64,000 bases of DNA from Chitinophagaceae bacterium. Its GTDB lineage: Bacteria > Bacteroidota > Bacteroidia > Chitinophagales > Chitinophagaceae. Below the pieces are notes generated by a model. That model did not search any database. It was not told the origin of the DNA and worked only from the letters and a program-made list of their open reading frames with translations. The stretch's first letter is position 1; each line of letters begins with the position of its first letter. Position numbers and translations under genes: made by a program. The DNA is taken from contig JAQBNK010000038.1 of NCBI GenBank assembly GCA_028288595.1, positions 1 to 64,000 on the forward strand. The letters run 5' to 3'. Positions 1 through 64,000 of the stretch are shown here, piece by piece.

Positions 1-2324
1 AAGGATTCGTAAAAGTAAGAGTAGACGGAGAAATAAAAGACCTGGTTCCGAAGATGCAGGTAGACAGGTATAAGATTCATGATATTGAAGTGGTGATAGA
101 CAGAATGGAGGTGAAGAATGAAATGAAATTAAGGTTGAGCCAGAGCGTTCAGCAAACTTTAAAAATGGGCAATGACTTAATGTTCCTGCTCATTAATGAT
201 TTTGACAAAACAGTTCAGTATTCACGACACCTCATGTGCGAAGACACTGGCTTAAGTTATGAAGAACCTTCACCCAATGCATTTTCGTTTAATTCTCCTT
301 ATGGCGCATGTCCTTCGTGTAAGGGTCTGGGTTCCATTTATTCTGCTAGCCTCGATGCTATTCTTCCAGATAAAAATTTATCTATAAAAGAAGGCGGCAT
401 TGCCCCGTTGGGAGAGGAAAGAGAAGCGGCGATGTACAAGCACATAGAACAGCTTGCGAAAAAAAACAAAATAAAACTGGATAAACCTATCAAAGATCTT
501 ACTGAAGCTCAGTTAAATGTTATCCTTTATGGAAAAGAAACTGCTGAAGAGAATGAGGTGGAAGATGTAGATGAAATAACCGTAGGTTCTCCTTACTCAA
601 CTGAATTCGAAGGCATAATTCCAATGCTTAAACGCTGGTTTTCTGGAAGCAGCAGTTCTGAAAGTTTAAGAGAATGGGCAGAAAAATATATGGAATTAAA
701 AACCTGCCCTGCATGTAATGGCGCCAGGTTAAAGAAAGAAAGTATTTGGTTTAAAATTGATGGTACAAATATTTCAGAGTTAAGTGAACTGAACCTTGAT
801 AAATTAATGTTGTGGTTTGAAGGTGTGGAATCACGTTTGAATACTAAACAAAATACGATTGCAAAAGATATTCTTAAAGAGATAAGAGAACGTTTAGGAT
901 TTCTGCTGGATGTGGGGTTAACTTATCTCACATTAAATCGTCCTTCAAGAACTTTAAGCGGCGGAGAATCTCAGCGCATAAGACTTGCAACGCAGATCGG
1001 TTCTCAGTTACAGGGCATTACTTATATTTTAGATGAACCTTCCATCGGTTTGCACCAGAGAGATAATCAACGATTGATACTGGCACTGCAGAACCTTCGC
1101 AACATCGGAAACAGTATACTGGTTGTAGAACATGATAAAGATATTATGATGGCGGCCGATCATTTGGTAGATATCGGTCCCGCCGCAGGTAAATACGGTG
1201 GAAATATTGTTGCCGCTGGTACACCACAGGAAATTTTAGCTTCAGGTTCTGATACTGCGCAATACCTGAGCGGTAAAAAGCAAATAAAAATTCCGGTCGA
1301 AAGAAGAAAAGGCAATGACAAATTTTTAAAACTGAAAGGCGTAACAGGAAATAATTTAAAAAATGTTTCTGTTGATTTTCCATTAGGGAAGTTCATTGTA
1401 GTAACCGGTGTTAGCGGAAGCGGAAAAAGCACACTGATCAATGAAACGCTATACCCTATCCTTTCCAACTTTTGTTATCATTCAAAACAAAAACCATTAG
1501 CATACAAAAAGATCGAGGGGCTGGACCTGATCGATAAAGTAATAGAAATCGATCAGTCTCCTATTGGCAGAACGCCAAGAAGTAACCCGGCTACTTATTG
1601 CGGGTTCTTTACAGAGATAAGAACTTTATACGCATCGGTACCCGAAGCAAAGATCCGTGGTTATAATGCGGGGCGTTTTTCTTTCAATGTGAAAGGGGGC
1701 CGATGCGATATGTGTGAAGGTGGAGGCATGCGTGTGATCGAAATGAATTTTTTACCGGATGTGTATGTGCATTGCGAAAAATGCAACGGAAAAAGATATA
1801 ACCGCGAAACACTTGAAATAAGATACAAGGGAAAGTCGATCAGTGACGTATTGAATATGTCTGTTGATGAAGCTTGTGAATTCTTTCAGCCGGTTTCTTA
1901 TCTCTTCCGAAAAATAAAAGTGTTGCAGGATGTAGGTCTTGGATATATCACACTGGGACAATCTGCTGTTACATTAAGTGGGGGTGAGGCGCAGCGGGTA
2001 AAACTCGCTACCGAACTTGCTAAAAAAGATACCGGCAAAACCTTTTATATTTTGGATGAACCTACTACGGGTTTGCATTTCCAGGATATTCAGCACCTGC
2101 TGGATGTATTAAATAAACTTGTTGACAGGGGCAATTCAGTTCTAGTAATTGAACACAATATGGATGTGATAAAAGTTGCTGATCACATTATTGATATTGG
2201 TCCCGAAGGTGGCGATGGTGGCGGACAAGTCTTATATGAAGGAACCCCGGAGGCAATGCTAAAAATTAAAGCGAGCCATACGGCTCGCTTTCTCTCACAG
2301 GAACTAAAAGCAGGACAAGGTTAG
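1..2324 (+). CDS. uvrA: UvrABC excinuclease subunit A, 3' part (5' end outside window)
   Basis: Damage-recognition ATPase of nucleotide excision repair. The reading frame is already open at base 3 and continues for about 773 codons; a full UvrA has about 940 residues, so the first Walker A and the true start lie upstream. Visible are the zinc-binding CxxC pairs (CPSC, CPAC, CDMC, CEKC), both ABC signatures (LSGGESQR and LSGGEAQR), the second Walker A (GVSGSGKST) and both Walker B motifs (ILDEPSIGLH, ILDEPTTGLH). The carboxy end is intact and stops with TAG. A hairpin lies inside the last 20 codons. Identity is certain; nothing in the seen part looks broken. Confidence 0.97.
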   Translation, partial: GFVKVRVDGEIKDLVPKMQVDRYKIHDIEVVIDRMEVKNEMKLRLSQSVQQTLKMGNDLMFLLINDFDKTVQYSRHLMCEDTGLSYEEPSPNAFSFNSPYGACPSCKGLGSIYSASLDAILPDKNLSIKEGGIAPLGEEREAAMYKHIEQLAKKNKIKLDKPIKDLTEAQLNVILYGKETAEENEVEDVDEITVGSPYSTEFEGIIPMLKRWFSGSSSSESLREWAEKYMELKTCPACNGARLKKESIWFKIDGTNISELSELNLDKLMLWFEGVESRLNTKQNTIAKDILKEIRERLGFLLDVGLTYLTLNRPSRTLSGGESQRIRLATQIGSQLQGITYILDEPSIGLHQRDNQRLILALQNLRNIGNSILVVEHDKDIMMAADHLVDIGPAAGKYGGNIVAAGTPQEILASGSDTAQYLSGKKQIKIPVERRKGNDKFLKLKGVTGNNLKNVSVDFPLGKFIVVTGVSGSGKSTLINETLYPILSNFCYHSKQKPLAYKKIEGLDLIDKVIEIDQSPIGRTPRSNPATYCGFFTEIRTLYASVPEAKIRGYNAGRFSFNVKGGRCDMCEGGGMRVIEMNFLPDVYVHCEKCNGKRYNRETLEIRYKGKSISDVLNMSVDEACEFFQPVSYLFRKIKVLQDVGLGYITLGQSAVTLSGGEAQRVKLATELAKKDTGKTFYILDEPTTGLHFQDIQHLLDVLNKLVDRGNSVLVIEHNMDVIKVADHIIDIGPEGGDGGGQVLYEGTPEAMLKIKASHTARFLSQELKAGQG
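2268..2291 (-). terminator. Hairpin in the 3' end of uvrA, possible terminator of the globin gene
   Basis: A perfect 10-bp stem (AAAGCGAGCC / GGCTCGCTTT) with a 4-nt loop lies within the uvrA coding sequence. On the minus strand it is followed by a T-rich run (TTTAATTTTT), so it could end transcripts from the convergent globin gene, whose stop is about 130 bp away. On the plus strand the trailing sequence is only weakly T-rich. The structure is seen directly; its function is inferred. Confidence 0.45.
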
Positions 2325-2327
2325 TTG

Positions 2328-2418
2328 GCAGTTGAAAGTTGGAAGTTGGAAGTTGGCACTGTGAGTTTGTAATTGCTGATTCAGGATTCACGGTCATGAT
2401 TCACGATTGATGATTCAC
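2328..2418. repeat. Word-like intergenic repeats between uvrA and globin
   Basis: Two kinds of short direct repeat fill this gap: AGTTGGA-type words (GTTGAAAGTTGGAAGTTGG) and GATTCACG-type words (three copies). They resemble the low-complexity intergenic repeats at 23236, 31158, 32465 and 43724. No ORF or conserved gene is seen here. Confidence 0.6.
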
Positions 2419-2420
2419 GG

Positions 2421-2840
2421 TTACACTATTACAGCATCAGCCTGTGCCTGTATCATCACAGCAGATAAAATTCCGTATGCCTTTAACCACGCCGCTTCTG
2501 CATCAGCGCTCCAGTTTTCACCCAGCCCTTGCTCTAAAGTTTTAATAAGACATATACCTACGGCAGAATAATGTTCCGGCTTAGCTCCATATCCATTATG
2601 ACGCTCAGCAAGTTTTACAAGATCACCGGAGATAACATCCAGCTCATGAAGATGGTCAACCACTACGGTGATCATGCTTAACAACTTAACAGCCTGCATT
2701 TTGATGTCAGCTTTAAAAAGCGGCCTGACTGAAGGAGCATATTCAAACAAATTTTGATAAAAAAGTTCTCCTGCAGTAAATCCTAATTTTTTAGCATGCT
2801 CCCAAGAGTTGCGAATGATTTGAATTTCTTGTGGTGTCAT
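2421..2840 (-). CDS. Single-domain globin, Vitreoscilla haemoglobin / flavohaemoglobin type
   Basis: A haem protein of 139 residues, the size of one globin domain with no reductase attached. It starts MTPQEIQIIRNSW and has a tyrosine in helix B (FYQNLF), a glutamine at the expected distal position (KMQAVKLL) and a proximal histidine in the motif ERHNGYGAKPEHY. These are the conserved positions of bacterial globins of the flavohaemoglobin family. Such proteins bind oxygen or detoxify nitric oxide with a partner reductase. I chose the ATG at 2840; an in-frame ATG at 2888 would add a 16-residue tail with no similarity to globins. It is a single gene between convergent uvrA and divergent Tricorn protease. 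Confidence 0.88.
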   Translation of the reverse strand: MTPQEIQIIRNSWEHAKKLGFTAGELFYQNLFEYAPSVRPLFKADIKMQAVKLLSMITVVVDHLHELDVISGDLVKLAERHNGYGAKPEHYSAVGICLIKTLEQGLGENWSADAEAAWLKAYGILSAVMIQAQADAVIV

Positions 2841-3019
2841 GTTATGTTTATTTGTCGCACAAGATGGCAAGGCTTGGTTACCCTTCAAATACTACTTTGA
2901 TAGCAACTAATGCATTTGAAAACCGAACACTTATAATAAAAAATAAGTATCATTAATGGGCGACAAATAAATTCAAGCTTATATTTATTCTCTTCAACTC
3001 CCTAACCGACCTGATTATT

Positions 3020-6000
3020 ATGAAAAAAATTATAGTTCTGTTGTTAACTGTTTGCACAGGCCTGCAGTCTTTTGCCCAGGATAGTCCTTCATGGCTTCGC
3101 TATTCTGCAATCTCACCCGATGGAAAATCCGTAGTATTTACTTACAAAGGCGATCTCTATAAAGTTCCTTCCAATGGGGGAAATGCAATACCGCTTACCC
3201 TTCACGAGGCGCATGATTTTATGCCAGTCTGGAGCCATGACGGAAAATGGATAGCATTTGCTTCTGACCGTTTTGGAAATTTCGATATTTATATTATGCC
3301 ATCTGCCGGGGGTGAAGCGAAAAGATTAACCTATCATTCAGCATCAGAATATCCTTATGATTTTTCTCCCGACGATAAAAGCATTGTATTTGGCGCGGCG
3401 AGAATGGACCTCGCTTCTAACAGGCAATACCCGGCAGCCTCACAACCTGAACTTTACAGTGTTCCGGTAAATGGCGGCAGAGTAAAACAAATATTAACGA
3501 CCCCTGCTGAAGATGTAAAATTCAGCAAGGATGGAAATATGTTTGTTTATCATGATAAAAAAGGCGGAGAAAATACCTGGAGAAAACATCATACGTCAGC
3601 TATTACCAGGGATATATGGATGTACAATACAGCTACACAAAAGCATACTAAGATCACAACATTTAATGGTGAAGACAGGTCGCCTGTTCTTGCTGACAAC
3701 GATAAATCCCTTTATTACCTAAGTGAAACAGGTGGTAGTTTTAATGTATACAAACTTTCATTAGACAATCCATCATCATCAAAACAAGTCACATCCTTCA
3801 AAAAACATCCTGTAAGATTTTTAAGCATGGCTGGTGATGGCACTTTATGCTTTAGTTATAACGGCGAACTTTATACAAAAAAACAAAATGAAGAACCGCG
3901 TAAATTAAATGTAATTATTACTGCTGATGTAAGGAATAATAATGAAAGGGTAGTTCCCGTGAGTGGTAATGTAAGAGATCTTGCAGTTTCTCCTAATGGT
4001 AAAGAAGTAGCTTATATCTTCAGGGGTGAAGTATTTGTTTCTTCTGTTGATGGTGCAATGACAAAACGCATTACCAATACACCTGAACAGGAAAGAGGAG
4101 TTAGCTTTTCACCCGACGGAAAATCACTTCTTTATTCCAGCGAAAGAGGCAAAAGCTGGAAAATATATGAAACAAGAATGACCAGGAAGGAAGAACCTTA
4201 CTTCTTCGCTTCAACAGTCATAAAAGAAATTCCCGTCGTTGATAATAACAACGAAAACTACGAACCGCAGTATTCGCCTGATGGAAAAGAAATAGCTTTT
4301 ATAGAAAACCGCAACACACTTAAAATATACAATATCGCTTCTAAGCAGGTAAGAACTATTCTTACTGATAAAGATCTTTTTTCTATGGGTGATAATGACC
4401 AGTATTTTACGTGGAGTCCCGATAGTAAATGGATTGCTTTCCAGTATAATGAAGAAGGAGTTAGCAATGATGAGATTGGATTGATATCTGCAGATGGTAA
4501 AAGCAAGATCATTAACCTTACAGAAAATGGTTACCAGGATTCTGAGCCTAAATGGATGGCCGGAGGAAAAATGCTAATGTGGTTCAGTAACCGTGATGGT
4601 TTAAGAAGTTATGCCAACAGCGGCAGCAGGCAACAGGATGCATACGCAGTCTTTCTTACACAAGATGCATTCGATCGTTTTAAACTAACTAAAGATGAAG
4701 CGGCTCTTTTAAAAGAGCAGGACGACAAAACTGCTAAAGCAGATACATCAAAAAATAAAAATAAAAAAGATTCACTGCTTACAATTGACTGGGACAACCT
4801 GAAATATCGCAAAGCGAAATTGACCATTCATTCTTCCTCGCTGGCAGATGCCTTAATATCCAAAGATGCAGAGACGCTTTATTACCTCGCAAAATTTGAA
4901 AAAGGATATAATTTATGGACCACCAATCTGAGAACTAAAGAAACTAAACAACTTATCCTTTTAAATGCAACGAGCGCCAGCATGGAATGGGACAAGGATC
5001 AAAAAAATATTTTCCTGCTTGCTGATGGCAGAATATTAAAGGTTGATCCGGCAACGTCTAAACAGGATAACATTGCTATTAATAGTGAAATGAATCTTGA
5101 TGTTGCAGCCGAAAGACAATTTATGTTTGAACATGTATGGAGAAGAACAAAACAAACTTTTTATACCGCGGGATATCACGGCGCAAAATGGGATGACCTG
5201 AAAGCAGATTACGAAAAATATATTCCTCACCTCGGTGATAATTATGATTTCGCCGAAATGCTGAGTGAACTGCTGGGTGAATTAAATGTTTCGCACAGTG
5301 GTGCTTCTTATGCTGCTTTCTCTCAAACTGGTGATGCAACTGCTTCACTGGGCATTTTTTATGACCCGTCTTATAATGGCAGCGGTGTAAAAGTAGAAGA
5401 AGTGATAAAAGAAGGTCCGCTTGATAAAGCAGGTTATAACATTGCTAAAGGGCAGATCATTGAACAGATCGATGGAGAATTAGTTTCACCTGATAAAGAT
5501 CTTCCGCAATTCTTAAATCGCAAGGCAGGAAAAAATACATTGATCACGGTACTCGATCCAGTAACAAATAACCGCAGAGAGATCATTGTAAAGCCAATAA
5601 GTACTGGTGAAGAAAATGTTTTGTTATATAAACGCTGGGTAAGACGCAACCAGGATGAAGTCGAAAAATTAAGTAACGGTCAGTTGGGATATATTCATTT
5701 ACCGGGTATGAATGATGCCGCTTACAGAACCGCTTATGAAGACGTAATGGGTAAATACGCGAATAAAAAAGCGATTGTTATTGATACACGCTTTAACGGT
5801 GGCGGCGACCTTGTTGCAGATCTTGCAATGTTCTTAAGTGGTCAGCGTTTTTTAGAATACACGACAGATAAAAGACAGGTTGCATTTGAACCCACTTTCA
5901 GATGGACAAAACCTTCGATCGCTATTGCAGGTGAAGCAAATTACAGTGATGGACATTGTTTTGCTTTTAGCTATGTTGATCTAAAACTGGGTAAGCTGGT

Positions 6001-6232
6001 CGGCATGCCTGTGCCTGGCACTTGTACTTTTGCGGGATGGGAAAGTTTACAGGATAACACCATCCGTTGGGGAGTACCGCCGCTGGGCGTTAAGAATATG
6101 CAGGGTCAGTACCTGGAGAATCATCAAACAGAACCAGATATTAAAGTGATGAATGAATATGATAAAGTGAACAAAGGAATGGATCAGCAACTCGAAGCTG
6201 CAGTAAAAGAATTATTGAAAGAAGTGAAATAG
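3020..6232 (+). CDS. Tricorn-type S41 peptidase, secreted
   Basis: A 1,070-residue secreted protease. The signal peptide ends near TGLQSFAQ. TolB/WD40-like beta-propeller repeats (SPDGKSVVFTYKGDLY, SHDGKWIAFASDRFGN and others) fill about residues 25-660, a charged linker rich in K and D follows at about 575, a PDZ domain lies near 770-860 and the S41 catalytic domain near 890-1060. The nucleophile is probably Ser976 in GEANYSDGH, preceded by the DTRFNGGGDL loop. Tricorn proteins degrade oligopeptides; Bacteroidota carry several exported versions. It is monocistronic, ended by a strong bidirectional terminator shared with the convergent acetyltransferase gene. The family call is firm, the substrate unknown. 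Confidence 0.93.
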   Translation: MKKIIVLLLTVCTGLQSFAQDSPSWLRYSAISPDGKSVVFTYKGDLYKVPSNGGNAIPLTLHEAHDFMPVWSHDGKWIAFASDRFGNFDIYIMPSAGGEAKRLTYHSASEYPYDFSPDDKSIVFGAARMDLASNRQYPAASQPELYSVPVNGGRVKQILTTPAEDVKFSKDGNMFVYHDKKGGENTWRKHHTSAITRDIWMYNTATQKHTKITTFNGEDRSPVLADNDKSLYYLSETGGSFNVYKLSLDNPSSSKQVTSFKKHPVRFLSMAGDGTLCFSYNGELYTKKQNEEPRKLNVIITADVRNNNERVVPVSGNVRDLAVSPNGKEVAYIFRGEVFVSSVDGAMTKRITNTPEQERGVSFSPDGKSLLYSSERGKSWKIYETRMTRKEEPYFFASTVIKEIPVVDNNNENYEPQYSPDGKEIAFIENRNTLKIYNIASKQVRTILTDKDLFSMGDNDQYFTWSPDSKWIAFQYNEEGVSNDEIGLISADGKSKIINLTENGYQDSEPKWMAGGKMLMWFSNRDGLRSYANSGSRQQDAYAVFLTQDAFDRFKLTKDEAALLKEQDDKTAKADTSKNKNKKDSLLTIDWDNLKYRKAKLTIHSSSLADALISKDAETLYYLAKFEKGYNLWTTNLRTKETKQLILLNATSASMEWDKDQKNIFLLADGRILKVDPATSKQDNIAINSEMNLDVAAERQFMFEHVWRRTKQTFYTAGYHGAKWDDLKADYEKYIPHLGDNYDFAEMLSELLGELNVSHSGASYAAFSQTGDATASLGIFYDPSYNGSGVKVEEVIKEGPLDKAGYNIAKGQIIEQIDGELVSPDKDLPQFLNRKAGKNTLITVLDPVTNNRREIIVKPISTGEENVLLYKRWVRRNQDEVEKLSNGQLGYIHLPGMNDAAYRTAYEDVMGKYANKKAIVIDTRFNGGGDLVADLAMFLSGQRFLEYTTDKRQVAFEPTFRWTKPSIAIAGEANYSDGHCFAFSYVDLKLGKLVGMPVPGTCTFAGWESLQDNTIRWGVPPLGVKNMQGQYLENHQTEPDIKVMNEYDKVNKGMDQQLEAAVKELLKEVK

Positions 6233-6243
6233 CATTACGTTTT

Positions 6244-6288
6244 AAAAAAAGGGCAAAGAGGTTAAGATACTTTCTTTGCGCTTTTTTT
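6244..6288. terminator. Bidirectional terminator between Tricorn and acetyltransferase genes
   Basis: A 16-bp stem with one mismatch (A7 G G G C A A A G A against T C T T T G C G C T7) and a 13-nt loop. Both flanks are homopolymer runs, so it works as an intrinsic terminator in both directions. It overlaps the last nine codons of the acetyltransferase gene, whose lysine-rich tail is partly encoded by the stem. Confidence 0.85.
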
Positions 6289-6771
6289 ATTGCCGGTTTT
6301 AGAAGATGCGACTTTTTTTGAACCGTTTCGAATCATGTAAATATGATCGATCCCGTCTTCATCATAAATATCACCAACACGTTTAAAACCTAAACTATTA
6401 TAAAATTTTTCAAGATATAACTGGGCACCGATCTTGATCGGCCCGCTGCCAAATAGCTCTTCGCAAACGGTTATTGAAACTTCCATTAACCTTTTACCAT
6501 ACCCCGATTTTCTGTGTGCGGGACTGGTAACTACCCTCCCGATAGACGCCTCATTATATGCAATACCAGGAGGTACGAGCCTTGTATACGCAACGAGATT
6601 GCTTCCCTTATAACCACTCAGGTGAAAGCACAGAAGATCTTTATTATCCGCGTCCTGGAAAACACAATTCTGTTCCACAACAAACACTTCATTTCGCAAA
6701 CGGATAATATCATATAGTTCGGAAGGAGTAAGATCACCGAACTTTTTGCAGGTCCATACCAGGTTCATCAT
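6262..6771 (-). CDS. elaA: GNAT N-acetyltransferase, ElaA family
   Basis: A 169-residue acetyltransferase. The amino-terminal layout (LTPSELYDIIRLRNEVFVVEQ) is that of ElaA proteins, and the acetyl-CoA binding motif A is clear (IGRVVTSPAHRKSGYGKRLM, about residues 76-95). The acceptor substrate of ElaA is not established. The last 17 residues are basic and probably disordered and overlap the terminator stem. It follows the hydrolase gene on the same strand and overlaps its 3' end by 38 bp in another frame, so the two are likely co-transcribed and perhaps translationally coupled. I keep the ATG at 6771 because the conserved amino terminus begins there. Confidence 0.88.
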   Translation of the reverse strand: MMNLVWTCKKFGDLTPSELYDIIRLRNEVFVVEQNCVFQDADNKDLLCFHLSGYKGSNLVAYTRLVPPGIAYNEASIGRVVTSPAHRKSGYGKRLMEVSITVCEELFGSGPIKIGAQLYLEKFYNSLGFKRVGDIYDEDGIDHIYMIRNGSKKVASSKTGNKKSAKKVS

Positions 6772-7585
6772 TCAAATTTTCCTTCAGGAAAGCTAGCATT
6801 TTATTATAAGTGTCTGTCAAATTTCTTCCATACCATCCATGTCTTTCTCCCGGGTAAACAATCAATTGATTCTTTACATTGAATGAATTAAGTACGGCGT
6901 GCAGCCTTTCACTTTGAGAAACAGGAACGGTTCTGTCATCACTCCCATGAAGAATTAAAGTGGGCGGAGAATTTTTTGTTATGGCTGATACAGGACTGGC
7001 TGTTTCGTAATTTTTAGGATTAGATACAGGTGAACCCTTTAAAAAAAGTGATAATAACATCGGATAATTATTGTTGCCCGAATTATTATACAACGACACC
7101 AGATCAGTTGGTCCGAATAAATCAATTGCCGCTTTAATTTTATTTTCATGGTTATACCTGTAGGCCAGCAGCAAAGCAAGGTGTGCGCCTGCACTCGCTC
7201 CGGCTACTGCTAACTGTTCATTATTAATTTGGTATTCGCCAGATTTCTGATCAATAAAAGCGACCGCCTTCTTGGCATCATCAATTTGCGTGGGCCATAA
7301 GTTTTGTGCATTTAAAGTAGCGAGGCGGTAATTAATATTCACTATCGCGAAATGGGGCAGATTCAATTTAAAATAATCTACCGCGGATTGAAAGTCTCTT
7401 TTATCACCACCAATCCACCCACCGCCGTGCAGCAATAAAAGAACGGGTGTAGTTTCTTGTGAACGCCCAGCAGGTAAATAAACATCCATCTTTTGAAATG
7501 GATCGCTGCCGTAAGCAACATTCTGCAAAGTCTCAGCTCCAAGTTTTTTACTTGCAGAACCCATTTTATTACTCGCTATGCTCAT
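6734..7585 (-). CDS. Alpha/beta hydrolase, carboxylesterase / BD-FAE type
   Basis: A 283-residue esterase-like protein without a signal peptide, so probably cytoplasmic. It has the oxyanion motif HGGG (53-56), the nucleophile elbow GASAG with Ser131, the acid in GSDDRTVP (Asp216 or 217) and the base in GERHGW (His249). This arrangement is that of the hormone-sensitive-lipase and kynurenine-formamidase-like group of small esterases. Substrate cannot be read from the sequence. A long hairpin lies 50-120 bp upstream of its start, between it and the M28 peptidase gene on the same strand. The 3' end overlaps the acetyltransferase gene. Confidence 0.88.
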   Translation of the reverse strand: MSIASNKMGSASKKLGAETLQNVAYGSDPFQKMDVYLPAGRSQETTPVLLLLHGGGWIGGDKRDFQSAVDYFKLNLPHFAIVNINYRLATLNAQNLWPTQIDDAKKAVAFIDQKSGEYQINNEQLAVAGASAGAHLALLLAYRYNHENKIKAAIDLFGPTDLVSLYNNSGNNNYPMLLSLFLKGSPVSNPKNYETASPVSAITKNSPPTLILHGSDDRTVPVSQSERLHAVLNSFNVKNQLIVYPGERHGWYGRNLTDTYNKMLAFLKENLNDEPGMDLQKVR

Positions 7586-7633
7586 ACCCCCCCATACTTA
7601 TCCATACACACAAAAGCCATTTCATAAAAATAT

Positions 7634-7704
7634 TTCTGATTTTGGGATTGAGAAATTTTTTGATTTACAACAAATCACGAAATCTCTCAATCCCAAAATC
7701 AGAA
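7634..7704. repeat. 71-nt near-perfect palindrome between peptidase and hydrolase genes
   Basis: Two 33-nt arms match at 30 of 33 positions around a 5-nt ACAAC loop; the outer 20 bp are perfect (TTCTGATTTTGGGATTGAGA). On the minus strand it is followed after three bases by a T5 run, so it could be the terminator of the M28 peptidase gene. It is much longer than ordinary terminators here, so it may instead be a dispersed palindromic element. The structure is certain, the role is not. Confidence 0.85.
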
Positions 7705-7722
7705 TACAATTCAAACTTCATG

Positions 7723-9066
7723 CTAACGCCCTACAATTGGGACAACAGCCAGGCTCTCATTTCCCGAATCACTAACAGACTGAACAGCGAAAAAATAATT
7801 ATCCTTGGAATAGGGTAATGACATAGTAAGGTCTGTTGTAAAAAATTTCTTTTGCCATACCGGGCTGGTCGTTTCCCGCATCATTACATAATATCCTTTT
7901 ACCTTTCCTGATTTAGGCGCTTTCCAGCTTAATGAAGTGTAGTTAGATAATTTCCTTACTTCAATGGTTACCGCTTCAGGCATTGAAGGTGCTTTAGCAA
8001 GATTGGCAAGATTGGATAAATTCATTGCAGTGTTCTTTCTTAGATATTCAAAGTCCATAAACTGCGGAAGATCACCGTACTGAATTCCATTCTCCATTCT
8101 CACATCCTGGTGTTGGTGGTAATAGTTCTCATTCATTTCTGTAAAACGAACAGCAGCGTAACCACGCTGAACATAAGGTGAGTGGTCGCCGCCTCGTAAA
8201 AAACGATCATTGCGATAGATCATCACAACTTCCAGATTGGGCACATATCTCTCTCCTGTTTCTTTTACATAACGGGCAAGCTGTCTTGCTTTACCATCAT
8301 TCTCTAAACCCAAATTGCGGATATTCGTAAGCGCTCTTCCTGTATCAAGCACCGATAATCCCTCACTAAAAACCCGTATCCTCGTATTATCGATGATATT
8401 TGTCTCACTGCTATTGTTGCTTCCCATGATATCATTGTTAAGCACTGCTTCTATATTAAGGTTTTGCTTTTTTGATTTATCAGCCATAAAATTGGCGCCA
8501 AGTAAACCCTGCTCCTCGCCTGCAACAGTGATAAAAATGATGGTAGCAGGAAAAGAATGTTTACTCATAATTCTTGCACACTCCATTACAGCGGCTGTTC
8601 CGCTGCCATCATCATTAGCACCGGGCGCATCGTTTTCGCGATCCATCACATTAGTGCGCATATTATCCATGTGACCGCTGATAATAAAAATGCGGTTATC
8701 ATTGGGATCCGTTCCCTTTAAAGTTGCCACAACATTTCCCAGGTTAATAGGAAGGTCAACTCTTCTGCCGTCGGGCTGGTAAGTGGTGGTGTCAATAATT
8801 GCTGTTAATCTTCCCGATTGTTTTGCCCATTGATTGAATTTGCTGAGGATCCAGTTTCTTGCGGCCCCTATTCCACGGGAAGGATTTGTTTGTGTACTAA
8901 GCGTATTTCTTGTACCATAACTAACCAGTTGCTTAATATAAGCCGACAAAGAATCCGGTGAAACTTCTTTGACCATTTGCTCGATCTCGGGATCTTTTTG
9001 AATGATGGTTTGCGCATTTAATGCAACTGAATAACTAAAGGTTACAAGCAGTAATATTTTCTTCAT
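7723..9066 (-). CDS. Secreted M28-family zinc aminopeptidase
   Basis: A 447-residue exported metallopeptidase. A signal peptide ends near VALNAQ. The M28 zinc ligands are present in order: His132 and Asp134 in SGHMDNM, Asp152 in GANDDGSGT, the catalytic Glu in AGEEQG (184/185), an Asp in NNDIMG and a late His in the FTEMNENYYHQHQ segment. After about residue 365 a fibronectin-III-like segment (VRKLSNYTSLSWKAPKSG) forms a carboxy-terminal beta domain. M28 enzymes release amino-terminal residues from peptides. The gene is the first on a minus-strand run with the hydrolase and acetyltransferase, but the large palindrome downstream may separate them. Confidence 0.92.
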   Translation of the reverse strand: MKKILLLVTFSYSVALNAQTIIQKDPEIEQMVKEVSPDSLSAYIKQLVSYGTRNTLSTQTNPSRGIGAARNWILSKFNQWAKQSGRLTAIIDTTTYQPDGRRVDLPINLGNVVATLKGTDPNDNRIFIISGHMDNMRTNVMDRENDAPGANDDGSGTAAVMECARIMSKHSFPATIIFITVAGEEQGLLGANFMADKSKKQNLNIEAVLNNDIMGSNNSSETNIIDNTRIRVFSEGLSVLDTGRALTNIRNLGLENDGKARQLARYVKETGERYVPNLEVVMIYRNDRFLRGGDHSPYVQRGYAAVRFTEMNENYYHQHQDVRMENGIQYGDLPQFMDFEYLRKNTAMNLSNLANLAKAPSMPEAVTIEVRKLSNYTSLSWKAPKSGKVKGYYVMMRETTSPVWQKKFFTTDLTMSLPYSKDNYFFAVQSVSDSGNESLAVVPIVGR

Positions 9067-9179
9067 GTGAGGTAGTTAGAAACTAAAAATACAAAGGATT
9101 TGGAATCGCAGGCAAAATTGCATCACCCTATGTGAATAGCGCATAATCTTTTGGCAACCATTTTGTTTCAAATATCCAC

Positions 9180-9923
9180 ATGATCGAAACAGCAGAACAG
9201 CGAAAAGAAGCGCATGCATTTTATAAAGAAGCTCTTGAGACTTTAAATGCTACAAATACACAATTCATGATTGGCGGAGCATTTTCTATGTTTCATTATA
9301 CAGGAATTTACCGGGATACGAAAGATCTTGATGTGTTTTGTAAAGCCAGTGAATACCCGGCTATTTTAAAATGTTTTGCCGCTAAAGGATATGAGACCCA
9401 ACTAACCGATGTACGGTGGCTCGCCAAAGCGTTCAAAGGTGAATATTTTATTGATGTCATTTTTGATACGGTCAATAATATTTGCCGGGTAGATGATACC
9501 TGGTATGATCATGCGACCCAAGCTGAATTTGAAGGAGTAAATATTAAATTGATACCGCCTGAAGAATTAGTCTGGTGTAAAATATATGTGCAGAACAGGG
9601 AACGGTTTGATGGGGCCGATGTAAACCATATCATAATGAAATACGGGAAAAAGATGGACTGGAAAAGGTTGTTATCCCGGTTTGATCAGCACTGGCACTT
9701 GTTATTATCTGCGATATTGATGTTCCAGTTTGTTTATCCTTCTGAATACCGCGAAATAATTCCTAAGTGGTTGTTTGACGATCTTATGAAAAGAGCTCAT
9801 GAACAATATGATTTGCCATCACCTATTGAAAAAGTTTGCCGGGGACCTGTAATAGACCAAACGCAATATGCAATAGATATTAAAGAGTGGGATTATAAGG
9901 TAACCACCATAAAAACTGTATAA
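9180..9923 (+). CDS. Nucleotidyltransferase-fold protein of unknown target
   Basis: A 247-residue cytoplasmic protein. The amino-terminal part carries the nucleotidyltransferase hallmark: MIGGAFSMFHY (glycine pair at 32-33) followed by TKDLDVFC (the DxD pair, Asp49 and Asp51) and a later acidic strand (YFIDVIFD). The rest is helical. This is the pattern of minimal nucleotidyltransferase-like proteins, several of which sit in toxin-antitoxin or stress modules, but I cannot assign a substrate. The stop codon TAA is followed without any gap by the GTG start of the phosphoesterase gene, so the two proteins are probably made together. Confidence 0.7.
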   Translation: MIETAEQRKEAHAFYKEALETLNATNTQFMIGGAFSMFHYTGIYRDTKDLDVFCKASEYPAILKCFAAKGYETQLTDVRWLAKAFKGEYFIDVIFDTVNNICRVDDTWYDHATQAEFEGVNIKLIPPEELVWCKIYVQNRERFDGADVNHIIMKYGKKMDWKRLLSRFDQHWHLLLSAILMFQFVYPSEYREIIPKWLFDDLMKRAHEQYDLPSPIEKVCRGPVIDQTQYAIDIKEWDYKVTTIKTV

Positions 9924-10655
9924 GTGGAATTAAAAAAAGTAAAAATTGCAGCCGTCGCAGATATTCACGTGCGGGAAACTGATAAAGGAAAATGGGTCGG
10001 ATTTTTCAAAGAGGTTTCTATGGAAGCAGATATTTTATTGATCTGTGGCGACCTTACAGATACAGGGGATGAAAGTGAGGCACAGGTGCTGGCAGAAGAA
10101 TTAAAATCTTGCACCATACCTGTTATCGCTGTTTTAGGCAATCATGATTATGAAAAAGGTCGCCACAAATTAATACGACAAATGGTGCAGAACGACCAGG
10201 TTCATATTTTAGATGGTGAAGCGATTGTAATTAATAATATTGGATTCGCCGGCGTAAAAGGGTTTGGCGGTGGCTTCGATAACCACATGCTTTCTATGTT
10301 TGGTGAAGGAGCAATGAAAGCATTTGTACAGGAAGCAGTAGATGAAGCACTTCACCTGGACAGAGCACTGGCAAGGCTGGACCAGGAGCATGATGGAATA
10401 AAAAAAATCGTAGTGATGCATTACTCGCCTGTAAGTTCAACCGTTATCGGTGAACCCGAAGCCATATATCCATTTCTTGGATGCTCACGTTTGGCAGAGC
10501 CGCTTACCAGAAGAAATGTAACAGCGGCGTTTCATGGTCACGCACATGGTGGTTCGCTGGAAGGAGAAGTTGAGGGAGTAAAGATATTTAATGTCGCAAA
10601 ACAGATATTGGCGAAGGCCGGATATAAATGCCCGTATTACTTGTATGAAGTGTAG
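9924..10655 (+). CDS. Calcineurin-like metallophosphoesterase
   Basis: A 243-residue cytoplasmic phosphoesterase. The dimetal site is complete: DIH (Asp13, His15), GDLTD (42-46), GNHD (72-75), a histidine in VMHYSP and GHAHGG near the end. The start is GTG directly abutting the preceding stop, which fixes it well because translation is presumably coupled. Family members hydrolyse phosphodiesters or nucleotides of many kinds; the substrate here is not known. Coupling to a nucleotidyltransferase-fold protein suggests the two act on the same nucleotidyl group, one adding and one removing, which is inference only. Confidence 0.87.
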   Translation: MELKKVKIAAVADIHVRETDKGKWVGFFKEVSMEADILLICGDLTDTGDESEAQVLAEELKSCTIPVIAVLGNHDYEKGRHKLIRQMVQNDQVHILDGEAIVINNIGFAGVKGFGGGFDNHMLSMFGEGAMKAFVQEAVDEALHLDRALARLDQEHDGIKKIVVMHYSPVSSTVIGEPEAIYPFLGCSRLAEPLTRRNVTAAFHGHAHGGSLEGEVEGVKIFNVAKQILAKAGYKCPYYLYEV

Positions 10656-10673
10656 CGGTTAATCATCATGTTA

Positions 10674-11288
10674 TTAAAAACTCTCAAAATAAACTCTGTG
10701 AATTATTTCTGACTTTGTAGTTTGTTCAATGATTTTTTTAGCCGCCTTGATTTCATTAAAGACCTCTTCTAATTTTTCAACGGTATCAAAATCTATGTTG
10801 GATATAGTATAATGCCTGTAGCGATCGTCCTTATCTTTGTATTTTGGATTATTTAAGATTTCTTCCAATTGTTCAGGAGTTGGGTGAAGCCAGCCAGTCA
10901 CTTCGATTCTTCTATCTTCTATATACAGAATCAACATATAAGGTTCTAGTATTCTAAATTCTTCCTTATGCTTGCCTATATTTTTGTAAAAAAATTTAAT
11001 TAATCTTTTCTGATCCATTGCATCGCAAATCAACTTTAATATCTCTGCTTCTTTTGTGTATTCACTTTCAAGATATAAAGTATCCGGAGCGAAATCAATT
11101 TCATCATTCCAGCAAACCGTTCCGTTAAAAACATACGCCTTTTTCAAAAACTGCTCATCTGCTAATGGCTTATATACCCTGTATTTTAAGTAAGGATTTA
11201 GGTCAAAAAATTTTATTTCTCCGTTTTCAAAAATGAGTAATAACTTTTTCTCCTTAGTTACATGAACCTGTTTGATATCGGGATTCAT
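10674..11288 (-). CDS. DUF2442 protein with WYL-like carboxy-terminal domain
   Basis: A 204-residue protein with two parts. Residues 1-78 match the DUF2442 pattern: a strand-rich start, FENGEIKFFDLNPYL, and the diagnostic GTVCWNDEIDFAPDTLY near the end. Residues 80-204 look like a WYL-type sensor fold: an AMDQKRLIKFFYKN strand, LEPYMLILYIEDRRIEVTGW and YRHYTISNIDFD. WYL domains bind nucleic acid or small ligands in regulators and some defence systems. DUF2442 genes often sit beside DUF4160 genes, and the gene just upstream here is a DUF4160 gene with an internal stop, 3 bp away. No helix-turn-helix is visible. The DUF2442 call is solid, the WYL call tentative. Confidence 0.72.
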   Translation of the reverse strand: MNPDIKQVHVTKEKKLLLIFENGEIKFFDLNPYLKYRVYKPLADEQFLKKAYVFNGTVCWNDEIDFAPDTLYLESEYTKEAEILKLICDAMDQKRLIKFFYKNIGKHKEEFRILEPYMLILYIEDRRIEVTGWLHPTPEQLEEILNNPKYKDKDDRYRHYTISNIDFDTVEKLEEVFNEIKAAKKIIEQTTKSEIIHRVYFESF

Positions 11289-11291
11289 AAT

Positions 11292-11561
11292 TTATTTTAA
11301 CGGATCAATTTTAAAAATACTTTCACCTGTTACTGCTAATTCCCAATCAGCCATTAAATCTTCTTTATGAATTTCTATCCATGCCAAAATTAATCTCTCT
11401 TTATTTGAAGGCAAAAAACCATCCAGCAAGTTCCCTTCCGGAATAGAATATATTGCTTTCTTTTCTCCGAATCTTACATGAATGTGAGGCAGGTTATGCT
11501 GCTTTGTGTCCTAAAAATACATTGATATGATAAGACCGTAAAACATAGAAATAACAGGCAT
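11292..11561 (-). pseudogene. DUF4160 gene interrupted by an amber codon
   Basis: Reading the minus strand from the ATG at 11561 gives MPVISMFYGLIISMYF, then TAG (11511-11513), then DTKQHNLPHIHVRFGEKK and a full DUF4160 carboxy half ending GESIFKIDPLK with TAA. The frame is otherwise intact for 90 codons, and in this family the position is usually glutamine, so a single C-to-T change (CAG to TAG) explains it. No ATG follows until deep in the domain. It is 3 bp upstream of the DUF2442 gene, the usual neighbour of DUF4160. It could be a real nonsense mutation, a sequencing error, or less likely a read-through codon. Confidence 0.85.
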
Positions 11562-11604
11562 ATTATATTATTTCGATAAATATATTATGCGGTCCGTGCT
11601 CAGC

Positions 11605-13194
11605 CTATGCCACTTTAGTTTTAGTCGTGCTTGTTTGTTTGACCGAGGAACTTCTCCTGCTTGCTAAGTATTTCCCTTTTATCACTTCGCTCATAGGCTT
11701 TTGATAAACCTTACTTTCTACCCACGAAATAACATCCAGGTAAGCAAATGCCCTTGTTTCAAAGCGGCTCTTTTCAAAATGCTTGATCTTATCCAAAAAC
11801 TTCTCCAGCTCCTGTTTTAATTTATGTCTTGATATAAGGAATGAATTGCGCAAAAATTTAAACATCTCTTCTTCCACAACAGTAAGGTTACCCATCTTCG
11901 CCATAAAACGATAAACAGATCTTATCAGTGATTCGATGATTTCAAAATTACCCAATTCATAATGTGCCATCAGGTGCAGCACACGGGCATAACATTGTAT
12001 ATCGTAACGCAGGTCCACATTATCGTTGATGATCCGTTGCAGGTAATCGATACACGTACTGTAATCCCCACTGCCGAAATATAGCATGGCAATTTTATAA
12101 TTGAAGACCAGCACACGATGCCTGTCGAGATAGAGTGAATATTCTTCCAGCTTATTTTCTATAACCGGAACCAGCGCAAGCCCTTCTTTAAAACTGCCGA
12201 GCATAAAACATTGGTTCACTTTAGCAGTGTATAAATAAGTAAAGGTTTGAACTTTAAAATTATCGTGCTTGTTTGCGATATCAGAATCTGCAAATTCTTC
12301 CAGTCGTTTAATATCTGTTTCAAACTGTCGGTAATTACGCAGATCAAAATGAGCATTCAGCAAATTATGCATGCCTTTTATATAATGGCCCGTTTCAACG
12401 CTGATCATTAATGGCTGTTCCTCAAAAAGATTGATCCATTTTTGGGCATACCGGTAGTAGGTTAAAAAGTCTTGCCGTATAAATGAATACCAGCAATAAC
12501 TCTGGCACAGGTATAAGCGTTCATAAAAACCTGTGAGCTGCTCTGCATTCCCGGGTAGTTCCTTTTTAAAATATTCAATCACCACTTTTTCTTCTTCTTC
12601 ATTTCTTGCATGGCCATTCTTAACGTACCAGCTATATAATTGCAGGGCGAGGTTAGACAGATGTGTAATAACAGTTCGCCTCTCATTAATTTCATTTGCT
12701 TCCGTAGTTAACCTGTCTGGCCTGTCTTCCATACTGCGGGTAATGTGAAGCGTTTCAATTTTCTTTTCAAGAGAGATAACCTGTATTAAAAAAGTATCCT
12801 GGTTATAAGCCACCGCCATTTCTTTTACCTTCTCTAATATTTTAAGACTCTGGTGATACAATCCTTTATTGTAAAGTATCCGTGCATAATCTAACTGCTC
12901 ATGCAACTGCAGGTCGATGCTGTCTGAACTTTTCAATAAACGCAAACTGGCGAGCACCTGTTTGTATAAATGTGTTTTGAGATTAGATAACTGGCGCTTC
13001 TCGATGCCCGGCAATTTTTTTAAAAGAAGTTTCTCGTCGTATTCCGGTAATTTATCAAGAGCATCGAAAAGATGAATGATTTTCAGGTCCTCGTTAGCAG
13101 AGCTTCGTTTGATATAAAGTTTAAAATGCCTCTTTTCCGACTTTTCCAAGGAATGAATTAATTGAAATAATATATCAGAAAATCGGTTGGACAT
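11605..13194 (-). CDS. Conserved helical-repeat protein of unknown function
   Basis: A 529-residue cytoplasmic protein with no signal peptide. It is built almost wholly of amphipathic helices, with TPR-like pairs such as ILYNKGLYHQSLKILEKVKE and FGSGDYSTCIDYLQRII, which suggests a protein-interaction scaffold. The last 15 residues are Ser/Thr/Lys-rich and probably disordered. The start at 13194 gives MSNRFSDILFQLIHSLEKSEKRHFK, a typical conserved opening. I do not recognise a named family. It stands alone between the DUF4160 remnant and a long non-coding region. Confidence 0.75.
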   Translation of the reverse strand: MSNRFSDILFQLIHSLEKSEKRHFKLYIKRSSANEDLKIIHLFDALDKLPEYDEKLLLKKLPGIEKRQLSNLKTHLYKQVLASLRLLKSSDSIDLQLHEQLDYARILYNKGLYHQSLKILEKVKEMAVAYNQDTFLIQVISLEKKIETLHITRSMEDRPDRLTTEANEINERRTVITHLSNLALQLYSWYVKNGHARNEEEEKVVIEYFKKELPGNAEQLTGFYERLYLCQSYCWYSFIRQDFLTYYRYAQKWINLFEEQPLMISVETGHYIKGMHNLLNAHFDLRNYRQFETDIKRLEEFADSDIANKHDNFKVQTFTYLYTAKVNQCFMLGSFKEGLALVPVIENKLEEYSLYLDRHRVLVFNYKIAMLYFGSGDYSTCIDYLQRIINDNVDLRYDIQCYARVLHLMAHYELGNFEIIESLIRSVYRFMAKMGNLTVVEEEMFKFLRNSFLISRHKLKQELEKFLDKIKHFEKSRFETRAFAYLDVISWVESKVYQKPMSEVIKGKYLASRRSSSVKQTSTTKTKVA

Positions 13195-13307
13195 AATGTA
13201 AGAATTCTTCTCAAATGCAGCATTATCAAGGTCTTTAACAATTTTTTTGAATTGTAGCCGTAATTAAACGCCTTAATATTTGGTCAGCAATATAACGCCG
13301 TCCATTC

Positions 13308-13315
13308 TACATTTG
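13308..13315 (+). promoter_or_regulatory. Perfect Bacteroidota -7 box (TACATTTG)
   Basis: TACATTTG matches the Bacteroidota -7 consensus TAnnTTTG at every fixed base. No protein gene follows on this strand; instead a strong terminator lies about 145 bp downstream. The nearest upstream TTTG is 25 bp away, longer than the usual spacer of about 19-21, so the -33 element is poor. Confidence 0.45.
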
Positions 13316-13321
13316 TTATGC

Positions 13322-13489
13322 AAGAATGAGTTAATCATACGGAAGCAATCGTTAGAGAGGAAAAAGAATCGTTAGACGCACATTCGAAAAAAGTTAAGCT
13401 GTGATAACCAGCGCAAAACCGAGTTTATAACTCTTTCATATGGCAAGCAATCGTTAGACGCCCGCTGTTTTTACAGGGGGCTTTTTTTT
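13322..13489 (+). ncRNA. Putative small RNA with repeated AATCGTTAGACGC motif
   Basis: A candidate transcript of about 170 nt runs from just after the -7 box to an intrinsic terminator. It has no ORF of useful length. It carries the word AATCGTTAG three times (13347, 13367, 13449), the last two extended to AATCGTTAGACGC; the third overlaps the start of the terminator stem. It is not recognisable to me as 6S, tmRNA, RNase P or SRP RNA. The 5' end is inferred from the -7 box. Because no gene lies upstream on this strand for more than 2.6 kb, the terminator needs another explanation, and a small RNA is the simplest. Confidence 0.5.
13460..13489 (+). terminator. Strong intrinsic terminator of the putative small RNA
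   Basis: A GC-rich 9-bp stem with one mismatch (GCCCGCTGT / ACAGGGGGC), a TTTT loop and a run of eight T residues. This is a textbook rho-independent terminator on the plus strand. Confidence 0.85.
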
Positions 13490-13542
13490 GTACAAGCGCC
13501 GTGAAGTTAGATTACAAATATTTAAAACAGAAATTTTTCACA

Positions 13543-13576
13543 AAAAAAATAAAAGCCACTAACAATTGTTAGCGGC
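13543..13576 (-). terminator. Intrinsic terminator of the 14-codon ORF unit
   Basis: An 11-bp self-complementary stem (GCCGCTAACAA paired with TTGTTAGTGGC, one mismatch, no real loop) followed on the minus strand by TTTTATTTTTTTTG. The palindrome is at 13555-13576 and the T-rich tail at 13543-13554. It ends whatever is transcribed from 13690 downward. Confidence 0.75.
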
Positions 13577-13619
13577 TCCCTGGTTTTACCAGCAGATTAT
13601 TTTTAATGGGGTGGCCCGG

Positions 13620-13664
13620 TTAGGCGATACTAACCGAAGGCTTCCATGAATGATCTGTAGACAT
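13620..13664 (-). CDS. 14-residue ORF with strong ribosome binding site
   Basis: ATG at 13664 opens a frame encoding MSTDHSWKPSVSIA and stops with TAA. Five bases in front of it is AAAAGGAGGT, an almost perfect anti-anti-Shine-Dalgarno match, which is rare in Bacteroidota where most genes lack one. The stop codon lies inside a perfect 7-bp hairpin (CGGTTAG / CTAACCG, 13617-13636). A 4-bp CTGG/CCAG stem follows and then a terminator. The unit looks like a small mRNA or a structured RNA with a leader-peptide-like ORF. I do not recognise the peptide; the W-K-P core recalls some peptide precursors, but no modifying enzyme is nearby. Confidence 0.5.
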   Translation of the reverse strand: MSTDHSWKPSVSIA

Positions 13665-13697
13665 GAATACCTCCTTTTCTTTGGTGAATTATAGCTA

Positions 13698-13705
13698 TAA
13701 AGATA
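13698..13705 (-). promoter_or_regulatory. Candidate -7 box for the 14-codon ORF unit
   Basis: TATCTTTA on the minus strand matches TAnnTTTG at five of six fixed bases and lies about 34 bp from the ATG. This would put the transcription start near 13690 and the ribosome binding site about 15 nt into the RNA. No convincing -33 element is seen. Confidence 0.35.
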
Positions 13706-13809
13706 CTACACTGCACGCTTTTTTTGCGAATACGCAATGTCATTTATAATTATTTTAAGAAGCCGGAAGAACACTTCAATTAACTATAAAACTTTTTGAG
13801 AAGGAACAT

Positions 13810-14979
13810 CTATTTGGTGCGAAGGGCTTTTTTTATGGATGAATAATTAACCATCCACAAAAGAACTAATAAAATAATAGCGACTGCAATCGTATAAATT
13901 GAAAGGGTTTTATCTATGAACATAGATTGCTCCACTAGTCGCTTCGAAAGAAAAAATTGCCCGGCTGATAATATCATCAGCGCAACCAATACTATACAAA
14001 TATTAACGGGATAAAAACGCTTCAGCAGGAATCTTTGGAGTTGTTTGGGAGCTGCTCCTAATGTAACCAGCAATACAATCTCTTCTCTGCAGCTTGCAAT
14101 CGTTAACTGGATAAACAAAGTAAACACGAGCAAGGCAAATAAGAACATAATTCCCCCGCTGATCCAGGATGCATTTACAACCGCATTTACAATTTGGCGG
14201 TACTTGCTGAACCTGGTTCTATCGGTGTCTGTTGTTAAATCGTGCTGCTTTAAATAATTTACCAGTTGCGGACTTCCGGGATCTTTTGTTTGAATAATTA
14301 CCCGGGTAGCTTTTATACTTCCGCTGCCAAACCGCTGGTTGGCCCAATCCATAAACGCCTGCGGCACCAAAACGGATGATACCCTGTCGCTAAAACCTAT
14401 AATCCTGGCTGGATAATTTTCCTTTTTTAACCCGCCTGTAAAATTGAGTTGAATCGGAATGGCTGTAATCGCTCTTTTAGTTAATTGCGGAGTACCCTGA
14501 GAAATAGCAAATCCAAAATTATACATATCTAAAAAACTGTTCGGAATAATGATAGGTACAAAACTGGTAGAATTGTTCCATTTCCAGTTTTCATTATTTA
14601 CATCTAAAAATTGGTCAGGGACTGCTTCCAAAAAAAGATCGGTATACAGTGGGAAATTTTGAGAGACGCTTTGTGCAGACACTTTAAAATTTGCTGGCGT
14701 TAATAACCCAACGGCCTGGATAAAAGATTGTTTTCTTAATTCAGCAATATCCTGTTCAGTTAAATTAGTATTGCCGGACTGCATGTTTTTGCTGACCACT
14801 AAAAAATTAGCAATGCTGTCCTGGTTAGATTTATTATACAAAAGCGAATTGAAATTCACCTGTAATTGCACTGCGAGTAGTATCAGTATTACGGCTACAG
14901 ACATACCCGCTAATGAAAAATAAAACCTGAACCTGCCTGAAGCAGTTTTGATCAATTTCTTAAGTAACTCGTTCAGCAT
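13810..14979 (-). CDS. FtsX/MacB-like ABC transporter permease
   Basis: A 389-residue inner-membrane protein with the FtsX layout: one helix near the amino end (about 17-40), a large extracytoplasmic domain of some 230 residues, then three helices at about 271-300, 325-345 and 360-382. Such permeases pair with LolD/MacB-type ATPases and move lipoproteins, peptides or drugs, or act as mechanotransmitters. The ATPase gene is 2 bp upstream. At 389 residues it is a single four-helix unit like FtsX or LolC. The specific substrate is not visible, but the operon begins with a surface-type lipoprotein. Confidence 0.87.
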   Translation of the reverse strand: MLNELLKKLIKTASGRFRFYFSLAGMSVAVILILLAVQLQVNFNSLLYNKSNQDSIANFLVVSKNMQSGNTNLTEQDIAELRKQSFIQAVGLLTPANFKVSAQSVSQNFPLYTDLFLEAVPDQFLDVNNENWKWNNSTSFVPIIIPNSFLDMYNFGFAISQGTPQLTKRAITAIPIQLNFTGGLKKENYPARIIGFSDRVSSVLVPQAFMDWANQRFGSGSIKATRVIIQTKDPGSPQLVNYLKQHDLTTDTDRTRFSKYRQIVNAVVNASWISGGIMFLFALLVFTLFIQLTIASCREEIVLLVTLGAAPKQLQRFLLKRFYPVNICIVLVALMILSAGQFFLSKRLVEQSMFIDKTLSIYTIAVAIILLVLLWMVNYSSIKKALRTK

Positions 14980-14981
14980 AA

Positions 14982-15632
14982 TTACAATTGTAATTGCCTG
15001 TGGTAAGAAAAATAAGTATCATCTTCCAGGTCAAGCAAAATAAAACCTGCACTTCTTTTTGTACACTCGGAAGAAATTAATTGGGCTGCTGCTGCTGCAT
15101 TCTTTTTATCGAGATGGCTAAAGGGTTCATCCAGCAAAAGCCAGTTAAAAGGCTGCACAAGGGCCCGGATGATAGCGATTCGCTGTTGTTCTCCATAGCT
15201 GCAGATCCCTGCTTTTTGATTAAGTATATGAGTGATCCCTAATCGTTCTGCCATTTCTTCGATCACTTCTTCTCCATAATAAGTAGAAGAAGGCAGCACA
15301 CGATTTAATTGAATATTTTCTTTGGCCGTTAATTGAGGAAAAAGCTTCATGTCCTGGAAAACAATACTTAAAGCCTGCTGTCTAAGGGTGGATAATTCCT
15401 GGCTGGAAAAATCAACAACAGCATTTCCATCAGCCAAAACCTTTCCTTTATAATCCTGCCGGAGATGATATAAAATATGAATGAAAGTAGTTTTACCGGT
15501 ACCACTCGGTGCTTTTATTTTAATCCATTCTGATTGATTAAAAACTATCTGTCTGTTCCATATCTCAGAATTGGAAACCGCAGGCTTATCGGCCAGTGGT
15601 ATTGGTAAAACATTTTCCAGGCTTATCGTCAT
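14982..15632 (-). CDS. LolD-like ABC ATPase lacking the H-loop histidine
   Basis: A 216-residue nucleotide-binding subunit. Walker A is APSGTGKTT (41-49), the Q-loop is VFQDMKLFP (Gln93), Walker B is WLLLDEP with Glu169, and the D-loop is SHLD. The signature motif is CSYGEQQR (144-151) instead of LSGGQQR. Where the switch histidine should follow (usually THD), the sequence reads GFILLDLEDDTYF, with no histidine at that place. The protein is also a little shorter than LolD at its carboxy end. It sits 2 bp from the permease gene and 9 bp from the lipoprotein gene, so the three are one operon. ATP binding should be intact; hydrolysis may be weakened. Confidence 0.88.
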   Translation of the reverse strand: MTISLENVLPIPLADKPAVSNSEIWNRQIVFNQSEWIKIKAPSGTGKTTFIHILYHLRQDYKGKVLADGNAVVDFSSQELSTLRQQALSIVFQDMKLFPQLTAKENIQLNRVLPSSTYYGEEVIEEMAERLGITHILNQKAGICSYGEQQRIAIIRALVQPFNWLLLDEPFSHLDKKNAAAAAQLISSECTKRSAGFILLDLEDDTYFSYHRQLQL

Positions 15633-15641
15633 ATGTCATTC

Positions 15642-17411
15642 TTAGTGACTAACATGCGGTGCGGTGGCAGAATCGCTTACCCCGGGCATGCTGCGATAAA
15701 GTTCTCTCCGCTTTTTCTGTTCCTGTGCAGCATTTAATACCAACTGGTAAATGCTTGCCAGGCTATTCTGTTTTTCGTTAATCAATCTTAGCCTCATTTC
15801 AGAATGCGCCGTATTTCCTTTGTAGTTGCTGGTATAGAAAAGAGCATCTTTAAAAACCTGTTGTGCCCTGGCCGCGGTTTCATTTGAGCTATCCATTGAT
15901 GAAAACATTTGCACCAACGGCTGAATATTTACGTAACCCGCAGCAGCATTATTCTTTAAAATATCATTCACTTCTTTTGGAAAGGTTTTTGGTGAGTTCG
16001 TTGTGGGGTAATTAGCAACGACAGACGAATCCATTCCTCCAAGAATATAATCCTGGCCGAGTGTTAGTTCATATCCCAGCGACATATCGTGTTTTTCCAT
16101 TTTTCCATTCTGGTTATTCTCCATATGCATTTTTGTGTCGAACACAAAATCATTCCCTTTCTTTTGAACTAATTTCTTTTGCTCAAGCGCCGAACCTAAT
16201 TTATTTAAAGCAGCTTTATCGCCTGTTTTTGCAACAACCAAAAATTTAACTGAGGGTAATTTCATATGCATTTGAGGCATACCGGGAATACTCTGCTCTT
16301 TCATGCCAATGTCTGAAACAACAACAGCAAAATCGCCGCTGAACGAATTGGCAACATCAGCAGTTTGCACGCCATAATTTTTCATCAGCCATTGATCGGC
16401 TGTTTTATCAAACCCTGTAAACTTTAATATGTCAAGTAAAATTTTCGGATCAAAAGAAAACAAAGCGAAGGCATTAATATTGTTTGATGGATAATGATTC
16501 AGCAAATCTGTACTTACTGTTTTTGCAGTATGCTTTTCAAGGATAGACTGTACATCTTTGTTGATATATTGATCGAAATCGCCTTTTATCTCTCCGTCAT
16601 TAAAATTGATCGTTCCGGCCGTATATGTATTTTTCAAAAGATCAGCAAGATTACCAAAACCCATCATTGGCATAGCAGTTAATGAGGCGCTGCTGGTAAA
16701 CATTTTAATGTCGCTTTCTTTTTTATTGAGATCATTAAAAATATCTATTGAAGTAACCGCATCTTCTGACTTCTGGTTGAAAAGAGACGCCAGTTCCTGC
16801 ACCGGATCTACCGTTTCAACTGGTTTTTTATGCGTTGTATCCATTCTCATGGAATCACTTTCAGTGCTATCGTTCCTCATCCTGCCCATGCCCGGCATAC
16901 CATTATTAGAAGTTGTGGCGATTGCGATCACCAGGTCGTTGTTCCAGCCAATGATATGCTGACCCGAAACCGTATAGCTATATTTATCCGCTTTTTGTAT
17001 TTTGAGATCTTTCTTATGTTTCAGCAACAATGCCTCGAATGCTTTTTGATCTTTCATCCCGGCGAGCACTCCTTCAGTTGAATGCTGGCCTTCCATAATA
17101 GAACCCTGCTGACTCACAAAAAAATAAACATTATTTTCCCAGTCCACCCCGGAGTTTTTCAATTCTTCCCAGGTTGCCATCATCCCTTTAGCGTTGTCCG
17201 CAGAAGAAGAATCATGGAACGCACTTACCAGCGAATCCAGGCTTAAATTACTTGCCATTAATTTATTGGCCATCGACTTTGCATTCACTGCAAAAACTAC
17301 AGAAGCATTTTTAGGAATATGAACAGCTACTTTATTAGCAGCATTTTTACAGGAAGAAAAAATAAGGACAACCAACAGAGGGGTTAAACAGTCTTTAAGT
17401 GCAATACGCAT
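15642..17411 (-). CDS. DUF4836-family lipoprotein
   Basis: A 589-residue exported lipoprotein. I start at the ATG at 17411, which gives MRIALKDCLTPLLVVLIFSSCKN with a clear lipobox cysteine at 21; an upstream ATG at 17537 would bury the signal. The opening of the mature part (VAVHIPKNASVVFAVNAKSM) and the overall length are typical of DUF4836 proteins of Bacteroidota, whose function is unknown. A Met/Asp-rich low-complexity stretch (GMPGMGRMRNDSTESDSMRM) lies near residue 180. It heads an operon with an ABC ATPase and FtsX-like permease, so it may be a partner or client of that transporter. Confidence 0.78.
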   Translation of the reverse strand: MRIALKDCLTPLLVVLIFSSCKNAANKVAVHIPKNASVVFAVNAKSMANKLMASNLSLDSLVSAFHDSSSADNAKGMMATWEELKNSGVDWENNVYFFVSQQGSIMEGQHSTEGVLAGMKDQKAFEALLLKHKKDLKIQKADKYSYTVSGQHIIGWNNDLVIAIATTSNNGMPGMGRMRNDSTESDSMRMDTTHKKPVETVDPVQELASLFNQKSEDAVTSIDIFNDLNKKESDIKMFTSSASLTAMPMMGFGNLADLLKNTYTAGTINFNDGEIKGDFDQYINKDVQSILEKHTAKTVSTDLLNHYPSNNINAFALFSFDPKILLDILKFTGFDKTADQWLMKNYGVQTADVANSFSGDFAVVVSDIGMKEQSIPGMPQMHMKLPSVKFLVVAKTGDKAALNKLGSALEQKKLVQKKGNDFVFDTKMHMENNQNGKMEKHDMSLGYELTLGQDYILGGMDSSVVANYPTTNSPKTFPKEVNDILKNNAAAGYVNIQPLVQMFSSMDSSNETAARAQQVFKDALFYTSNYKGNTAHSEMRLRLINEKQNSLASIYQLVLNAAQEQKKRRELYRSMPGVSDSATAPHVSH

Positions 17412-17570
17412 AGTTTGGGTTTTGATGCCTGAAGATAACAATAACTTATGTTGAATTTTATATGATGAATGATGAATGGCCTGAGTTTCCTGCTGTCGGC
17501 ATGTATTGGACAAAAGCCTCACACAGCCAGAAGTCATTCAACATTCAAAATTTAAAATGCAACCTAAATT

Positions 17571-20492
17571 CTAGCGGTTAATCAACGCGTCATAAATGGC
17601 TTCCTGTATTTTAGGCCGTATGTTTTGTCTTCCAAGGTTATTCTGGTCATCCCCTTCCTCATTTACCCTGTTAGAGAGAAAAATATAAACGATATTATAT
17701 TTAGGATCTACCCAAACGCAGGTTCCGGTAAAACCCGTATGGCCAAACGTTGCGGGTGATGCACTGGCACTCGGATATGGCTCCTTCCTTGTAGCATTGT
17801 CCTTTTCAGGTTTATCATACCCAAGTCCCCTTCGACTGATATCGCTATTATACGCTGTGAAAAGATCAATTGTTTCTTTTTTCAGGAACCGCATGCCATT
17901 CATTTCCCCACCGTTGAGGATCATTTGATATAATTGCGCAAGGTCGTATGCATTACTGAATAGACCTGCATGGCCGGCTACTCCTCCAAATAATGCAGCT
18001 CCCGGATCATGCACATCACCTCTCAGTGTTTGAACCCGGAAAGTTTTTTCAGTCTCCGTTGGAGCAATCTGGTTAAGCGGTAAATGCTGTCTCGGAAGAA
18101 AACCGGTAGATGACATATTTAACGGGTCGTAAAAGTTCTTCTTCGCATATTCATTCACAGGCATGCCCGAAATGGCTTCAACTACCTTTGCAAGAAAAAT
18201 AAAATCATTATCGCTGTATACATATTTATGCGCAGGCCCCAGTTTACTTTCCAGTATGGTTTTATACATCGTATCCTGGTAATCAGAACGCAGGTAGAGA
18301 TTTTCTGCCACACGGATTGGGAAACGATCTGATGGTTCTGACTGGTAATATTCTGGTTTTGGAATTCCTTTTGAGTCGAGTGTTTTATTATAAAAAGGAA
18401 TGTAGGCAACAAGCCCGGCTTCATGCAATAATACATCCCTGATCTTTAATGGCGCTTTATCAGAACCTCTGGTCCATGGGAGATAATCACCTAAAGTTTT
18501 ATCAAGATCCAGTTTTCCTTCTTCATACAACTTCATAATGCTTGGCGTGGTCGCTGAAACTTTAGTTACTGAAGCAAGATCATAAGCCATATCCGTTGTA
18601 ACCGGCTGATCACTTGTAATGCTTACTGTACCATATGCTTTTTCAAAAAACACTTTACCATCTTTAGCAGCCAGTACCACAGCACCCGGCATAGCTTTAT
18701 TCTTTATTGCCGCTGCAACTATGTCATCTATTTTTCGAAGTTTTTCACTGCTCATACCAACAATTTCAGGATCCACTTTTGGAAAGTAGGAATGATATTT
18801 TATGCCGGTTCCAAACGAAAGATATTGATTCACAGTTACCGGCAATTCTCCTTCGGGCACCACTTTTCCTTCTAACATATCAACTGCAACACTTTGTGTT
18901 ATCTCATCATCTTCATAAGCAGCGATCAAATTACCCGCTTCATTAAAATTGCTAATGGCATATGGATTACCAAATATAAAAGTGAGTGTTGGAGCGATTT
19001 GCTGAAGCTGGTTGATCAGGTCTATCGATGCATAAGAAAGACCATAATTATTAGCGGGTCTCCTGCTGTAGTTATGTACACCCAGTACTACCGCATCATA
19101 ATTTTTGTCTTTGATCGTAGCAAGTGTCATTGGCAATGTACCCAGGTCTCTTTTATAATCCCAGGTATACACATCAGCATTGTAATCTTCTTTTAAGCGA
19201 TTCGCAAACGCATTCGGTTTTCTTATATCAGTACCAACACCTATGTAAGCGATCTTCTTTTTTCTTGATAACGGAAATAAATTGCTGTTTGTATTCTTTA
19301 ATAAAGTGAGTGCGTTTTTTGCAAGCTCCTGTTTAAGAGCCAGCGTATGTTTATTAAGATCACTGGTAATACCGTTTATTTCAACCGGCTTGTAGTGACT
19401 AAGCCCGAGATTATATTTCACCAGTAATTCTTTTTTCACTTTATCATCGATAGCATTTTGAGAAAGCTTGCCTGCTTTAATAGCCGCTAAAACTTTTTCT
19501 ATGCTTCCTGGAACATCTCCCGGAAGACATAACATATCATTACCGGCGATGAGTGATTGTACTGCGGCTTCTCCCGCAGGATAATATTTTGCTACGCCCT
19601 GCATTTCCAGCGCATCTGTAAACGTAAGGCCGGAATAACCCAGTTCTTCTCTTAGCAATCCGGTCACGGTTTTCCTGGATAAGGATGTTGCCTGGTTAGG
19701 CGTTGGATCGATAGACGGAACATATAAATGAGCGATCATCATACTTCCTACTCCCTGCTTAATTAATTCGCGGAAAGGATATAATTCAAGCGCATCTAAC
19801 TGCGCCCGGGATTTATTGATCACAGGTAAATCAAGATGCGAATCAACAGCCACATCGCCATGGCCAGGGAAATGTTTTGCGCATGCCATCACTCCCACTT
19901 CCTGCATTCCCTTCATGTACTGGGTACCGAACAACGCAACTTTATATTTGTCTTCACCAAAACTCCTGTCATTGATAACAGGGTTCTGCGGGTTATTATT
20001 GATATCGATATCCGGTGCATAATTAACAGTTACACCAATTCTTTTGCATTGTTCACCTACGGCTTTTCCAAACTGGTAAACAAGCTCTGCATTTGGAACA
20101 GCACCCATCATTAATTGCCGGGGATAATTAATCACACTATCGAGCCGCATACCTAATCCCCATTCTCCGTCAATACAAACCATTAACGGCGTCTTGGCAA
20201 TACTTTGATAATAGTTAGTGAGTTTAGCCTGTCTTACCGGGCCGCCTTGGAAAAAACACAATCCGCCAATATTATACTTATTAATGAGGTCCGTAACCTC
20301 GTTCACATGATCCTGTCCCAAATTACTATGCGCCCTGATGATCATTAGCTGTGCTATCTTTTGCTCTGGGCTTAATGTATTAAAAGTGCTGTCTACCCAA
20401 TGGCGTGCTTCAGGCGAGTTCCTGTAAAAATCCTGTGCTCCCGTAAGCAAAAAAGACGCTAGTGCAAAAACACCGAGTAATAGGTTACGCAT
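17571..20492 (-). CDS. GH3 beta-N-acetylhexosaminidase fused to a beta-lactamase-like domain
   Basis: A 973-residue secreted protein with a signal peptide ending near LLTGAQ. Residues about 35-365 are a NagZ-like GH3 barrel with KHFPGHGD (206-213, the catalytic His/Asp loop) and the nucleophile in FTDALEMQGV (Asp293). Residues about 385-555 are the GH3 second domain. Residues about 580-970 are a serine beta-lactamase/CubicO-like domain with SVTK (Ser641, Lys644), YSDND at 759 and HTGFTGT near the end. Such fusions are known in Bacteroidota and presumably act on peptidoglycan fragments in the periplasm. The gene is monocistronic. Domain calls are strong, the exact substrate is inferred. Confidence 0.93.
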   Translation of the reverse strand: MRNLLLGVFALASFLLTGAQDFYRNSPEARHWVDSTFNTLSPEQKIAQLMIIRAHSNLGQDHVNEVTDLINKYNIGGLCFFQGGPVRQAKLTNYYQSIAKTPLMVCIDGEWGLGMRLDSVINYPRQLMMGAVPNAELVYQFGKAVGEQCKRIGVTVNYAPDIDINNNPQNPVINDRSFGEDKYKVALFGTQYMKGMQEVGVMACAKHFPGHGDVAVDSHLDLPVINKSRAQLDALELYPFRELIKQGVGSMMIAHLYVPSIDPTPNQATSLSRKTVTGLLREELGYSGLTFTDALEMQGVAKYYPAGEAAVQSLIAGNDMLCLPGDVPGSIEKVLAAIKAGKLSQNAIDDKVKKELLVKYNLGLSHYKPVEINGITSDLNKHTLALKQELAKNALTLLKNTNSNLFPLSRKKKIAYIGVGTDIRKPNAFANRLKEDYNADVYTWDYKRDLGTLPMTLATIKDKNYDAVVLGVHNYSRRPANNYGLSYASIDLINQLQQIAPTLTFIFGNPYAISNFNEAGNLIAAYEDDEITQSVAVDMLEGKVVPEGELPVTVNQYLSFGTGIKYHSYFPKVDPEIVGMSSEKLRKIDDIVAAAIKNKAMPGAVVLAAKDGKVFFEKAYGTVSITSDQPVTTDMAYDLASVTKVSATTPSIMKLYEEGKLDLDKTLGDYLPWTRGSDKAPLKIRDVLLHEAGLVAYIPFYNKTLDSKGIPKPEYYQSEPSDRFPIRVAENLYLRSDYQDTMYKTILESKLGPAHKYVYSDNDFIFLAKVVEAISGMPVNEYAKKNFYDPLNMSSTGFLPRQHLPLNQIAPTETEKTFRVQTLRGDVHDPGAALFGGVAGHAGLFSNAYDLAQLYQMILNGGEMNGMRFLKKETIDLFTAYNSDISRRGLGYDKPEKDNATRKEPYPSASASPATFGHTGFTGTCVWVDPKYNIVYIFLSNRVNEEGDDQNNLGRQNIRPKIQEAIYDALINR

Positions 20493-20709
20493 AGGTTGTT
20501 CTTCGTTAAGTTGAGTTATTATACGAATTGGATCAAATTACACGAAGTAAGTTTAGTGTACGCTGTTAACCTTGAAAATTAGTTCATGTATGTGCCCGCA
20601 TTCGTTAACACAATTTAATGCAAATGAACTTCTTTAAGAGTTATGCCTATGTAAAAAGTGATTGTCTGTAGACAGTGAGCAGGTAGTTAAGAATGATTTT
20701 GGCCGGTAA

Positions 20710-21300
20710 TTACAAAGGCTTGATAAAAATATGAAACAGATGCGGAGCCAGTTCATCTCCGCCAAAGTAGGGATAAAGCATATAGCCCACAGCAGTTGGT
20801 GTAGTGCTGGTACGCGGCATTGTGGTAATCTTTCCGTTCAATACAAATTCGTAGAGTTTTTCTTTCACATTGATGGCACAATTGTATTCCGGGCCTATTT
20901 CAATATTGCCGAGGTCTGTATACTGGCGGATACTGTTGTTATAAATATAGGCCTGCAGGTTTAACCTTTTATTTACCCAACGCCATCCAAACCGGGAACT
21001 GAAATCCTGGTGCAGCGCATTATTGTCCGAAAAACCATACAGCTTATTAATGTCTCCCTGGTTAGCGGGATCTTTGGTTGCATAAATGGCTGTACTGTCA
21101 AACTTCACAATAAACTTTAGTGATGTTAAAGAAACCGGGATATATCCATTCTGATCCGCGAATTGCTTACCGGCCTGGATGGTGTAATCAGTAAAACCTT
21201 TAGCAACAGGGGTAATTACTTCAGGTACAGATTCTTCTTTTTTACTGCAGGAAAAGAGGGTTGAACATAATAGTGCGACAGCACAAACAAGGGTTCTCAT
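20710..21300 (-). CDS. Conserved hypothetical lipoprotein
   Basis: A 196-residue lipoprotein with signal MRTLVCAVALLCSTLFSC and lipobox cysteine at 18 followed by SKKEES. The mature part is beta-rich with conserved-looking blocks SLTSLKFIVKFDSTAIY, KLYGFSDNN, RFGWRWVNKRL and YMLYPYFGGDELAPH. I recognise it as a type common in Chitinophagaceae but know of no function. The shape (a single compact beta domain, concanavalin-like) would suit ligand or glycan binding, which is only a guess. It is divergent from mutL with an 84-bp shared promoter region. Confidence 0.7.
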   Translation of the reverse strand: MRTLVCAVALLCSTLFSCSKKEESVPEVITPVAKGFTDYTIQAGKQFADQNGYIPVSLTSLKFIVKFDSTAIYATKDPANQGDINKLYGFSDNNALHQDFSSRFGWRWVNKRLNLQAYIYNNSIRQYTDLGNIEIGPEYNCAINVKEKLYEFVLNGKITTMPRTSTTPTAVGYMLYPYFGGDELAPHLFHIFIKPL

Positions 21301-21384
21301 TATGCTATAAAATTAATCTTCTCGTGGGGCAATGCCCTATAAAAAACGATTAATATTGCGTTTTCATCTTAAAAGCCGGAGTGT

Positions 21385-23229
21385 GTGGATATAATTCAAT
21401 TATTGCCTGATAATATAGCGAACCAGATCGCTGCTGGTGAAGTAATTCAAAGGCCAGCCAGTGCGGTAAAAGAATTAATGGAAAATGCCGTGGATGCAGG
21501 TGCTACTGAAATTCAATTAATTATCAGTGATGCAGGTAAAGCTTCGATCCAGGTTATTGATAATGGAAAAGGAATGAGCGGAACCGATGCACGTATGTCT
21601 TTTGAGCGGCATGCCACCAGTAAGATCAAACAGATCGATGATTTATTTCATATTAAAACCATGGGATTCCGAGGAGAAGCACTTGCTTCAATAGCAGCAG
21701 TATCCCAGGTAGAACTAAAAACCAGGCGCCGTGAAGATGAATTAGGAGTTTGCATTGAAATTGAAAATAGCGTGGTATTAAAACAGGAACCTTGCGCTGC
21801 GTCTTATGGTACCAGTATCTGCATGAAGAATTTATTCTTCAGTGTGCCGGCACGCAGAAATTTTCTGAAAAGTAACAATGCAGAAATGCGGCATATTGTT
21901 GATGAATTTATTCATGTAGCAATGGCCTTCCCCGATATTTTCTTTTCAATGACGAGTAATGGTCAGGAAGTTTTTCATTTGGAAGCCGGAAATCTTAAAC
22001 AAAGAGTTTTACAAGTACTGGGTAACAATTACGCTTCAAAACTCGTGAGCCTGAAAGAGCAAACCGATTATATGAACATTTATGGTTTTATCGGCAAGCC
22101 CGAGACTGCCAGGAAAACAAGAGGCGACCAATATTTTTTTGTGAATAGCCGTTACATCCGCAGCGCTTATCTTAATCATGCGGTAACAAATGCATTTGAA
22201 GACCTGCTTCCGAAAGATAGTTTTCCCTCTTACGTTTTATTTATGGACCTGGATCCTTCGCAAATCGATATCAATGTTCATCCTACAAAACAGGAAATTA
22301 AGTTTGAAGATGAAAAGATCGTTTATGCTTTTGTGCAGGCCGCGGTTAAACATGCACTTGCCCAGTTCAGCATTTCACCTTCACTCGATTTTACTTTGAA
22401 CGCCGGTATACAAAGTTTAGATTCTATCAGCAAACCTTTTACAAGCGATCAAAAAGAAGCAGCGTCTTCATCATCACTATATAAAACTTTTACGCAAAAA
22501 AACCAGGCACATTTTATTGAGCCCAATGAAAAGTCAGAACTAAAACACTGGAAAGAATTTTTCACGGCCCCCAAAAATGAAGAAGAAAATTATCCTGTTA
22601 AAACCGGGAATAATCTCGACCTGCATCAAACCGCAGCGAAGAAAAAAATAATAGATATCGCTGAGGATGCTCTTTTTCTTCAACTTCACAATACTTACAT
22701 AATCGCTTCAACCAACACTGGTTTTATTTTGCTGCACCAGCAACTGGCGCATGAAAGGATCTTGTACGAAAAATATAGCAGGTCGATCCATAACCACCAA
22801 TCTACAACACAAAAAAGTTTGTTTCCTGTTACGGTTGAATTAAATCTAGCTGATGCAGTGTTGCTTACAGAACTTTTGCCTGACCTGCATTTGCTCGGCT
22901 TTGAAGTGGAAGCGTTCGGACAAAATAGTTTTGTGATACAGGGAACACCTGCAGATATTTTACCAGGCAACGAAAAGCATGCGATCGAATTACTGATCGA
23001 GCAGTTCAAACATTTTAGCAGCGACATGAAATTCAGCCAGCGGGAAAAATTAATTCGTTGTATGAGCCGCCAGCAGGCCATTAAGGCTGGTCAGTCATTA
23101 ACAAGAAAAGAAATGCAGTTATTGATTGAAGAACTATTTAACTGCGATGCACCCAATACTACAGCAACGGGAAATCCAACTTACATGGAATTTAAAGAAG
23201 ATTATCTGATGAAGCTTTTTGGAAGATGA
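21385..23229 (+). CDS. mutL: DNA mismatch repair protein MutL with altered endonuclease motif
   Basis: A 614-residue mismatch-repair mediator. The GHKL ATPase half is complete: MENAVDAGAT, DNGKGM and GFRGEALASIAAVSQ. A glutamine- and lysine-rich linker spans about 340-420. In the carboxy dimerisation domain the usual metal-binding motif DQHAAHERxxxE is HQQLAHERILYE (from His451), so the first Asp and the His are lost, and the C-P-H-G-R-P-like motif is reduced to ATGNPTYM. The start is GTG at 21385, which gives the standard opening DIIQLLPDNIANQIAAGEV. It is likely monocistronic. Confidence 0.95.
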   Translation: MDIIQLLPDNIANQIAAGEVIQRPASAVKELMENAVDAGATEIQLIISDAGKASIQVIDNGKGMSGTDARMSFERHATSKIKQIDDLFHIKTMGFRGEALASIAAVSQVELKTRRREDELGVCIEIENSVVLKQEPCAASYGTSICMKNLFFSVPARRNFLKSNNAEMRHIVDEFIHVAMAFPDIFFSMTSNGQEVFHLEAGNLKQRVLQVLGNNYASKLVSLKEQTDYMNIYGFIGKPETARKTRGDQYFFVNSRYIRSAYLNHAVTNAFEDLLPKDSFPSYVLFMDLDPSQIDINVHPTKQEIKFEDEKIVYAFVQAAVKHALAQFSISPSLDFTLNAGIQSLDSISKPFTSDQKEAASSSSLYKTFTQKNQAHFIEPNEKSELKHWKEFFTAPKNEEENYPVKTGNNLDLHQTAAKKKIIDIAEDALFLQLHNTYIIASTNTGFILLHQQLAHERILYEKYSRSIHNHQSTTQKSLFPVTVELNLADAVLLTELLPDLHLLGFEVEAFGQNSFVIQGTPADILPGNEKHAIELLIEQFKHFSSDMKFSQREKLIRCMSRQQAIKAGQSLTRKEMQLLIEELFNCDAPNTTATGNPTYMEFKEDYLMKLFGR

Positions 23230-23235
23230 TTCTAT

Positions 23236-23310
23236 GAACATTGAGCATTGAATATTGAATATTGAATATTGAACATTGAATATTAAATATTAAAATGCTC
23301 AATTTTCAAT
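23236..23310. repeat. ATTGAAT word repeats framed by a hairpin
   Basis: Between the convergent ends of mutL and the DD-peptidase gene, the word ATTGAAT is repeated in tandem about five times. The repeat is enclosed by a 9-bp inverted repeat, TTGAGCATT at 23241 and AATGCTCAA at 23294, which could serve as a weak terminator for both genes. The same family of words appears at 17500-17560, 26750-26841 and 32995-33025. Confidence 0.7.
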
Positions 23311-23315
23311 ACTCA

Positions 23316-24635
23316 TTAATACCTCTCCGCCACCCCCTTTACAAATTGTTCCACTGCTTTTCTAACGTTCACAGCACTCGTCATTGCATTATTCACCAGC
23401 ACAGAACAGATCAGCCATTTACCCGATTTACTTTTAATATACCCGCTCATCGCCACCTGGTTACTTAGTGTTCCGGTCTTTCCATAAAACCTCCCCGCAT
23501 AGTTTTTATAAAAGTTGCTGAACGTTCCTGTGCCGCCGGTTGGAAGTATGGTAGTGATGCGGTTCCAGTCAAATTCATTTTTCATTTTATTCAGCAGAAA
23601 AACAAAATCTCTTGGCGTTATTAAATTATAGCGGCTGAGACCGGAGCCATCTACCCATTTAGGTTTTTGCGGCATGTCTTTGTAATCCGTTTTTAATAAT
23701 GTATCAATGATTTTTCCATCATTCATCAACCCTAATAATTTTTCACTCACCATTAATAAGGTTTGTTCAGCAAAAAAATTGTCGCTTCGATGCATGGTAA
23801 TTTTTAACAAAGAATCTGTTGGCTGGGAGTGAATTTTATAAGCCGAAGACACTGGCGGCACAGCAAACCACCCATGCGATTGGGTTATAAGGTCTTTATG
23901 CAAAGACTGATTTATTAAAAGGATACTCAGGGAATCATTAGTGATAAATGGAATACTGGCTTCACTTTTTTGCCGGCTTACTCTTGCAGCTTCAAAGTCA
24001 TTTCTGTCACGAGCTCTCCTGATATCACTCAAATAAAACTCGGGACTATTTCCTTTGTCATTTTTTAAATGACTGAAAAATAAATCGGGCTGAAATTGAA
24101 GATTAGCAGTATTCCCAGAAACAGTAAGCACATTTCCATAAACAGGCAGAGCGCTTCTTTCGGCCATATAGCTGCTTTCGTAATCATCCCAGGCCCATCC
24201 GAATCCTAAAGATTTTTCCCGCCATGAGGTGTCTATTAAAATAATCGGGTTGTTCTCATGCTTCTTTAAAAAATCGATTACAGGTTGATTTTTAAAATCA
24301 GGATGAAGCAATGTAGGATCGCCGGTGGGGAAAATAAGGAGTTGCCCCCCATGATCCTCAACTTTCAATCCCTCCAAACTATCCCCCAAATATTTCATCG
24401 CTGCATAACACATCAGCAGCTTCGTATTACTTGCCGGAATAAAATAATGATCGCCCTGGTAATCGTAAACATATTTCCCTGTTGCGGGATCGTAAATACT
24501 AATGCCGATATGCGCCGTTTTTAATTCGGGATTGCTTAAAAGGCTCGCTTCCGCGGATTTAGCAAACTTCTTTCCCGGGGAACATGCAGTAAATGAATAA
24601 ATAATGATCAATAAAAAAAACAGCTGTATTCGCAT
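23316..24635 (-). CDS. dacB: D-alanyl-D-alanine carboxypeptidase / endopeptidase, PBP4 (S13) family
   Basis: A 439-residue penicillin-binding protein that trims or cuts peptide cross-links of peptidoglycan. The three active-site motifs are present: SNTK (Ser69, Lys72), SGLSRYN near 325, and KTGTLS near 388. The amino end is a lipoprotein signal with FTACSPG (Cys18), so it is anchored to a membrane facing the periplasm. It is somewhat shorter than Escherichia coli PBP4, mainly in the inserted domains II and III. It is divergent from the M13 peptidase gene. Confidence 0.9.
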   Translation of the reverse strand: MRIQLFFLLIIIYSFTACSPGKKFAKSAEASLLSNPELKTAHIGISIYDPATGKYVYDYQGDHYFIPASNTKLLMCYAAMKYLGDSLEGLKVEDHGGQLLIFPTGDPTLLHPDFKNQPVIDFLKKHENNPIILIDTSWREKSLGFGWAWDDYESSYMAERSALPVYGNVLTVSGNTANLQFQPDLFFSHLKNDKGNSPEFYLSDIRRARDRNDFEAARVSRQKSEASIPFITNDSLSILLINQSLHKDLITQSHGWFAVPPVSSAYKIHSQPTDSLLKITMHRSDNFFAEQTLLMVSEKLLGLMNDGKIIDTLLKTDYKDMPQKPKWVDGSGLSRYNLITPRDFVFLLNKMKNEFDWNRITTILPTGGTGTFSNFYKNYAGRFYGKTGTLSNQVAMSGYIKSKSGKWLICSVLVNNAMTSAVNVRKAVEQFVKGVAERY

Positions 24636-24699
24636 GTTGAATATGTTTTACAAAATGACAGAGATGGCTTAAATTCGGTTCCCTCAAAATAATATAATT

Positions 24700-26745
24700 A
24701 TGAAATTACAGGTTCATGCTAAAACAATGTCGGCCGCATTGTTATTTTCCACCATAGCATTAGCCGGCCCCGGCGATAAATTGCCGAAAGAACCCGTTAA
24801 ATACATAGACAAATCTAACATGGATCTGTCTGTAAAACCGGGTGATAATTTTTACCTCTATGCAAATGGTAACTGGATAAAAAAACATCCTGTTCCCGCA
24901 TCAAAAACCCGTTGGGGTAGTTTTGATATGCTTAGAGAAGAAAGCTCTAAACGCATGCAAAATTTGCTGGAGGATGCCGCTGCTCATACCAGCAAAGGCA
25001 GATCAACCCAAATGATCGGCGATCTTTATGCAAGCGGAATGGATTCTGCAACCATCGAAGCAAGAGGCTACTTACCAATTAAATCAGACCTGGATCGTGT
25101 TACAGCTATCACTAACCTGCCCGACCTGCTTACACAAATCGCGGTGATGCGTACACAAGGCGCAGGATCCGCATTAATTTCTGTGGGTATTCAGCCAGAC
25201 AGGAAAAATGTAACGCATTACATTCCATCTATCGGCCAGGGCGGAACTTCTTTACCAGATCGTGATTACTACATAAATAACGATCCGAGAAGCGTAAAAA
25301 TTCGCCAGGCTTATACCCAGCATCTTCAAAATATGTTCGGACTTGTTGGCCAGGACGCAGCTACTGCTTCCCGCAATGCAGATGCAGTTTTAAGAATTGA
25401 AACCGCTCTTGCAAAAGCACAGTACAGCCGCGTTGAACAACGTGATCCATATAAAACCTATAACAAGTATGCAATAAAAGACCTTGGTGCTTTAAGCCAG
25501 AATGTTAACTGGTTCGATTTGCTGAACAAAATGAAGATCCATAATGCAGACAGCATTATTGTAAGCAATCCTTCTTTCCTTAAAACCCTTGATGGCATGC
25601 TCACCAGCGTTCCGATCAATGACTGGAAAGCTTATGTGCAATGGAACATCATTCGCAATGCAGCTCCTAATTTAAGCAGTGCTTTTGTGAATGAAGATTT
25701 CAGGCTTACACAAGCGCTCACCGGCCAGAAAGAACAAACACCCCGCTGGCAAAGAATGAGCGGCTTAATAGACCGTTCACTAAGCGATCTCCTCGGCCAG
25801 TTATACGTTGAGAAATATTTTAAGCCCGCGGCAAAACAAAGAATGCTTGAGTTGGTAAATAATATGACATCAACATTCGCTTCACGCATCAATAAGCTCG
25901 ACTGGATGAGCGATGAAACCAAACAAAGAGCACTCGAAAAATTATCTGCTATCAAAAGAAAGATCGCTTATCCTGATAAGTGGAGAGATTACCAGGGAAT
26001 TAATATCAGCCGTGAAAATTATTTCGAAAACCTTCGCAATATCAGCGTTTGGGGTTATGACTTTAGCGTAAACCGCTTAGGTAAACCGGTTGACAGAACA
26101 GAATGGGGAATGACGCCGCCAACGATCAATGCTTCATATAACCCTTCTGCAAATGATATTACTTTCCCTGCCGGTATTTTGCAAGCGCCTTTTTTTGATT
26201 TTGGTGCAGATGATGCAATCAACTACGGAGGAATCGCTGCTGTTATAGGTCATGAAATGACGCATGGCTTCGACGACCAGGGAAGCCAGTTCGCAGCTGA
26301 CGGCAATTTAAAGAACTGGTGGGCTCCAAGTGATTCTGCTCAGTTCAGATCACGCACACAAAAAGTAGTTGACCAGTATAACAACTTTACTGTTCTCGAT
26401 ACGATCCATGTAAATGGCAAATTAACTTTAGGAGAAAATCTTGCTGATCTCGGTGGTTTGAATATTGCTTATGAAGCATTCACTCATACCAAACAATTTA
26501 AAGAAGGTAAGAAGATAGATGGCTTCACACCAACCCAGCGTTTCTTCCTTAACTGGGCACAGGTTTGGAGAAGTAATACAGTAGATGAAACTGCAGCGCA
26601 GCTAATTAAAACTGATCCGCATTCTCCGGGAATGTATCGTGCAAACGGACCCGTTGCAAACATGGATCAATGGTACCAGGCATTTAATGTAAAACCAGGT
26701 GATAGAATGTACAAGGCTCCGGAGCAGAGGATTCACATTTGGTAA
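24700..26745 (+). CDS. Secreted M13-family (neprilysin-like) metallopeptidase
   Basis: A 681-residue zinc endopeptidase. A signal peptide ends near STIALAG. The M13 amino-terminal domain begins NMDLSVKPGDNFYLYANGNW. The zinc site is HEMTH (518-522) with the third ligand in ENLADLGG (Glu579), and the family-specific tail CxxW-like end is replaced by the usual bacterial ending RIHIW. M13 enzymes cleave peptides up to about 40 residues. The gene ends in a strong terminator about 100 bp downstream and appears to be a single unit. Confidence 0.94.
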   Translation: MKLQVHAKTMSAALLFSTIALAGPGDKLPKEPVKYIDKSNMDLSVKPGDNFYLYANGNWIKKHPVPASKTRWGSFDMLREESSKRMQNLLEDAAAHTSKGRSTQMIGDLYASGMDSATIEARGYLPIKSDLDRVTAITNLPDLLTQIAVMRTQGAGSALISVGIQPDRKNVTHYIPSIGQGGTSLPDRDYYINNDPRSVKIRQAYTQHLQNMFGLVGQDAATASRNADAVLRIETALAKAQYSRVEQRDPYKTYNKYAIKDLGALSQNVNWFDLLNKMKIHNADSIIVSNPSFLKTLDGMLTSVPINDWKAYVQWNIIRNAAPNLSSAFVNEDFRLTQALTGQKEQTPRWQRMSGLIDRSLSDLLGQLYVEKYFKPAAKQRMLELVNNMTSTFASRINKLDWMSDETKQRALEKLSAIKRKIAYPDKWRDYQGINISRENYFENLRNISVWGYDFSVNRLGKPVDRTEWGMTPPTINASYNPSANDITFPAGILQAPFFDFGADDAINYGGIAAVIGHEMTHGFDDQGSQFAADGNLKNWWAPSDSAQFRSRTQKVVDQYNNFTVLDTIHVNGKLTLGENLADLGGLNIAYEAFTHTKQFKEGKKIDGFTPTQRFFLNWAQVWRSNTVDETAAQLIKTDPHSPGMYRANGPVANMDQWYQAFNVKPGDRMYKAPEQRIHIW

Positions 26746-26841
26746 GAATGATGAGTGATGAGTAATGAATAATGAGTGGGCTCATGAAATTCAGCGACTC
26801 AGTTCGATATTCAAAATTCCTTGTTCCTTGTTCGATATTCA
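26746..26841. repeat. Word-like repeats after the M13 gene
   Basis: ATGAGT/AATGAATAATGAG-type words follow the stop codon, then the 12-mer GTTCGATATTCA occurs twice (26802 and 26830) around CCTTGTTCCTTG. There is no coding signal. This gap and the next two entries cover all of the 310-bp intergenic space. Confidence 0.55.
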
Positions 26842-26843
26842 GT

Positions 26844-26877
26844 AAAGTCCCGTTCAAATTTGAACGGGACTTTTTTT
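26844..26877 (+). terminator. Intrinsic terminator of the M13 peptidase gene
   Basis: A perfect 15-bp self-complementary stem (AAAGTCCCGTTCAAA / TTTGAACGGGACTTT) followed by a T-run to 26877. The A-run on the other side makes it workable in reverse as well. Confidence 0.85.
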
Positions 26878-26948
26878 GTACCGGGCTTTATAACTTTATT
26901 GAGCTTCAGAGGCGTCGCACTCTTGTACAGTAGTTCTTTATTGAACCT

Positions 26949-27040
26949 TTTAACCACAAGGAACACAAAGGAAAAACACCAGGCACACAAAGAGTTCCTT
27001 ATGTTCTTTGTGGTTTAAGTTTGTGTTCCTTGTGGTTAAA
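26949..27040. repeat. Perfect 21-bp inverted repeat just before the phosphoesterase start
   Basis: The arm at 26949-26969 (TTTAACCACAAGGAACACAA and one more A) is exactly complementary to 27020-27040; a further partial copy (GTTCTTTGTGGTTT) lies in the loop. The ACCACAAGG/ACACAAAG word is a frequent intergenic repeat type in many bacteria. The right arm ends 15 bp before the ATG of the next gene, so the hairpin would sit in its leader. Confidence 0.8.
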
Positions 27041-27055
27041 TTTTAACTTGCTCAC

Positions 27056-28897
27056 ATGAAAAAATATTTTCTTTCATTTTTATTATTTGCCTGCACATTT
27101 TCTTATAGTCAAATCAAACCTTTCCGTTTTGCCTTCATAAGCGACACCCACATCGGTTCTCCAAACGGGGCATCAGAAGAAGATCTTCGCCGCACAGTTA
27201 AAGATGTAAACGCAATGAATGATGTCGACTTTGTTGTTATAACCGGAGATATAACAGAACTCGGAACAAACGAACAACTAAAATTGGCGAAGCAATTATT
27301 GGATAGTTTCAATAAACCCTGGTACATCATTCCAGGTAATCATGATGCTGGCTGGAGCGAATCCGGCGGTGATGCATTCGCTCAAACTTTCGGCAACGAT
27401 AAATTTGTTTTTGATCATGACGGTATCCGCTTTATCGGTTGTGCATCCGGGCCCTATGTGCGCATGAGCGACGGGCACGTTCCGAGAAGTCATATCAACT
27501 GGCTGGATAGCGTTCTGAAAAAAACACCCGATGATATGCCTGTTATTTTTCTCAATCACTATCCCATGGATAACCAAATGGATAACTGGTATGAAGTGAT
27601 CGATCGACTCAAAACAAAAAATACAATTGCAATTCTTTGTGGCCATGGTCATGCTAATAAATATTTTAAAGGTGGTTTCGAAGATATTCCCGGCGTAATG
27701 GGCCGTTCTAACCTGAGAGCTAAAGATGCCGTGGGCGGATATAACCTTGTTGATGTGCGAACTGATTCAATCATTTTCAGGCAAAGAAAACCAGGCATCC
27801 AAACACTGCCACAATGGGCAGGTGTAAAAATTGAAAAGCATAATTATACTACTGCTGCTGCAAGACCAGATTTCAGCATTAATAACCAGTACAATTATGT
27901 AAAATCAAAATGGTTATTTCAATCAGATGCAAATGTGATTTCAACCCCGGTGATTAGTAACAACCATGTGATATTTGGTAACCAGTCATGCATTATTCAA
28001 TCCCTCTCCTTAACTGATGGTAAAAAAGAATGGTCCTATAAAACAGGAGGAGCTATCTTCTCCTCTCCTGCCGCAGCAAATGGCAACATAATATTAGGCT
28101 CAGCCGATAGTTATGTTTATTGTTTAACCGATAAAGGAAAACTAAACTGGAAATTCAAAACAGATGCTGCAGTTCTTGGCTGTCCCGTTATTGAAAATAA
28201 TACGGTGTACATAGGCGGCAGCGATCATCATTTCAGGGCCCTTGATCTTAAAACGGGTAAGCAACTCTGGAGTTTTGGTGGATTAAACGGGCCCGTTGTG
28301 AGCACCCCTGTTATTAATAACGACAAAATAATTTTCGGCGCATGGGACACTAATTTATATGCGCTCAATAAAAAAGATGGCTCGTTAATTTGGAAATGGA
28401 ATAATGGATCTACAGTTACCAACTTCTCTCCTGCATCCTGTATACCTGTAATACATGAAGGTGTTGTATATGTAGTTGCACCCGACCGTTACATTACCGC
28501 CCTGGACGTAAACGATGGAAAAATGCTATGGCGAAATAATGATGCTACGATAAGGGAATCGATTGGAATCTCAGATAATGGCCAGTTTGTTTATGGTAAA
28601 ACCATGAATGATACCATCGTTGCGTACCGAACCAGCCGTGACAAACAATTTGCTGCCTGGAAAATGAATGCGCATTTTGGTTATGAACATGTACCCTCCA
28701 TGCTGATTGAAAAACAAGGTGAAGTATTTTTTGGAACAAGAAGCGGTGTGGTTTATTCAATCGATCCGGCAATGCAAAAAATTAATTGGGCACATAAGAT
28801 TGATAACTCCATGGTGAATACCGTAAGTCCATTAGATAAGAATCATGTTATTGTTTCTACGATGGATGGGAAGGTGAGCTTACTGGAACACAAGTGA
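27056..28897 (+). CDS. Metallophosphoesterase fused to PQQ-type beta-propeller, secreted
   Basis: A 613-residue exported protein with signal peptide ending near FSYSQ. Residues 22-240 are a calcineurin-like phosphoesterase with a full metal site: DTH (Asp30, His32), GDITE, GNHDAGW, NHYP and GHGHAN. Residues about 280-610 are a quinoprotein-like propeller, with repeated units such as SPAAANGNIILGSADSYVY and CPVIENNTVYIGGSDHHF containing the tryptophan-docking pattern (GxxxWSF). The propeller probably binds a ligand or partner rather than PQQ. Bacteroidota encode several such two-domain proteins. The catalytic substrate is unknown. Confidence 0.9.
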   Translation: MKKYFLSFLLFACTFSYSQIKPFRFAFISDTHIGSPNGASEEDLRRTVKDVNAMNDVDFVVITGDITELGTNEQLKLAKQLLDSFNKPWYIIPGNHDAGWSESGGDAFAQTFGNDKFVFDHDGIRFIGCASGPYVRMSDGHVPRSHINWLDSVLKKTPDDMPVIFLNHYPMDNQMDNWYEVIDRLKTKNTIAILCGHGHANKYFKGGFEDIPGVMGRSNLRAKDAVGGYNLVDVRTDSIIFRQRKPGIQTLPQWAGVKIEKHNYTTAAARPDFSINNQYNYVKSKWLFQSDANVISTPVISNNHVIFGNQSCIIQSLSLTDGKKEWSYKTGGAIFSSPAAANGNIILGSADSYVYCLTDKGKLNWKFKTDAAVLGCPVIENNTVYIGGSDHHFRALDLKTGKQLWSFGGLNGPVVSTPVINNDKIIFGAWDTNLYALNKKDGSLIWKWNNGSTVTNFSPASCIPVIHEGVVYVVAPDRYITALDVNDGKMLWRNNDATIRESIGISDNGQFVYGKTMNDTIVAYRTSRDKQFAAWKMNAHFGYEHVPSMLIEKQGEVFFGTRSGVVYSIDPAMQKINWAHKIDNSMVNTVSPLDKNHVIVSTMDGKVSLLEHK

Positions 28898-28901
28898 TTT
28901 T

Positions 28902-28975
28902 GCTACAAAGACTCCGAGGTACAAAGCATAAATCTTAGTGTTTCTTTCTGTCTTCGTGTCTTTGTGGCTATTACT
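28902..28975. repeat. ACAAAGAC-type inverted repeat between convergent genes
   Basis: CTACAAAGACTCCGAGG on the left is loosely complementary to CTTCGTGTCTTTGTGGC on the right, the same repeat class as at 26949-27040. It occupies the gap between the phosphoesterase and the LytTR gene ends, where it may act as a terminator. Confidence 0.4.
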
Positions 28976-28990
28976 ATTCTTTCGTGGCAA

Positions 28991-29731
28991 TCACAAACCC
29001 AATACTTCTCTCAATTTTGAATAGCCCGCTTTACTAACGGGTACCTGCACACCAGTTTTTAAAACCGCCACATGGCTCTCTTTTTCATACGGATCAATTC
29101 GGGTTATCTGGATCACATTTAAAATGTAGGAGCGGTGTACTCTTACAAATTGCTGCGCATCCAAACTGTTTTCAAAAAAAGACATGGTTTTATTTTTCAG
29201 GAAGGCGCCATCTTTTGTATGCAGTTTTACATAATCATCAGCCGCCTCAATGTAAAAAATATCCTGTACAGGAATGATGCGGATCTTACCCGCAATCTTC
29301 ACTACAACTCTTTCACTTTGAAAAGGAATATCGGTAACGGCGTTTAAAAATTCTGTTGTTTGTTTCTGCGCAGCAGGTTGTTGCTGGCCTTTCCATTTTT
29401 CAATGGCTTTATCAAACCGGTCTTTGCTGAATGGCTTCAATAAATAGTCAACAGCATGTGTTTCGAAGGCCCGGATGGCATACTCGTCAAACGCTGTGGT
29501 AAAAATGACAGCAGGTGGTTGTTCAACCAGCTCAAGCATTTCGAAGCCATTGATCTTTGGCATTTGAATATCCAGGAAAATAAGATCAGGCTGATGCTGC
29601 ATAATAGCTTTAATTCCTTCGAAGCCATCATTACATTCCTGCATAATAGTAATATCAGGATGGCCCTGCAGGTATTCTTTTACAATGGACCTGGCCAATG
29701 GTTCATCATCAATCAAAATTGCCTTTATCAT
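28991..29731 (-). CDS. LytTR-family response regulator
   Basis: A 246-residue regulator. Residues 1-120 are a receiver with the acid pocket DDE (8-10), the phosphorylated Asp in IFLDIQMPK (about 54), the TTA switch in FTTAFDEYA and the conserved Lys in LLKPFS. Residues about 145-246 are a LytTR DNA-binding domain (IRIIPVQDIFYIEAADDYVKL, FVRVHRSYILN). Its start overlaps the kinase gene by 4 bp, typical of coupled pairs. It probably controls envelope genes, perhaps its own operon with the LiaF-like protein. Confidence 0.94.
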   Translation of the reverse strand: MIKAILIDDEPLARSIVKEYLQGHPDITIMQECNDGFEGIKAIMQHQPDLIFLDIQMPKINGFEMLELVEQPPAVIFTTAFDEYAIRAFETHAVDYLLKPFSKDRFDKAIEKWKGQQQPAAQKQTTEFLNAVTDIPFQSERVVVKIAGKIRIIPVQDIFYIEAADDYVKLHTKDGAFLKNKTMSFFENSLDAQQFVRVHRSYILNVIQITRIDPYEKESHVAVLKTGVQVPVSKAGYSKLREVLGL

Positions 29732-30765
29732 ACTAACTGCGGAATTAAAATGGTTGTAATAAAAATACCATCACTGCTTTTTGTTTGCAACAGGTCATTT
29801 CTGCCAAATAATAAATAAAGCCTGCGTTGTACAGATTTCAATCCAAAGCCGGTGCCTTTTCCCGGCGAACTTGTCTCTGCATCATAAGGATTTTGAACAA
29901 TTATCCTCAGCATATTATTTTCTACTGCTGCATTGATATGAATGAGAATATCGCCAGTAGTATCATATAACCCAAATTTGATCGCATTCTCCACAATAGG
30001 CTGTAATAACATAGCAGGTAACTGAGATATGGCCGGGGCCTCATTGTTAATAACAGAATCCAGCCGGTGCCCAAATCTCACCTTTTCAATATCCAGGTAT
30101 AATTTTAAATGCTGCAGTTCTTCATCCAGGCTCACCCATTGGTTGTCTTCTTTTTTTAATGTCCCCCGCAAAAAATCTGACAACTGTTGTATCATATTCC
30201 GGGCTTGTCCGGGGTCTGATCCTATCAATGCATTTACGGAATTTAAACTGTTGAATAAAAAATGCGGGTGCAGTTGCTGTCTCAGTTTAAAAAGCTCTGC
30301 TTCTCTTGCGAGTTTTTCTGCATCAGTTTTTCTTTTCTCATTTTCCCGCTGATCCTGCACGGTATACCAAAGCACACTTAACAATGCCATACACCCTGTT
30401 ACTAAAAAACCGATCATCATTCTAACCGGTATCGAAGCGGAAAAAAAACTTTGATAATCGGTTGTTACCGGCGAAACAAGCATTACTAGAGACCGGCTGA
30501 TAAATAACCATATGGCCGACATGAGCAGGCAAAGGCTTAAAACATATATGTAACGTTGCTTTGCAGGAAGATAATAACCAAATAAATTACTGATCAGCAT
30601 TACGCTTCCTGCCAACAGTATGTTGCTTACTAAACTGTCTGTAAAGGCTGTGAGTGTACTGAATCCAAATCCCTTCAAAACAATCATGTGCATTGCCGCC
30701 CACAAGATCCAGCAACCCGTAAATACAAGTAGGAACTTTTTTGTTTTAAAAGGAGATGGCGACAT
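29728..30765 (-). CDS. LytS-type sensor histidine kinase
   Basis: A 345-residue membrane kinase. Four hydrophobic segments occupy about residues 10-135 with hardly any periplasmic sequence, so it likely senses a signal within the membrane. A short coiled linker (about 135-160) leads to the His_kinase domain with the phospho-acceptor box QLHPHFLFNSLNSVNAL, and the ATPase part has NAIKFG and GKGTGFGLKSV. It overlaps the response regulator by 4 bp and lies 1 bp after the DUF4288 gene, in an operon that begins with the LiaF-like protein. Confidence 0.93.
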   Translation of the reverse strand: MSPSPFKTKKFLLVFTGCWILWAAMHMIVLKGFGFSTLTAFTDSLVSNILLAGSVMLISNLFGYYLPAKQRYIYVLSLCLLMSAIWLFISRSLVMLVSPVTTDYQSFFSASIPVRMMIGFLVTGCMALLSVLWYTVQDQRENEKRKTDAEKLAREAELFKLRQQLHPHFLFNSLNSVNALIGSDPGQARNMIQQLSDFLRGTLKKEDNQWVSLDEELQHLKLYLDIEKVRFGHRLDSVINNEAPAISQLPAMLLQPIVENAIKFGLYDTTGDILIHINAAVENNMLRIIVQNPYDAETSSPGKGTGFGLKSVQRRLYLLFGRNDLLQTKSSDGIFITTILIPQLV

Positions 30766-30766
30766 A

Positions 30767-31126
30767 TTATATAATCTGCAGCAATTTATGCGTTTGTTTT
30801 AAAGCAAGCTGCGCGGCTTTCCGGTTAATATCCTCCGTGTATCGCTCACCATCATCCGATTCTTTGATGGCAGAATATACCTCGGCTCCATCTATCAGCC
30901 CAGACATCCGGTATAACTCAGGCACATTAATAAACTTCCATTGAACCATTTGCTGCCTGTTATTAGCAAAGTTGTCCTGCTCATCAGTTCCTAATTGTAT
31001 GGCTTTATATAAAGCTTCATCTTCATTCGCCGCCTCTATTAATCTTAATTGCTCATCGAATTGCGGTGTATGATCTCCATCACCACATATGATCCTGAAT
31101 ACGAGTTTAGCAAGATACCAGTTCAT
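30767..31126 (-). CDS. DUF4288-family protein
   Basis: A 119-residue cytoplasmic protein starting MNWYLAKLVFRIICGDGDH. The opening, together with FDEQLRLIEAANEDEALYKA and the tail pattern, matches DUF4288, a family of unknown role found near signalling genes. I start at the ATG at 31126; the open frame continues upstream only through an intergenic repeat hairpin, and that extension is not protein-like. It is 1 bp from the kinase gene, so it may modulate or report on that two-component system. Confidence 0.72.
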   Translation of the reverse strand: MNWYLAKLVFRIICGDGDHTPQFDEQLRLIEAANEDEALYKAIQLGTDEQDNFANNRQQMVQWKFINVPELYRMSGLIDGAEVYSAIKESDDGERYTEDINRKAAQLALKQTHKLLQII

Positions 31127-31157
31127 AGTTTTGATTTTTAAAATCCTGGATATAATG

Positions 31158-31230
31158 GTTGGCAGCTGATAGTTGGCGGTTGGCAATCCATACGGCACTT
31201 TCTGCCAACTATCCACTATCAACCGCCAAC
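31158..31230. repeat. Imperfect 28-bp inverted repeat of GTTGATAGTTGGC words
   Basis: Two 28-nt arms (31158-31185 and 31203-31230) match at 22 of 28 positions around a 17-nt loop. The words GTTGGC and TGATAGT recur at 32465 and 40205. It lies between the LiaF-like gene and DUF4288 within one operon, so it could tune read-through or RNA stability. Confidence 0.7.
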
Positions 31231-31235
31231 TTCTA

Positions 31236-32096
31236 TTATGCGTAGCTCCTGATATCTATTCCTCCCATAAAACAAGTGCCTTTTAAGATCAGCACTTTAT
31301 TAGGATCCATGGGTGCATTAGACATTTGCCGCTTATCTTCTATACCGCCGAATATCGCTACCACTTCTGATTGCACATCCCAGCTTGCAGGAACGATAAG
31401 CTTTGTTCCGCCAAGTATATTAGTTGTGTCGATTACAACGGGATGAGTAATGTCAGCCTGTAATAAATTCAATTCCGTTCCACCAAAAATGCTCGTGATA
31501 TCGCCGCCTTTAAAATTTTTTGATAACACGATCTTTTCTACGCCGCCGAAAATAGCCGTACTGTCTATATAATCTGACCGGTCGTTATACTTCGAATCGC
31601 TGTACTTATAATCTCCCGTATTTATTCCTGGTGCTACAGTAGTTATGTGTTGCTCGTCAGTGGTTTTATCCCGGTTTCTTCTTTCATCATCCCGGCAATT
31701 ACGGCGGGGACGAAAGATCATGATCAACCCGAACATAACAAGCAGTGCCGGCCATAAAAAATGCTTGAGGTTATTGCCTGTTAATATTTCATCGGCAAGA
31801 AAAGCACCCCCCACCAGTATCATGATAATCCAGCCAAAACTTCTGAAGCCATGACGGATACCTGAAAAGATTCCAATCGCGATCAAAAAAACCGGCCAGC
31901 TAAAGAACCAGTAAGGAAAGACAACTCCTGACTCACGCAGCAGAAGAACAATTCCTACACCCAGTAAAAAAACACCACCCCACCTGCGATTCCGTTTAGA
32001 ATGTTTGCGAAAATAATCGTGGTTACGCTGCGCATGTTCCCGAAACCACTCATCGTGTTTTTTCGGTTTTATATCATCTGTATTCATGTTTTCCAT
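31236..32096 (-). CDS. LiaF-like membrane protein with DUF5668-type helices
   Basis: A 286-residue membrane protein. A charged, His/Arg-rich cytoplasmic start (about 40 residues) is followed by four hydrophobic helices between 42 and 130 (GGVFLLGVGIVLLL, FLIAIGIFSGI and others), then a polar linker and a beta-helical repeat domain with STAIFGGVEKIVLS, ITSIFGGTELNLL, NILGGTKLIV and VAIFGGIED. This repeat pattern is that of the carboxy domain of LiaF and related cell-envelope stress proteins. It is first in the operon with DUF4288, LytS kinase and LytTR regulator, so it probably acts as a sensor or inhibitor for that system. Confidence 0.85.
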   Translation of the reverse strand: MENMNTDDIKPKKHDEWFREHAQRNHDYFRKHSKRNRRWGGVFLLGVGIVLLLRESGVVFPYWFFSWPVFLIAIGIFSGIRHGFRSFGWIIMILVGGAFLADEILTGNNLKHFLWPALLVMFGLIMIFRPRRNCRDDERRNRDKTTDEQHITTVAPGINTGDYKYSDSKYNDRSDYIDSTAIFGGVEKIVLSKNFKGGDITSIFGGTELNLLQADITHPVVIDTTNILGGTKLIVPASWDVQSEVVAIFGGIEDKRQMSNAPMDPNKVLILKGTCFMGGIDIRSYA

Positions 32097-32279
32097 TTTG
32101 TTTGATTTTGTACAGCAAAGAAACTAAGGCCTTTTCCAAAAGACAATGAGCAATAGGCGATAAGAAGAAAACAGCCGGTAAACAATAGGAAAATTCCGGT
32201 GAACGGCTTGCTTAATTGTTCACCGCCTAATGCCCGGAGATGGCATGGTTTTTTAACTGAAAACGGTAAATAGATTTTT

Positions 32280-32456
32280 ATGGAAAACAAACATGACATA
32301 GGTCGGGACCGCCAGCGTGTGGCTGCCGGCCAGGATTGGGAAGTAGAATACATGGCTAAGAAATATAACGTTTCCGAGAAAGAAGTAGAAGATGCAATTC
32401 AGCGGGTTGGAGTTAGCAGGGAAAAAGTTGAAGAGTTTCTCTCTCAGAAAAGATAA
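32280..32456 (+). CDS. DUF3606 miniprotein
   Basis: A 58-residue protein beginning MENKHDIGRDRQRV and ending VEEFLSQKR. The core is the DUF3606 pattern: DRxRVAAGQDWEVEYMAKKY, then VSEKEVEDAIQRVG and a final helix. These tiny acidic/basic helical proteins are widespread in Bacteroidota and Proteobacteria and of unknown function; stress expression has been suggested for some. It is divergent from the LiaF-like operon, and its 3' side is the perfect hairpin at 32465. The match over the full length makes the call firm despite the size. Confidence 0.85.
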   Translation: MENKHDIGRDRQRVAAGQDWEVEYMAKKYNVSEKEVEDAIQRVGVSREKVEEFLSQKR

Positions 32457-32464
32457 GAAAATTT

Positions 32465-32515
32465 GCAGTTGATAGTTGCCGTTGACTGAATGGCCAGCTC
32501 TCAACTATCAACTGC
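32465..32515. repeat. Perfect 14-bp inverted repeat between DUF3606 and NTF2-like genes
   Basis: GCAGTTGATAGTTG (32465-32478) pairs exactly with CAACTATCAACTGC (32502-32515) across a 23-nt loop. It starts 8 bp after the DUF3606 stop and ends 4 bp before the end of the convergent NTF2-like gene, so it is well placed as a shared transcription end or RNA 3' protector. It belongs to the same word family as 31158. Confidence 0.75.
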
Positions 32516-32519
32516 TAAC

Positions 32520-33080
32520 TTAATTCAGATACTTCGCAGGCAGTGGATTTTCAGGTGTTTCACCCTGCCAGAAGATATTAATTATCCACCAGCGGCTGCC
32601 ATCGTTCCACAACTGGATGCTGTTGATACCACGCACAAATGGTTTTTCATCTGCTGCGGTGTGCCTGCTTTCATAGGTGCTGAAAACATGCGCTATGTTA
32701 CCGTATACCTCTGTTTTATTGCTTATTTCTTTTTCAAAAAAACCGTTCTTTTCAAGATAGGGTCCAGAAGAAGTAATATAATCTTCCACCGTTAAAACCC
32801 GTTTTGAAAAACTACCATCAGTCCTTTTTCCAGTTGGGATCATCTTTGCTTCAGGTATGAACAACGTTCTCATCCTGTCCCAGTTTCTTTTTTCATTTCC
32901 GGGCCCTGAAATCACATCATACAAAGCCTTTAATATGGCATCTATGGAACTTACATCTTTACTATCAGCAGGGATGCTATCGATACTTTGTGTTGAATTT
33001 TGAATGTTGAATTTTGAATGAAAAGATGCATTACCTGCTAGAGTTATTACCAGGAACGTAAACAAAAAAATCTTTTTCAT
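32520..33080 (-). CDS. Secreted NTF2-like (SnoaL/DUF4440-type) protein with repeat-derived segment
   Basis: A 186-residue exported protein. A signal peptide (MKKIFLFTFLVITLAGNA) is followed by about 14 residues, SFHSKFNIQNSTQS, encoded by a tandem copy of the intergenic word CATTCAAAATTCAA, and then by an NTF2-like cone fold: AILKALYDVISGPG, RNWDRMRTLFIPEAKM, NIAHVFSTYESR and WWIINIFWQGE. NTF2-like proteins are mostly ligand-binding or small enzymes; no catalytic role can be given. The repeat-derived stretch is probably a flexible linker after cleavage. Confidence 0.78.
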   Translation of the reverse strand: MKKIFLFTFLVITLAGNASFHSKFNIQNSTQSIDSIPADSKDVSSIDAILKALYDVISGPGNEKRNWDRMRTLFIPEAKMIPTGKRTDGSFSKRVLTVEDYITSSGPYLEKNGFFEKEISNKTEVYGNIAHVFSTYESRHTAADEKPFVRGINSIQLWNDGSRWWIINIFWQGETPENPLPAKYLN

Positions 33081-33289
33081 AATGCTATTTGCAAATAAAA
33101 TACAACATTGTTGTCAAGCTGCAAACAAACTTTGTTTCCCCATTTAACATTCAACATTCAGCATTCACCATCATTTTTTCAATGCCCGCCTGCTACAAAT
33201 CATTGTTAAATAGTTTTAACCAGGGCCGCTTTAAATCTTTTGCAACATTTTCTGTCTGAACTTTAGAAAACAAGAAAAAGAAACCCCTC

Positions 33290-34291
33290 GTGAAAAAACT
33301 ACAACAACTTCTAACCCTCTTACTGGCATTATCGCTGGTGAGCTTCTCCTCTTATGCCCAGGACAATAGTTATGGTGATGATGAGATCCGCGGATGGATC
33401 AGAACCCCGCAAAATATAGTTAGCGAATACGATGCAAACGTAATTGCAGATAGAGTAATGGATGCGGTTGGGTTAAGCGCCAACTTTGTTATTAAGGCCG
33501 CACGTGTTGATAATGCTGCCGCAATGGTGTTTCGGGGAAAGAGATATATCATGTATAACCCTTCTTTCATGAACCAGATAAACCGTGCTACCGGTAATGA
33601 GTGGGCAGCGATCAGTGTGCTCGCTCACGAGATCGGTCACCAGGTTTTTGATCATTCGCTCGACGGACAGGGCAGCAATCCAAAAAAAGAACTGGAAGCA
33701 GACGCTTTCTCAGGATTTGCATTACGTCGTATGGGTGCTTCGCTTGAAGAAGCACAAGTTGCTATGAAGCTGGTAGCCAATTACCGCGAAGATCCGTCTC
33801 ACCCGCAGGGAGCCGACAGGTTACAGGCAATTGAAAGCGGATGGGTGCTTGCTGATGAACAGGTAAGAAACAATTCTCCACTTGCATCTGCACGAAATCA
33901 AATACGTGAACAAGGCCTTATGGCTTATAACAATAAAAGGAACATGCAGAACAATAGCAATGCTTTTGAAAGCAGGTCCTTTGGAAATAACAGAACGCTC
34001 ACCACTAATACTACCTCCCAGGATGTGCTGGATGAACGTTATATTTTAGGTGATGTTTATTTTAAAAATGATCGTTCCGGTCAATATTTCCTTACTACCA
34101 AATATGATGTGGTGCAGGTAAAAAATAACCGTGTGGTGGTATTAGGTAAATTAGGTGAGCAGAGAAACAGTAATTATCCTTATGTTATTTATGATGATAG
34201 TAATGAAAGGATGCTCGTTGATACCGATGGAAATATTTTATCGGAAGATGGCAGACAACTGGGCCGGTTGAACAGGCACAGCAGGGGATAG
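33290..34291 (+). CDS. Secreted M48-like zinc metallopeptidase
   Basis: A 333-residue exported protein with signal peptide ending near SSYAQ. The zinc site is HEIGH (His113, Glu114, His117), with the third ligand in the ELEADAFSG motif (Glu134 or 136), as in M48 peptidases. The carboxy 100 residues form a separate beta region (YILGDVYFKNDRSGQYFLTTKYDVVQV) that looks like a repeat of short strands. The start is GTG at 33290, immediately before a normal signal sequence. A strong bidirectional terminator follows the stop. Substrate is unknown; periplasmic proteins are likely. Confidence 0.86.
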   Translation: MKKLQQLLTLLLALSLVSFSSYAQDNSYGDDEIRGWIRTPQNIVSEYDANVIADRVMDAVGLSANFVIKAARVDNAAAMVFRGKRYIMYNPSFMNQINRATGNEWAAISVLAHEIGHQVFDHSLDGQGSNPKKELEADAFSGFALRRMGASLEEAQVAMKLVANYREDPSHPQGADRLQAIESGWVLADEQVRNNSPLASARNQIREQGLMAYNNKRNMQNNSNAFESRSFGNNRTLTTNTTSQDVLDERYILGDVYFKNDRSGQYFLTTKYDVVQVKNNRVVVLGKLGEQRNSNYPYVIYDDSNERMLVDTDGNILSEDGRQLGRLNRHSRG

Positions 34292-34304
34292 AAAATATTT
34301 CAAT

Positions 34305-34345
34305 AATAAAAAGAGTGAGCACATTAAATGCTCACTCTTTTTATT
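34305..34345. terminator. Bidirectional terminator between M48 and TPR genes
   Basis: A perfect 17-bp stem (AATAAAAAGAGTGAGCA with its complement) around a 7-nt CATTAAA loop, with A- and T-runs at both ends. It serves the convergent M48 and TPR genes and touches the TPR stop codon by one base. Confidence 0.9.
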
Positions 34346-35091
34346 TAGGGCTGGGCCTCAGCAAAACCTTCCGTCTTTTTATTTTTCTTTTTTCCTTTTT
34401 GCGTTTTAAATCCTGTTTCAGGCACCTCAATTTTCTTTGCGAGTACCGGGCCTTCTTCTTTCATTTTTCTTTTTATAAGGGCGATATACATGGCATCATC
34501 TTCTTCCCCCGATTCGGCGAGGCTCCTGTTGTATAATGCAAGGGCTGACTTATAATCTCCTTTCGCCTCCATTATCCAGGCCTTATAAAAATAAGTTCGT
34601 GGATTACTTCCAAGAGCAAGCGCCATATCAAGATCAGTCAGTGCAGTATCTAATTCGCCGAGGGCAAAGTAATAAAGCGCCCGTCTTGTATAAAATGAAC
34701 CGGTTGGCGTTCTCGCGGTTTTTCTTACTTCTTTCATTAATTCATCATGACTTAGCTGGCGCATTTCGGCATACCTCAGCGAATCAAAAATAACATAAAA
34801 GCTATCGCAGGTTTCTATCAGGCGGATGATGGTCTTACGCTTTACCAGATCCACAAACTCATCATTTCGCTTTCCTGAAGAATCATGATATAAGCTAATA
34901 GCACCTGTAACAACAAGCGATTGATTAGCCTTCACCAGGTCGCTGAAGTAACCTAAAAACGGGTCTTCACTTTGCAGGGAAGAAGCGTGTATATAATCGC
35001 ATAATTTTTTTGAACAGAGATTAACCAGCGAGTCCTGGCTGAAAGTATTTATTGAAATACATAAGCAGGTTATGAAAAGCAACTGTTTCAT
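34345..35091 (-). CDS. Secreted TPR-repeat protein
   Basis: A 248-residue exported protein with signal MKQLLFITCLCISINTFSQ. The middle (about 130-215) holds tetratricopeptide units: RRALYYFALGELDTALTDLD, then AWIMEAKGDYKSALALYNRSL. The amino part is helical with no recognised motif. The tail is lysine-rich (TQKGKKKNKKTEG). TPR proteins mediate protein contacts; a partner cannot be named. It is a single gene closed by the bidirectional terminator. Confidence 0.82.
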   Translation of the reverse strand: MKQLLFITCLCISINTFSQDSLVNLCSKKLCDYIHASSLQSEDPFLGYFSDLVKANQSLVVTGAISLYHDSSGKRNDEFVDLVKRKTIIRLIETCDSFYVIFDSLRYAEMRQLSHDELMKEVRKTARTPTGSFYTRRALYYFALGELDTALTDLDMALALGSNPRTYFYKAWIMEAKGDYKSALALYNRSLAESGEEDDAMYIALIKRKMKEEGPVLAKKIEVPETGFKTQKGKKKNKKTEGFAEAQP

Positions 35092-35204
35092 ATATCCAAT
35101 CTATGAAATTGATTTTATAAATACTATCATAATTTGATGTACGGCTTTTTCTCTTTAGGAAAAAAAAGTAGTAGTATTATAATCGGCGTACAGTGCCTAG
35201 ATAT

Positions 35205-35993
35205 ATGAAAAGAATTTACCACTCACTGCTTTCAATTATGCTGTTGCTCCTGCTAAACAGTGTTACTTCTTTTTCTCAATTTCCAAGATTTAAAGTCCTT
35301 GCATTTTATTCTGATAAAGTAGAACGGGATCACCGGGCTTTTGCCAGTGATGCCATTAAATTTTTTAAAGACCTGACAGTAGGAAATGGTTTTGTGTTCG
35401 ATACAACCAGTAATATGTCCGACCTTGATGAAGAAAAATTAAAACCTTATACCCTTATTATGTGGCTGAATGATTTTCCACATACATCTGCGCAGCGAGA
35501 CGCTTTTACGAAGTACATGGAAAGCGGCGGCGGATGGCTGGGATTTCATGTTGCCGGTTACAACGACAAAGACACTAACTGGCCCTGGTTCGTACAGTTT
35601 CTGGGAGGTGCCATCTTTTATAATAATAACTGGCCGCCAATGCCTGCTAAAATGGTGATAGAAGATAATAATCACCCTATAACAAAAGGCTTACCCCAAA
35701 ACTATATTTCTCCTTCAAATGAATGGTACCAGTGGAAGCCAAGTCCCCGCGAAAATAAAAATGTAAAGGTACTGGCATCTCTTTCTGTTGATAATTATCC
35801 CCTTGGTTTGAAAGATATAATCCGGAACGGCGATACACCAGTTATGTGGAGCAACACACAATACCGCATGGTATATATGAACATTGGCCACGGGGATAAA
35901 ATATTTATGGACGCTACTCAAAATAAAATGATCATAGCAGCGATGCGTTACCTTGTCGCTGCCGATAAAAAAGGAAATGTTTTTAAAGACTAA
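35205..35993 (+). CDS. Secreted ThuA-like protein
   Basis: A 262-residue exported protein. I start at the ATG at 35205, giving MKRIYHSLLSIMLLLLLNSVTSFSQ as signal; a GTG 12 bp upstream is possible. The mature part is the ThuA fold, a glutamine-amidotransferase-like domain: FKVLAFYSDKVERDH, LIMWLNDFP, ESGGGWLGFHVAG and a late RMVYMNIGHGD. ThuA proteins are linked to trehalose or other sugar use, but their biochemical activity is not settled. The remnant of a VOC gene follows directly after the stop. Confidence 0.84.
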   Translation: MKRIYHSLLSIMLLLLLNSVTSFSQFPRFKVLAFYSDKVERDHRAFASDAIKFFKDLTVGNGFVFDTTSNMSDLDEEKLKPYTLIMWLNDFPHTSAQRDAFTKYMESGGGWLGFHVAGYNDKDTNWPWFVQFLGGAIFYNNNWPPMPAKMVIEDNNHPITKGLPQNYISPSNEWYQWKPSPRENKNVKVLASLSVDNYPLGLKDIIRNGDTPVMWSNTQYRMVYMNIGHGDKIFMDATQNKMIIAAMRYLVAADKKGNVFKD

Positions 35994-35998
35994 TTCTA

Positions 35999-36100
35999 AA
36001 CGGTGGGAAGATCGTTCAGCCGGTTGGCCTGGATTCTCCTGAAATAACAGCAAGATTTAGTGACCCTTCCGGAAATATCCTTGGGCTGTATCAGCAATAG
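35999..36100 (+). pseudogene. 3' remnant of a VOC / glyoxalase-family gene
   Basis: Directly after the ThuA stop an open frame without a start reads NGGKIVQPVGLDSPEIT, then ARFSDPSGNILGLYQQ and TAG. The pattern GGKxVxPV ... FxDPSGNxxGLYQ is the carboxy end of VOC-superfamily proteins (glyoxalase/bleomycin-resistance type). The upstream part of that gene is gone; the ThuA gene lies there instead. It appears to be the scar of a deletion. The rest of the gap to 36357, about 257 bp, holds no gene I can support. Confidence 0.7.
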
Positions 36101-36357
36101 CGGAATAAATTCTTCAAATAACTTTCATCATAAGGCAAAGAGGTTCCTCCACTCCAATATTCTTAGCCTTCATCTGTGCCGGAAAATCATAAATTGGAAA
36201 GTCGCTAAAATTTGTCTGCTAAAAAAAGGCCGGTATTTCGTTCTTCTATCGTTGAAAAAAGCTTCCCCAATGCGGGAACAAGCGAAAGGCACAATCATTG
36301 TTGATAATCAGGTATCTGGTAGATTAATCCTTAGATTTTAAAAAGCCAAGCGGCAAT

Positions 36358-37167
36358 ATGGAGCGTAATACAGAACAATTAAAAATTGTACCTGCAGAAA
36401 AATCAATTATTTCTAAAGGAGTGGATGATTTTTTTCTGGGCGTTTACAATGTCTGGAAATTTATCGGCCGATTTTTTAAAGAAGGCTTTTTGCCTCCATT
36501 TGAAATTAAAGAGATCGTTAACCAATGTTATTCTGTTGGTTTTAGATCGCTGCCTTTGATTTCTCTTACGGGTTTTATTACGGGCATGGTGTTTACTAAA
36601 CAATCAAGGCCATCACTTGCATCGTTCGGGGCAACATCATGGTTGCCCTCACTCATATCCATAGCGGTTATACGGGCATTGGCGCCGTTGGTTACAGCAT
36701 TGATCGTGGCCGGGAAAGTGGGCTCTAATATGGGTGCTGAGCTGGGATCTATGAAAGTGACGGAACAGATTGATGCGATGGAAGTATCGGGTACCAATCC
36801 TTTTAAGTTCCTGGTTTCAACACGGGTTATGGCCATCACTTTTATGCTGCCGGTACTTGTGATCTATTCGGGCCTGATCGGAATGATGGGATCCTACCTG
36901 AATGTTCACAGCAACGAACAGACAAGTTTTACCGCATTTTTTAAAACTGCTTTTATGCCGATATCATTTCTTGATATCATTTCTTCTGTTTTAAAATCGA
37001 CCATATTTGGATTTACCATCGGGATAACGGGATGTTACCAGGGATATCATGCAGAGAATGGTACCCAGGGTGTGGGTAAAGCAGCTAATACTGCCGTGGT
37101 AATTGCTATGATCTTAATTTTTGTTGAAGAAATGCTGATCGTTCAGCTTGTAAATGTAATAAGATGA
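36358..37167 (+). CDS. mlaE: MlaE-family lipid ABC transporter permease
   Basis: A 269-residue inner-membrane permease of the MCE/Mla type, which moves phospholipids between the inner and outer membrane. The hallmark region is complete: GFITGMVFTKQSRP, VIRALAPLVTALIVAGKVGS and NMGAELGSMKVTEQIDAMEV, with five hydrophobic segments. It is first in an operon with an MlaF-like ATPase and an MCE protein. No mlaB or mlaC is present here. Confidence 0.93.
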   Translation: MERNTEQLKIVPAEKSIISKGVDDFFLGVYNVWKFIGRFFKEGFLPPFEIKEIVNQCYSVGFRSLPLISLTGFITGMVFTKQSRPSLASFGATSWLPSLISIAVIRALAPLVTALIVAGKVGSNMGAELGSMKVTEQIDAMEVSGTNPFKFLVSTRVMAITFMLPVLVIYSGLIGMMGSYLNVHSNEQTSFTAFFKTAFMPISFLDIISSVLKSTIFGFTIGITGCYQGYHAENGTQGVGKAANTAVVIAMILIFVEEMLIVQLVNVIR

Positions 37168-37191
37168 TAAAAATGAATCATTACTATAAGA

Positions 37192-38001
37192 ATGAATATT
37201 TCGATAAAAAGTTTAGAGTTGAATATGCCAGCAGAAACGGGGAATAATAAAAAGGAAGTGGTGATCGCCATAAGGCAATTAAAAAAATCTTTTAATGGCC
37301 GGGCCGTCCTGAATGGCGTTGATATTGATATATGCCGCGGTGAAAACCTGGCAGTACTGGGACGTTCAGGAACAGGAAAATCTGTTTTGATCAAGATTAT
37401 TTCCGGGCTGTTAAAGCCTGACAGCGGCACGGTAAAAGTTTTTGGTAAGGAAGTGGACAAACTAAACCTGCCAGCCTTGCAGGAACTACGGCAGAAAATA
37501 GGATTCTCATTTCAAAACAGCGCCTTGTATGATAGTATGAGCGTAAGAGAAAACCTGGAATTCCCATTAGTAAGGAACAGGCCAAAAATAAAAAAGAAAG
37601 AAGTGAATGATGCAGTTGAAAGGGTTCTTACGGATGTAGGCTTATTGAAAACTATTGACCAGATGCCTGCAGAACTTTCGGGTGGACAGCGTAAACGAAT
37701 TGGCATTGCACGAACACTAATTCTTCAGCCCGAAATAATGTTGTATGATGAACCTACTGCGGGGCTGGATCCCATAACAAGTATAGAGATCAATAACCTG
37801 ATAAACCAGGTGCAGCACGAATACAACACGACCTCTTTAATAATTACCCATGATCTTACCTGTGCAAAAACAACTGCGGATACCGTAACAATGCTTGTGG
37901 AAGGTAAATTTTTACCCACCGCGAACTTCGAAAAGTTTTTCGAAAGACAGGATGAGAGTGTACGAACTTTTTACGATTACAACTTTATTAATTACAAATG
38001 A
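37192..38001 (+). CDS. mlaF: MlaF-family lipid ABC transporter ATPase
   Basis: A 269-residue nucleotide-binding protein. Walker A is GRSGTGKSV, the Q-loop is FSFQNSALYDSMSV (typical of MlaF), the signature is LSGGQRKRIGIART, Walker B is MLYDEPTAGLD and the switch histidine is in ITHD. A start at an internal ATG (MPAETGNN) would also fit; I keep the first. It lies 24 bp after the permease gene and overlaps the MCE gene by 4 bp. Confidence 0.94.
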   Translation: MNISIKSLELNMPAETGNNKKEVVIAIRQLKKSFNGRAVLNGVDIDICRGENLAVLGRSGTGKSVLIKIISGLLKPDSGTVKVFGKEVDKLNLPALQELRQKIGFSFQNSALYDSMSVRENLEFPLVRNRPKIKKKEVNDAVERVLTDVGLLKTIDQMPAELSGGQRKRIGIARTLILQPEIMLYDEPTAGLDPITSIEINNLINQVQHEYNTTSLIITHDLTCAKTTADTVTMLVEGKFLPTANFEKFFERQDESVRTFYDYNFINYK

Positions 38002-38969
38002 GAACAGTAAAAAATAATCGCAGCGTAGTAGTAGGAATCTTTATATTCCTGGGCCTCGCCATTTTAGTGTTCACCATATTTACACTAGGGGGTCAGAAAA
38101 AAACATTTGTAAAATCGTTTACGATCAATGCAGTGTTTAATGACGTTAATGGATTATTGCAGGGTGGCAACGTTTGGTTCTCCGGGGTTAAGATAGGAAC
38201 GGTGAAGCATATGAGTTTTTATGGAAATTCCCGTGTACTGGTGGCTATGAGTATAGAAGAATCTTTACACTCTCACATTCGCAAAGATGCATTTGCGAAA
38301 ATCGGTTCTGAAGGTTTGATCGGGAATAAAATAGTGGTTATTTATGGCGGCACACTTGCTGCACCACCCGTAGCAAAAAATGATTTTCTAAAGGTGGAAT
38401 CTTCAGCCAGCACAGAAGATATGATGGCCACATTGCAGGCAAACAATAAAAACATCCTTGAAATAACAACAAAATTTAAAAGCATCAGCAGTAAAATTGA
38501 CAGCGGAAACGGAGTTTTATCAACCTTAATCAATGACCGTACGATGGCGAATAATTTAAAAACAACAGTCGCCAGTTTACAGGCAGCGGCAGTAAAAACA
38601 AATAATGCTTTATCACAGTTGGAAAATTTTTCAGCACAGTTAAATAAACCGGGTCATTCCATTCATGATCTGGCTAACGATACAACCATGTTCCATAATA
38701 TTAAGGGAACCGTATCCAAATTACAAAATGCCGTAAATGATGTAAATGCTTTCTCTGCGAACCTGAAAACAGTAAGCGATAAAATGATCCGGAATAATAA
38801 TGTGATAGGCGTTCTCACAAATGATACCGCAACCGCCGGCTCATTAAAAACGACTTTTAAAAACCTGGAGTCCGGAAGCCATAAACTGGATGAAGATCTT
38901 GAAGCAGTACAGCATAATTTCCTGCTAAGGGGCTTCTTCAGAAAAAAAGCTAAAGGAAAAATACAATAA
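37998..38969 (+). CDS. mlaD: MCE-domain (MlaD-like) substrate-binding protein
   Basis: A 323-residue protein with one amino-terminal membrane helix (about 11-31) and an MCE domain at about 38-115 (FNDVNGLLQGGNVWFSGVKI, then KIGSEGLIGNKIVVIYGG). After it comes a long helical, Asn/Thr-rich region with heptad character, such as LKTTVASLQAAAVKTNNALS. This is the standard layout of an inner-membrane-anchored, periplasmic lipid-carrying hexamer. It completes the Mla-like operon and is longer than E. coli MlaD because of the helical tail. Confidence 0.92.
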   Translation: MRTVKNNRSVVVGIFIFLGLAILVFTIFTLGGQKKTFVKSFTINAVFNDVNGLLQGGNVWFSGVKIGTVKHMSFYGNSRVLVAMSIEESLHSHIRKDAFAKIGSEGLIGNKIVVIYGGTLAAPPVAKNDFLKVESSASTEDMMATLQANNKNILEITTKFKSISSKIDSGNGVLSTLINDRTMANNLKTTVASLQAAAVKTNNALSQLENFSAQLNKPGHSIHDLANDTTMFHNIKGTVSKLQNAVNDVNAFSANLKTVSDKMIRNNNVIGVLTNDTATAGSLKTTFKNLESGSHKLDEDLEAVQHNFLLRGFFRKKAKGKIQ

Positions 38970-39047
38970 GAGAGAAAAAGTGATCTAAAATAAAAACGTA
39001 AACACGCTATACAATCTTCAATTTTCCACTTCCCATTTTCGATCTAC

Positions 39048-40178
39048 TTAACTTCTCTCCATGGCCCTCATCCATCTTTCAGGAATATCATTAGCACAGG
39101 CGATGGTATAATCATTAGGGCTGCAGGCAATATATTTTCCATCGGGCATCTGCATCCACCATCTGCCTGTCTTTTTACTTTGTAAAAATGTTGCCTGCAT
39201 TTCAGAGAATGCTAATTTGAATTCATTGAAATATTCTGTTTCATGCAAACCCGCTTCTTCCCGCCCTTTATACATTCCATCCATTACATACCATAGCATT
39301 TGACTGATCTGTTTGGCTGTAAGATCGTGGGTATCAAGTGAAGGGAGATAACCATAAATACCGATGGAAGATGTGTTACGGCTCATGCCCGCATATTGCA
39401 TCAGCATACAGGCCTCTTCACCGGTAAACCCATTGGGTGTAAGATGATTTGCAGGTGCATTTGCATGCTGAATGGCAGTGATATCAAAACTAAAAAGATG
39501 GGTATTACGAATCACAGGTTCCATCTCTTCCATTTTTTCTCTTACAGTACCGAGACGAAAACAATCGAACCGAAGCTTATCGATCGTTTCCAGCATATCA
39601 GGATGAACCAGATAACTCTGAAAGCCTATGTGATTATAATGCTTTACGAAATTGGGCTGGCCCGTCAGCATCTCCATCAGGAAACGATCAGCAGCAAGCG
39701 GACTATCCCAGCACAGATCAATTTTTGAATCAATATTAACTACTTCAATAACGCGTTCAAGTTCTGCATAAGCCTTGTATTGTTGTAAAGCAAGGTCATG
39801 AGTACCTCCGAGAATAATAACCTTTTTTCCTGCCTGCACCAGGTCTTTCACAACCGCTCTTAAGGCAGCTAGCCGGTCATTTAAAGACGCACCTTTCTTT
39901 ATATTTCCGAGATCAGCAACTCTTACATTTTTATGCCAGTGATATAATGCATAAAACTGTTTTCGAATTCGGTCAGGCGCATCTTCATCTGCTAGTGCGG
40001 GACCTGCACCGCTGTTTTCTGAACAACCTACCAACACCATATCTATATCCTGTAAATCAGGAAAGTCATTTTCATAAATGGTGATGTGTTTCCCGAGCTG
40101 GGCATCTTTAAATCCTTCATCTCCTGATAAAACCAGAGGGTTGACCGGATCGAGAAAATCGGTGAGGGTGTGAAGCAT
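39048..40178 (-). CDS. Arginase-fold protein with two altered metal ligands (HutG-like)
   Basis: A 376-residue ureohydrolase-family protein, the kind often labelled formimidoylglutamase in Bacteroidota. The first metal motif GGTHD (His127) is intact. The second, normally DAHxD, is DSKID (Asp150, Lys152, Asp154), and the third, normally SFDID, is SFDIT (Asp232, Thr234). So two of the six manganese ligands are replaced. The carboxy end adds about 60 residues rich in Trp and Met (RWWMQMPDGKY). It may be a pseudoenzyme or bind metal differently. The gene is single, and no other histidine-degradation gene is nearby. Confidence 0.78.
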   Translation of the reverse strand: MLHTLTDFLDPVNPLVLSGDEGFKDAQLGKHITIYENDFPDLQDIDMVLVGCSENSGAGPALADEDAPDRIRKQFYALYHWHKNVRVADLGNIKKGASLNDRLAALRAVVKDLVQAGKKVIILGGTHDLALQQYKAYAELERVIEVVNIDSKIDLCWDSPLAADRFLMEMLTGQPNFVKHYNHIGFQSYLVHPDMLETIDKLRFDCFRLGTVREKMEEMEPVIRNTHLFSFDITAIQHANAPANHLTPNGFTGEEACMLMQYAGMSRNTSSIGIYGYLPSLDTHDLTAKQISQMLWYVMDGMYKGREEAGLHETEYFNEFKLAFSEMQATFLQSKKTGRWWMQMPDGKYIACSPNDYTIACANDIPERWMRAMERS

Positions 40179-40306
40179 GCGTCAAAAATAGGAGATTTGA
40201 AGATAAGTTGGCGGTTGGTATTGTGCATCGGTCGAAGTGGGCACCAGAGCTTATTTAACAACTACTCTACCAACTGATTTAACGCTTTAACTTCATGCTC
40301 TGCAAT

Positions 40307-40314
40307 TATATTTG
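40307..40314 (+). promoter_or_regulatory. Perfect -7 box in front of batD (TATATTTG)
   Basis: TATATTTG matches TAnnTTTG fully and lies 10 bp before the ATG at 40325. Transcription would start only a few bases before the codon, giving a nearly leaderless mRNA. It also argues against the upstream in-frame ATG at 40295, which would be inside or above the promoter. The -33 side is weak. Confidence 0.45.
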
Positions 40315-40324
40315 CAGCCATAAA

Positions 40325-42055
40325 ATGAGAAATCGTTATAACATATTATTTACTGTTTTACTCCTGTTTTCTTTTTCCGCAGCTAATTCGCAGCTCAGTT
40401 TCGAAATACGTGTTAGTACCAGAACTATTTTTTCGAACCAGGAAGTGCAGGCTGAATATGTAGTAAAAAATGCTACCCGCCTGGAAAGTTTTACCGGGCC
40501 TCAATTTAATGGCTGGAAGATCATATCAGGTCCGGTATACTCTTCACAACAGTCTAATATCAACGGGCAAATTTCAAATGAAGTATCATATGTCTATGTG
40601 CTCGTACCTGCAAGAGCAGGCAGGCTGATCTTACCTGGCACAACAGTAGTTGCAGCAGGAAAAACATTATCCTGCAAACCGGTAAGTATTATGGTGAAGA
40701 GTGGAAAGGCACCAAATGCTTCTCCTCCGCAAAGTTCATTGCCTTCATTATTTGATGATGTTTTCTCAGGCAATAGTTTTAATATTCCTGAACTAAGAGG
40801 AGGTCAGACACCCGCATCTTTTATTAAAAATCATGTGTTCATCAGGTGCGAAACAACAACGGGTCATTGTTATGCCGGCGAGCCCGTGCAGGTAACTTAT
40901 CATTTATATGCTGATATCAACTGTCAGTTAAAAGTAGAAAAACAGCCAGCCTTCAGTGGTTGCAGTATTCTGGAAATGCCCTATGATGAGTATCCTGATA
41001 ACGTAACCATAAAAGGAAGAAATTATAAAGCCTACATAGTGCGGAAAGTACAGGTTATTCCCCTGCAACCAGGCAATGTAGAACTACCACCAGCGAGTGT
41101 AGATTGCACGTTCGACCTACTGGGAACAGACCAGCTGAAGCATAGCTATAAAACGTTATTAAAAAGTGATTCGAAAATGCTGACGGTAGTGCCGCTTCCG
41201 CACGATACTTCAGGAAAGTTCGCAGGTGCTATTGGCAATTTCACTATCACCGCTCACGTGCAACATCCCCAGTCACCCGCAGGAGAAACAAATTCATTAA
41301 CGATCAATATAGACGGGCAGGGAAATTTACAGAATGCAACTTACAGCGGCATCGATTGGCCCGCAGGAGTAGAACATTATGATGCTAAAGAAAACCTGGA
41401 AACCGACAAGGCTTTGTTTCCGGCAGGCATGAACAAAAGCTGGGACATTCCTTTTATCATTAAACAACCGGGCGAAGTTGTTATACCACCGGTAAAACTT
41501 ACTTATTTCAATACTGTCCATAACAGGTATGAAACAGTAAGCAGCGATGTCATTAAAATACAGGTAACTCCTCCCTTAGAGAAAGGAAGAAATTATTATA
41601 ATCCTGATATCAATCTTGACAATAAAAAATATTTATGGATCATTCCTGCCCTCGCTCTTACTGTTGGATTTATCCTGATATTAACGAACAAAAAGAAAAA
41701 GAAAATCATTGTTCAGAAAGAGGTAATGCCAGAACCAGTAGTTACGCCCGTTAAGGATGAACCGCATTTCAGTAAAATATTTCTTCATGCACAAAGCATT
41801 AAAGACGATAAAGTATTTTTAAAAAGAACACGTGCCATACTGGAAGAACTGCTTCAGTATTATGGAAAAGGATCAACAGAAAATGGGCTAATGCAATTAC
41901 AGCAAAAAGATCCGCCACTTCATTCACAAATGAAATCGATGATACATCATCTGGATACGATACTGTTCAGCCCTTTTGCAATTTTCTATGACCGGGATGA
42001 ATTATCTGAGCAGGTGAATGAACTGATTGTGAAAGTTAAATCTCTTATGGAGTGA
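40325..42055 (+). CDS. batD: BatD-family membrane protein
   Basis: A 576-residue exported and membrane-anchored protein. Signal MRNRYNILFTVLLLFSFSAANSQ is followed by BatD-type beta domains: the opening LSFEIRVSTRTIFSNQEVQ, PQFNGWKIISGP and PARAGRLILPG. A hydrophobic helix (about 435-452, WIIPALALTVGFILIL) and a basic stretch precede a cytoplasmic helical tail. BatD belongs to the Bat operon linked to oxygen tolerance in Bacteroides, but batA, batB, batC and batE are not in this window. It ends 11 bp inside the convergent response regulator gene. Confidence 0.88.
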   Translation: MRNRYNILFTVLLLFSFSAANSQLSFEIRVSTRTIFSNQEVQAEYVVKNATRLESFTGPQFNGWKIISGPVYSSQQSNINGQISNEVSYVYVLVPARAGRLILPGTTVVAAGKTLSCKPVSIMVKSGKAPNASPPQSSLPSLFDDVFSGNSFNIPELRGGQTPASFIKNHVFIRCETTTGHCYAGEPVQVTYHLYADINCQLKVEKQPAFSGCSILEMPYDEYPDNVTIKGRNYKAYIVRKVQVIPLQPGNVELPPASVDCTFDLLGTDQLKHSYKTLLKSDSKMLTVVPLPHDTSGKFAGAIGNFTITAHVQHPQSPAGETNSLTINIDGQGNLQNATYSGIDWPAGVEHYDAKENLETDKALFPAGMNKSWDIPFIIKQPGEVVIPPVKLTYFNTVHNRYETVSSDVIKIQVTPPLEKGRNYYNPDINLDNKKYLWIIPALALTVGFILILTNKKKKKIIVQKEVMPEPVVTPVKDEPHFSKIFLHAQSIKDDKVFLKRTRAILEELLQYYGKGSTENGLMQLQQKDPPLHSQMKSMIHHLDTILFSPFAIFYDRDELSEQVNELIVKVKSLME

Positions 42056-42749
42056 ATTTATAACCAGCGCCCCGAACAGAATGAAAATACTTTGGGCTGC
42101 GGCTGTCTTCTTCAAAATATTTCCGGAAAGAAAGAATAAAATTATCAATGGTCCGTGTAGTTGGGTAAACATTATAACCCCACACTACCTGTAATATCCT
42201 TTCACGGGTTACAACTTCATTTTTATTTTCTATCAGTAATTTCAAAAGCATTGTTTCTTTCTTACTGAGCGCAACCTTTTTTCCCTCGCTTACTATTGCC
42301 TCCTGCGCTTTAAAATCAATCCTGTTTTCTCCGAAAGTATAAGTACTGAGGCCGCTATCTTTCTCCAGCAGTTTCTTATTTTTTTCAACCAGCTTTTCAA
42401 CACGCAATAGCAATTCTTCCAGGTTGAAAGGTTTGGTGAGATAATCGTCTGCGCCTTTACGCAGCCCTAAAACCCTGTCTGCGCTTGTATTACGGGCACT
42501 GAGCATAAGCACTGGCACATCCAGATTTTGAACTCTTATTCTTTCAGTAACAGTGATACCATCCACTTCAGGAAGCATTATATCCATGATGATCAGGTCA
42601 AAATATTCATTCTCTACCGCTTTTAGTGCTGCATTGCCATCAAATGCTGATGTTATAGAATAGCCCTCAAGCTCCAGGTTCATTTTAAGCGTTTCATGAA
42701 GATGCTCCTCGTCTTCGACCAATAAAATATTTGCTTTGAATTCGCTCAT
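42045..42749 (-). CDS. OmpR-family response regulator
   Basis: A 234-residue DNA-binding regulator. The receiver has the acid pair in VEDEE, the phospho-acceptor in LIIMDIMLPE, the switch serine in LMLSARN and the Lys in YLTKPF. The carboxy winged helix shows KKETMLLKLLIENKNEVVTRE and the recognition stretch TRTIDNFILSFRKYFEE. It is downstream of its kinase, 5 bp apart. The 3' end overlaps that of batD on the other strand by 11 bp. Confidence 0.95.
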   Translation of the reverse strand: MSEFKANILLVEDEEHLHETLKMNLELEGYSITSAFDGNAALKAVENEYFDLIIMDIMLPEVDGITVTERIRVQNLDVPVLMLSARNTSADRVLGLRKGADDYLTKPFNLEELLLRVEKLVEKNKKLLEKDSGLSTYTFGENRIDFKAQEAIVSEGKKVALSKKETMLLKLLIENKNEVVTRERILQVVWGYNVYPTTRTIDNFILSFRKYFEEDSRSPKYFHSVRGAGYKFTP

Positions 42750-42754
42750 ATCAA

Positions 42755-43723
42755 TCAGAAAATAACAGTAAACACAGTTCCATTCGGAGTATGATCGCCA
42801 ACCTCGATACGCCCGTTGTGATCTTCCGCAATTTTTTTACAAAGATAAAGTCCGAGTCCCGTACCCTTTGCCTTGCGGGTATTTTCACTTCCTATCCTGT
42901 AAAAACGCTGAAATATTCTTTTGCGTTCATTCGCTGGAATACCAGGCCCTTCATCTGCTACGAGCAGCCATGTTTTTTTGTCTTTACTAAATAATTTTAA
43001 CTGAATATCTTTTTCTGCAGGAGAATATTTAACAGCATTCTCTAACAAATTATTGACCAGCATCGTGAATAAGATATCATCAACCTCGCAAAAAATATTC
43101 TCCAGTACTGATAGTATCAAATTCCGCTTCGGAAAACGCTGACTGAAATTAGCGGCACATTGCTTAACAAGATCGCTCAGGTTAATTCGTTGCTTATTTA
43201 ATTCATACGCACCAGCCTCAAGCTGGGATGATACGAGAATGTTATTTGAAAGTTCATTCAGCCTGGATGTTTCTTCGAGCGTTTGAGAGATGATCTTTTG
43301 GTGTTGCTGTTCATCCAGCTTTCTTTTTTGCAGTGTTTCTAAATTTAGTTGTGTAACAGCAATCGGTGTTTTCAATTCATGCGTAACAGCCATGAGAAAA
43401 TTTTGCTGTTGCCGCGATAAGCGAAATTGTTTTCTTGTTGCCCGGTAAACGAATACGGCGCCAATGAGTATTACCAGGAGGAATATGGATCCTTCGCCAA
43501 TGTACTGGGTATCTTTTCTCCTTTTTAAATCATTGATGTTTTCTACTTTCTGAATGTAAGCGGGGTCATCTTTTTTTAATTCATCAAATCGGAACCTGTA
43601 CATCATTTCATTTTGCTGCTGCAGGGAAATGAACCACCAGACCAGCGCTGCGATTATATATAACAGCAGGAACCAGTAAACGATAGTAATGAAAGCAAAG
43701 CCTTTCTTTGATGATCTTATCAT
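42755..43723 (-). CDS. Membrane sensor histidine kinase
   Basis: A 322-residue kinase. It has an amino-terminal helix (about 10-32), a small periplasmic domain of some 60 residues (about 33-80) and a second helix. The dimerisation box is FLMAVTHELKTPIAVTQLN, the N-box NLLENAVKYS, and the G-boxes VADEGPGIP and GTGLGLYLC. I start at the ATG at 43723; the frame is open a little further up but only with TTG and in a repeat. It forms one operon with the OmpR-type regulator. The signal is not known. Confidence 0.93.
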   Translation of the reverse strand: MIRSSKKGFAFITIVYWFLLLYIIAALVWWFISLQQQNEMMYRFRFDELKKDDPAYIQKVENINDLKRRKDTQYIGEGSIFLLVILIGAVFVYRATRKQFRLSRQQQNFLMAVTHELKTPIAVTQLNLETLQKRKLDEQQHQKIISQTLEETSRLNELSNNILVSSQLEAGAYELNKQRINLSDLVKQCAANFSQRFPKRNLILSVLENIFCEVDDILFTMLVNNLLENAVKYSPAEKDIQLKLFSKDKKTWLLVADEGPGIPANERKRIFQRFYRIGSENTRKAKGTGLGLYLCKKIAEDHNGRIEVGDHTPNGTVFTVIF

Positions 43724-43793
43724 AAATCGAAAGTGAAGAATCAAAAATCGAAAATACAGGATTCCGGCATTTTGAATTTTCGACTTCCGGTTT
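43724..43793. repeat. Word-like repeats between kinase and trehalase genes
   Basis: Words of the type AATCGAAAA and TTTTCGACTT appear in both orientations and form a partial inverted repeat. It lies within 70 bp between the trehalase stop and the kinase start, both on the minus strand, and would be transcribed if there is read-through. Confidence 0.5.
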
Positions 43794-45350
43794 TCAATTT
43801 CCTTTTAGATTGTAGTCATGCATTAGTTTTAACAAGACACCATTCGTCCAGCCGAAACCATCCTGTGAAGGATATTCACCGCCACCGGCAGTAAGCGTGG
43901 TGTTAACAACATTATATTTTTCCATCATCTTACCTGTTGCCTTATATACTTTTATATTCAGGTTCACCCAGCGTCTGGCGATTTCTGAAGCAAGCGTTTT
44001 TGAGCCATAATTATCCAGTCCCTTAATGCTCATCCATTGCAAAGGCGCCCAGCCATTCGGTGAGTCCCATTGCTGTCCTGTATTTTTCAATGTCGTTACA
44101 ACTCCCCCGGCTTTTAAAAATTGTGATTCAACAACTTTGCTTGCTGGTATTATATAGGGTTGTGGCGCTATCCTGAAAAAGAAAGGACTTAATCCCGCGA
44201 GCGTCATCTCATTGCTTAGAGAATGAGTTGAAAGGTCGTAATCAAAATACCATCCTTCTTTTTGCGACCAGCAATATTTATTGATAGCATCTTTTCTTTT
44301 GGTTGCTTGTTGTTTATAATAATTTGCCCGGGCGGAATTCTTTTTCTGTTCGTATCCTTTTTGCAGCGATAATTCGAGATGATAAAGTAATCCATTCAGA
44401 TCTACCGGAACCATATCGAGTACTTTAACCGTAGCCAGGGTTTTACCATCCGCAAACCAGCGGCTGCTAAAGTCCCAGCCACTTTCTGCACCAGAACGCA
44501 GGTTGCGGTAGAGAACTTTTCTATCACCTTTATAATTGATCGCTAAAGTAGAATCTTCATAAAAAGATTCCTGCCTGGGTACATCATCCTGATCGTAATA
44601 GCGGTTAAGAATACTTCCGTCAGGCATTTTTACAACGTGCCTTGTGGCTGCTGTCTTATCCATCCAGTAATCATATTCTTTTTGCATTTCAGAAAGATAA
44701 TCTGCATATACCTTCTCACCTTTTGGTTCAGACAATACTTCAAGCATCATCGAAAAGAATGGCGGTTGTGAACGGCTCAAAAAATAAGTTCTGTTACCAT
44801 TTGGTATATGGCCATAATTATCGATCATGAATGAAAAATTCTTTATCATGTTTTCCATCATTTCATACTGACCGCTCGTTTGAAGCCCGAGCATAGTAAA
44901 ATAAGAATCCCAATAAAATATTTCACCGAAACGTCCGCCGGGAACTATATAGGAATAAGGCAATGGCAGTAAAGAACTTCCTTTTACCTGTTTATCCGGT
45001 ACTCTTTTTAGACCGCCCCATAAACGATTAATGTGCTGCGTAACACTTTCCTCTGCGGAAGAAGAAAAATTACTGGCGGGTTTGGAGGGAAGAGAAAAAT
45101 TCTTGTCGACAAACATTTTTAAAGAGTACCGGACGTTTGGATTGCCTTTAAGTTTAAGATAATCCGCCAGGATTGCCTGTGGATCTCTTAACGGCACACA
45201 ATCAACAAATGTTTTATTATCAGGAAAGATGCGGTTCATCTGAATGTCGGTAAACAAGCCATCATAGATACGATTCGGTGGAGAAAATTTGCTATACTGC
45301 GCCTCGGCAATCACCGGGAATAATAAAAGGAAAGCAAGCATTCGTTTCAT
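43794..45350 (-). CDS. treA: Periplasmic trehalase, GH37
   Basis: A 518-residue enzyme that splits alpha,alpha-trehalose into two glucoses. The signal peptide ends near VIAEAQ. Both trehalase signatures are present: PGGRFGEIFYWDSY (137-150) and QWDSPNGWAP (427-436). The likely acid is Asp293 in AESGWDFSSRW and the base Glu in MMEKYNV near 485. The length matches bacterial periplasmic trehalases. It lies near a GH65 enzyme and a SusC/SusD system on the same strand, consistent with use of trehalose or related alpha-glucosides. Confidence 0.95.
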   Translation of the reverse strand: MKRMLAFLLLFPVIAEAQYSKFSPPNRIYDGLFTDIQMNRIFPDNKTFVDCVPLRDPQAILADYLKLKGNPNVRYSLKMFVDKNFSLPSKPASNFSSSAEESVTQHINRLWGGLKRVPDKQVKGSSLLPLPYSYIVPGGRFGEIFYWDSYFTMLGLQTSGQYEMMENMIKNFSFMIDNYGHIPNGNRTYFLSRSQPPFFSMMLEVLSEPKGEKVYADYLSEMQKEYDYWMDKTAATRHVVKMPDGSILNRYYDQDDVPRQESFYEDSTLAINYKGDRKVLYRNLRSGAESGWDFSSRWFADGKTLATVKVLDMVPVDLNGLLYHLELSLQKGYEQKKNSARANYYKQQATKRKDAINKYCWSQKEGWYFDYDLSTHSLSNEMTLAGLSPFFFRIAPQPYIIPASKVVESQFLKAGGVVTTLKNTGQQWDSPNGWAPLQWMSIKGLDNYGSKTLASEIARRWVNLNIKVYKATGKMMEKYNVVNTTLTAGGGEYPSQDGFGWTNGVLLKLMHDYNLKGN

Positions 45351-45400
45351 AATAATATTCTTTGAATAAATATAATTGAATTCTTTGCCACCTCTGTGAG

Positions 45401-45435
45401 ATAAAAATAAAAAGGCCGGCAGAAAACTGCCGGCC
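45401..45435 (-). terminator. Intrinsic terminator after the outer-membrane barrel gene
   Basis: A perfect 9-bp GC-rich stem (GGCCGGCAG / CTGCCGGCC, 45414-45435) with an AAAA loop; on the minus strand it is followed by TTTTTATTTTTAT. It ends the haloperoxidase-barrel operon just before the trehalase gene. Confidence 0.85.
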
Positions 45436-45456
45436 CTTCATCATTGATCAAAGAGA

Positions 45457-46551
45457 TTAAAATTTAAATGATATGCCGAAATTCACGAGGTAATCTGCGA
45501 AAGCCGCGTCGCCCTGGGTATAATTACCGCTTAGTTTAGTTGATATTTTATCCGGAACACTTTGCGTACGGCTGCGCTTTAAAGCGAAAGGAACAAAGCC
45601 ATAGACAGTCACTTTCTTAATTCTGTAACTAACTCCGGGCTCCGCGGAAATAATGTAACCGGGTCTTCTGAAACCATTGCTTCCGCCCACCAGGTCGTGT
45701 ACAGGTAAGCACTCGTCACGCACACCTGCTGTAAGCTGGAGATTATGGAAGGTAAAATTGAAACCGGCACGAATCATATACTGATCAGGAACACTCATCA
45801 CATCGCTGCCATTTTTTATTGCTGATGCTGATGCGGTTGCACCCCTTGCAGTGGACACACCATTTTGTTCTCTCGGATTTACCAGGTAATATAAATTACC
45901 ATACATGCTTACTCTGCGGGAGACATTATAAAAAGCATTCAGCTCTGTTGTGAAACCAGTACCGCCATCTCCCAATTGAATTGACTGATCTACCGGCCCC
46001 ATTATTTTGGTGGAATCAGTTAAATGAAACCAGTCCTGGTATTTATAATCGCCTGTAGGAAGTTTAAGACCAAGACCTGCCTGAACATTCAGTCTGTGCA
46101 TTTTAACCGGGTTAGTGAGCCAGGCATATACACTTAGGCGGGCATCCCCTACGCCAAATGTTTTTGTGGTATAACGACCTGAGTTTTTATGCTCATATAA
46201 AGAGGAGCGGGTATTTGAAACAATTTGAATAGAACCTGTAACTGAAAACCTCGAATTAATGATGTGACTTAATGAGACATCCATTGTATAAGCATGATTG
46301 ATCACCTCCGTGCCCAGTGCGACACGTTGTTTTTGTTCTGCGGTTCCTACAAAATGCTTGTATGATTTAAAGTAGCGGTTATTTAAATTGAGTAACCATT
46401 TTGAAGAACCGCTATTATGTGAAGATGGATCATGATCCATGGTGCAAACATCGCCGTTACTGCGAATAGCCACGCATCCCTGCGCATTTAGTTTGGAATT
46501 AAAAAATATGATCGCAGTTATTGAAGCGAGTATGTAAATAATTTTTTTCAT
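45457..46551 (-). CDS. Outer-membrane beta-barrel protein of unknown function
   Basis: A 364-residue exported protein with signal peptide ending near SKLNAQ. The mature start is GCVAIRSNGDVCTMDHD, with two cysteines and acidic/His residues that could bind metal. The rest is strand-rich with alternating hydrophobic residues and aromatic ends, and the last residues are FGISFKF with terminal Phe, as expected for an outer-membrane barrel. Similar proteins are often annotated simply as transporters. It lies 29 bp downstream of the haloperoxidase-like gene, so they are co-transcribed. Confidence 0.78.
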   Translation of the reverse strand: MKKIIYILASITAIIFFNSKLNAQGCVAIRSNGDVCTMDHDPSSHNSGSSKWLLNLNNRYFKSYKHFVGTAEQKQRVALGTEVINHAYTMDVSLSHIINSRFSVTGSIQIVSNTRSSLYEHKNSGRYTTKTFGVGDARLSVYAWLTNPVKMHRLNVQAGLGLKLPTGDYKYQDWFHLTDSTKIMGPVDQSIQLGDGGTGFTTELNAFYNVSRRVSMYGNLYYLVNPREQNGVSTARGATASASAIKNGSDVMSVPDQYMIRAGFNFTFHNLQLTAGVRDECLPVHDLVGGSNGFRRPGYIISAEPGVSYRIKKVTVYGFVPFALKRSRTQSVPDKISTKLSGNYTQGDAAFADYLVNFGISFKF

Positions 46552-46580
46552 AATAATTAGTTTTAGTGTTGATAGATTGT

Positions 46581-47921
46581 TTAGCGTTTGGTTAACGCGT
46601 TTTCTTTTTTCATGTGTAACCTGGTAACTATGAGGTTACCGACTTTACGGCCATAGTCTGTACTAACAATGCAGGAAGAATGGAAATGGATGCCGCCATA
46701 AAAACGGGCACTGTTATTTTCTTCTGCCGCTGCACGAAATGAAGTGAAACTTCTGCTCTTAATACCAAATTCAAGTTCTGTTGTATCTGTGTAAGTAAAG
46801 TTATCACCATATACACTTGTTAGTACTTCAGCAGCCGCAGATGAACAGGTAGAGTGGCCGCAGGTGTATTCAGGAAAAGGGGGAGTTTGCAAATAGGGCC
46901 GCCACTGCGCATCGATATATTTATTAATAACGGTTTCAGGACGTGCGGTGTTGTATTTATATTTTGCGTTCCAGCATTGTATAAACGCATCGAATAAAGC
47001 GATGCTCGTTTTCGCATATGCATAGACGGTCGTGGCAAAATCCGCATTTGCTTTTTTAGATGCTATCCCGATGATGCTCATCCAGTGACCCGGCGGTGAA
47101 AATTTTTTTGTACCATACATGATGTGGCCGACTACATTTAGTTTAAAAGGATTATCATCCCAAAAATCTGCTATATGCTTTTGCTCGTCAGTCAGGTTAT
47201 CGACCGTATTCTTCAATGCTACCACCTGTTTCCAATATTGACTATTAGTGTCTTTCATGTTAAAGGTTACCGGCGGCGGAACACTGAATTGAGTTATATC
47301 ATCCAATACCAGCGGACGAATTTCATTCCAGTGTGGCTCCATCGCTGATGCATAAGCAGGAGGAGTTGGCATCCACCTGCCCGGGATATCGGCAACTACA
47401 TATTTGGATGAACTTCTTGTGACAGCATAATTATCCTGTTTGCTCCAGGCCATTACAAATGAAGAAACCGTATCTGAAAAAGCAATACTGTTTTGCATGG
47501 TTTGTTTCGACATTCCATGATCAGTAGCCATTTTTTTCAGGCTATCAACATACAGGCTCATGCTGCCCGCGGGAAAAGTAACGGCCTCACCGAGATTGCA
47601 ATAAGAAAGCAATGATGCAAATTCAAAATCGATATCGTTAGTTACAGGATCCGGCATTTTGGGAAGTCCTCTTAACTGGCCCGATAATGAATGGTATTTA
47701 TCAGGATAACCGGCTGCAATTACTTCATAGGCTGCTACACTGGCATATAAATAATTCCGTGAGCCTACTACAGGGGTAAAATTATTACCCATGATAATAT
47801 TGTTAAGTTCATGTACAGTATTACTGAATAAAACAGGATTATGCAAAATCTCCTTATAATCTTTTTTCCTGTTGCATGCAGTCAAAAAGAGAAAGAACGA
47901 GATGTATAAAATATTTTTCAT
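46581..47921 (-). CDS. Vanadium-dependent haloperoxidase / PAP2-type lipoprotein
   Basis: A 446-residue lipoprotein with lipobox FLTACNRKK (Cys16). The PAP2/haloperoxidase core lies in the second half: KYNTARPETVI, PEYTCGHSTCSSAAAEVL and RFYGGIHFHSSCIVSTDYGRKVG. The pattern R-P, GHS and GGIHFxxxxxxxxDxG follows the conserved oxyanion-binding motifs of this superfamily, with Cys in place of the Pro-Ser of PSGH. It could be a haloperoxidase or a phosphatase; sequence alone does not decide. It leads the operon with the outer-membrane barrel. Confidence 0.85.
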   Translation of the reverse strand: MKNILYISFFLFLTACNRKKDYKEILHNPVLFSNTVHELNNIIMGNNFTPVVGSRNYLYASVAAYEVIAAGYPDKYHSLSGQLRGLPKMPDPVTNDIDFEFASLLSYCNLGEAVTFPAGSMSLYVDSLKKMATDHGMSKQTMQNSIAFSDTVSSFVMAWSKQDNYAVTRSSSKYVVADIPGRWMPTPPAYASAMEPHWNEIRPLVLDDITQFSVPPPVTFNMKDTNSQYWKQVVALKNTVDNLTDEQKHIADFWDDNPFKLNVVGHIMYGTKKFSPPGHWMSIIGIASKKANADFATTVYAYAKTSIALFDAFIQCWNAKYKYNTARPETVINKYIDAQWRPYLQTPPFPEYTCGHSTCSSAAAEVLTSVYGDNFTYTDTTELEFGIKSRSFTSFRAAAEENNSARFYGGIHFHSSCIVSTDYGRKVGNLIVTRLHMKKENALTKR

Positions 47922-48004
47922 TTTACTGATTAATAGTATGATGCAATTGAGGCACGATGCACCTTTGTTGTTTAGACAAAATGGGGAAATTAGAGAGGAT
48001 CAAA

Positions 48005-48565
48005 TCAGCAGGAATAGTCCGGTGGCTGACCTTTATTATCAGCCAAAGACTGAGTATGTTTCAACACATAAAAGGAATAGTGCAATAGTGCAATTTTATT
48101 GGTGGCAAAGCTCCACTCTTCATTCTGATGACAGAAATCGTTCAGGCTCTTGTATACCAGGGTATGCCCTGATTTTTTATTTTGATTCTCCTGCTGAATA
48201 TCATTTGTAAAACGAAAGAAAATATTTTTTGCACTTTGTAGTTTCGTTGCTTTGTAATCAGGCAGGCATAAAAGTTCTACTGAATCTTTAAAGAATCTGC
48301 GTTTAACATATTTATAGGTTGTTCCGTTAATTTCAAATTCTCCGCTCCAGCGTTCATATTTACCCGGGTTGTTATTGTTATAAAAATAGGGTAATGAAAA
48401 AGGAGCTTTTATAGAAATAAGCTCCGCATCTTTATAATCTTTACTATCCAGTTTTGCTTCTACCCGCTGGTTATTACTTTGTTCAAAACAATTAATTACA
48501 ATTCGGTACCCGAACCAGTTAAAGGCGAGGATGGAGAAGAATAATATGGCAGCAATTTGTTTCAA
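48005..48565 (-). CDS. Hypothetical membrane-anchored protein
   Basis: A 186-residue protein with a single amino-terminal hydrophobic helix (MKQIAAILFFSILAFNWFGYRI) and a periplasmic or lumenal remainder rich in aromatic and charged residues. I do not recognise a family. Features seen are the block ISIKAPFSLPYF, a YVKRRFFKDSVELLCLPDYK stretch and a tail ending PPDYSC with a carboxy-terminal cysteine. It lies between GH65 and the haloperoxidase-like gene on the same strand, with gaps of 53 and 83 bp. Confidence 0.65.
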   Translation of the reverse strand: MKQIAAILFFSILAFNWFGYRIVINCFEQSNNQRVEAKLDSKDYKDAELISIKAPFSLPYFYNNNNPGKYERWSGEFEINGTTYKYVKRRFFKDSVELLCLPDYKATKLQSAKNIFFRFTNDIQQENQNKKSGHTLVYKSLNDFCHQNEEWSFATNKIALLHYSFYVLKHTQSLADNKGQPPDYSC

Positions 48566-48618
48566 TTGTATAAGCAGTGGCTACAAAATACATCATTTTT
48601 CCGCATTAGCAAACAAGG

Positions 48619-50643
48619 CTACCGAACAAATGTCTTGTTCTCTACGCCTATTCCTTTTAGCGTCAATTGTTTCCAGTTTGAAGGGAGTTTAGATTTCACC
48701 TGTATGATGCCTTTGGATGTAATTTCGAGTCCCCCAAAACCCATTAATACGCTCTGCAAAATTCCTCCTGCCCCGGTAGCAAAATACGGGTTGGTACCCC
48801 CTTTAGTTTCTGCTAAAACCCTGAAGGGAGCATTAAGATTTGGCAAGTATCCATCCTTAAACCATTTAAACGCTTTTTCGCCATTACCCAGCCTTGCATA
48901 CAACGTTGCAAACACCGCTTGTGTCATTGCCGGGGTACCAGCATCCGGCACACGGGTCTCATAATACTCCAGGTCTTTTAAAATTTGCTGCGGGTCTGTT
49001 ATTTCCTTTAAAGGATATGCCAGTAAATTAACATCGGCCTGCTTAATACCTTCCCCATGATAAGCGGCATGTTCCTGTGTAACCCCATTACTCATTTTAA
49101 GTAATGGAATATTATTCGCCACGTACATCCAGTCAGGATTCGGATCTAATCCTAATATTTTAGCTGCTTCGGTCGCATATGCCAGGTTGTGTTTGGCTGC
49201 CGCATTTGTAAATGCATTGTTGTCTACATTTTCCGCCCACTCATCTGCTGCTACTACATTATTGATATCAAAGTGGGCCGGGCCGTTTCTTTCAACACGA
49301 CTTGCCCAAAAATCTGCTGTTGCAGAAAGGATAGGCCACCCTTTTTCTTTCAGCCAGTTCTTATCCTGTGTAACACAATAATAACTCCATGCCGCGATAG
49401 CAATATCTGCTGTAATATGGTGCTCAAAAGGTCCGCTTAGTGCCCAAACAGGAGTTTCTTCGACCCCGGTTTCTGCGCTTTCCCAGGGGAACATGGCGCC
49501 CTTAAATCCTTTAGAAAACGCATTCCGTTTTGCGGCTGCAAGTCGCTGAAAGCGGTATTCCATCATGCTTTTTGCAAGTTCAGGATGCATAACAAGAATA
49601 GCAGGGAACATCCATAATTCTGCATCCCAGAACACATGCCCGTTATAACCCAGGCCACTAAGCCCCATTGGTGATGGCGATAAAGCGGTCCCTTCTCTTA
49701 CAAAAGAATATAAATGATAAAGCATGCTGTGAATATCCTGCTGTGATTGTGCATCGCCTTCTATTTGAATATCACTCTTCCATAAATCATCCCATGCTTT
49801 ATTATGAAAGGATAACAACCGATCCCTGCCTTCCAGCTTGGCGTAAATTGTTAACCGCTCAGCTTCATTCAACGGATCATCATGATGCGCAGAAGTTATA
49901 GAAGAACCGGCGATAGAAAAACGATAGGTTTCTCCTGCTTTAATTTTTTTATTGAATTTCATGAGGTGCATGTTATTGTCCCACATTTCATGAATTACTC
50001 TCGGTTCATGCCCATGCTCTTCGCTAAATAAAAAAGTATTGGAGGCACACATTAATAACTTCCCGGTTGGACTTTTAGCCTGGGATGTGAGCAGGCTTAT
50101 CACAACATGCGGCCTGTCAATTTCATTATAATAATTCTGTACATCTTTTAAAGCATCCGGAGCCTCCATCACGTTTGCCGCTGTAATGTCAATATCCTTT
50201 GTCGCTGTTATGGTCACATCCATTAAAACAGTATAGGGTAAATGTCTTAATGAATAATAAGTATAAGAAACGCTCGCTTTATCACCGTAATTGAAGCCTG
50301 ATGTGAAGCTTGCATGCCTCATGTCCAATTCCTGCTTCATGTTTGTAATAGTTTTTGCTTCTATTCTTTTTCCATCGATATCCAGGTTCATGTTAAGCAG
50401 GTTAAAACTCCGGATGAAGTTGCTAACCCGCCCCCGTCCATACAGGTCATATGCACCTGCAAGCACCACATCTTTTACTTTAAATGGTTCAGGTGAAGAG
50501 ATAATTCCTATCATTCCATTTGCAACGGTAACGCCATAGTATTCCGTGTTGGAAGAAACGGTGGCGCTAATCTTCCATGGATCCTGGGCTGATACTGAAA
50601 GAATATAACAGCTAAAAAAACAAATGGTAAGCAGACATCGCAT
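48619..50643 (-). CDS. Secreted GH65-family glycoside hydrolase
   Basis: A 674-residue secreted enzyme with signal MRCLLTICFFSCYILSVSAQ. The amino-terminal beta-sandwich (to about 280) leads into the (alpha/alpha)6 barrel with the GH65 motif GHVFWDAELWMFP (335-347) and the catalytic acid in ADEWAENVDNNAFTN (Glu468). GH65 includes trehalose, maltose and kojibiose phosphorylases and also acid trehalases and glucosyl-galactosyl hydroxylysine glucosidases. Export suggests hydrolysis rather than phosphorolysis, since free phosphate and sugar phosphates are not useful outside. With the nearby trehalase it suggests alpha-glucoside use. Confidence 0.88.
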   Translation of the reverse strand: MRCLLTICFFSCYILSVSAQDPWKISATVSSNTEYYGVTVANGMIGIISSPEPFKVKDVVLAGAYDLYGRGRVSNFIRSFNLLNMNLDIDGKRIEAKTITNMKQELDMRHASFTSGFNYGDKASVSYTYYSLRHLPYTVLMDVTITATKDIDITAANVMEAPDALKDVQNYYNEIDRPHVVISLLTSQAKSPTGKLLMCASNTFLFSEEHGHEPRVIHEMWDNNMHLMKFNKKIKAGETYRFSIAGSSITSAHHDDPLNEAERLTIYAKLEGRDRLLSFHNKAWDDLWKSDIQIEGDAQSQQDIHSMLYHLYSFVREGTALSPSPMGLSGLGYNGHVFWDAELWMFPAILVMHPELAKSMMEYRFQRLAAAKRNAFSKGFKGAMFPWESAETGVEETPVWALSGPFEHHITADIAIAAWSYYCVTQDKNWLKEKGWPILSATADFWASRVERNGPAHFDINNVVAADEWAENVDNNAFTNAAAKHNLAYATEAAKILGLDPNPDWMYVANNIPLLKMSNGVTQEHAAYHGEGIKQADVNLLAYPLKEITDPQQILKDLEYYETRVPDAGTPAMTQAVFATLYARLGNGEKAFKWFKDGYLPNLNAPFRVLAETKGGTNPYFATGAGGILQSVLMGFGGLEITSKGIIQVKSKLPSNWKQLTLKGIGVENKTFVR

Positions 50644-50727
50644 AGCAATTGATTAGTTTAAGTAAGTATGAACCTTCATTTAAAGTTATTTAGTAAATTT
50701 CAACCTTCGTGTTTAAAGTTTTGTCTT

Positions 50728-51669
50728 ATGAAGAAAGGGCTTTTGATTTTATCCGGCATTATAATTATCGCACTTATCTGCACTTACCTGTTTATTCCTT
50801 CCAAAATCAATGTTATTGCTTCTACTGAGGCAAATATGAATGCGGATGCTGTTTTTCGTACACTTAGAACAGAAACCACATGGCAAAAATGGTGGCCAGG
50901 GAAAATAGAAAAAGAAAATCAAAAAAATATATTTACCTGGAATGGCAATCGATTTTCTATTGGGCAAATATCTTATAATGCTTTCCAGATGAATACTGAT
51001 ATAAACGGGAATCATTTTGAAAGCCTTTTATACCTGGTACCAGGTGAAAATAATAAGGTGCTGATAAACTGGGAAACAAATTATAAAGCCAGTACCAATC
51101 CATTTGTTCGTATAAAACAATACCTGTATGCGAAAAAACTCGAGAATGCTTTTACTAGTGTTCTGAGTAAAATAAAGAGTTATGTTCAGAGCTCCGCTAA
51201 TGTATATGGATTCGACATCCAGAAGGAAAAAGTTGCTTATGAATATGTAACTACAAGCGCTGCTACATTTAATCACGATCCTTTGCCAAAAGAAATATAT
51301 TCTCTTGTAGGGGTTATAACCAGCTATGTGGAGCAGAACGGGGGGAAAGTTATAGGATATCCTATACTTAATATAACATCTGCTGATAGTGCACATTTCG
51401 AAACACGGATAGCAATTCCAACAAATAAAAAATTGTCTTCTACGAATACTATCTTATCCAAGTGGATGATGAAAGGAGGCTATATTTTAACAACCGAAGT
51501 GAAAGGCGGTAAAAGAAATATTGAACAGGCCATGCAGCAGGTTAATCAATTTCTTATTGATAATCATTACAGCCGGATTGCCATTCCTTTTCAATCATTA
51601 ATTACAAACCGGTTAAATGAGCCTGATACTAATAAATGGATAACGAAGGTTTACTATCCTGTTATTTAA
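50728..51669 (+). CDS. Membrane-anchored SRPBCC plus GyrI-like effector-binding protein
   Basis: A 313-residue protein with one amino-terminal helix (KKGLLILSGIIIIALICTYLF). The first half resembles a polyketide-cyclase/SRPBCC fold (MNADAVFRTLRTETTWQKWWP) and the second half a GyrI-like/AraC effector-binding fold (YEYVTTSAATFNH, SLVGVITSYVEQNGGKVIGYP and FETRIAIPTNK). Both bind small hydrophobic ligands. I start at the ATG at 50728; an earlier ATG would hide the helix. It is divergent from GH65, and its 3' end overlaps the FG-GAP gene by 8 bp on the opposite strand. Confidence 0.75.
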   Translation: MKKGLLILSGIIIIALICTYLFIPSKINVIASTEANMNADAVFRTLRTETTWQKWWPGKIEKENQKNIFTWNGNRFSIGQISYNAFQMNTDINGNHFESLLYLVPGENNKVLINWETNYKASTNPFVRIKQYLYAKKLENAFTSVLSKIKSYVQSSANVYGFDIQKEKVAYEYVTTSAATFNHDPLPKEIYSLVGVITSYVEQNGGKVIGYPILNITSADSAHFETRIAIPTNKKLSSTNTILSKWMMKGGYILTTEVKGGKRNIEQAMQQVNQFLIDNHYSRIAIPFQSLITNRLNEPDTNKWITKVYYPVI

Positions 51670-54600
51670 ACGATAGTATTCTGAGGCTGTCGTTATTCAT
51701 TGCAAGAATAAATGCTTCTTTATTTTTAATATTTGTATTAGCGATATGTCTAACCTGCCCTTTAATCGTAAGGCCGCTAAGTGTTTCTGTTTTAAAATTG
51801 CCTTTACCCCTGTTTAACATCAGTGTTCCAAAATCTGCATCGCTTCTGCCTAGCTGGATATTATTTTCGTAATAGTTTCCCATTAATAAAATGTCTGGCA
51901 AGTTATCGTTGTTTCCATTCACTATCACAGCGCTTCTGAACGATGTTAACTGAGCGGCCCACGGCATTGCCTGCACCTGAAAATTCATCTTACCATCATT
52001 AATTAATATAGCATTAGAAAAATAATTGGCGGTAAGAATGTTTGCCTTTTCCAATTTTTCTGCAGTAAATATTTCCTTCAAAGATGCTTTAGCAAAATTT
52101 TCAGCATACAAATATTTCTTTTTTATAAGAGGTATCTGGCGCTGTAACTCATCTTTATTTGAGAAAGGGATCTCTTCACCCTGTAAATAATAAGTAACCA
52201 CCTGTTCTTTCTTCCCGTTATTATCAAAATCATTATAATATAAGCGAACGGGTTCACTGGCAGAAGCTTTTAAACGGCTGTTGAGGCCGAGGTTGCCTGC
52301 AATAAGATCTATATCACCATCGTTGTCTATATCAACGGGAAGTAAAAAATTCCACCATCCTTTTTTATCCGTTAATTCTTTCTTTATAAATTTCCCGTTG
52401 TTATTGATAAAAACATCGATACCTCCCCATTCATAACAAACCAGTAAATCTTTATCACCATCTTTATCTATATCATACCACTTTGCATCAGTTACCATTC
52501 CTGAAAAAGAAAGTCCTTTTGCAATAGTTGAAGCGACATCAATAAAGTGTCCATGGCCGTCATTCTTCAATAAATAAGACTGTGGTATACTTCCATACTC
52601 CCAGGGTATCGACCTCCCCCCAATAAAAAGGTCAATGAAACCATCCTTATTAAAATCATACGAACAAACACAAGAAGCATTTGTATAGCAGTTAGCAAAG
52701 GCATCCTTAAGCTTTGTTAATTGACCCTTGCCATTATTTAAATAAATACAGGGAATTAAATGCCGGTCTTTTCCATAGTATTCATTGCCACCATTAGCTA
52801 TTATCAAATCGGGAAACTTATCATTATTTATATCAGCCCAACATGCAGATACTTCTTCATTGCTACTGTCTTTATCAAGCTCAGGCTGATTAAGCTTTGC
52901 ATAAGTTCCGCCAGGTTGCTGCAGGAAAATAGCGGGCTTAAATGTTTTTGATGCTCCAATGAAGACGTCTTCGAGGCCATCACCGTTAATGTCATCAATT
53001 GCAAGTGCAGGGCCTTCTGTAGAAACCATGTGAGGTATCAGTGGTTCCCTGGTAAACTCCTGGAAAAAATTTTCCTGGTGTTTGTATTGCAGTTTTGTTG
53101 ATTCGGTAATATCTGTAAATGCCCGGCCGTTATTTTTATCGTATCCGGTTATACTGTTATAATCAAATACCGGTAAATTTTCTTTGTATGAAATCGAAAG
53201 GAGTGTATCTTTTTTTATAAGTGATAAAGGCTGGAAAGTATTATCAGGCCAGACAATAAAAGCAGAATCTATTTTCATATTTGCCAGCCCGATATGCAAT
53301 GGTATCTGCATACTGGATTGAAAACCGTGTACAGGATAGTTTTCATAATTATTTATCTGCCCTTCTGCCAAAACAATAACTTTCGAACCGAGTGCATTAA
53401 TATTTTTTGCAGGCCCCGTTAACTTTAGATTTATGAAATGATTTGTTGCATGGTCGGTTTTATTTTCATACAGTGATACAGGTTCATCAATGTTGTTAGT
53501 CACAATATCGAGGTCGCCATCGTTATCCAGGTCAGCATATATGGCACCGTTAGAAAATGTTGGTAAATTACCTTTTACCGAAACTGATATATCATTAAAG
53601 GAAGCATTTCGGCCGTTATGGAAAAATTTATTTGGCAACTTTATTTCAGGAAATTTATTTACAAGAGCCATGTCTTTGTCTTCAATTTTATTCTGCTTAA
53701 ACTCCTCCTGAATTTCTTTACTCGAGATAAAACTTACATAGTCTATATCATTTAGTCTTTTAGGTATACCATTAGAAATAAATAGATCCTTCCATCCATC
53801 ATTATCAAAATCCATCCATAAAGTACTCCAGCTCCAGTCGGATGCAAACATACCTGCATAAAGCCCCACTTCACTAAACATCCCATTCCGCCGGTTCAAT
53901 TGTAAGTTATTGCGGGCATACTGGTAATTATATCCAGCCGAAATTTTATAATTGTAAACATCATAATCTCCTTCTCCCATTGATCTTCTTATCATATAAG
54001 GATCCGATGGAAGCATGTCTGCAGAAACTATATCAGGAAAGCCATCATTATTAATATCCCCTGCATCCACTCCCATAGAATACATGCTGGTATGCATTAT
54101 TCTCGCAGATGATTCTTCTGAAAACTTTCCATTCTTCTGGTTGATGTATAAATAATCATTCTCGTGAAAATCATTACCTGCATAAAGATCCGGCCATCCA
54201 TCGAGATTAATATCAGAGACAACGATTCCCAAGCCATAGCTTATTGCAGAACTATTGATAGCAGATTCCCTGGTTACATCAGTAAATTTAATGCCATCAT
54301 TTCTAAACAACCTGTCGCCGGAAAGCGGGTGATAAGTACCTAAAAAATCTTTACGAGGGCCAAATGTTCCATTCTGGTGAACTGAATGATTAAGAAGAAA
54401 CATGTCGAGGTCGCCGTCGTTATCATAGTCGAAAAAAGCAGCTTGCGTACTAAAGCCTGAGAAATCTAAACCATAGCGTGCAGCTTCATCTTCATAATAA
54501 GGAATGCCTTTTTTAATTCCCTTACAAACAAGCAGTTGATTCTTTCCTTTAAGTGATTCAAAATTTCCAACCTGGCATATATAAATATCGAGTAACCCAT

Positions 54601-55012
54601 CATTATTAATATCAACAACTGATACTCCGGTTGACCATCCATGATTTTGAAAAATATTGGCGCTGGCTGTTACATCTTTAAAGTGCAGCTTACCTTCATT
54701 TAAAAAGAGTTTATTCTCGCCCTGATTGGCTGTAAAGAAAAGATCGATAAGTCCGTCATTATTAAAATCGCCGGCGCCTATTCCTGCACCATTATAAAAA
54801 TACATGTAATTAAACATGTTGAAGGAAGGAGTGGGCCTTAGTACATTTGCGAAGGAGAGACCCGTTGTATTATAATCCAAAACTTCAAATGTAACAATGC
54901 CTTTTTTTTCTTTTCCGCAACTATTAACCAGAGTGGATATTAAAAAAATTGCGAGGCATTTTAAAACTTGGACCAAATTAGAGCCCGGGTATTTTGCAAA
55001 CGTTCGCCTCAT
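51662..55012 (-). CDS. FG-GAP / ASPIC-UnbV repeat lipoprotein (downstream copy)
   Basis: An exported lipoprotein of about 1,116 residues with lipobox LVNSCGKEK. It is filled with calcium-type FG-GAP/VCBS repeats (DFNNDGLIDLFFT, DINNDGLLDIYIC, DINGDGLEDVFIG and many more), forming a beta-propeller. In the middle lies an ASPIC/UnbV module (LGSKVIVLAEGQINNYENY ... IVWPDNTFQP). I start at the ATG at 55012, 13 bp after the stop of its paralogue; a further ATG at 55057 would overlap it. It probably sits on the cell surface and binds ligand or partners. Confidence 0.9.
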   Translation of the reverse strand: MRRTFAKYPGSNLVQVLKCLAIFLISTLVNSCGKEKKGIVTFEVLDYNTTGLSFANVLRPTPSFNMFNYMYFYNGAGIGAGDFNNDGLIDLFFTANQGENKLFLNEGKLHFKDVTASANIFQNHGWSTGVSVVDINNDGLLDIYICQVGNFESLKGKNQLLVCKGIKKGIPYYEDEAARYGLDFSGFSTQAAFFDYDNDGDLDMFLLNHSVHQNGTFGPRKDFLGTYHPLSGDRLFRNDGIKFTDVTRESAINSSAISYGLGIVVSDINLDGWPDLYAGNDFHENDYLYINQKNGKFSEESSARIMHTSMYSMGVDAGDINNDGFPDIVSADMLPSDPYMIRRSMGEGDYDVYNYKISAGYNYQYARNNLQLNRRNGMFSEVGLYAGMFASDWSWSTLWMDFDNDGWKDLFISNGIPKRLNDIDYVSFISSKEIQEEFKQNKIEDKDMALVNKFPEIKLPNKFFHNGRNASFNDISVSVKGNLPTFSNGAIYADLDNDGDLDIVTNNIDEPVSLYENKTDHATNHFINLKLTGPAKNINALGSKVIVLAEGQINNYENYPVHGFQSSMQIPLHIGLANMKIDSAFIVWPDNTFQPLSLIKKDTLLSISYKENLPVFDYNSITGYDKNNGRAFTDITESTKLQYKHQENFFQEFTREPLIPHMVSTEGPALAIDDINGDGLEDVFIGASKTFKPAIFLQQPGGTYAKLNQPELDKDSSNEEVSACWADINNDKFPDLIIANGGNEYYGKDRHLIPCIYLNNGKGQLTKLKDAFANCYTNASCVCSYDFNKDGFIDLFIGGRSIPWEYGSIPQSYLLKNDGHGHFIDVASTIAKGLSFSGMVTDAKWYDIDKDGDKDLLVCYEWGGIDVFINNNGKFIKKELTDKKGWWNFLLPVDIDNDGDIDLIAGNLGLNSRLKASASEPVRLYYNDFDNNGKKEQVVTYYLQGEEIPFSNKDELQRQIPLIKKKYLYAENFAKASLKEIFTAEKLEKANILTANYFSNAILINDGKMNFQVQAMPWAAQLTSFRSAVIVNGNNDNLPDILLMGNYYENNIQLGRSDADFGTLMLNRGKGNFKTETLSGLTIKGQVRHIANTNIKNKEAFILAMNNDSLRILSFK

Positions 55013-55025
55013 GTACTTTGTCCTT

Positions 55026-58000
55026 TTATTTCTTACGGACGGATTTATCAAATTCATACAAAACGGGATAATCCTGATTTCTTAAAAAGAAGATGCTTTT
55101 ATTGTTACCAATATTCATCACTTTAATATCTCTTACCTGGCCGCTTATTTGAATACCGGATTGTTTTTGGTTCAATACGTTAAACATCCTGTGGCCCTTA
55201 TTAAGAATCACAATACCCAAATTTGCATCTAAGCGTCCAAATTGCGGTGCAAAATCAAATTGATTACCGCCAATGATAAGGTCAGATTTCCCATCATTAT
55301 TTATGTCTGTACAGGCAATAGCATTGGCAGATGAAAATTGTACTTCCGCAGGTAATTGCTGAAGAGAGAATTTCCCATTTCCCTCATTCCATGCAATCAC
55401 TGAACTGCAATAATTAAAATCTTTTACTATTGAACTCTTTATTAAATCAGGCTCAAATAATTCTTCTATAGATTTTGTAGCAAATATTTCATGACGTAAG
55501 TTTTGCTTTTTTAGGTAGGGAAACTGTTCTTCCAAATTCTTCTTCATGAATACAGGAACGTTTTTTCCATTAATTGTTCTGGTTATTACTTCCTGCGGAA
55601 TACCATTCATTCCAAAATAATTGACCCATAATTTAACCGGGTTAGCGGAATCTGGCCGCAGGTAACAATTTTGACCGATGTTTCCCAGTACAATATCATT
55701 TCTGCCATCTCCGTCAAGGTCTGCTATGGTGAGGGTTTGCCACCAGCCTGACAGGTTATTTAAATTGGTTTTTACTTCATTAAAATGATCGCCGGAAAAA
55801 GAAAATATTTTTGGTGCCATCCATTCACCTGTGATGATCAGTTCTTTTTTACCATGTCCCATCATGTCTGCCCATGCAGCCCCTGTCACCATACCAATGC
55901 GGTATATATCTTTGTTTTTTTCTGCGGCGATATCTTTAAAATGTCCTTTTCCATCATTAATATATAAATAACTAAATGGCGATGTTCCGTACAGGTAGGG
56001 AGTGCTTCTGCCTCCGACGAATAAGTCCTGGTATCCATCTCCGTTAAAATCATAAGCAGCTACAGCGCCTATGTTAGAGCTGTTTGGGGGAAATGCATCG
56101 TCTGATATTGAAAAATTTCCGTGACCATCGTTTTTAAATAACAGGTTACTTAACCGCGAAGACCGGGGCGTTGCATTATTACCTCCCGAACCTACAAATA
56201 AATCAAGATCCCCATCGCTATCACAATCAAAAAACAAGCAGGTAACTTGTTCGTGATCTGCTGTTTTATTAAAGGCATCTTCGCTTTTCTTTATAAATTT
56301 GCCATTGGCAGATTGCAGGTATAATTGACCGCCTTTGTTATTAGAACCGCATATGTAAACATCTTCAAGGCCATCCCCATTTACATCTCCTATAGCAGCT
56401 CTTGGACCTTCCTTTGAAAGCATCATCGGTATATTCCTCTCAGAATTAAAGTCTATATAATCATCTTCTTCATGCTTATCAAAATTTGTATTTACCTGGT
56501 TAAATAAAGGGGGGAAAGAGTTTTCTAGCGAATTAAACAAAAGCCCGGCAGGTGGCTGAGAAATTTTATGGACTTTATTAAGGGCTAAACCATTAAATGT
56601 TGAAATTATTTTACCGGGCCATATAACTTTAACCGAATCGATCTTAGCCAATTTTCCTAAACCCACTATTAATTTATAATCCATTGATGATTGAAATCCT
56701 TTACTGGGTATCTGCTCTCTTGTAAATATGTCTTTACCTGAAAAAATTTCAATTTTAGTTCCTATTGCAAATAAATTTTTGTTCGAACCTTTTAAACTAA
56801 AACCGATATAATTTGATTTATTCTTTTCTCTGCTATTATTCTTATATATAAAAGCGGGTCCGTTTACATTATTAATTACCAGATCCAGGTCTCCATCATT
56901 ATCAAGATCGCCATAAGCAGCGCCATTGGAAAAAGAGGGTTTTGTAAAGCCCCATTCATCGCCAATATCTGTGAACTTCAGATTGCCATTATTTCTAAAG
57001 GCTTTATTTTTCAAAGGGGTAGATGGCATTTTATTAAGAATAGCATCAACGTCATCTTTCTTCCCTGTAGCCGTCATTTTTTGTACAATATCGCTGGCAA
57101 AAAAATCTATAAAATCTTGGTTCGTAAGATCGTGAGCAATCCCGTTACAGACATACAAATCATTGTAACCGTCATTATCAGCATCAAACATAAGAGCACC
57201 CCAACTCCAGTCAGAAGCCTCTACTCCTGAATAATTGGCGATCTCCATAAACTTTCCATTTCCATTATTCAATTGAATGGTGTTTTGCATGAATTGATGA
57301 TAGAAGCCTGATTGTTCTTTTAAATGATACGTGTCGTAATTATCAAAAGAAGAGGTCGTTCTCAGGCGATAATCATCCCAGGGCAACATATCTGTTGTGA
57401 AAATATCAGGATATCCATCGTTGTTGATGTCCTGCATATCCGCACCCATGGATGCAAGGCTGGTATGCCCCACATAACCTTCTAATTCATCTTTAAAGGT
57501 TCCATTCTTTTGATTGATGTAGAGATAATCTCTTTCAAAAAAATCATTTGATACATAAACATCCGGATAACTGTCTCCATTTACATCGCCAATAGTCACT
57601 CCAAGTCCAAGGCTTATTAACCCGCCATGAATCCCCGCTTCTTTTGTTACTTCAATAAATTTTCCGTTATCGTTCCTGTATAAATGATCGCCACCACCTT
57701 TTAAAAAATCTGCAACGGCCCATTGATTTGCAGGAAGATCCCGCATATTCGCATAGTTCAGCGTGTTGGCAGGGATAGGACTGTTATTGACAATAAAACA
57801 ATCAAGGTCTCCATCCATATCATAATCAAAGAAAGAGGCTTGAGTTGAGTATCCACTATTATCAAGACCGTATTGATGTGCGCTTTCAGTAAAGGTGAGG
57901 TTGTGGTTATTAATAAATAACTGGTTTTTTCTAAGGGAACTGTCAAACATATTGCCCGCATTGCATACATAAATATCAAGCCAGCCATCGTTGTTAATAT

Positions 58001-58349
58001 CAACAAATGTTACTCCTGTGCTCCATTGTTTTTTTTCCCGGAAACCTGCTTTATCAGAAATATCACTGAATTTAAGATTACCCTGGTTAAGGTAAAGTCT
58101 ATTGCTGACCTGGTTACCTGTAAAAAAAATATCCGGAAGGCCATCATTATTAATGTCTCCTATTGCAACCCCGCCGCCATTGTAAAAATTCCGGTAGTTA
58201 AAAACATTAAAGTCTTTCGATTCTTTCAATGAATTGTTGAAATCAATGTTGGTATTTTCAATCAGGCTAAATAATGTTTCGCTATTGGTTTCTTTACATG
58301 AAGAGAGTAAAAAAGAAATCATTATTAAGGAAAGGGTGGAAAATTTCAT
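55026..58349 (-). CDS. FG-GAP / ASPIC-UnbV repeat lipoprotein (upstream copy)
   Basis: A lipoprotein of 1,107 residues with lipobox SFLLSSCKE. It has the same architecture and order as the neighbouring gene: VCBS repeats (DINNDGLPDIFFT, DINNDGWLDIYVC, DVNGDSYPDVYV), an ASPIC/UnbV module (AIGTKIEIFSGKDIFTREQI, VKVIWPGKIISTF) and a second propeller. The two proteins are tandem paralogues, clearly diverged but alignable along their length. The gene starts 61 bp after susD with a terminator in between. Similar proteins often follow SusC/SusD pairs in Chitinophagaceae. Confidence 0.92.
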   Translation of the reverse strand: MKFSTLSLIMISFLLSSCKETNSETLFSLIENTNIDFNNSLKESKDFNVFNYRNFYNGGGVAIGDINNDGLPDIFFTGNQVSNRLYLNQGNLKFSDISDKAGFREKKQWSTGVTFVDINNDGWLDIYVCNAGNMFDSSLRKNQLFINNHNLTFTESAHQYGLDNSGYSTQASFFDYDMDGDLDCFIVNNSPIPANTLNYANMRDLPANQWAVADFLKGGGDHLYRNDNGKFIEVTKEAGIHGGLISLGLGVTIGDVNGDSYPDVYVSNDFFERDYLYINQKNGTFKDELEGYVGHTSLASMGADMQDINNDGYPDIFTTDMLPWDDYRLRTTSSFDNYDTYHLKEQSGFYHQFMQNTIQLNNGNGKFMEIANYSGVEASDWSWGALMFDADNDGYNDLYVCNGIAHDLTNQDFIDFFASDIVQKMTATGKKDDVDAILNKMPSTPLKNKAFRNNGNLKFTDIGDEWGFTKPSFSNGAAYGDLDNDGDLDLVINNVNGPAFIYKNNSREKNKSNYIGFSLKGSNKNLFAIGTKIEIFSGKDIFTREQIPSKGFQSSMDYKLIVGLGKLAKIDSVKVIWPGKIISTFNGLALNKVHKISQPPAGLLFNSLENSFPPLFNQVNTNFDKHEEDDYIDFNSERNIPMMLSKEGPRAAIGDVNGDGLEDVYICGSNNKGGQLYLQSANGKFIKKSEDAFNKTADHEQVTCLFFDCDSDGDLDLFVGSGGNNATPRSSRLSNLLFKNDGHGNFSISDDAFPPNSSNIGAVAAYDFNGDGYQDLFVGGRSTPYLYGTSPFSYLYINDGKGHFKDIAAEKNKDIYRIGMVTGAAWADMMGHGKKELIITGEWMAPKIFSFSGDHFNEVKTNLNNLSGWWQTLTIADLDGDGRNDIVLGNIGQNCYLRPDSANPVKLWVNYFGMNGIPQEVITRTINGKNVPVFMKKNLEEQFPYLKKQNLRHEIFATKSIEELFEPDLIKSSIVKDFNYCSSVIAWNEGNGKFSLQQLPAEVQFSSANAIACTDINNDGKSDLIIGGNQFDFAPQFGRLDANLGIVILNKGHRMFNVLNQKQSGIQISGQVRDIKVMNIGNNKSIFFLRNQDYPVLYEFDKSVRKK

Positions 58350-58361
58350 CGGCTCGAAAAT

Positions 58362-58390
58362 AAAAAAAGGCCATTATTAAAATGGCCTTT
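58362..58390 (-). terminator. Terminator between susD and the FG-GAP pair
   Basis: A perfect 9-bp stem (AAAGGCCAT / ATGGCCTTT) with a 7-nt loop; on the minus strand it is followed by seven T residues. It lies between susD and the first FG-GAP gene and should cut down read-through. Confidence 0.85.
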
Positions 58391-58410
58391 CTGAAAAAAT
58401 ATTTAAAAAA

Positions 58411-59976
58411 CTAGTACCCGAAATTTTGTTTCAAATTTGGATTTGAAGAAAGGGCAATGTTCGGAATTGGAAAAACTACTTTTGATGGATCTGAAGCTTG
58501 AGGTCTTTCACCAACTGGTTCATTGAATACACCATAACGAATCATATCATTCCTTCTCCATGCTTCGAGATAAAGCTCCCTGCCACGTTCTGCTAAAAGC
58601 GTTGCTAAATTAACAGAAGTCAAATTACCAACACCGCGTTTGGTCCTGATACTGTTGACGATAGATAATGCCGTTTGAGGATCAGTGCCCCCTCTTAATA
58701 TGGCTTCAGCCTTCATTAACAAGACGTCTGATAAGCGAAAGAAAACATATTCATTTTGGCTTGCCCAACCGCCATTATTCATTTCTGAAGGATCTAGCGG
58801 ATATTTATTTGTTCTGATTCCTTTAGATTCTGTGGAGAAAAATAAACTTACATCAGGAGTGAATACCAAGGGGTTTCCACTTCGGTCTTTCAAATCAACT
58901 ATAGGGTTTCCGACCTTTTTATCTTTAGGGCCTTGTTGCTGCCCTACGAGAAATCCTGCAGGACGGCCAACCGTGGATGTATATCCCGGAATTGATTGAG
59001 ACCTGCGCACATCAGACTGTTCGAAGCTGTTGTAAAAATCTGCCAATGTTGTAAAGCCATTCCAGCCATCTGGGGGCATAAAATAGTGATTACCCATACA
59101 ACTAGCCCAAACCATATTAATACCCTGGCTATTCTGTCTTACAAATATGTTTTCTGTTGATTTTGTACCATTATCCCATGTAAAGTTATCCCAGTAATTA
59201 CTAGATACTGATAATGCCGGACTTGCGATTATTGCATTACAAAGAGCAATTACTTTATTCATGTCTGCCGCATCAAAGGTAAACGGTCCTGCAGGTTTTG
59301 TTGGATCCTGTTTAAATACAGCTTTATTTAAGTAAGTTTTTGCTAGTAGAAATTGTGCAGCTGCTTTGTTCGCCATATTTCTGTTAGCATGAGTATAAGC
59401 AGGTAAAGCAGGAATAATAGCTTCTAACTCACTTATAATAAAATCAGTTGCCTGTGCCCTGGTAAAAACATCTGGAAGATCCTGAACAGCAGCAGTAGCT
59501 GGTCTATGCTGAACCTGCCCGAATGCATCACAAATAATATAGGAGAAATAAGCCCTCAGAAATTTAGCTTCAGCCTGTGTTTGTCCTGATGATGTTTCAG
59601 CCAGCAAAGTAGTTTGAAATAATGCTCCATTCAGGCCATTCCATGCATTATTGATTTCACCATGCGAGCCATCCCAGGTATGAAGGTGTAATTTGCGCCA
59701 TACTGCAAAATCATCCCAGTCTGTTCCCCGGGTAGGCCCGAGTAACTCATCGGTTGTATGCTCCGACATAGCATATATTCCCCCATTACCTACTATTTGG
59801 TTTAGTTGGTTATATACTTGTGAAAGGGATGAAGCTGCTGGAGCACCGCCAGCTGTTTGTATAGCTTCAGAATTAGGATCCTTTAGTTTTGTATCCAGTT
59901 TTGTACAGGATACAATACCTATAACGATCACAGAAGTGAGAATCAACAGGTAATTATTTTTAAACATTTTTTTCAT
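58411..59976 (-). CDS. SusD/RagB-family surface glycan-binding lipoprotein
   Basis: A 521-residue lipoprotein with lipobox VIGIVSCTKLD (Cys24). It has the SusD helical layout: TPR-like helices in the first half (EAKFLRAYFSYIICDAFGQV, TRAQATDFIISELEAIIPAL), and the conserved carboxy part FRLSDVLLMKAEAILRGG and RGRELYLEAWRRNDMIRYG. It forms the lid over the SusC barrel and binds the substrate before import. The gene follows susC by 30 bp. The bound nutrient is not evident, though nearby trehalase and GH65 suggest alpha-glucosides. Confidence 0.95.
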   Translation of the reverse strand: MKKMFKNNYLLILTSVIVIGIVSCTKLDTKLKDPNSEAIQTAGGAPAASSLSQVYNQLNQIVGNGGIYAMSEHTTDELLGPTRGTDWDDFAVWRKLHLHTWDGSHGEINNAWNGLNGALFQTTLLAETSSGQTQAEAKFLRAYFSYIICDAFGQVQHRPATAAVQDLPDVFTRAQATDFIISELEAIIPALPAYTHANRNMANKAAAQFLLAKTYLNKAVFKQDPTKPAGPFTFDAADMNKVIALCNAIIASPALSVSSNYWDNFTWDNGTKSTENIFVRQNSQGINMVWASCMGNHYFMPPDGWNGFTTLADFYNSFEQSDVRRSQSIPGYTSTVGRPAGFLVGQQQGPKDKKVGNPIVDLKDRSGNPLVFTPDVSLFFSTESKGIRTNKYPLDPSEMNNGGWASQNEYVFFRLSDVLLMKAEAILRGGTDPQTALSIVNSIRTKRGVGNLTSVNLATLLAERGRELYLEAWRRNDMIRYGVFNEPVGERPQASDPSKVVFPIPNIALSSNPNLKQNFGY

Positions 59977-60006
59977 ACAATAAATTTTAGACCTTGTTAG
60001 GTTAAA

Positions 60007-63000
60007 TTAAAATCCAACGTTTATTCCGAAAGTGACTGTCCTTGATTTAGGATAACCAGCATAATCGAATCCACGAGAGGGAACTCCATTTCCCTGGTAA
60101 TTTCCGTGGTCAACGTTAATTTCTGGATCCAACCCTGTATAATCTGTAATTAAGAATAGATTTTGGCCTGATACTGATGCAGTTAATGATCTGATAACCT
60201 TGTTGTTTACGGGAATGTTATAACTGATAACTGCATTTGACAACCTGATAAAATCGCCTTTCTCAAGGAATCTTGTAGAAACACTTCCAGGATTAATAGG
60301 GTCTTCGTTACTGTTAGCCACATCATAAGTAATATTATGAGCCGTCTTGATACTGCCTTTTAAGAATAAAGCATTAGCTGTATTGTTGTAAACGTAAAAC
60401 CCTCTTGAAGTATTCATAAATATATTGGCACTCCACCTTCCGTATGAGAAATTATTACTTAAACCGGCAATGAAAGTAGGCAGTGCGCTTCCCAGTAACT
60501 GATCTTGAGACCCGTTAGCATACCTCGCATCTCCATTCCCGTTAAAGCCGAGGAATACTGGCATTTTGAATGTAAATAATGGATACCCATTGGCAAAGGT
60601 TTGCGCATATGCACCAGTTAAACCTTGCCCGTTTACCTGGCCTGTATTAACTACTACATTAAAATCCTTCAATTCATTATGCAGGAAGGTCATGTTATAA
60701 CTTATATCCCATGTAAACTTATGGCCCCGCAGTGCCGCATAATTGAAACTAAATTCTAATCCTTTGTTTACAACATATCCGGGCAAATTAGAAAAAAAGT
60801 AGGTAGAAGCACTGAATCCACCTGGTACCGGCCCATAGAAAAGAAGGTTCTTTCTTCTGGTATAATAGTAGTCAATCGTTCCTGATAATCGGTTACCTTT
60901 TGTAGTGTAATCCAGACCTACACCTGTTGTTGTAGCTTCTTCCCATTTCAAATCTTTATTACCCTGGTGAACTAACTGAGTCTCGAGATTACCAGAGTTT
61001 CCAAGATATTTTTGCTGAAGATCAATTGCATCGTATGTACCCAGCCCATCCTGGCTACCTAATTTTCCGTAGTTAGCCCGTAAGCTAAAGTCGCTAAATA
61101 TTGTTCCTAAAGATTTAGCAGCAAACTGCTCCCCTAGCAATCTCCATTTGGCTGCGAAGGCAGGAAATGTACCATACTTGTTATTGGCACCAAATTTAGA
61201 AGAGCCATCAACCCTTACTGTTGCAGTAAGTAAATACTTGTCGTTTATGGTATAATTTATCCGGCCAAAAAATGACTGCAGATCAGCTCTTGAGTAGTAA
61301 GGAAGATATGCGGCTTTTTGATTTTTGAAATTGTTTATGTCCTGGATATATACATCACTAATTTTTACTACGGGTGTAGTTAAGCCCCATCCTACCCTGC
61401 CCGAACCTTCATTATCCGTTCTCTGAAAAGAATACCCCGCTACCGCATTAATTTCTTGTCTCCCAATTACATTGTTATAAGTAATCGTGTGTTCAATTAA
61501 TGTTGTTTTTAGATTGTTATCCTGATAAACAGCCCGGCCATTTCCATTGATCGAGTTACCATAATCCACTCCGAAAACGTTGGTGGTACCCCCGGCCATT
61601 GCACTGCTTAATCGTGGATCAGCAAAAGACTTCCTGAGGCTTTTTAACTGATCATAACCGAAAGTTGCTTTATAAGTAAGCCCGCTTACAATTTCATAGC
61701 TCGCACTCAGGTTAGTCAGATAACGGTTTACATTATCATGATCAGTATAATATGCTAACAACGCAGCAGGATTTCTGTTCCCGTCGCCTGGATCAAAAAA
61801 AGTACCGTCTTTATTAAAAACGGGGTAGGTTGGATTGAAAGTAATCGCTGCCCCAATTAAACTTCCCTGGTAACCTGCATTATTAGTATTTGGAGCATAT
61901 TCATTTTTTACATTAGATGCAGTGAATGTTGCATCAAACCTCAATCTGTCTTTCATGAATTTTTGAGAAAAATTCACCCGGCCTGTTAATCTTTTTAATC
62001 CGCTGTTTCTTATAATTCCTTTTTGATCATCATAAGAACCACTCAAACGTAAAGCAGTTGTTTTTCTTGCGAAGCCCCAGCCCAGATTATAGTTTTGAGA
62101 TATCCCTGTTTGAAAGATTTCATCCTGCCAGTCGGTATTAGCGCCTTTATCAACAAGCAAAACTGCTGCTGCCGCATCTGAAGGACTTGTGCCTGCATCA
62201 ATATTAGCTTTTTTAACAGCAGCTAAAAAATCCGGGCCGTTTAAAAGATCGTACCTGCTGGCACGTTTTGAAACGCTGGTAGAAGCATTAAATGTAAAAG
62301 CGCCTTTTTGTCCCTTTCCGCTTTTAGTCGTAATAATAATTACTCCATTGGCACCCCGTGATCCATAAATCGCAGCGGAAGACGCATCTTTTAATATACT
62401 GATGCTTTCAATATCATTCGGGTTCAGGAAAAGCAATGGGTTTTTAGGCGTAGAGCTCCCTTCAATACCGCTTGCAGAACCGGACAAACCTCCACCGGAA
62501 AGTGGAACTCCATCTACTACATATAGAGGATCATTATTTCCCCTGATAGAAGAGGTACCGCGTATATTTATTGTTGAAGATGCACCAGGTTCGCCACTAG
62601 AAGGGGTTACTACAACTCCCGGGGTACGTCCCTGGAAAAGCTGTTCAGGTGTAGAAATTACTCCTTTATTAAAATCTTTCGGAGTAATTGAAGCAACAGA
62701 ACCTGTAGCATCTTTTACTCTGCGGGTTCCATAACCGACAACTACTATGTCGCTTAAATTCGATGAAGTTGCAGTCATTATTGAGCTGACAGAACTTTTA
62801 CCATCGATATTAATTTCCTGGTTAGCAAAACCAACTGAAGAAACGGATAATGACCTGGTATTAGCAGGTACAGTCAATGTAAAATTTCCGTTAGCATCGG
62901 TAGTAGTACCACGAGTAGTGCCTTTAACAGTTACAGATGCCGCAGGAACTCCATTTCCCCTGTCATCTGTAATTCTTCCTGAAACTGTTCTGGTTTGCGC

Positions 63001-63072
63001 CCCGGCATTAAGTGCAATAACGAAGGCGAAGATGCACATAAGGGCAGCTTGTAGGAGTTGAAATTTCCTCAT
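60007..63072 (-). CDS. SusC/RagA-family TonB-dependent outer-membrane transporter
   Basis: A 1,021-residue transporter. It has a signal peptide ending near LNAGAQT, a CarboxypepD-regulatory-like domain (TVSGRITDDRGNGVPAAS ... SVSSVGFANQEINI), the SusC plug (VVVGYGTRRVKDATGS, NPLYVVDGVPL and SISILKDASSAAIYGSRGAN) and then a barrel of about 800 residues ending with a terminal Phe (FGINVGF). It imports oligomeric nutrients with energy from TonB. The region upstream contains a LacI-type palindrome, a -7 box and a second palindrome in the leader, so it is probably induced by substrate. Confidence 0.96.
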   Translation of the reverse strand: MRKFQLLQAALMCIFAFVIALNAGAQTRTVSGRITDDRGNGVPAASVTVKGTTRGTTTDANGNFTLTVPANTRSLSVSSVGFANQEINIDGKSSVSSIMTATSSNLSDIVVVGYGTRRVKDATGSVASITPKDFNKGVISTPEQLFQGRTPGVVVTPSSGEPGASSTINIRGTSSIRGNNDPLYVVDGVPLSGGGLSGSASGIEGSSTPKNPLLFLNPNDIESISILKDASSAAIYGSRGANGVIIITTKSGKGQKGAFTFNASTSVSKRASRYDLLNGPDFLAAVKKANIDAGTSPSDAAAAVLLVDKGANTDWQDEIFQTGISQNYNLGWGFARKTTALRLSGSYDDQKGIIRNSGLKRLTGRVNFSQKFMKDRLRFDATFTASNVKNEYAPNTNNAGYQGSLIGAAITFNPTYPVFNKDGTFFDPGDGNRNPAALLAYYTDHDNVNRYLTNLSASYEIVSGLTYKATFGYDQLKSLRKSFADPRLSSAMAGGTTNVFGVDYGNSINGNGRAVYQDNNLKTTLIEHTITYNNVIGRQEINAVAGYSFQRTDNEGSGRVGWGLTTPVVKISDVYIQDINNFKNQKAAYLPYYSRADLQSFFGRINYTINDKYLLTATVRVDGSSKFGANNKYGTFPAFAAKWRLLGEQFAAKSLGTIFSDFSLRANYGKLGSQDGLGTYDAIDLQQKYLGNSGNLETQLVHQGNKDLKWEEATTTGVGLDYTTKGNRLSGTIDYYYTRRKNLLFYGPVPGGFSASTYFFSNLPGYVVNKGLEFSFNYAALRGHKFTWDISYNMTFLHNELKDFNVVVNTGQVNGQGLTGAYAQTFANGYPLFTFKMPVFLGFNGNGDARYANGSQDQLLGSALPTFIAGLSNNFSYGRWSANIFMNTSRGFYVYNNTANALFLKGSIKTAHNITYDVANSNEDPINPGSVSTRFLEKGDFIRLSNAVISYNIPVNNKVIRSLTASVSGQNLFLITDYTGLDPEINVDHGNYQGNGVPSRGFDYAGYPKSRTVTFGINVGF

Positions 63073-63101
63073 ATTAGCAAGCGTTTTGATTGTTTAACTA
63101 T

Positions 63102-63120
63102 ATGTGTACTAAGTACACAT
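63102..63120. promoter_or_regulatory. 19-bp perfect palindrome in the susC leader
   Basis: ATGTGTACT-A-AGTACACAT: two 9-bp arms around one base, 30-48 bp before the susC start. If the -7 box at 63190 is used, the palindrome is within the 5' untranslated region, so it could act as a DNA operator or as a hairpin in the RNA. Confidence 0.6.
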
Positions 63121-63189
63121 TGTTGATTAATTGATGTTAAAACTATACTTATGAAATTTAAAATCCAAATTTTTATAGCAATTAGTTAA

Positions 63190-63224
63190 CAAAAATATCC
63201 CTGTGTTTATCTTATACATCACAA
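63190..63224 (-). promoter_or_regulatory. Candidate susC promoter
   Basis: On the minus strand TATTTTTG (63190-63197) matches the -7 consensus TAnnTTTG fully. A TTG at 63222-63224 could be the -33 element, with a 24-bp spacer that is slightly long. The start would be near 63183, giving a leader of about 110 nt. The LacI-type operator is 6 bp upstream of this promoter. Confidence 0.45.
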
Positions 63225-63230
63225 GGCAAC

Positions 63231-63244
63231 CGCAATCGATTGCG
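63231..63244. promoter_or_regulatory. LacI-family operator upstream of susC (CGCAATCGATTGCG)
   Basis: A perfect 14-bp palindrome with a central CG and the CGCAA/TTGCG arms typical of sites bound by LacI/GalR-family regulators. It lies between the gldH stop and the susC promoter. No lacI-type gene is in the window, so the regulator is elsewhere. Placement just upstream of the -33 element allows either activation or repression. Confidence 0.65.
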
Positions 63245-63255
63245 TGCTGCATGGG

Positions 63256-63720
63256 CTATTGATTAATCTTTTGGATGCGAATACCGGCATTCATCACATT
63301 AAGAAGTGGGTCTTCCCGCATGATGTGCTGAAGCCTGAACGTATAACTTCCCTTATTAAGTTTTATCGGCTGCGGAGAAAATAAGATCCGATGCTCATAT
63401 ATATCATCCATACCAGCGCCTAACCACTTATTATTATCGGCAAGCGTAAACTCACGGTTGATAGTATATGAAGAATCTGGCGCCTGTATATGTAACTGTA
63501 ACCAGATGTTTTTAAAATGATAAGCATCCGTATGTCTTAATACCAGGAAAAGCTGGTAAGCGGATGCGGTATCCTGAACTTCAAACTTGAAAGCGGGGGT
63601 TTCGGAGGATAGCCATTCATGTTTGGGAAATGAATGGATTTTTTCAAAGACATCAGAATGGCCGCAGCCTGCCGCGAAAATTAAAAGTGTAAAAAGTAAA
63701 AACAAAGGCTTCATCTTCAT
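63256..63720 (-). CDS. gldH: Gliding motility lipoprotein GldH
   Basis: A 154-residue lipoprotein with lipobox LLIFAAGCGHSDVFEK (Cys19). The GldH pattern is present: SFPKHEWLSSETPAFKFEV, RHTDAYHFKNIWLQLHI, KWLGAGMDDIYEH and FRLQHIMREDPLLNVMNAGI. GldH is needed for gliding in Flavobacterium johnsoniae and is conserved in many non-gliding Bacteroidota. It starts 3 bp after the yicC-family gene, so the two form an operon. A second ATG two codons in is equally possible. Confidence 0.93.
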   Translation of the reverse strand: MKMKPLFLLFTLLIFAAGCGHSDVFEKIHSFPKHEWLSSETPAFKFEVQDTASAYQLFLVLRHTDAYHFKNIWLQLHIQAPDSSYTINREFTLADNNKWLGAGMDDIYEHRILFSPQPIKLNKGSYTFRLQHIMREDPLLNVMNAGIRIQKINQ

Positions 63721-63723
63721 TCT

Positions 63724-64000
63724 TTATAAAACATTTAGAACTTGCTCTTTCGCTTTTTCGAGTTCGTCCTTCATCATAATTACATTCTTTTGCACCTCTG
63801 CATCATAAGCCTTGGAACCCGTGGTGTTTATTTCCCTTCCTATTTCCTGCAAAATAAAACTGAGCTTTTTTCCTTTGCTTAATTCCTGCTGCTTCAAAAT
63901 CGAACGAAAATAGTCGCAGTGATTTTTTAATCTTACCTGCTCTTCGCTGATATCTATCTTCTCAATATAATAAATGAGTTCCTGCTCCAGCCGGTTTGGA
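63724..64000 (-). CDS. yicC: YicC-family endoribonuclease, carboxy-terminal part (5' end outside window)
   Basis: On the minus strand an open frame enters from the window edge and runs to TAA at 63724. It reads RLEQELIYYIEKIDISEEQ, RLKNHCDYF, GKKLSFILQEIGREINTTGS and MKDELEKAKEQVLNVL. These are the conserved carboxy-terminal blocks of YicC (with DUF1732), a family including an endoribonuclease that acts on small RNA in E. coli. About 91 codons are seen; the full protein has about 290 residues. Confidence 0.92.
   Translation of the reverse strand, partial: PNRLEQELIYYIEKIDISEEQVRLKNHCDYFRSILKQQELSKGKKLSFILQEIGREINTTGSKAYDAEVQKNVIMMKDELEKAKEQVLNVL

Follow-up and report, generated by a model that had tools for sequence, protein, structure and literature searches.

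A conserved two-fold RNA element of Chitinophagaceae with an extended Shine-Dalgarno sequence: a candidate decoy or sensor of ribosomes with an exposed 16S rRNA tail

Among the closest described relatives of the element reported here is the rpsU mRNA of Bacteroidia, which encodes bS21. In Flavobacterium johnsoniae, the anti-Shine-Dalgarno (anti-SD) sequence of the 16S rRNA is held by bS21, bS18 and bS6. Ribosomes that lack bS21 select mRNAs with an extended Shine-Dalgarno sequence (SD) and initiate faster on the extended-SD rpsU mRNA (PMC9976891). The synthesis of bS21 in Bacteroidia is autoregulated via an extended SD that is read by bS21-lacking ribosomes, and the same work provides a mark of -13 kcal/mol for such pairing (McNutt et al. 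2023, PMC9976891). Chitinophaga and Niastella species are listed among the SD-scarce organisms with an intact CCUCC (PMC10783764).

We analysed a stretch of Chitinophagaceae DNA of 64,000 nucleotides (the window) and describe an RNA gene on its minus strand that stands alone, measures about 145 nt and is delimited by a Bacteroidota-type -7 box and a terminator (Table 1). A first-pass annotation had noted a 14-codon open reading frame (ORF) with a near-perfect SD and a terminator of its own, and all of these sequence features are present on the minus strand. The SD was said to lie five bases before the ATG, which is correct when counted from GGAGG (the spacing from GGT is 4 nt), and the stop codon does lie in a hairpin, within the stem GGTTAG/CTAACC. 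Beyond that description, the complementarity to 16S rRNA runs for 14 nt through the spacer up to the ATG, a second fold hides the SD and the AUG, and the element is a conserved gene of its own. Our best reading, to which we would give somewhat less than an even chance, is that the element is a separate mini-mRNA which acts in trans, reacts to the 16S rRNA 3' tail and serves as a decoy or sensor for anti-SD-exposed ribosomes.

Table 1. Position of the element and its features in the window
Feature	Position	Strand	Basis
Whole unit	13705-13542	-	
Probable -7 promoter box TATCTTTA (Bacteroidota type TAnnTTTG)	13698..13705	-	position-wise conservation in 89 homologues and sequence, suggestive of promoter function
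Extended SD AAAAGGAGGTATTC, perfect 14-nt complement of the 16S rRNA 3' tail GAAUACCUCCUUUU; contains AAAAGGAGGT (13678-13669), 5' of the ATG	13665..13678	-	nine 16S tails, duplex energy, invariant columns
14-codon ORF MSTDHSWKPSVSIA and stop TAA; ATG (13664-13662) directly after the SD, TAA at 13622-13620	13620..13664	-	13-15 codon ORF in all full copies; tree-aware stop tests
CLOSED hairpin, hides SD and start codon: GGAGGT (13674-13669) with GCCTTC (13641-13636), TTCATG (13667-13662) with CATGGA (13648-13643)	13636..13674	-	MFE folds; pairing retained across 90 copies
OPEN fold, frees SD and start codon: CAGAT (13657-13653) with ATCTG (13597-13593), TGG (13646-13644) with CCA (13609-13607), GCC..CGGTTAG (13641-13630) with CTAACCGGGC (13623-13614)	13593..13657	-	tree-aware covariation at two pairs; pair counts
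Small hairpin CTGG-TAAAA-CCAG; in homologues position kept, sequence variable	13580..13592	-	fold and alignment
Intrinsic terminator, 13-bp stem with T-run, ends the unit at 13542	13542..13580	-	terminator scan; found in 85/89 homologues

The homologues (n = 89) have in common the sequence TAnnTTTA at positions -12 to -5 upstream of TCACC. As this is close to TAnnTTTG, the consensus of the Bacteroidota -7 element, it probably functions as a promoter. The best -7 box in the genome studied here is located 6 nt further upstream of TCACC than in most homologues. With the terminator, the predicted transcript is about 144 nt long, and judging from these two signals the element would be expressed as a free-standing unit. 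A putative sRNA on the plus strand (13434-13489, with ATCGTTAGA repeats at 13348, 13368 and 13450) converges with the element. It is a multi-copy conserved element in its own right: of 59 relatives, 25 contain related stretches, and many of these genomes have several, arranged in tandem groups with spacings of a few hundred bases. In other genomes, no such stretch was found close to the element described here.

Two alternative folds are conserved in the RNA. In the CLOSED fold, which is predicted by minimum free energy (MFE) folding, GGAGGU pairs with RCCUUC and UUCAUG pairs with CAUGGA, so that the SD and the AUG are buried in the ORF. Complementarity for this fold is retained in nearly all copies: 97.5% of the cells of its main helix pair across 90 copies, and the 3' arm varies yet still pairs. 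Covariation cannot be shown for this helix because its 5' arm is invariant. In the OPEN fold, CAGAU pairs with AUCUG, UGGA pairs with UCCA, and a bulged helix of ten pairs forms around the stop codon. When covariation was compared with a null evolved on the tree, the only non-adjacent column pairs with E < 0.1 were 65-72 and 54-82, which both belong to the OPEN fold, and the remaining low-E pairs were neighbouring columns. In the OPEN fold 91.9% of cells pair, as opposed to 47.5% or less in slid versions, and 11 pairs have changed on both sides. The copies in a second family of the order maintain the OPEN helix by compensating changes. The arm CAUGGA..CCUUC is common to the two folds, which are therefore mutually exclusive, and the terminator is involved in neither. 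The cost of keeping the SD free varies from 0.1 to 7.8 kcal/mol, with a mean of 2.8 kcal/mol. The duplex with the 16S tail yields far more energy than this, so that tail binding could drive the switch from one fold to the other.

A different function can be envisaged for such a structure, namely that of a base-pairing sRNA gated by translation, in which reading of the mini-ORF exposes or hides a segment (for example the UCUACAGAU loop or the AAAAUAAUCUG stretch) that acts on mRNAs elsewhere. A free-standing RNA with its own terminator, the conservation of the unpaired or loop stretches UCUA and AAAAUA and selection on translation rather than on the peptide (see below) would all be in agreement with this. 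However, the loop pairs with AAUCUG in the OPEN fold, which accounts for much of the conservation of both without any target, and the long 16S complement would need a separate reason. We consider a gated sRNA rather unlikely.

The 16S 3' tail (GGAAUACCUCCUUUUUA) is identical in all nine genomes of the order examined; these are other genomes, as no 16S match was obtained in the source genome. The complementarity, perfect over 14 nt, increases to 15 nt in copies with a fifth A. In 95 copies, the predicted duplex energies extend from -18.3 to -23.1 kcal/mol, with a mean of -22.7 kcal/mol, and lie within the bounds used for rpsU-type extended SDs, namely predicted pairing below -13 kcal/mol over at least 9 bp (here 14 bp). 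The rpsU SDs of the family fall between about -15 and -18 kcal/mol in most genes and are typically close to -16 kcal/mol, making the SD of the element about 6 kcal/mol stronger. The sequence AAAAGGAGGTAT and the ATG are invariant in 90 of 90 aligned copies, and the spacer TATTC is invariant to the same degree as GGAGG. Complementarity to 16S rRNA would explain the invariance of the spacer, but the CLOSED hairpin constrains the same bases, and there are thus two possible causes.

The pattern AAGGAGG-N4-8-ATG has 34 matches in the genome and its reversed version has 46. With no enrichment, SDs are not in general use here, and an SD of such strength is unusual. The remark in the first-pass annotation that this SD is striking for an SD-poor lineage is borne out and the site is far from a chance occurrence, as the pattern is unenriched and yet the site is conserved over 34 genera. 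In four genomes (G004, G059, G106 and G061), AAAGGAGGTATT is found solely in the element and, in antisense orientation, in the 16S gene. We also considered a wider extended-SD regulon and rejected it, since the extra AAAGGAGGTATT sites, found in two genomes of Chitinophaga/Niastella type, resemble stretches inside coding regions and for the most part lack an ATG at the spacing expected of an SD. A separate case is GAAAAGGAGGTATTGCCTCCTTTTTTT in one further genome (G198, locus L380, around position 1500), a terminator-like hairpin with an arm that is an anti-SD complement and with no ATG after it.

Pairing that continues through position -1 may exceed the length that fits a normal initiation complex, and would favour capture over efficient initiation. 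By SD geometry, a 14-nt complement is longer than initiation would seem to need. This and the perfect match up to the very base before the AUG could also be the mark of an antisense RNA directed at the 3' end of (pre-)16S rRNA, with tail trimming or bS21 docking as its possible object and the ORF as a by-product or a clearing device. The complement, however, stops at the AUG, and the kept frame and stop would be left unexplained, which makes an antisense function improbable.

The ORF of 13-15 codons is intact in every full copy, those of the second family included. If alignment columns are evolved independently on the tree, 19 of the 90 copies are expected to acquire a premature stop and 8 to be left without a stop. 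If base pairs are evolved jointly, the expectation is 18 premature and 8 lost stops. Neither was observed in a single copy. In 1000 runs of the joint model each of these zeros occurred at a frequency of 0.001, and both together never occurred. Lineages in which the usual stop was lost terminate one codon earlier. At the same time, parsimony assigns 101, 85 and 80 changes to codon positions 1, 2 and 3, respectively, which is no third-position excess, and where codon 13 changes, codon 15 changes with it so that the base pair between them is preserved. Genus g5 has lost 1 nt after the ATG and gained 1 nt at either of two sites further on, so that the end stays in frame and the middle of the peptide changes from STDxSW to SLQxIHG. 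This genus (loci L110, L114, L119, L121, L126 and L131) is the only lineage in which the middle of the ORF is frame-shifted, and L126 regains the usual frame through a different 1-nt gain.

Stops and frame are kept and third positions show no excess of change. Selection has hence acted on translation and its stop, and little or not at all on the peptide sequence; it seems to be translation, rather than the peptide, that matters. A functional micropeptide of 13-15 residues (xSTDxSWxPSVxIA), produced when anti-SD-exposed ribosomes appear, would agree with the retention of ORF, start and stop in all full copies, with in-frame indels that preserve the frame and with the recurrent S-W-x-P-S-V motif. 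The even spread of changes over codon positions, the mirroring of codons 13 and 15, the shifted middle in genus g5 and the divergent ends (SVTF, TNG, LALG and SKF) all speak against it, and we doubt strongly that the peptide is the functional product. The micropeptide reading proposed in the first-pass annotation is thus weakened: frame, start and stop are under selection, but third positions are not faster and the g5 middle is frame-shifted. Folds and ORF are both conserved; we encountered neither a loss of the ORF with the folds kept nor a general lack of conservation, the two outcomes which that annotation had named as adverse.

A DNA search gave strong matches in nine other genera of Chitinophagaceae. 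With a covariance model, the element was found in 97 of 394 genomes of the family and in 34 of 101 genera, almost always as a single copy, and a second covariance model found it also in another family of the same order (genomes G061, G461 and G515). The filters of these searches were strict, so that a genome without a match may still have the element. Outside the order no copy was found; when the second model was run on a sample of 395 genomes from across the class, it gave just two family members, one of them the source genome. A pattern scan of named genomes returned 114 stretches, and the listed titles were nearly all Chitinophagaceae, Chitinophagales or member genera such as Chitinophaga, Niastella, Segetibacter, Pinibacter, Puia and Ferruginibacter. 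Since only about a quarter of the Chitinophagaceae genomes have the element, it does not belong to the core machinery of ribosome control. Genome G251 has two intact copies on one strand about 950 bp apart (locus L092, 4978-5131 and 5933-6091), and genome G423 has a degenerate second copy beside the intact one (locus L148, 4957-5103), in which the hairpin part is kept and the SD and ATG are lost.

The plasmids and phages searched do not carry the element, and three viral contigs with the SD string contain unrelated frames; an origin from such replicons was rejected. A known RNA family was likewise rejected, as no Rfam 15 family reached its curated threshold, either in the window or at any of ten homologous loci. 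No description of the element was found in the literature searched, which consisted of open-licence papers, so that an earlier report elsewhere is possible.

At about 95 loci, most with some 5 kb on each side, neighbours are common only within genera, apart from isolated cases, and their strands also vary between genera. The lack of conserved neighbours implies that the element acts in trans, if it acts at all. The leader-peptide attenuator proposed in the first-pass annotation, considered here as one that acts in cis on a downstream gene, can point to the short ORF, the strong SD, the terminator and a 529-aa gene that begins on the same strand about 350 bp downstream in this genome, but is extremely improbable and was rejected because neighbours and strands differ among genera with no conserved gene downstream, the 529-aa gene family is upstream in genus g130, and 85 of 89 copies end in a terminator, which takes no part in the two folds.

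That the RNA engages the anti-SD is favoured by the 14-nt complement of 16S rRNA, the lack of SD enrichment elsewhere in the genome, the mutually exclusive folds, the frame kept with no third-position excess and the element's own transcription unit. Of the functions suggested in the first-pass annotation, which included an RNA that titrates ribosomes or the anti-SD, it is this one that has the best support, as the complement lies inside a conserved two-fold structure. By default, the RNA would be mainly CLOSED. Ordinary Bacteroidia ribosomes, with the anti-SD held in the bS21/bS18/bS6 pocket, would not respond to it. The 14-nt extended SD would be bound by a 30S subunit whose tail is free, be it bS21-lacking, immature or otherwise altered. 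The displaced anti-SD arm would then drop into the downstream OPEN hairpin, and capture and refolding would reinforce each other. The ribosome would then read 13-15 codons up to the stop inside the OPEN hairpin and be released. Most likely, the element would thereby act as a sink and sensor for anti-SD-exposed ribosomes, for which it would compete with the rpsU mRNA, and in this way set the threshold of bS21 autoregulation. A bolder and more doubtful version, perhaps worth a third of our belief, is that the 16S tail is the ligand of a new class of riboregulator: its binding would displace the CLOSED hairpin and drive refolding, the RNA would measure as well as capture anti-SD-exposed ribosomes, and translating a peptide of irrelevant sequence would be part of the reset.

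A strong rpsU SD is found in 11 of 14 family genomes with the element and in 7 of 9 without it, and the element is present without a strong rpsU SD in G044 and G061. This independence argues against a tight link with rpsU. The possibility that the element replaces a missing rpsU SD was rejected on the same grounds. Furthermore, as a single-copy gene the element may yield too little RNA for a stoichiometric decoy unless expression is strong.

Like the rpsU mRNA, the element belongs to a lineage without SD use and has an SD that is extended well past GGAGG, with predicted pairing stronger than -13 kcal/mol. Unlike it, the element consists of a free-standing ORF of 13-15 codons rather than a gene for bS21 or another protein, has no conserved gene downstream and would act, if at all, in trans; its SD, stronger by the 6 kcal/mol given above, extends to the ATG and is hidden in an alternative fold. 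Dual-function small RNAs such as SgrS/SgrT are small RNAs with a short ORF, and the element resembles them in being, by prediction, a short free-standing transcript with a terminator and a small ORF. It differs from them in that its peptide sequence is not conserved as such, its main conserved part complements rRNA rather than mRNA, and two folds surround the SD. Riboswitches and RNA thermometers can control translation through a hairpin that masks the SD, and here, too, two exclusive folds hide or expose the SD and start codon; the element, however, has no downstream gene, and its likely trigger is the 16S tail rather than a metabolite or heat. OLE RNA, which is reported to have bS21 in its complex (PMC12054373), would be a similar case if the proposed link is correct, since both would then be RNAs outside the ribosome with a connection to bS21. 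OLE RNA is about 600 nt long and mostly from Bacillota, and the Rfam scan shows no relation between the two.

The element is thus a second and stronger predicted extended-SD transcript, in another order and dozens of genera, with switchable folds and no protein product to explain it. Its ability to fold so as to hide or show the 16S match suggests a role in sensing or trapping ribosomes of a special kind. If this is true, cells that have abandoned SD-led initiation still use the anti-SD to signal the state of their ribosomes to a small RNA that reads it, which is directly testable in cultured hosts (Chitinophaga, Niastella and Segetibacter species). In summary, the known core, shared with rpsU, is an extended SD for anti-SD-exposed ribosomes, and what is new is its switchable, free-standing and product-free form.
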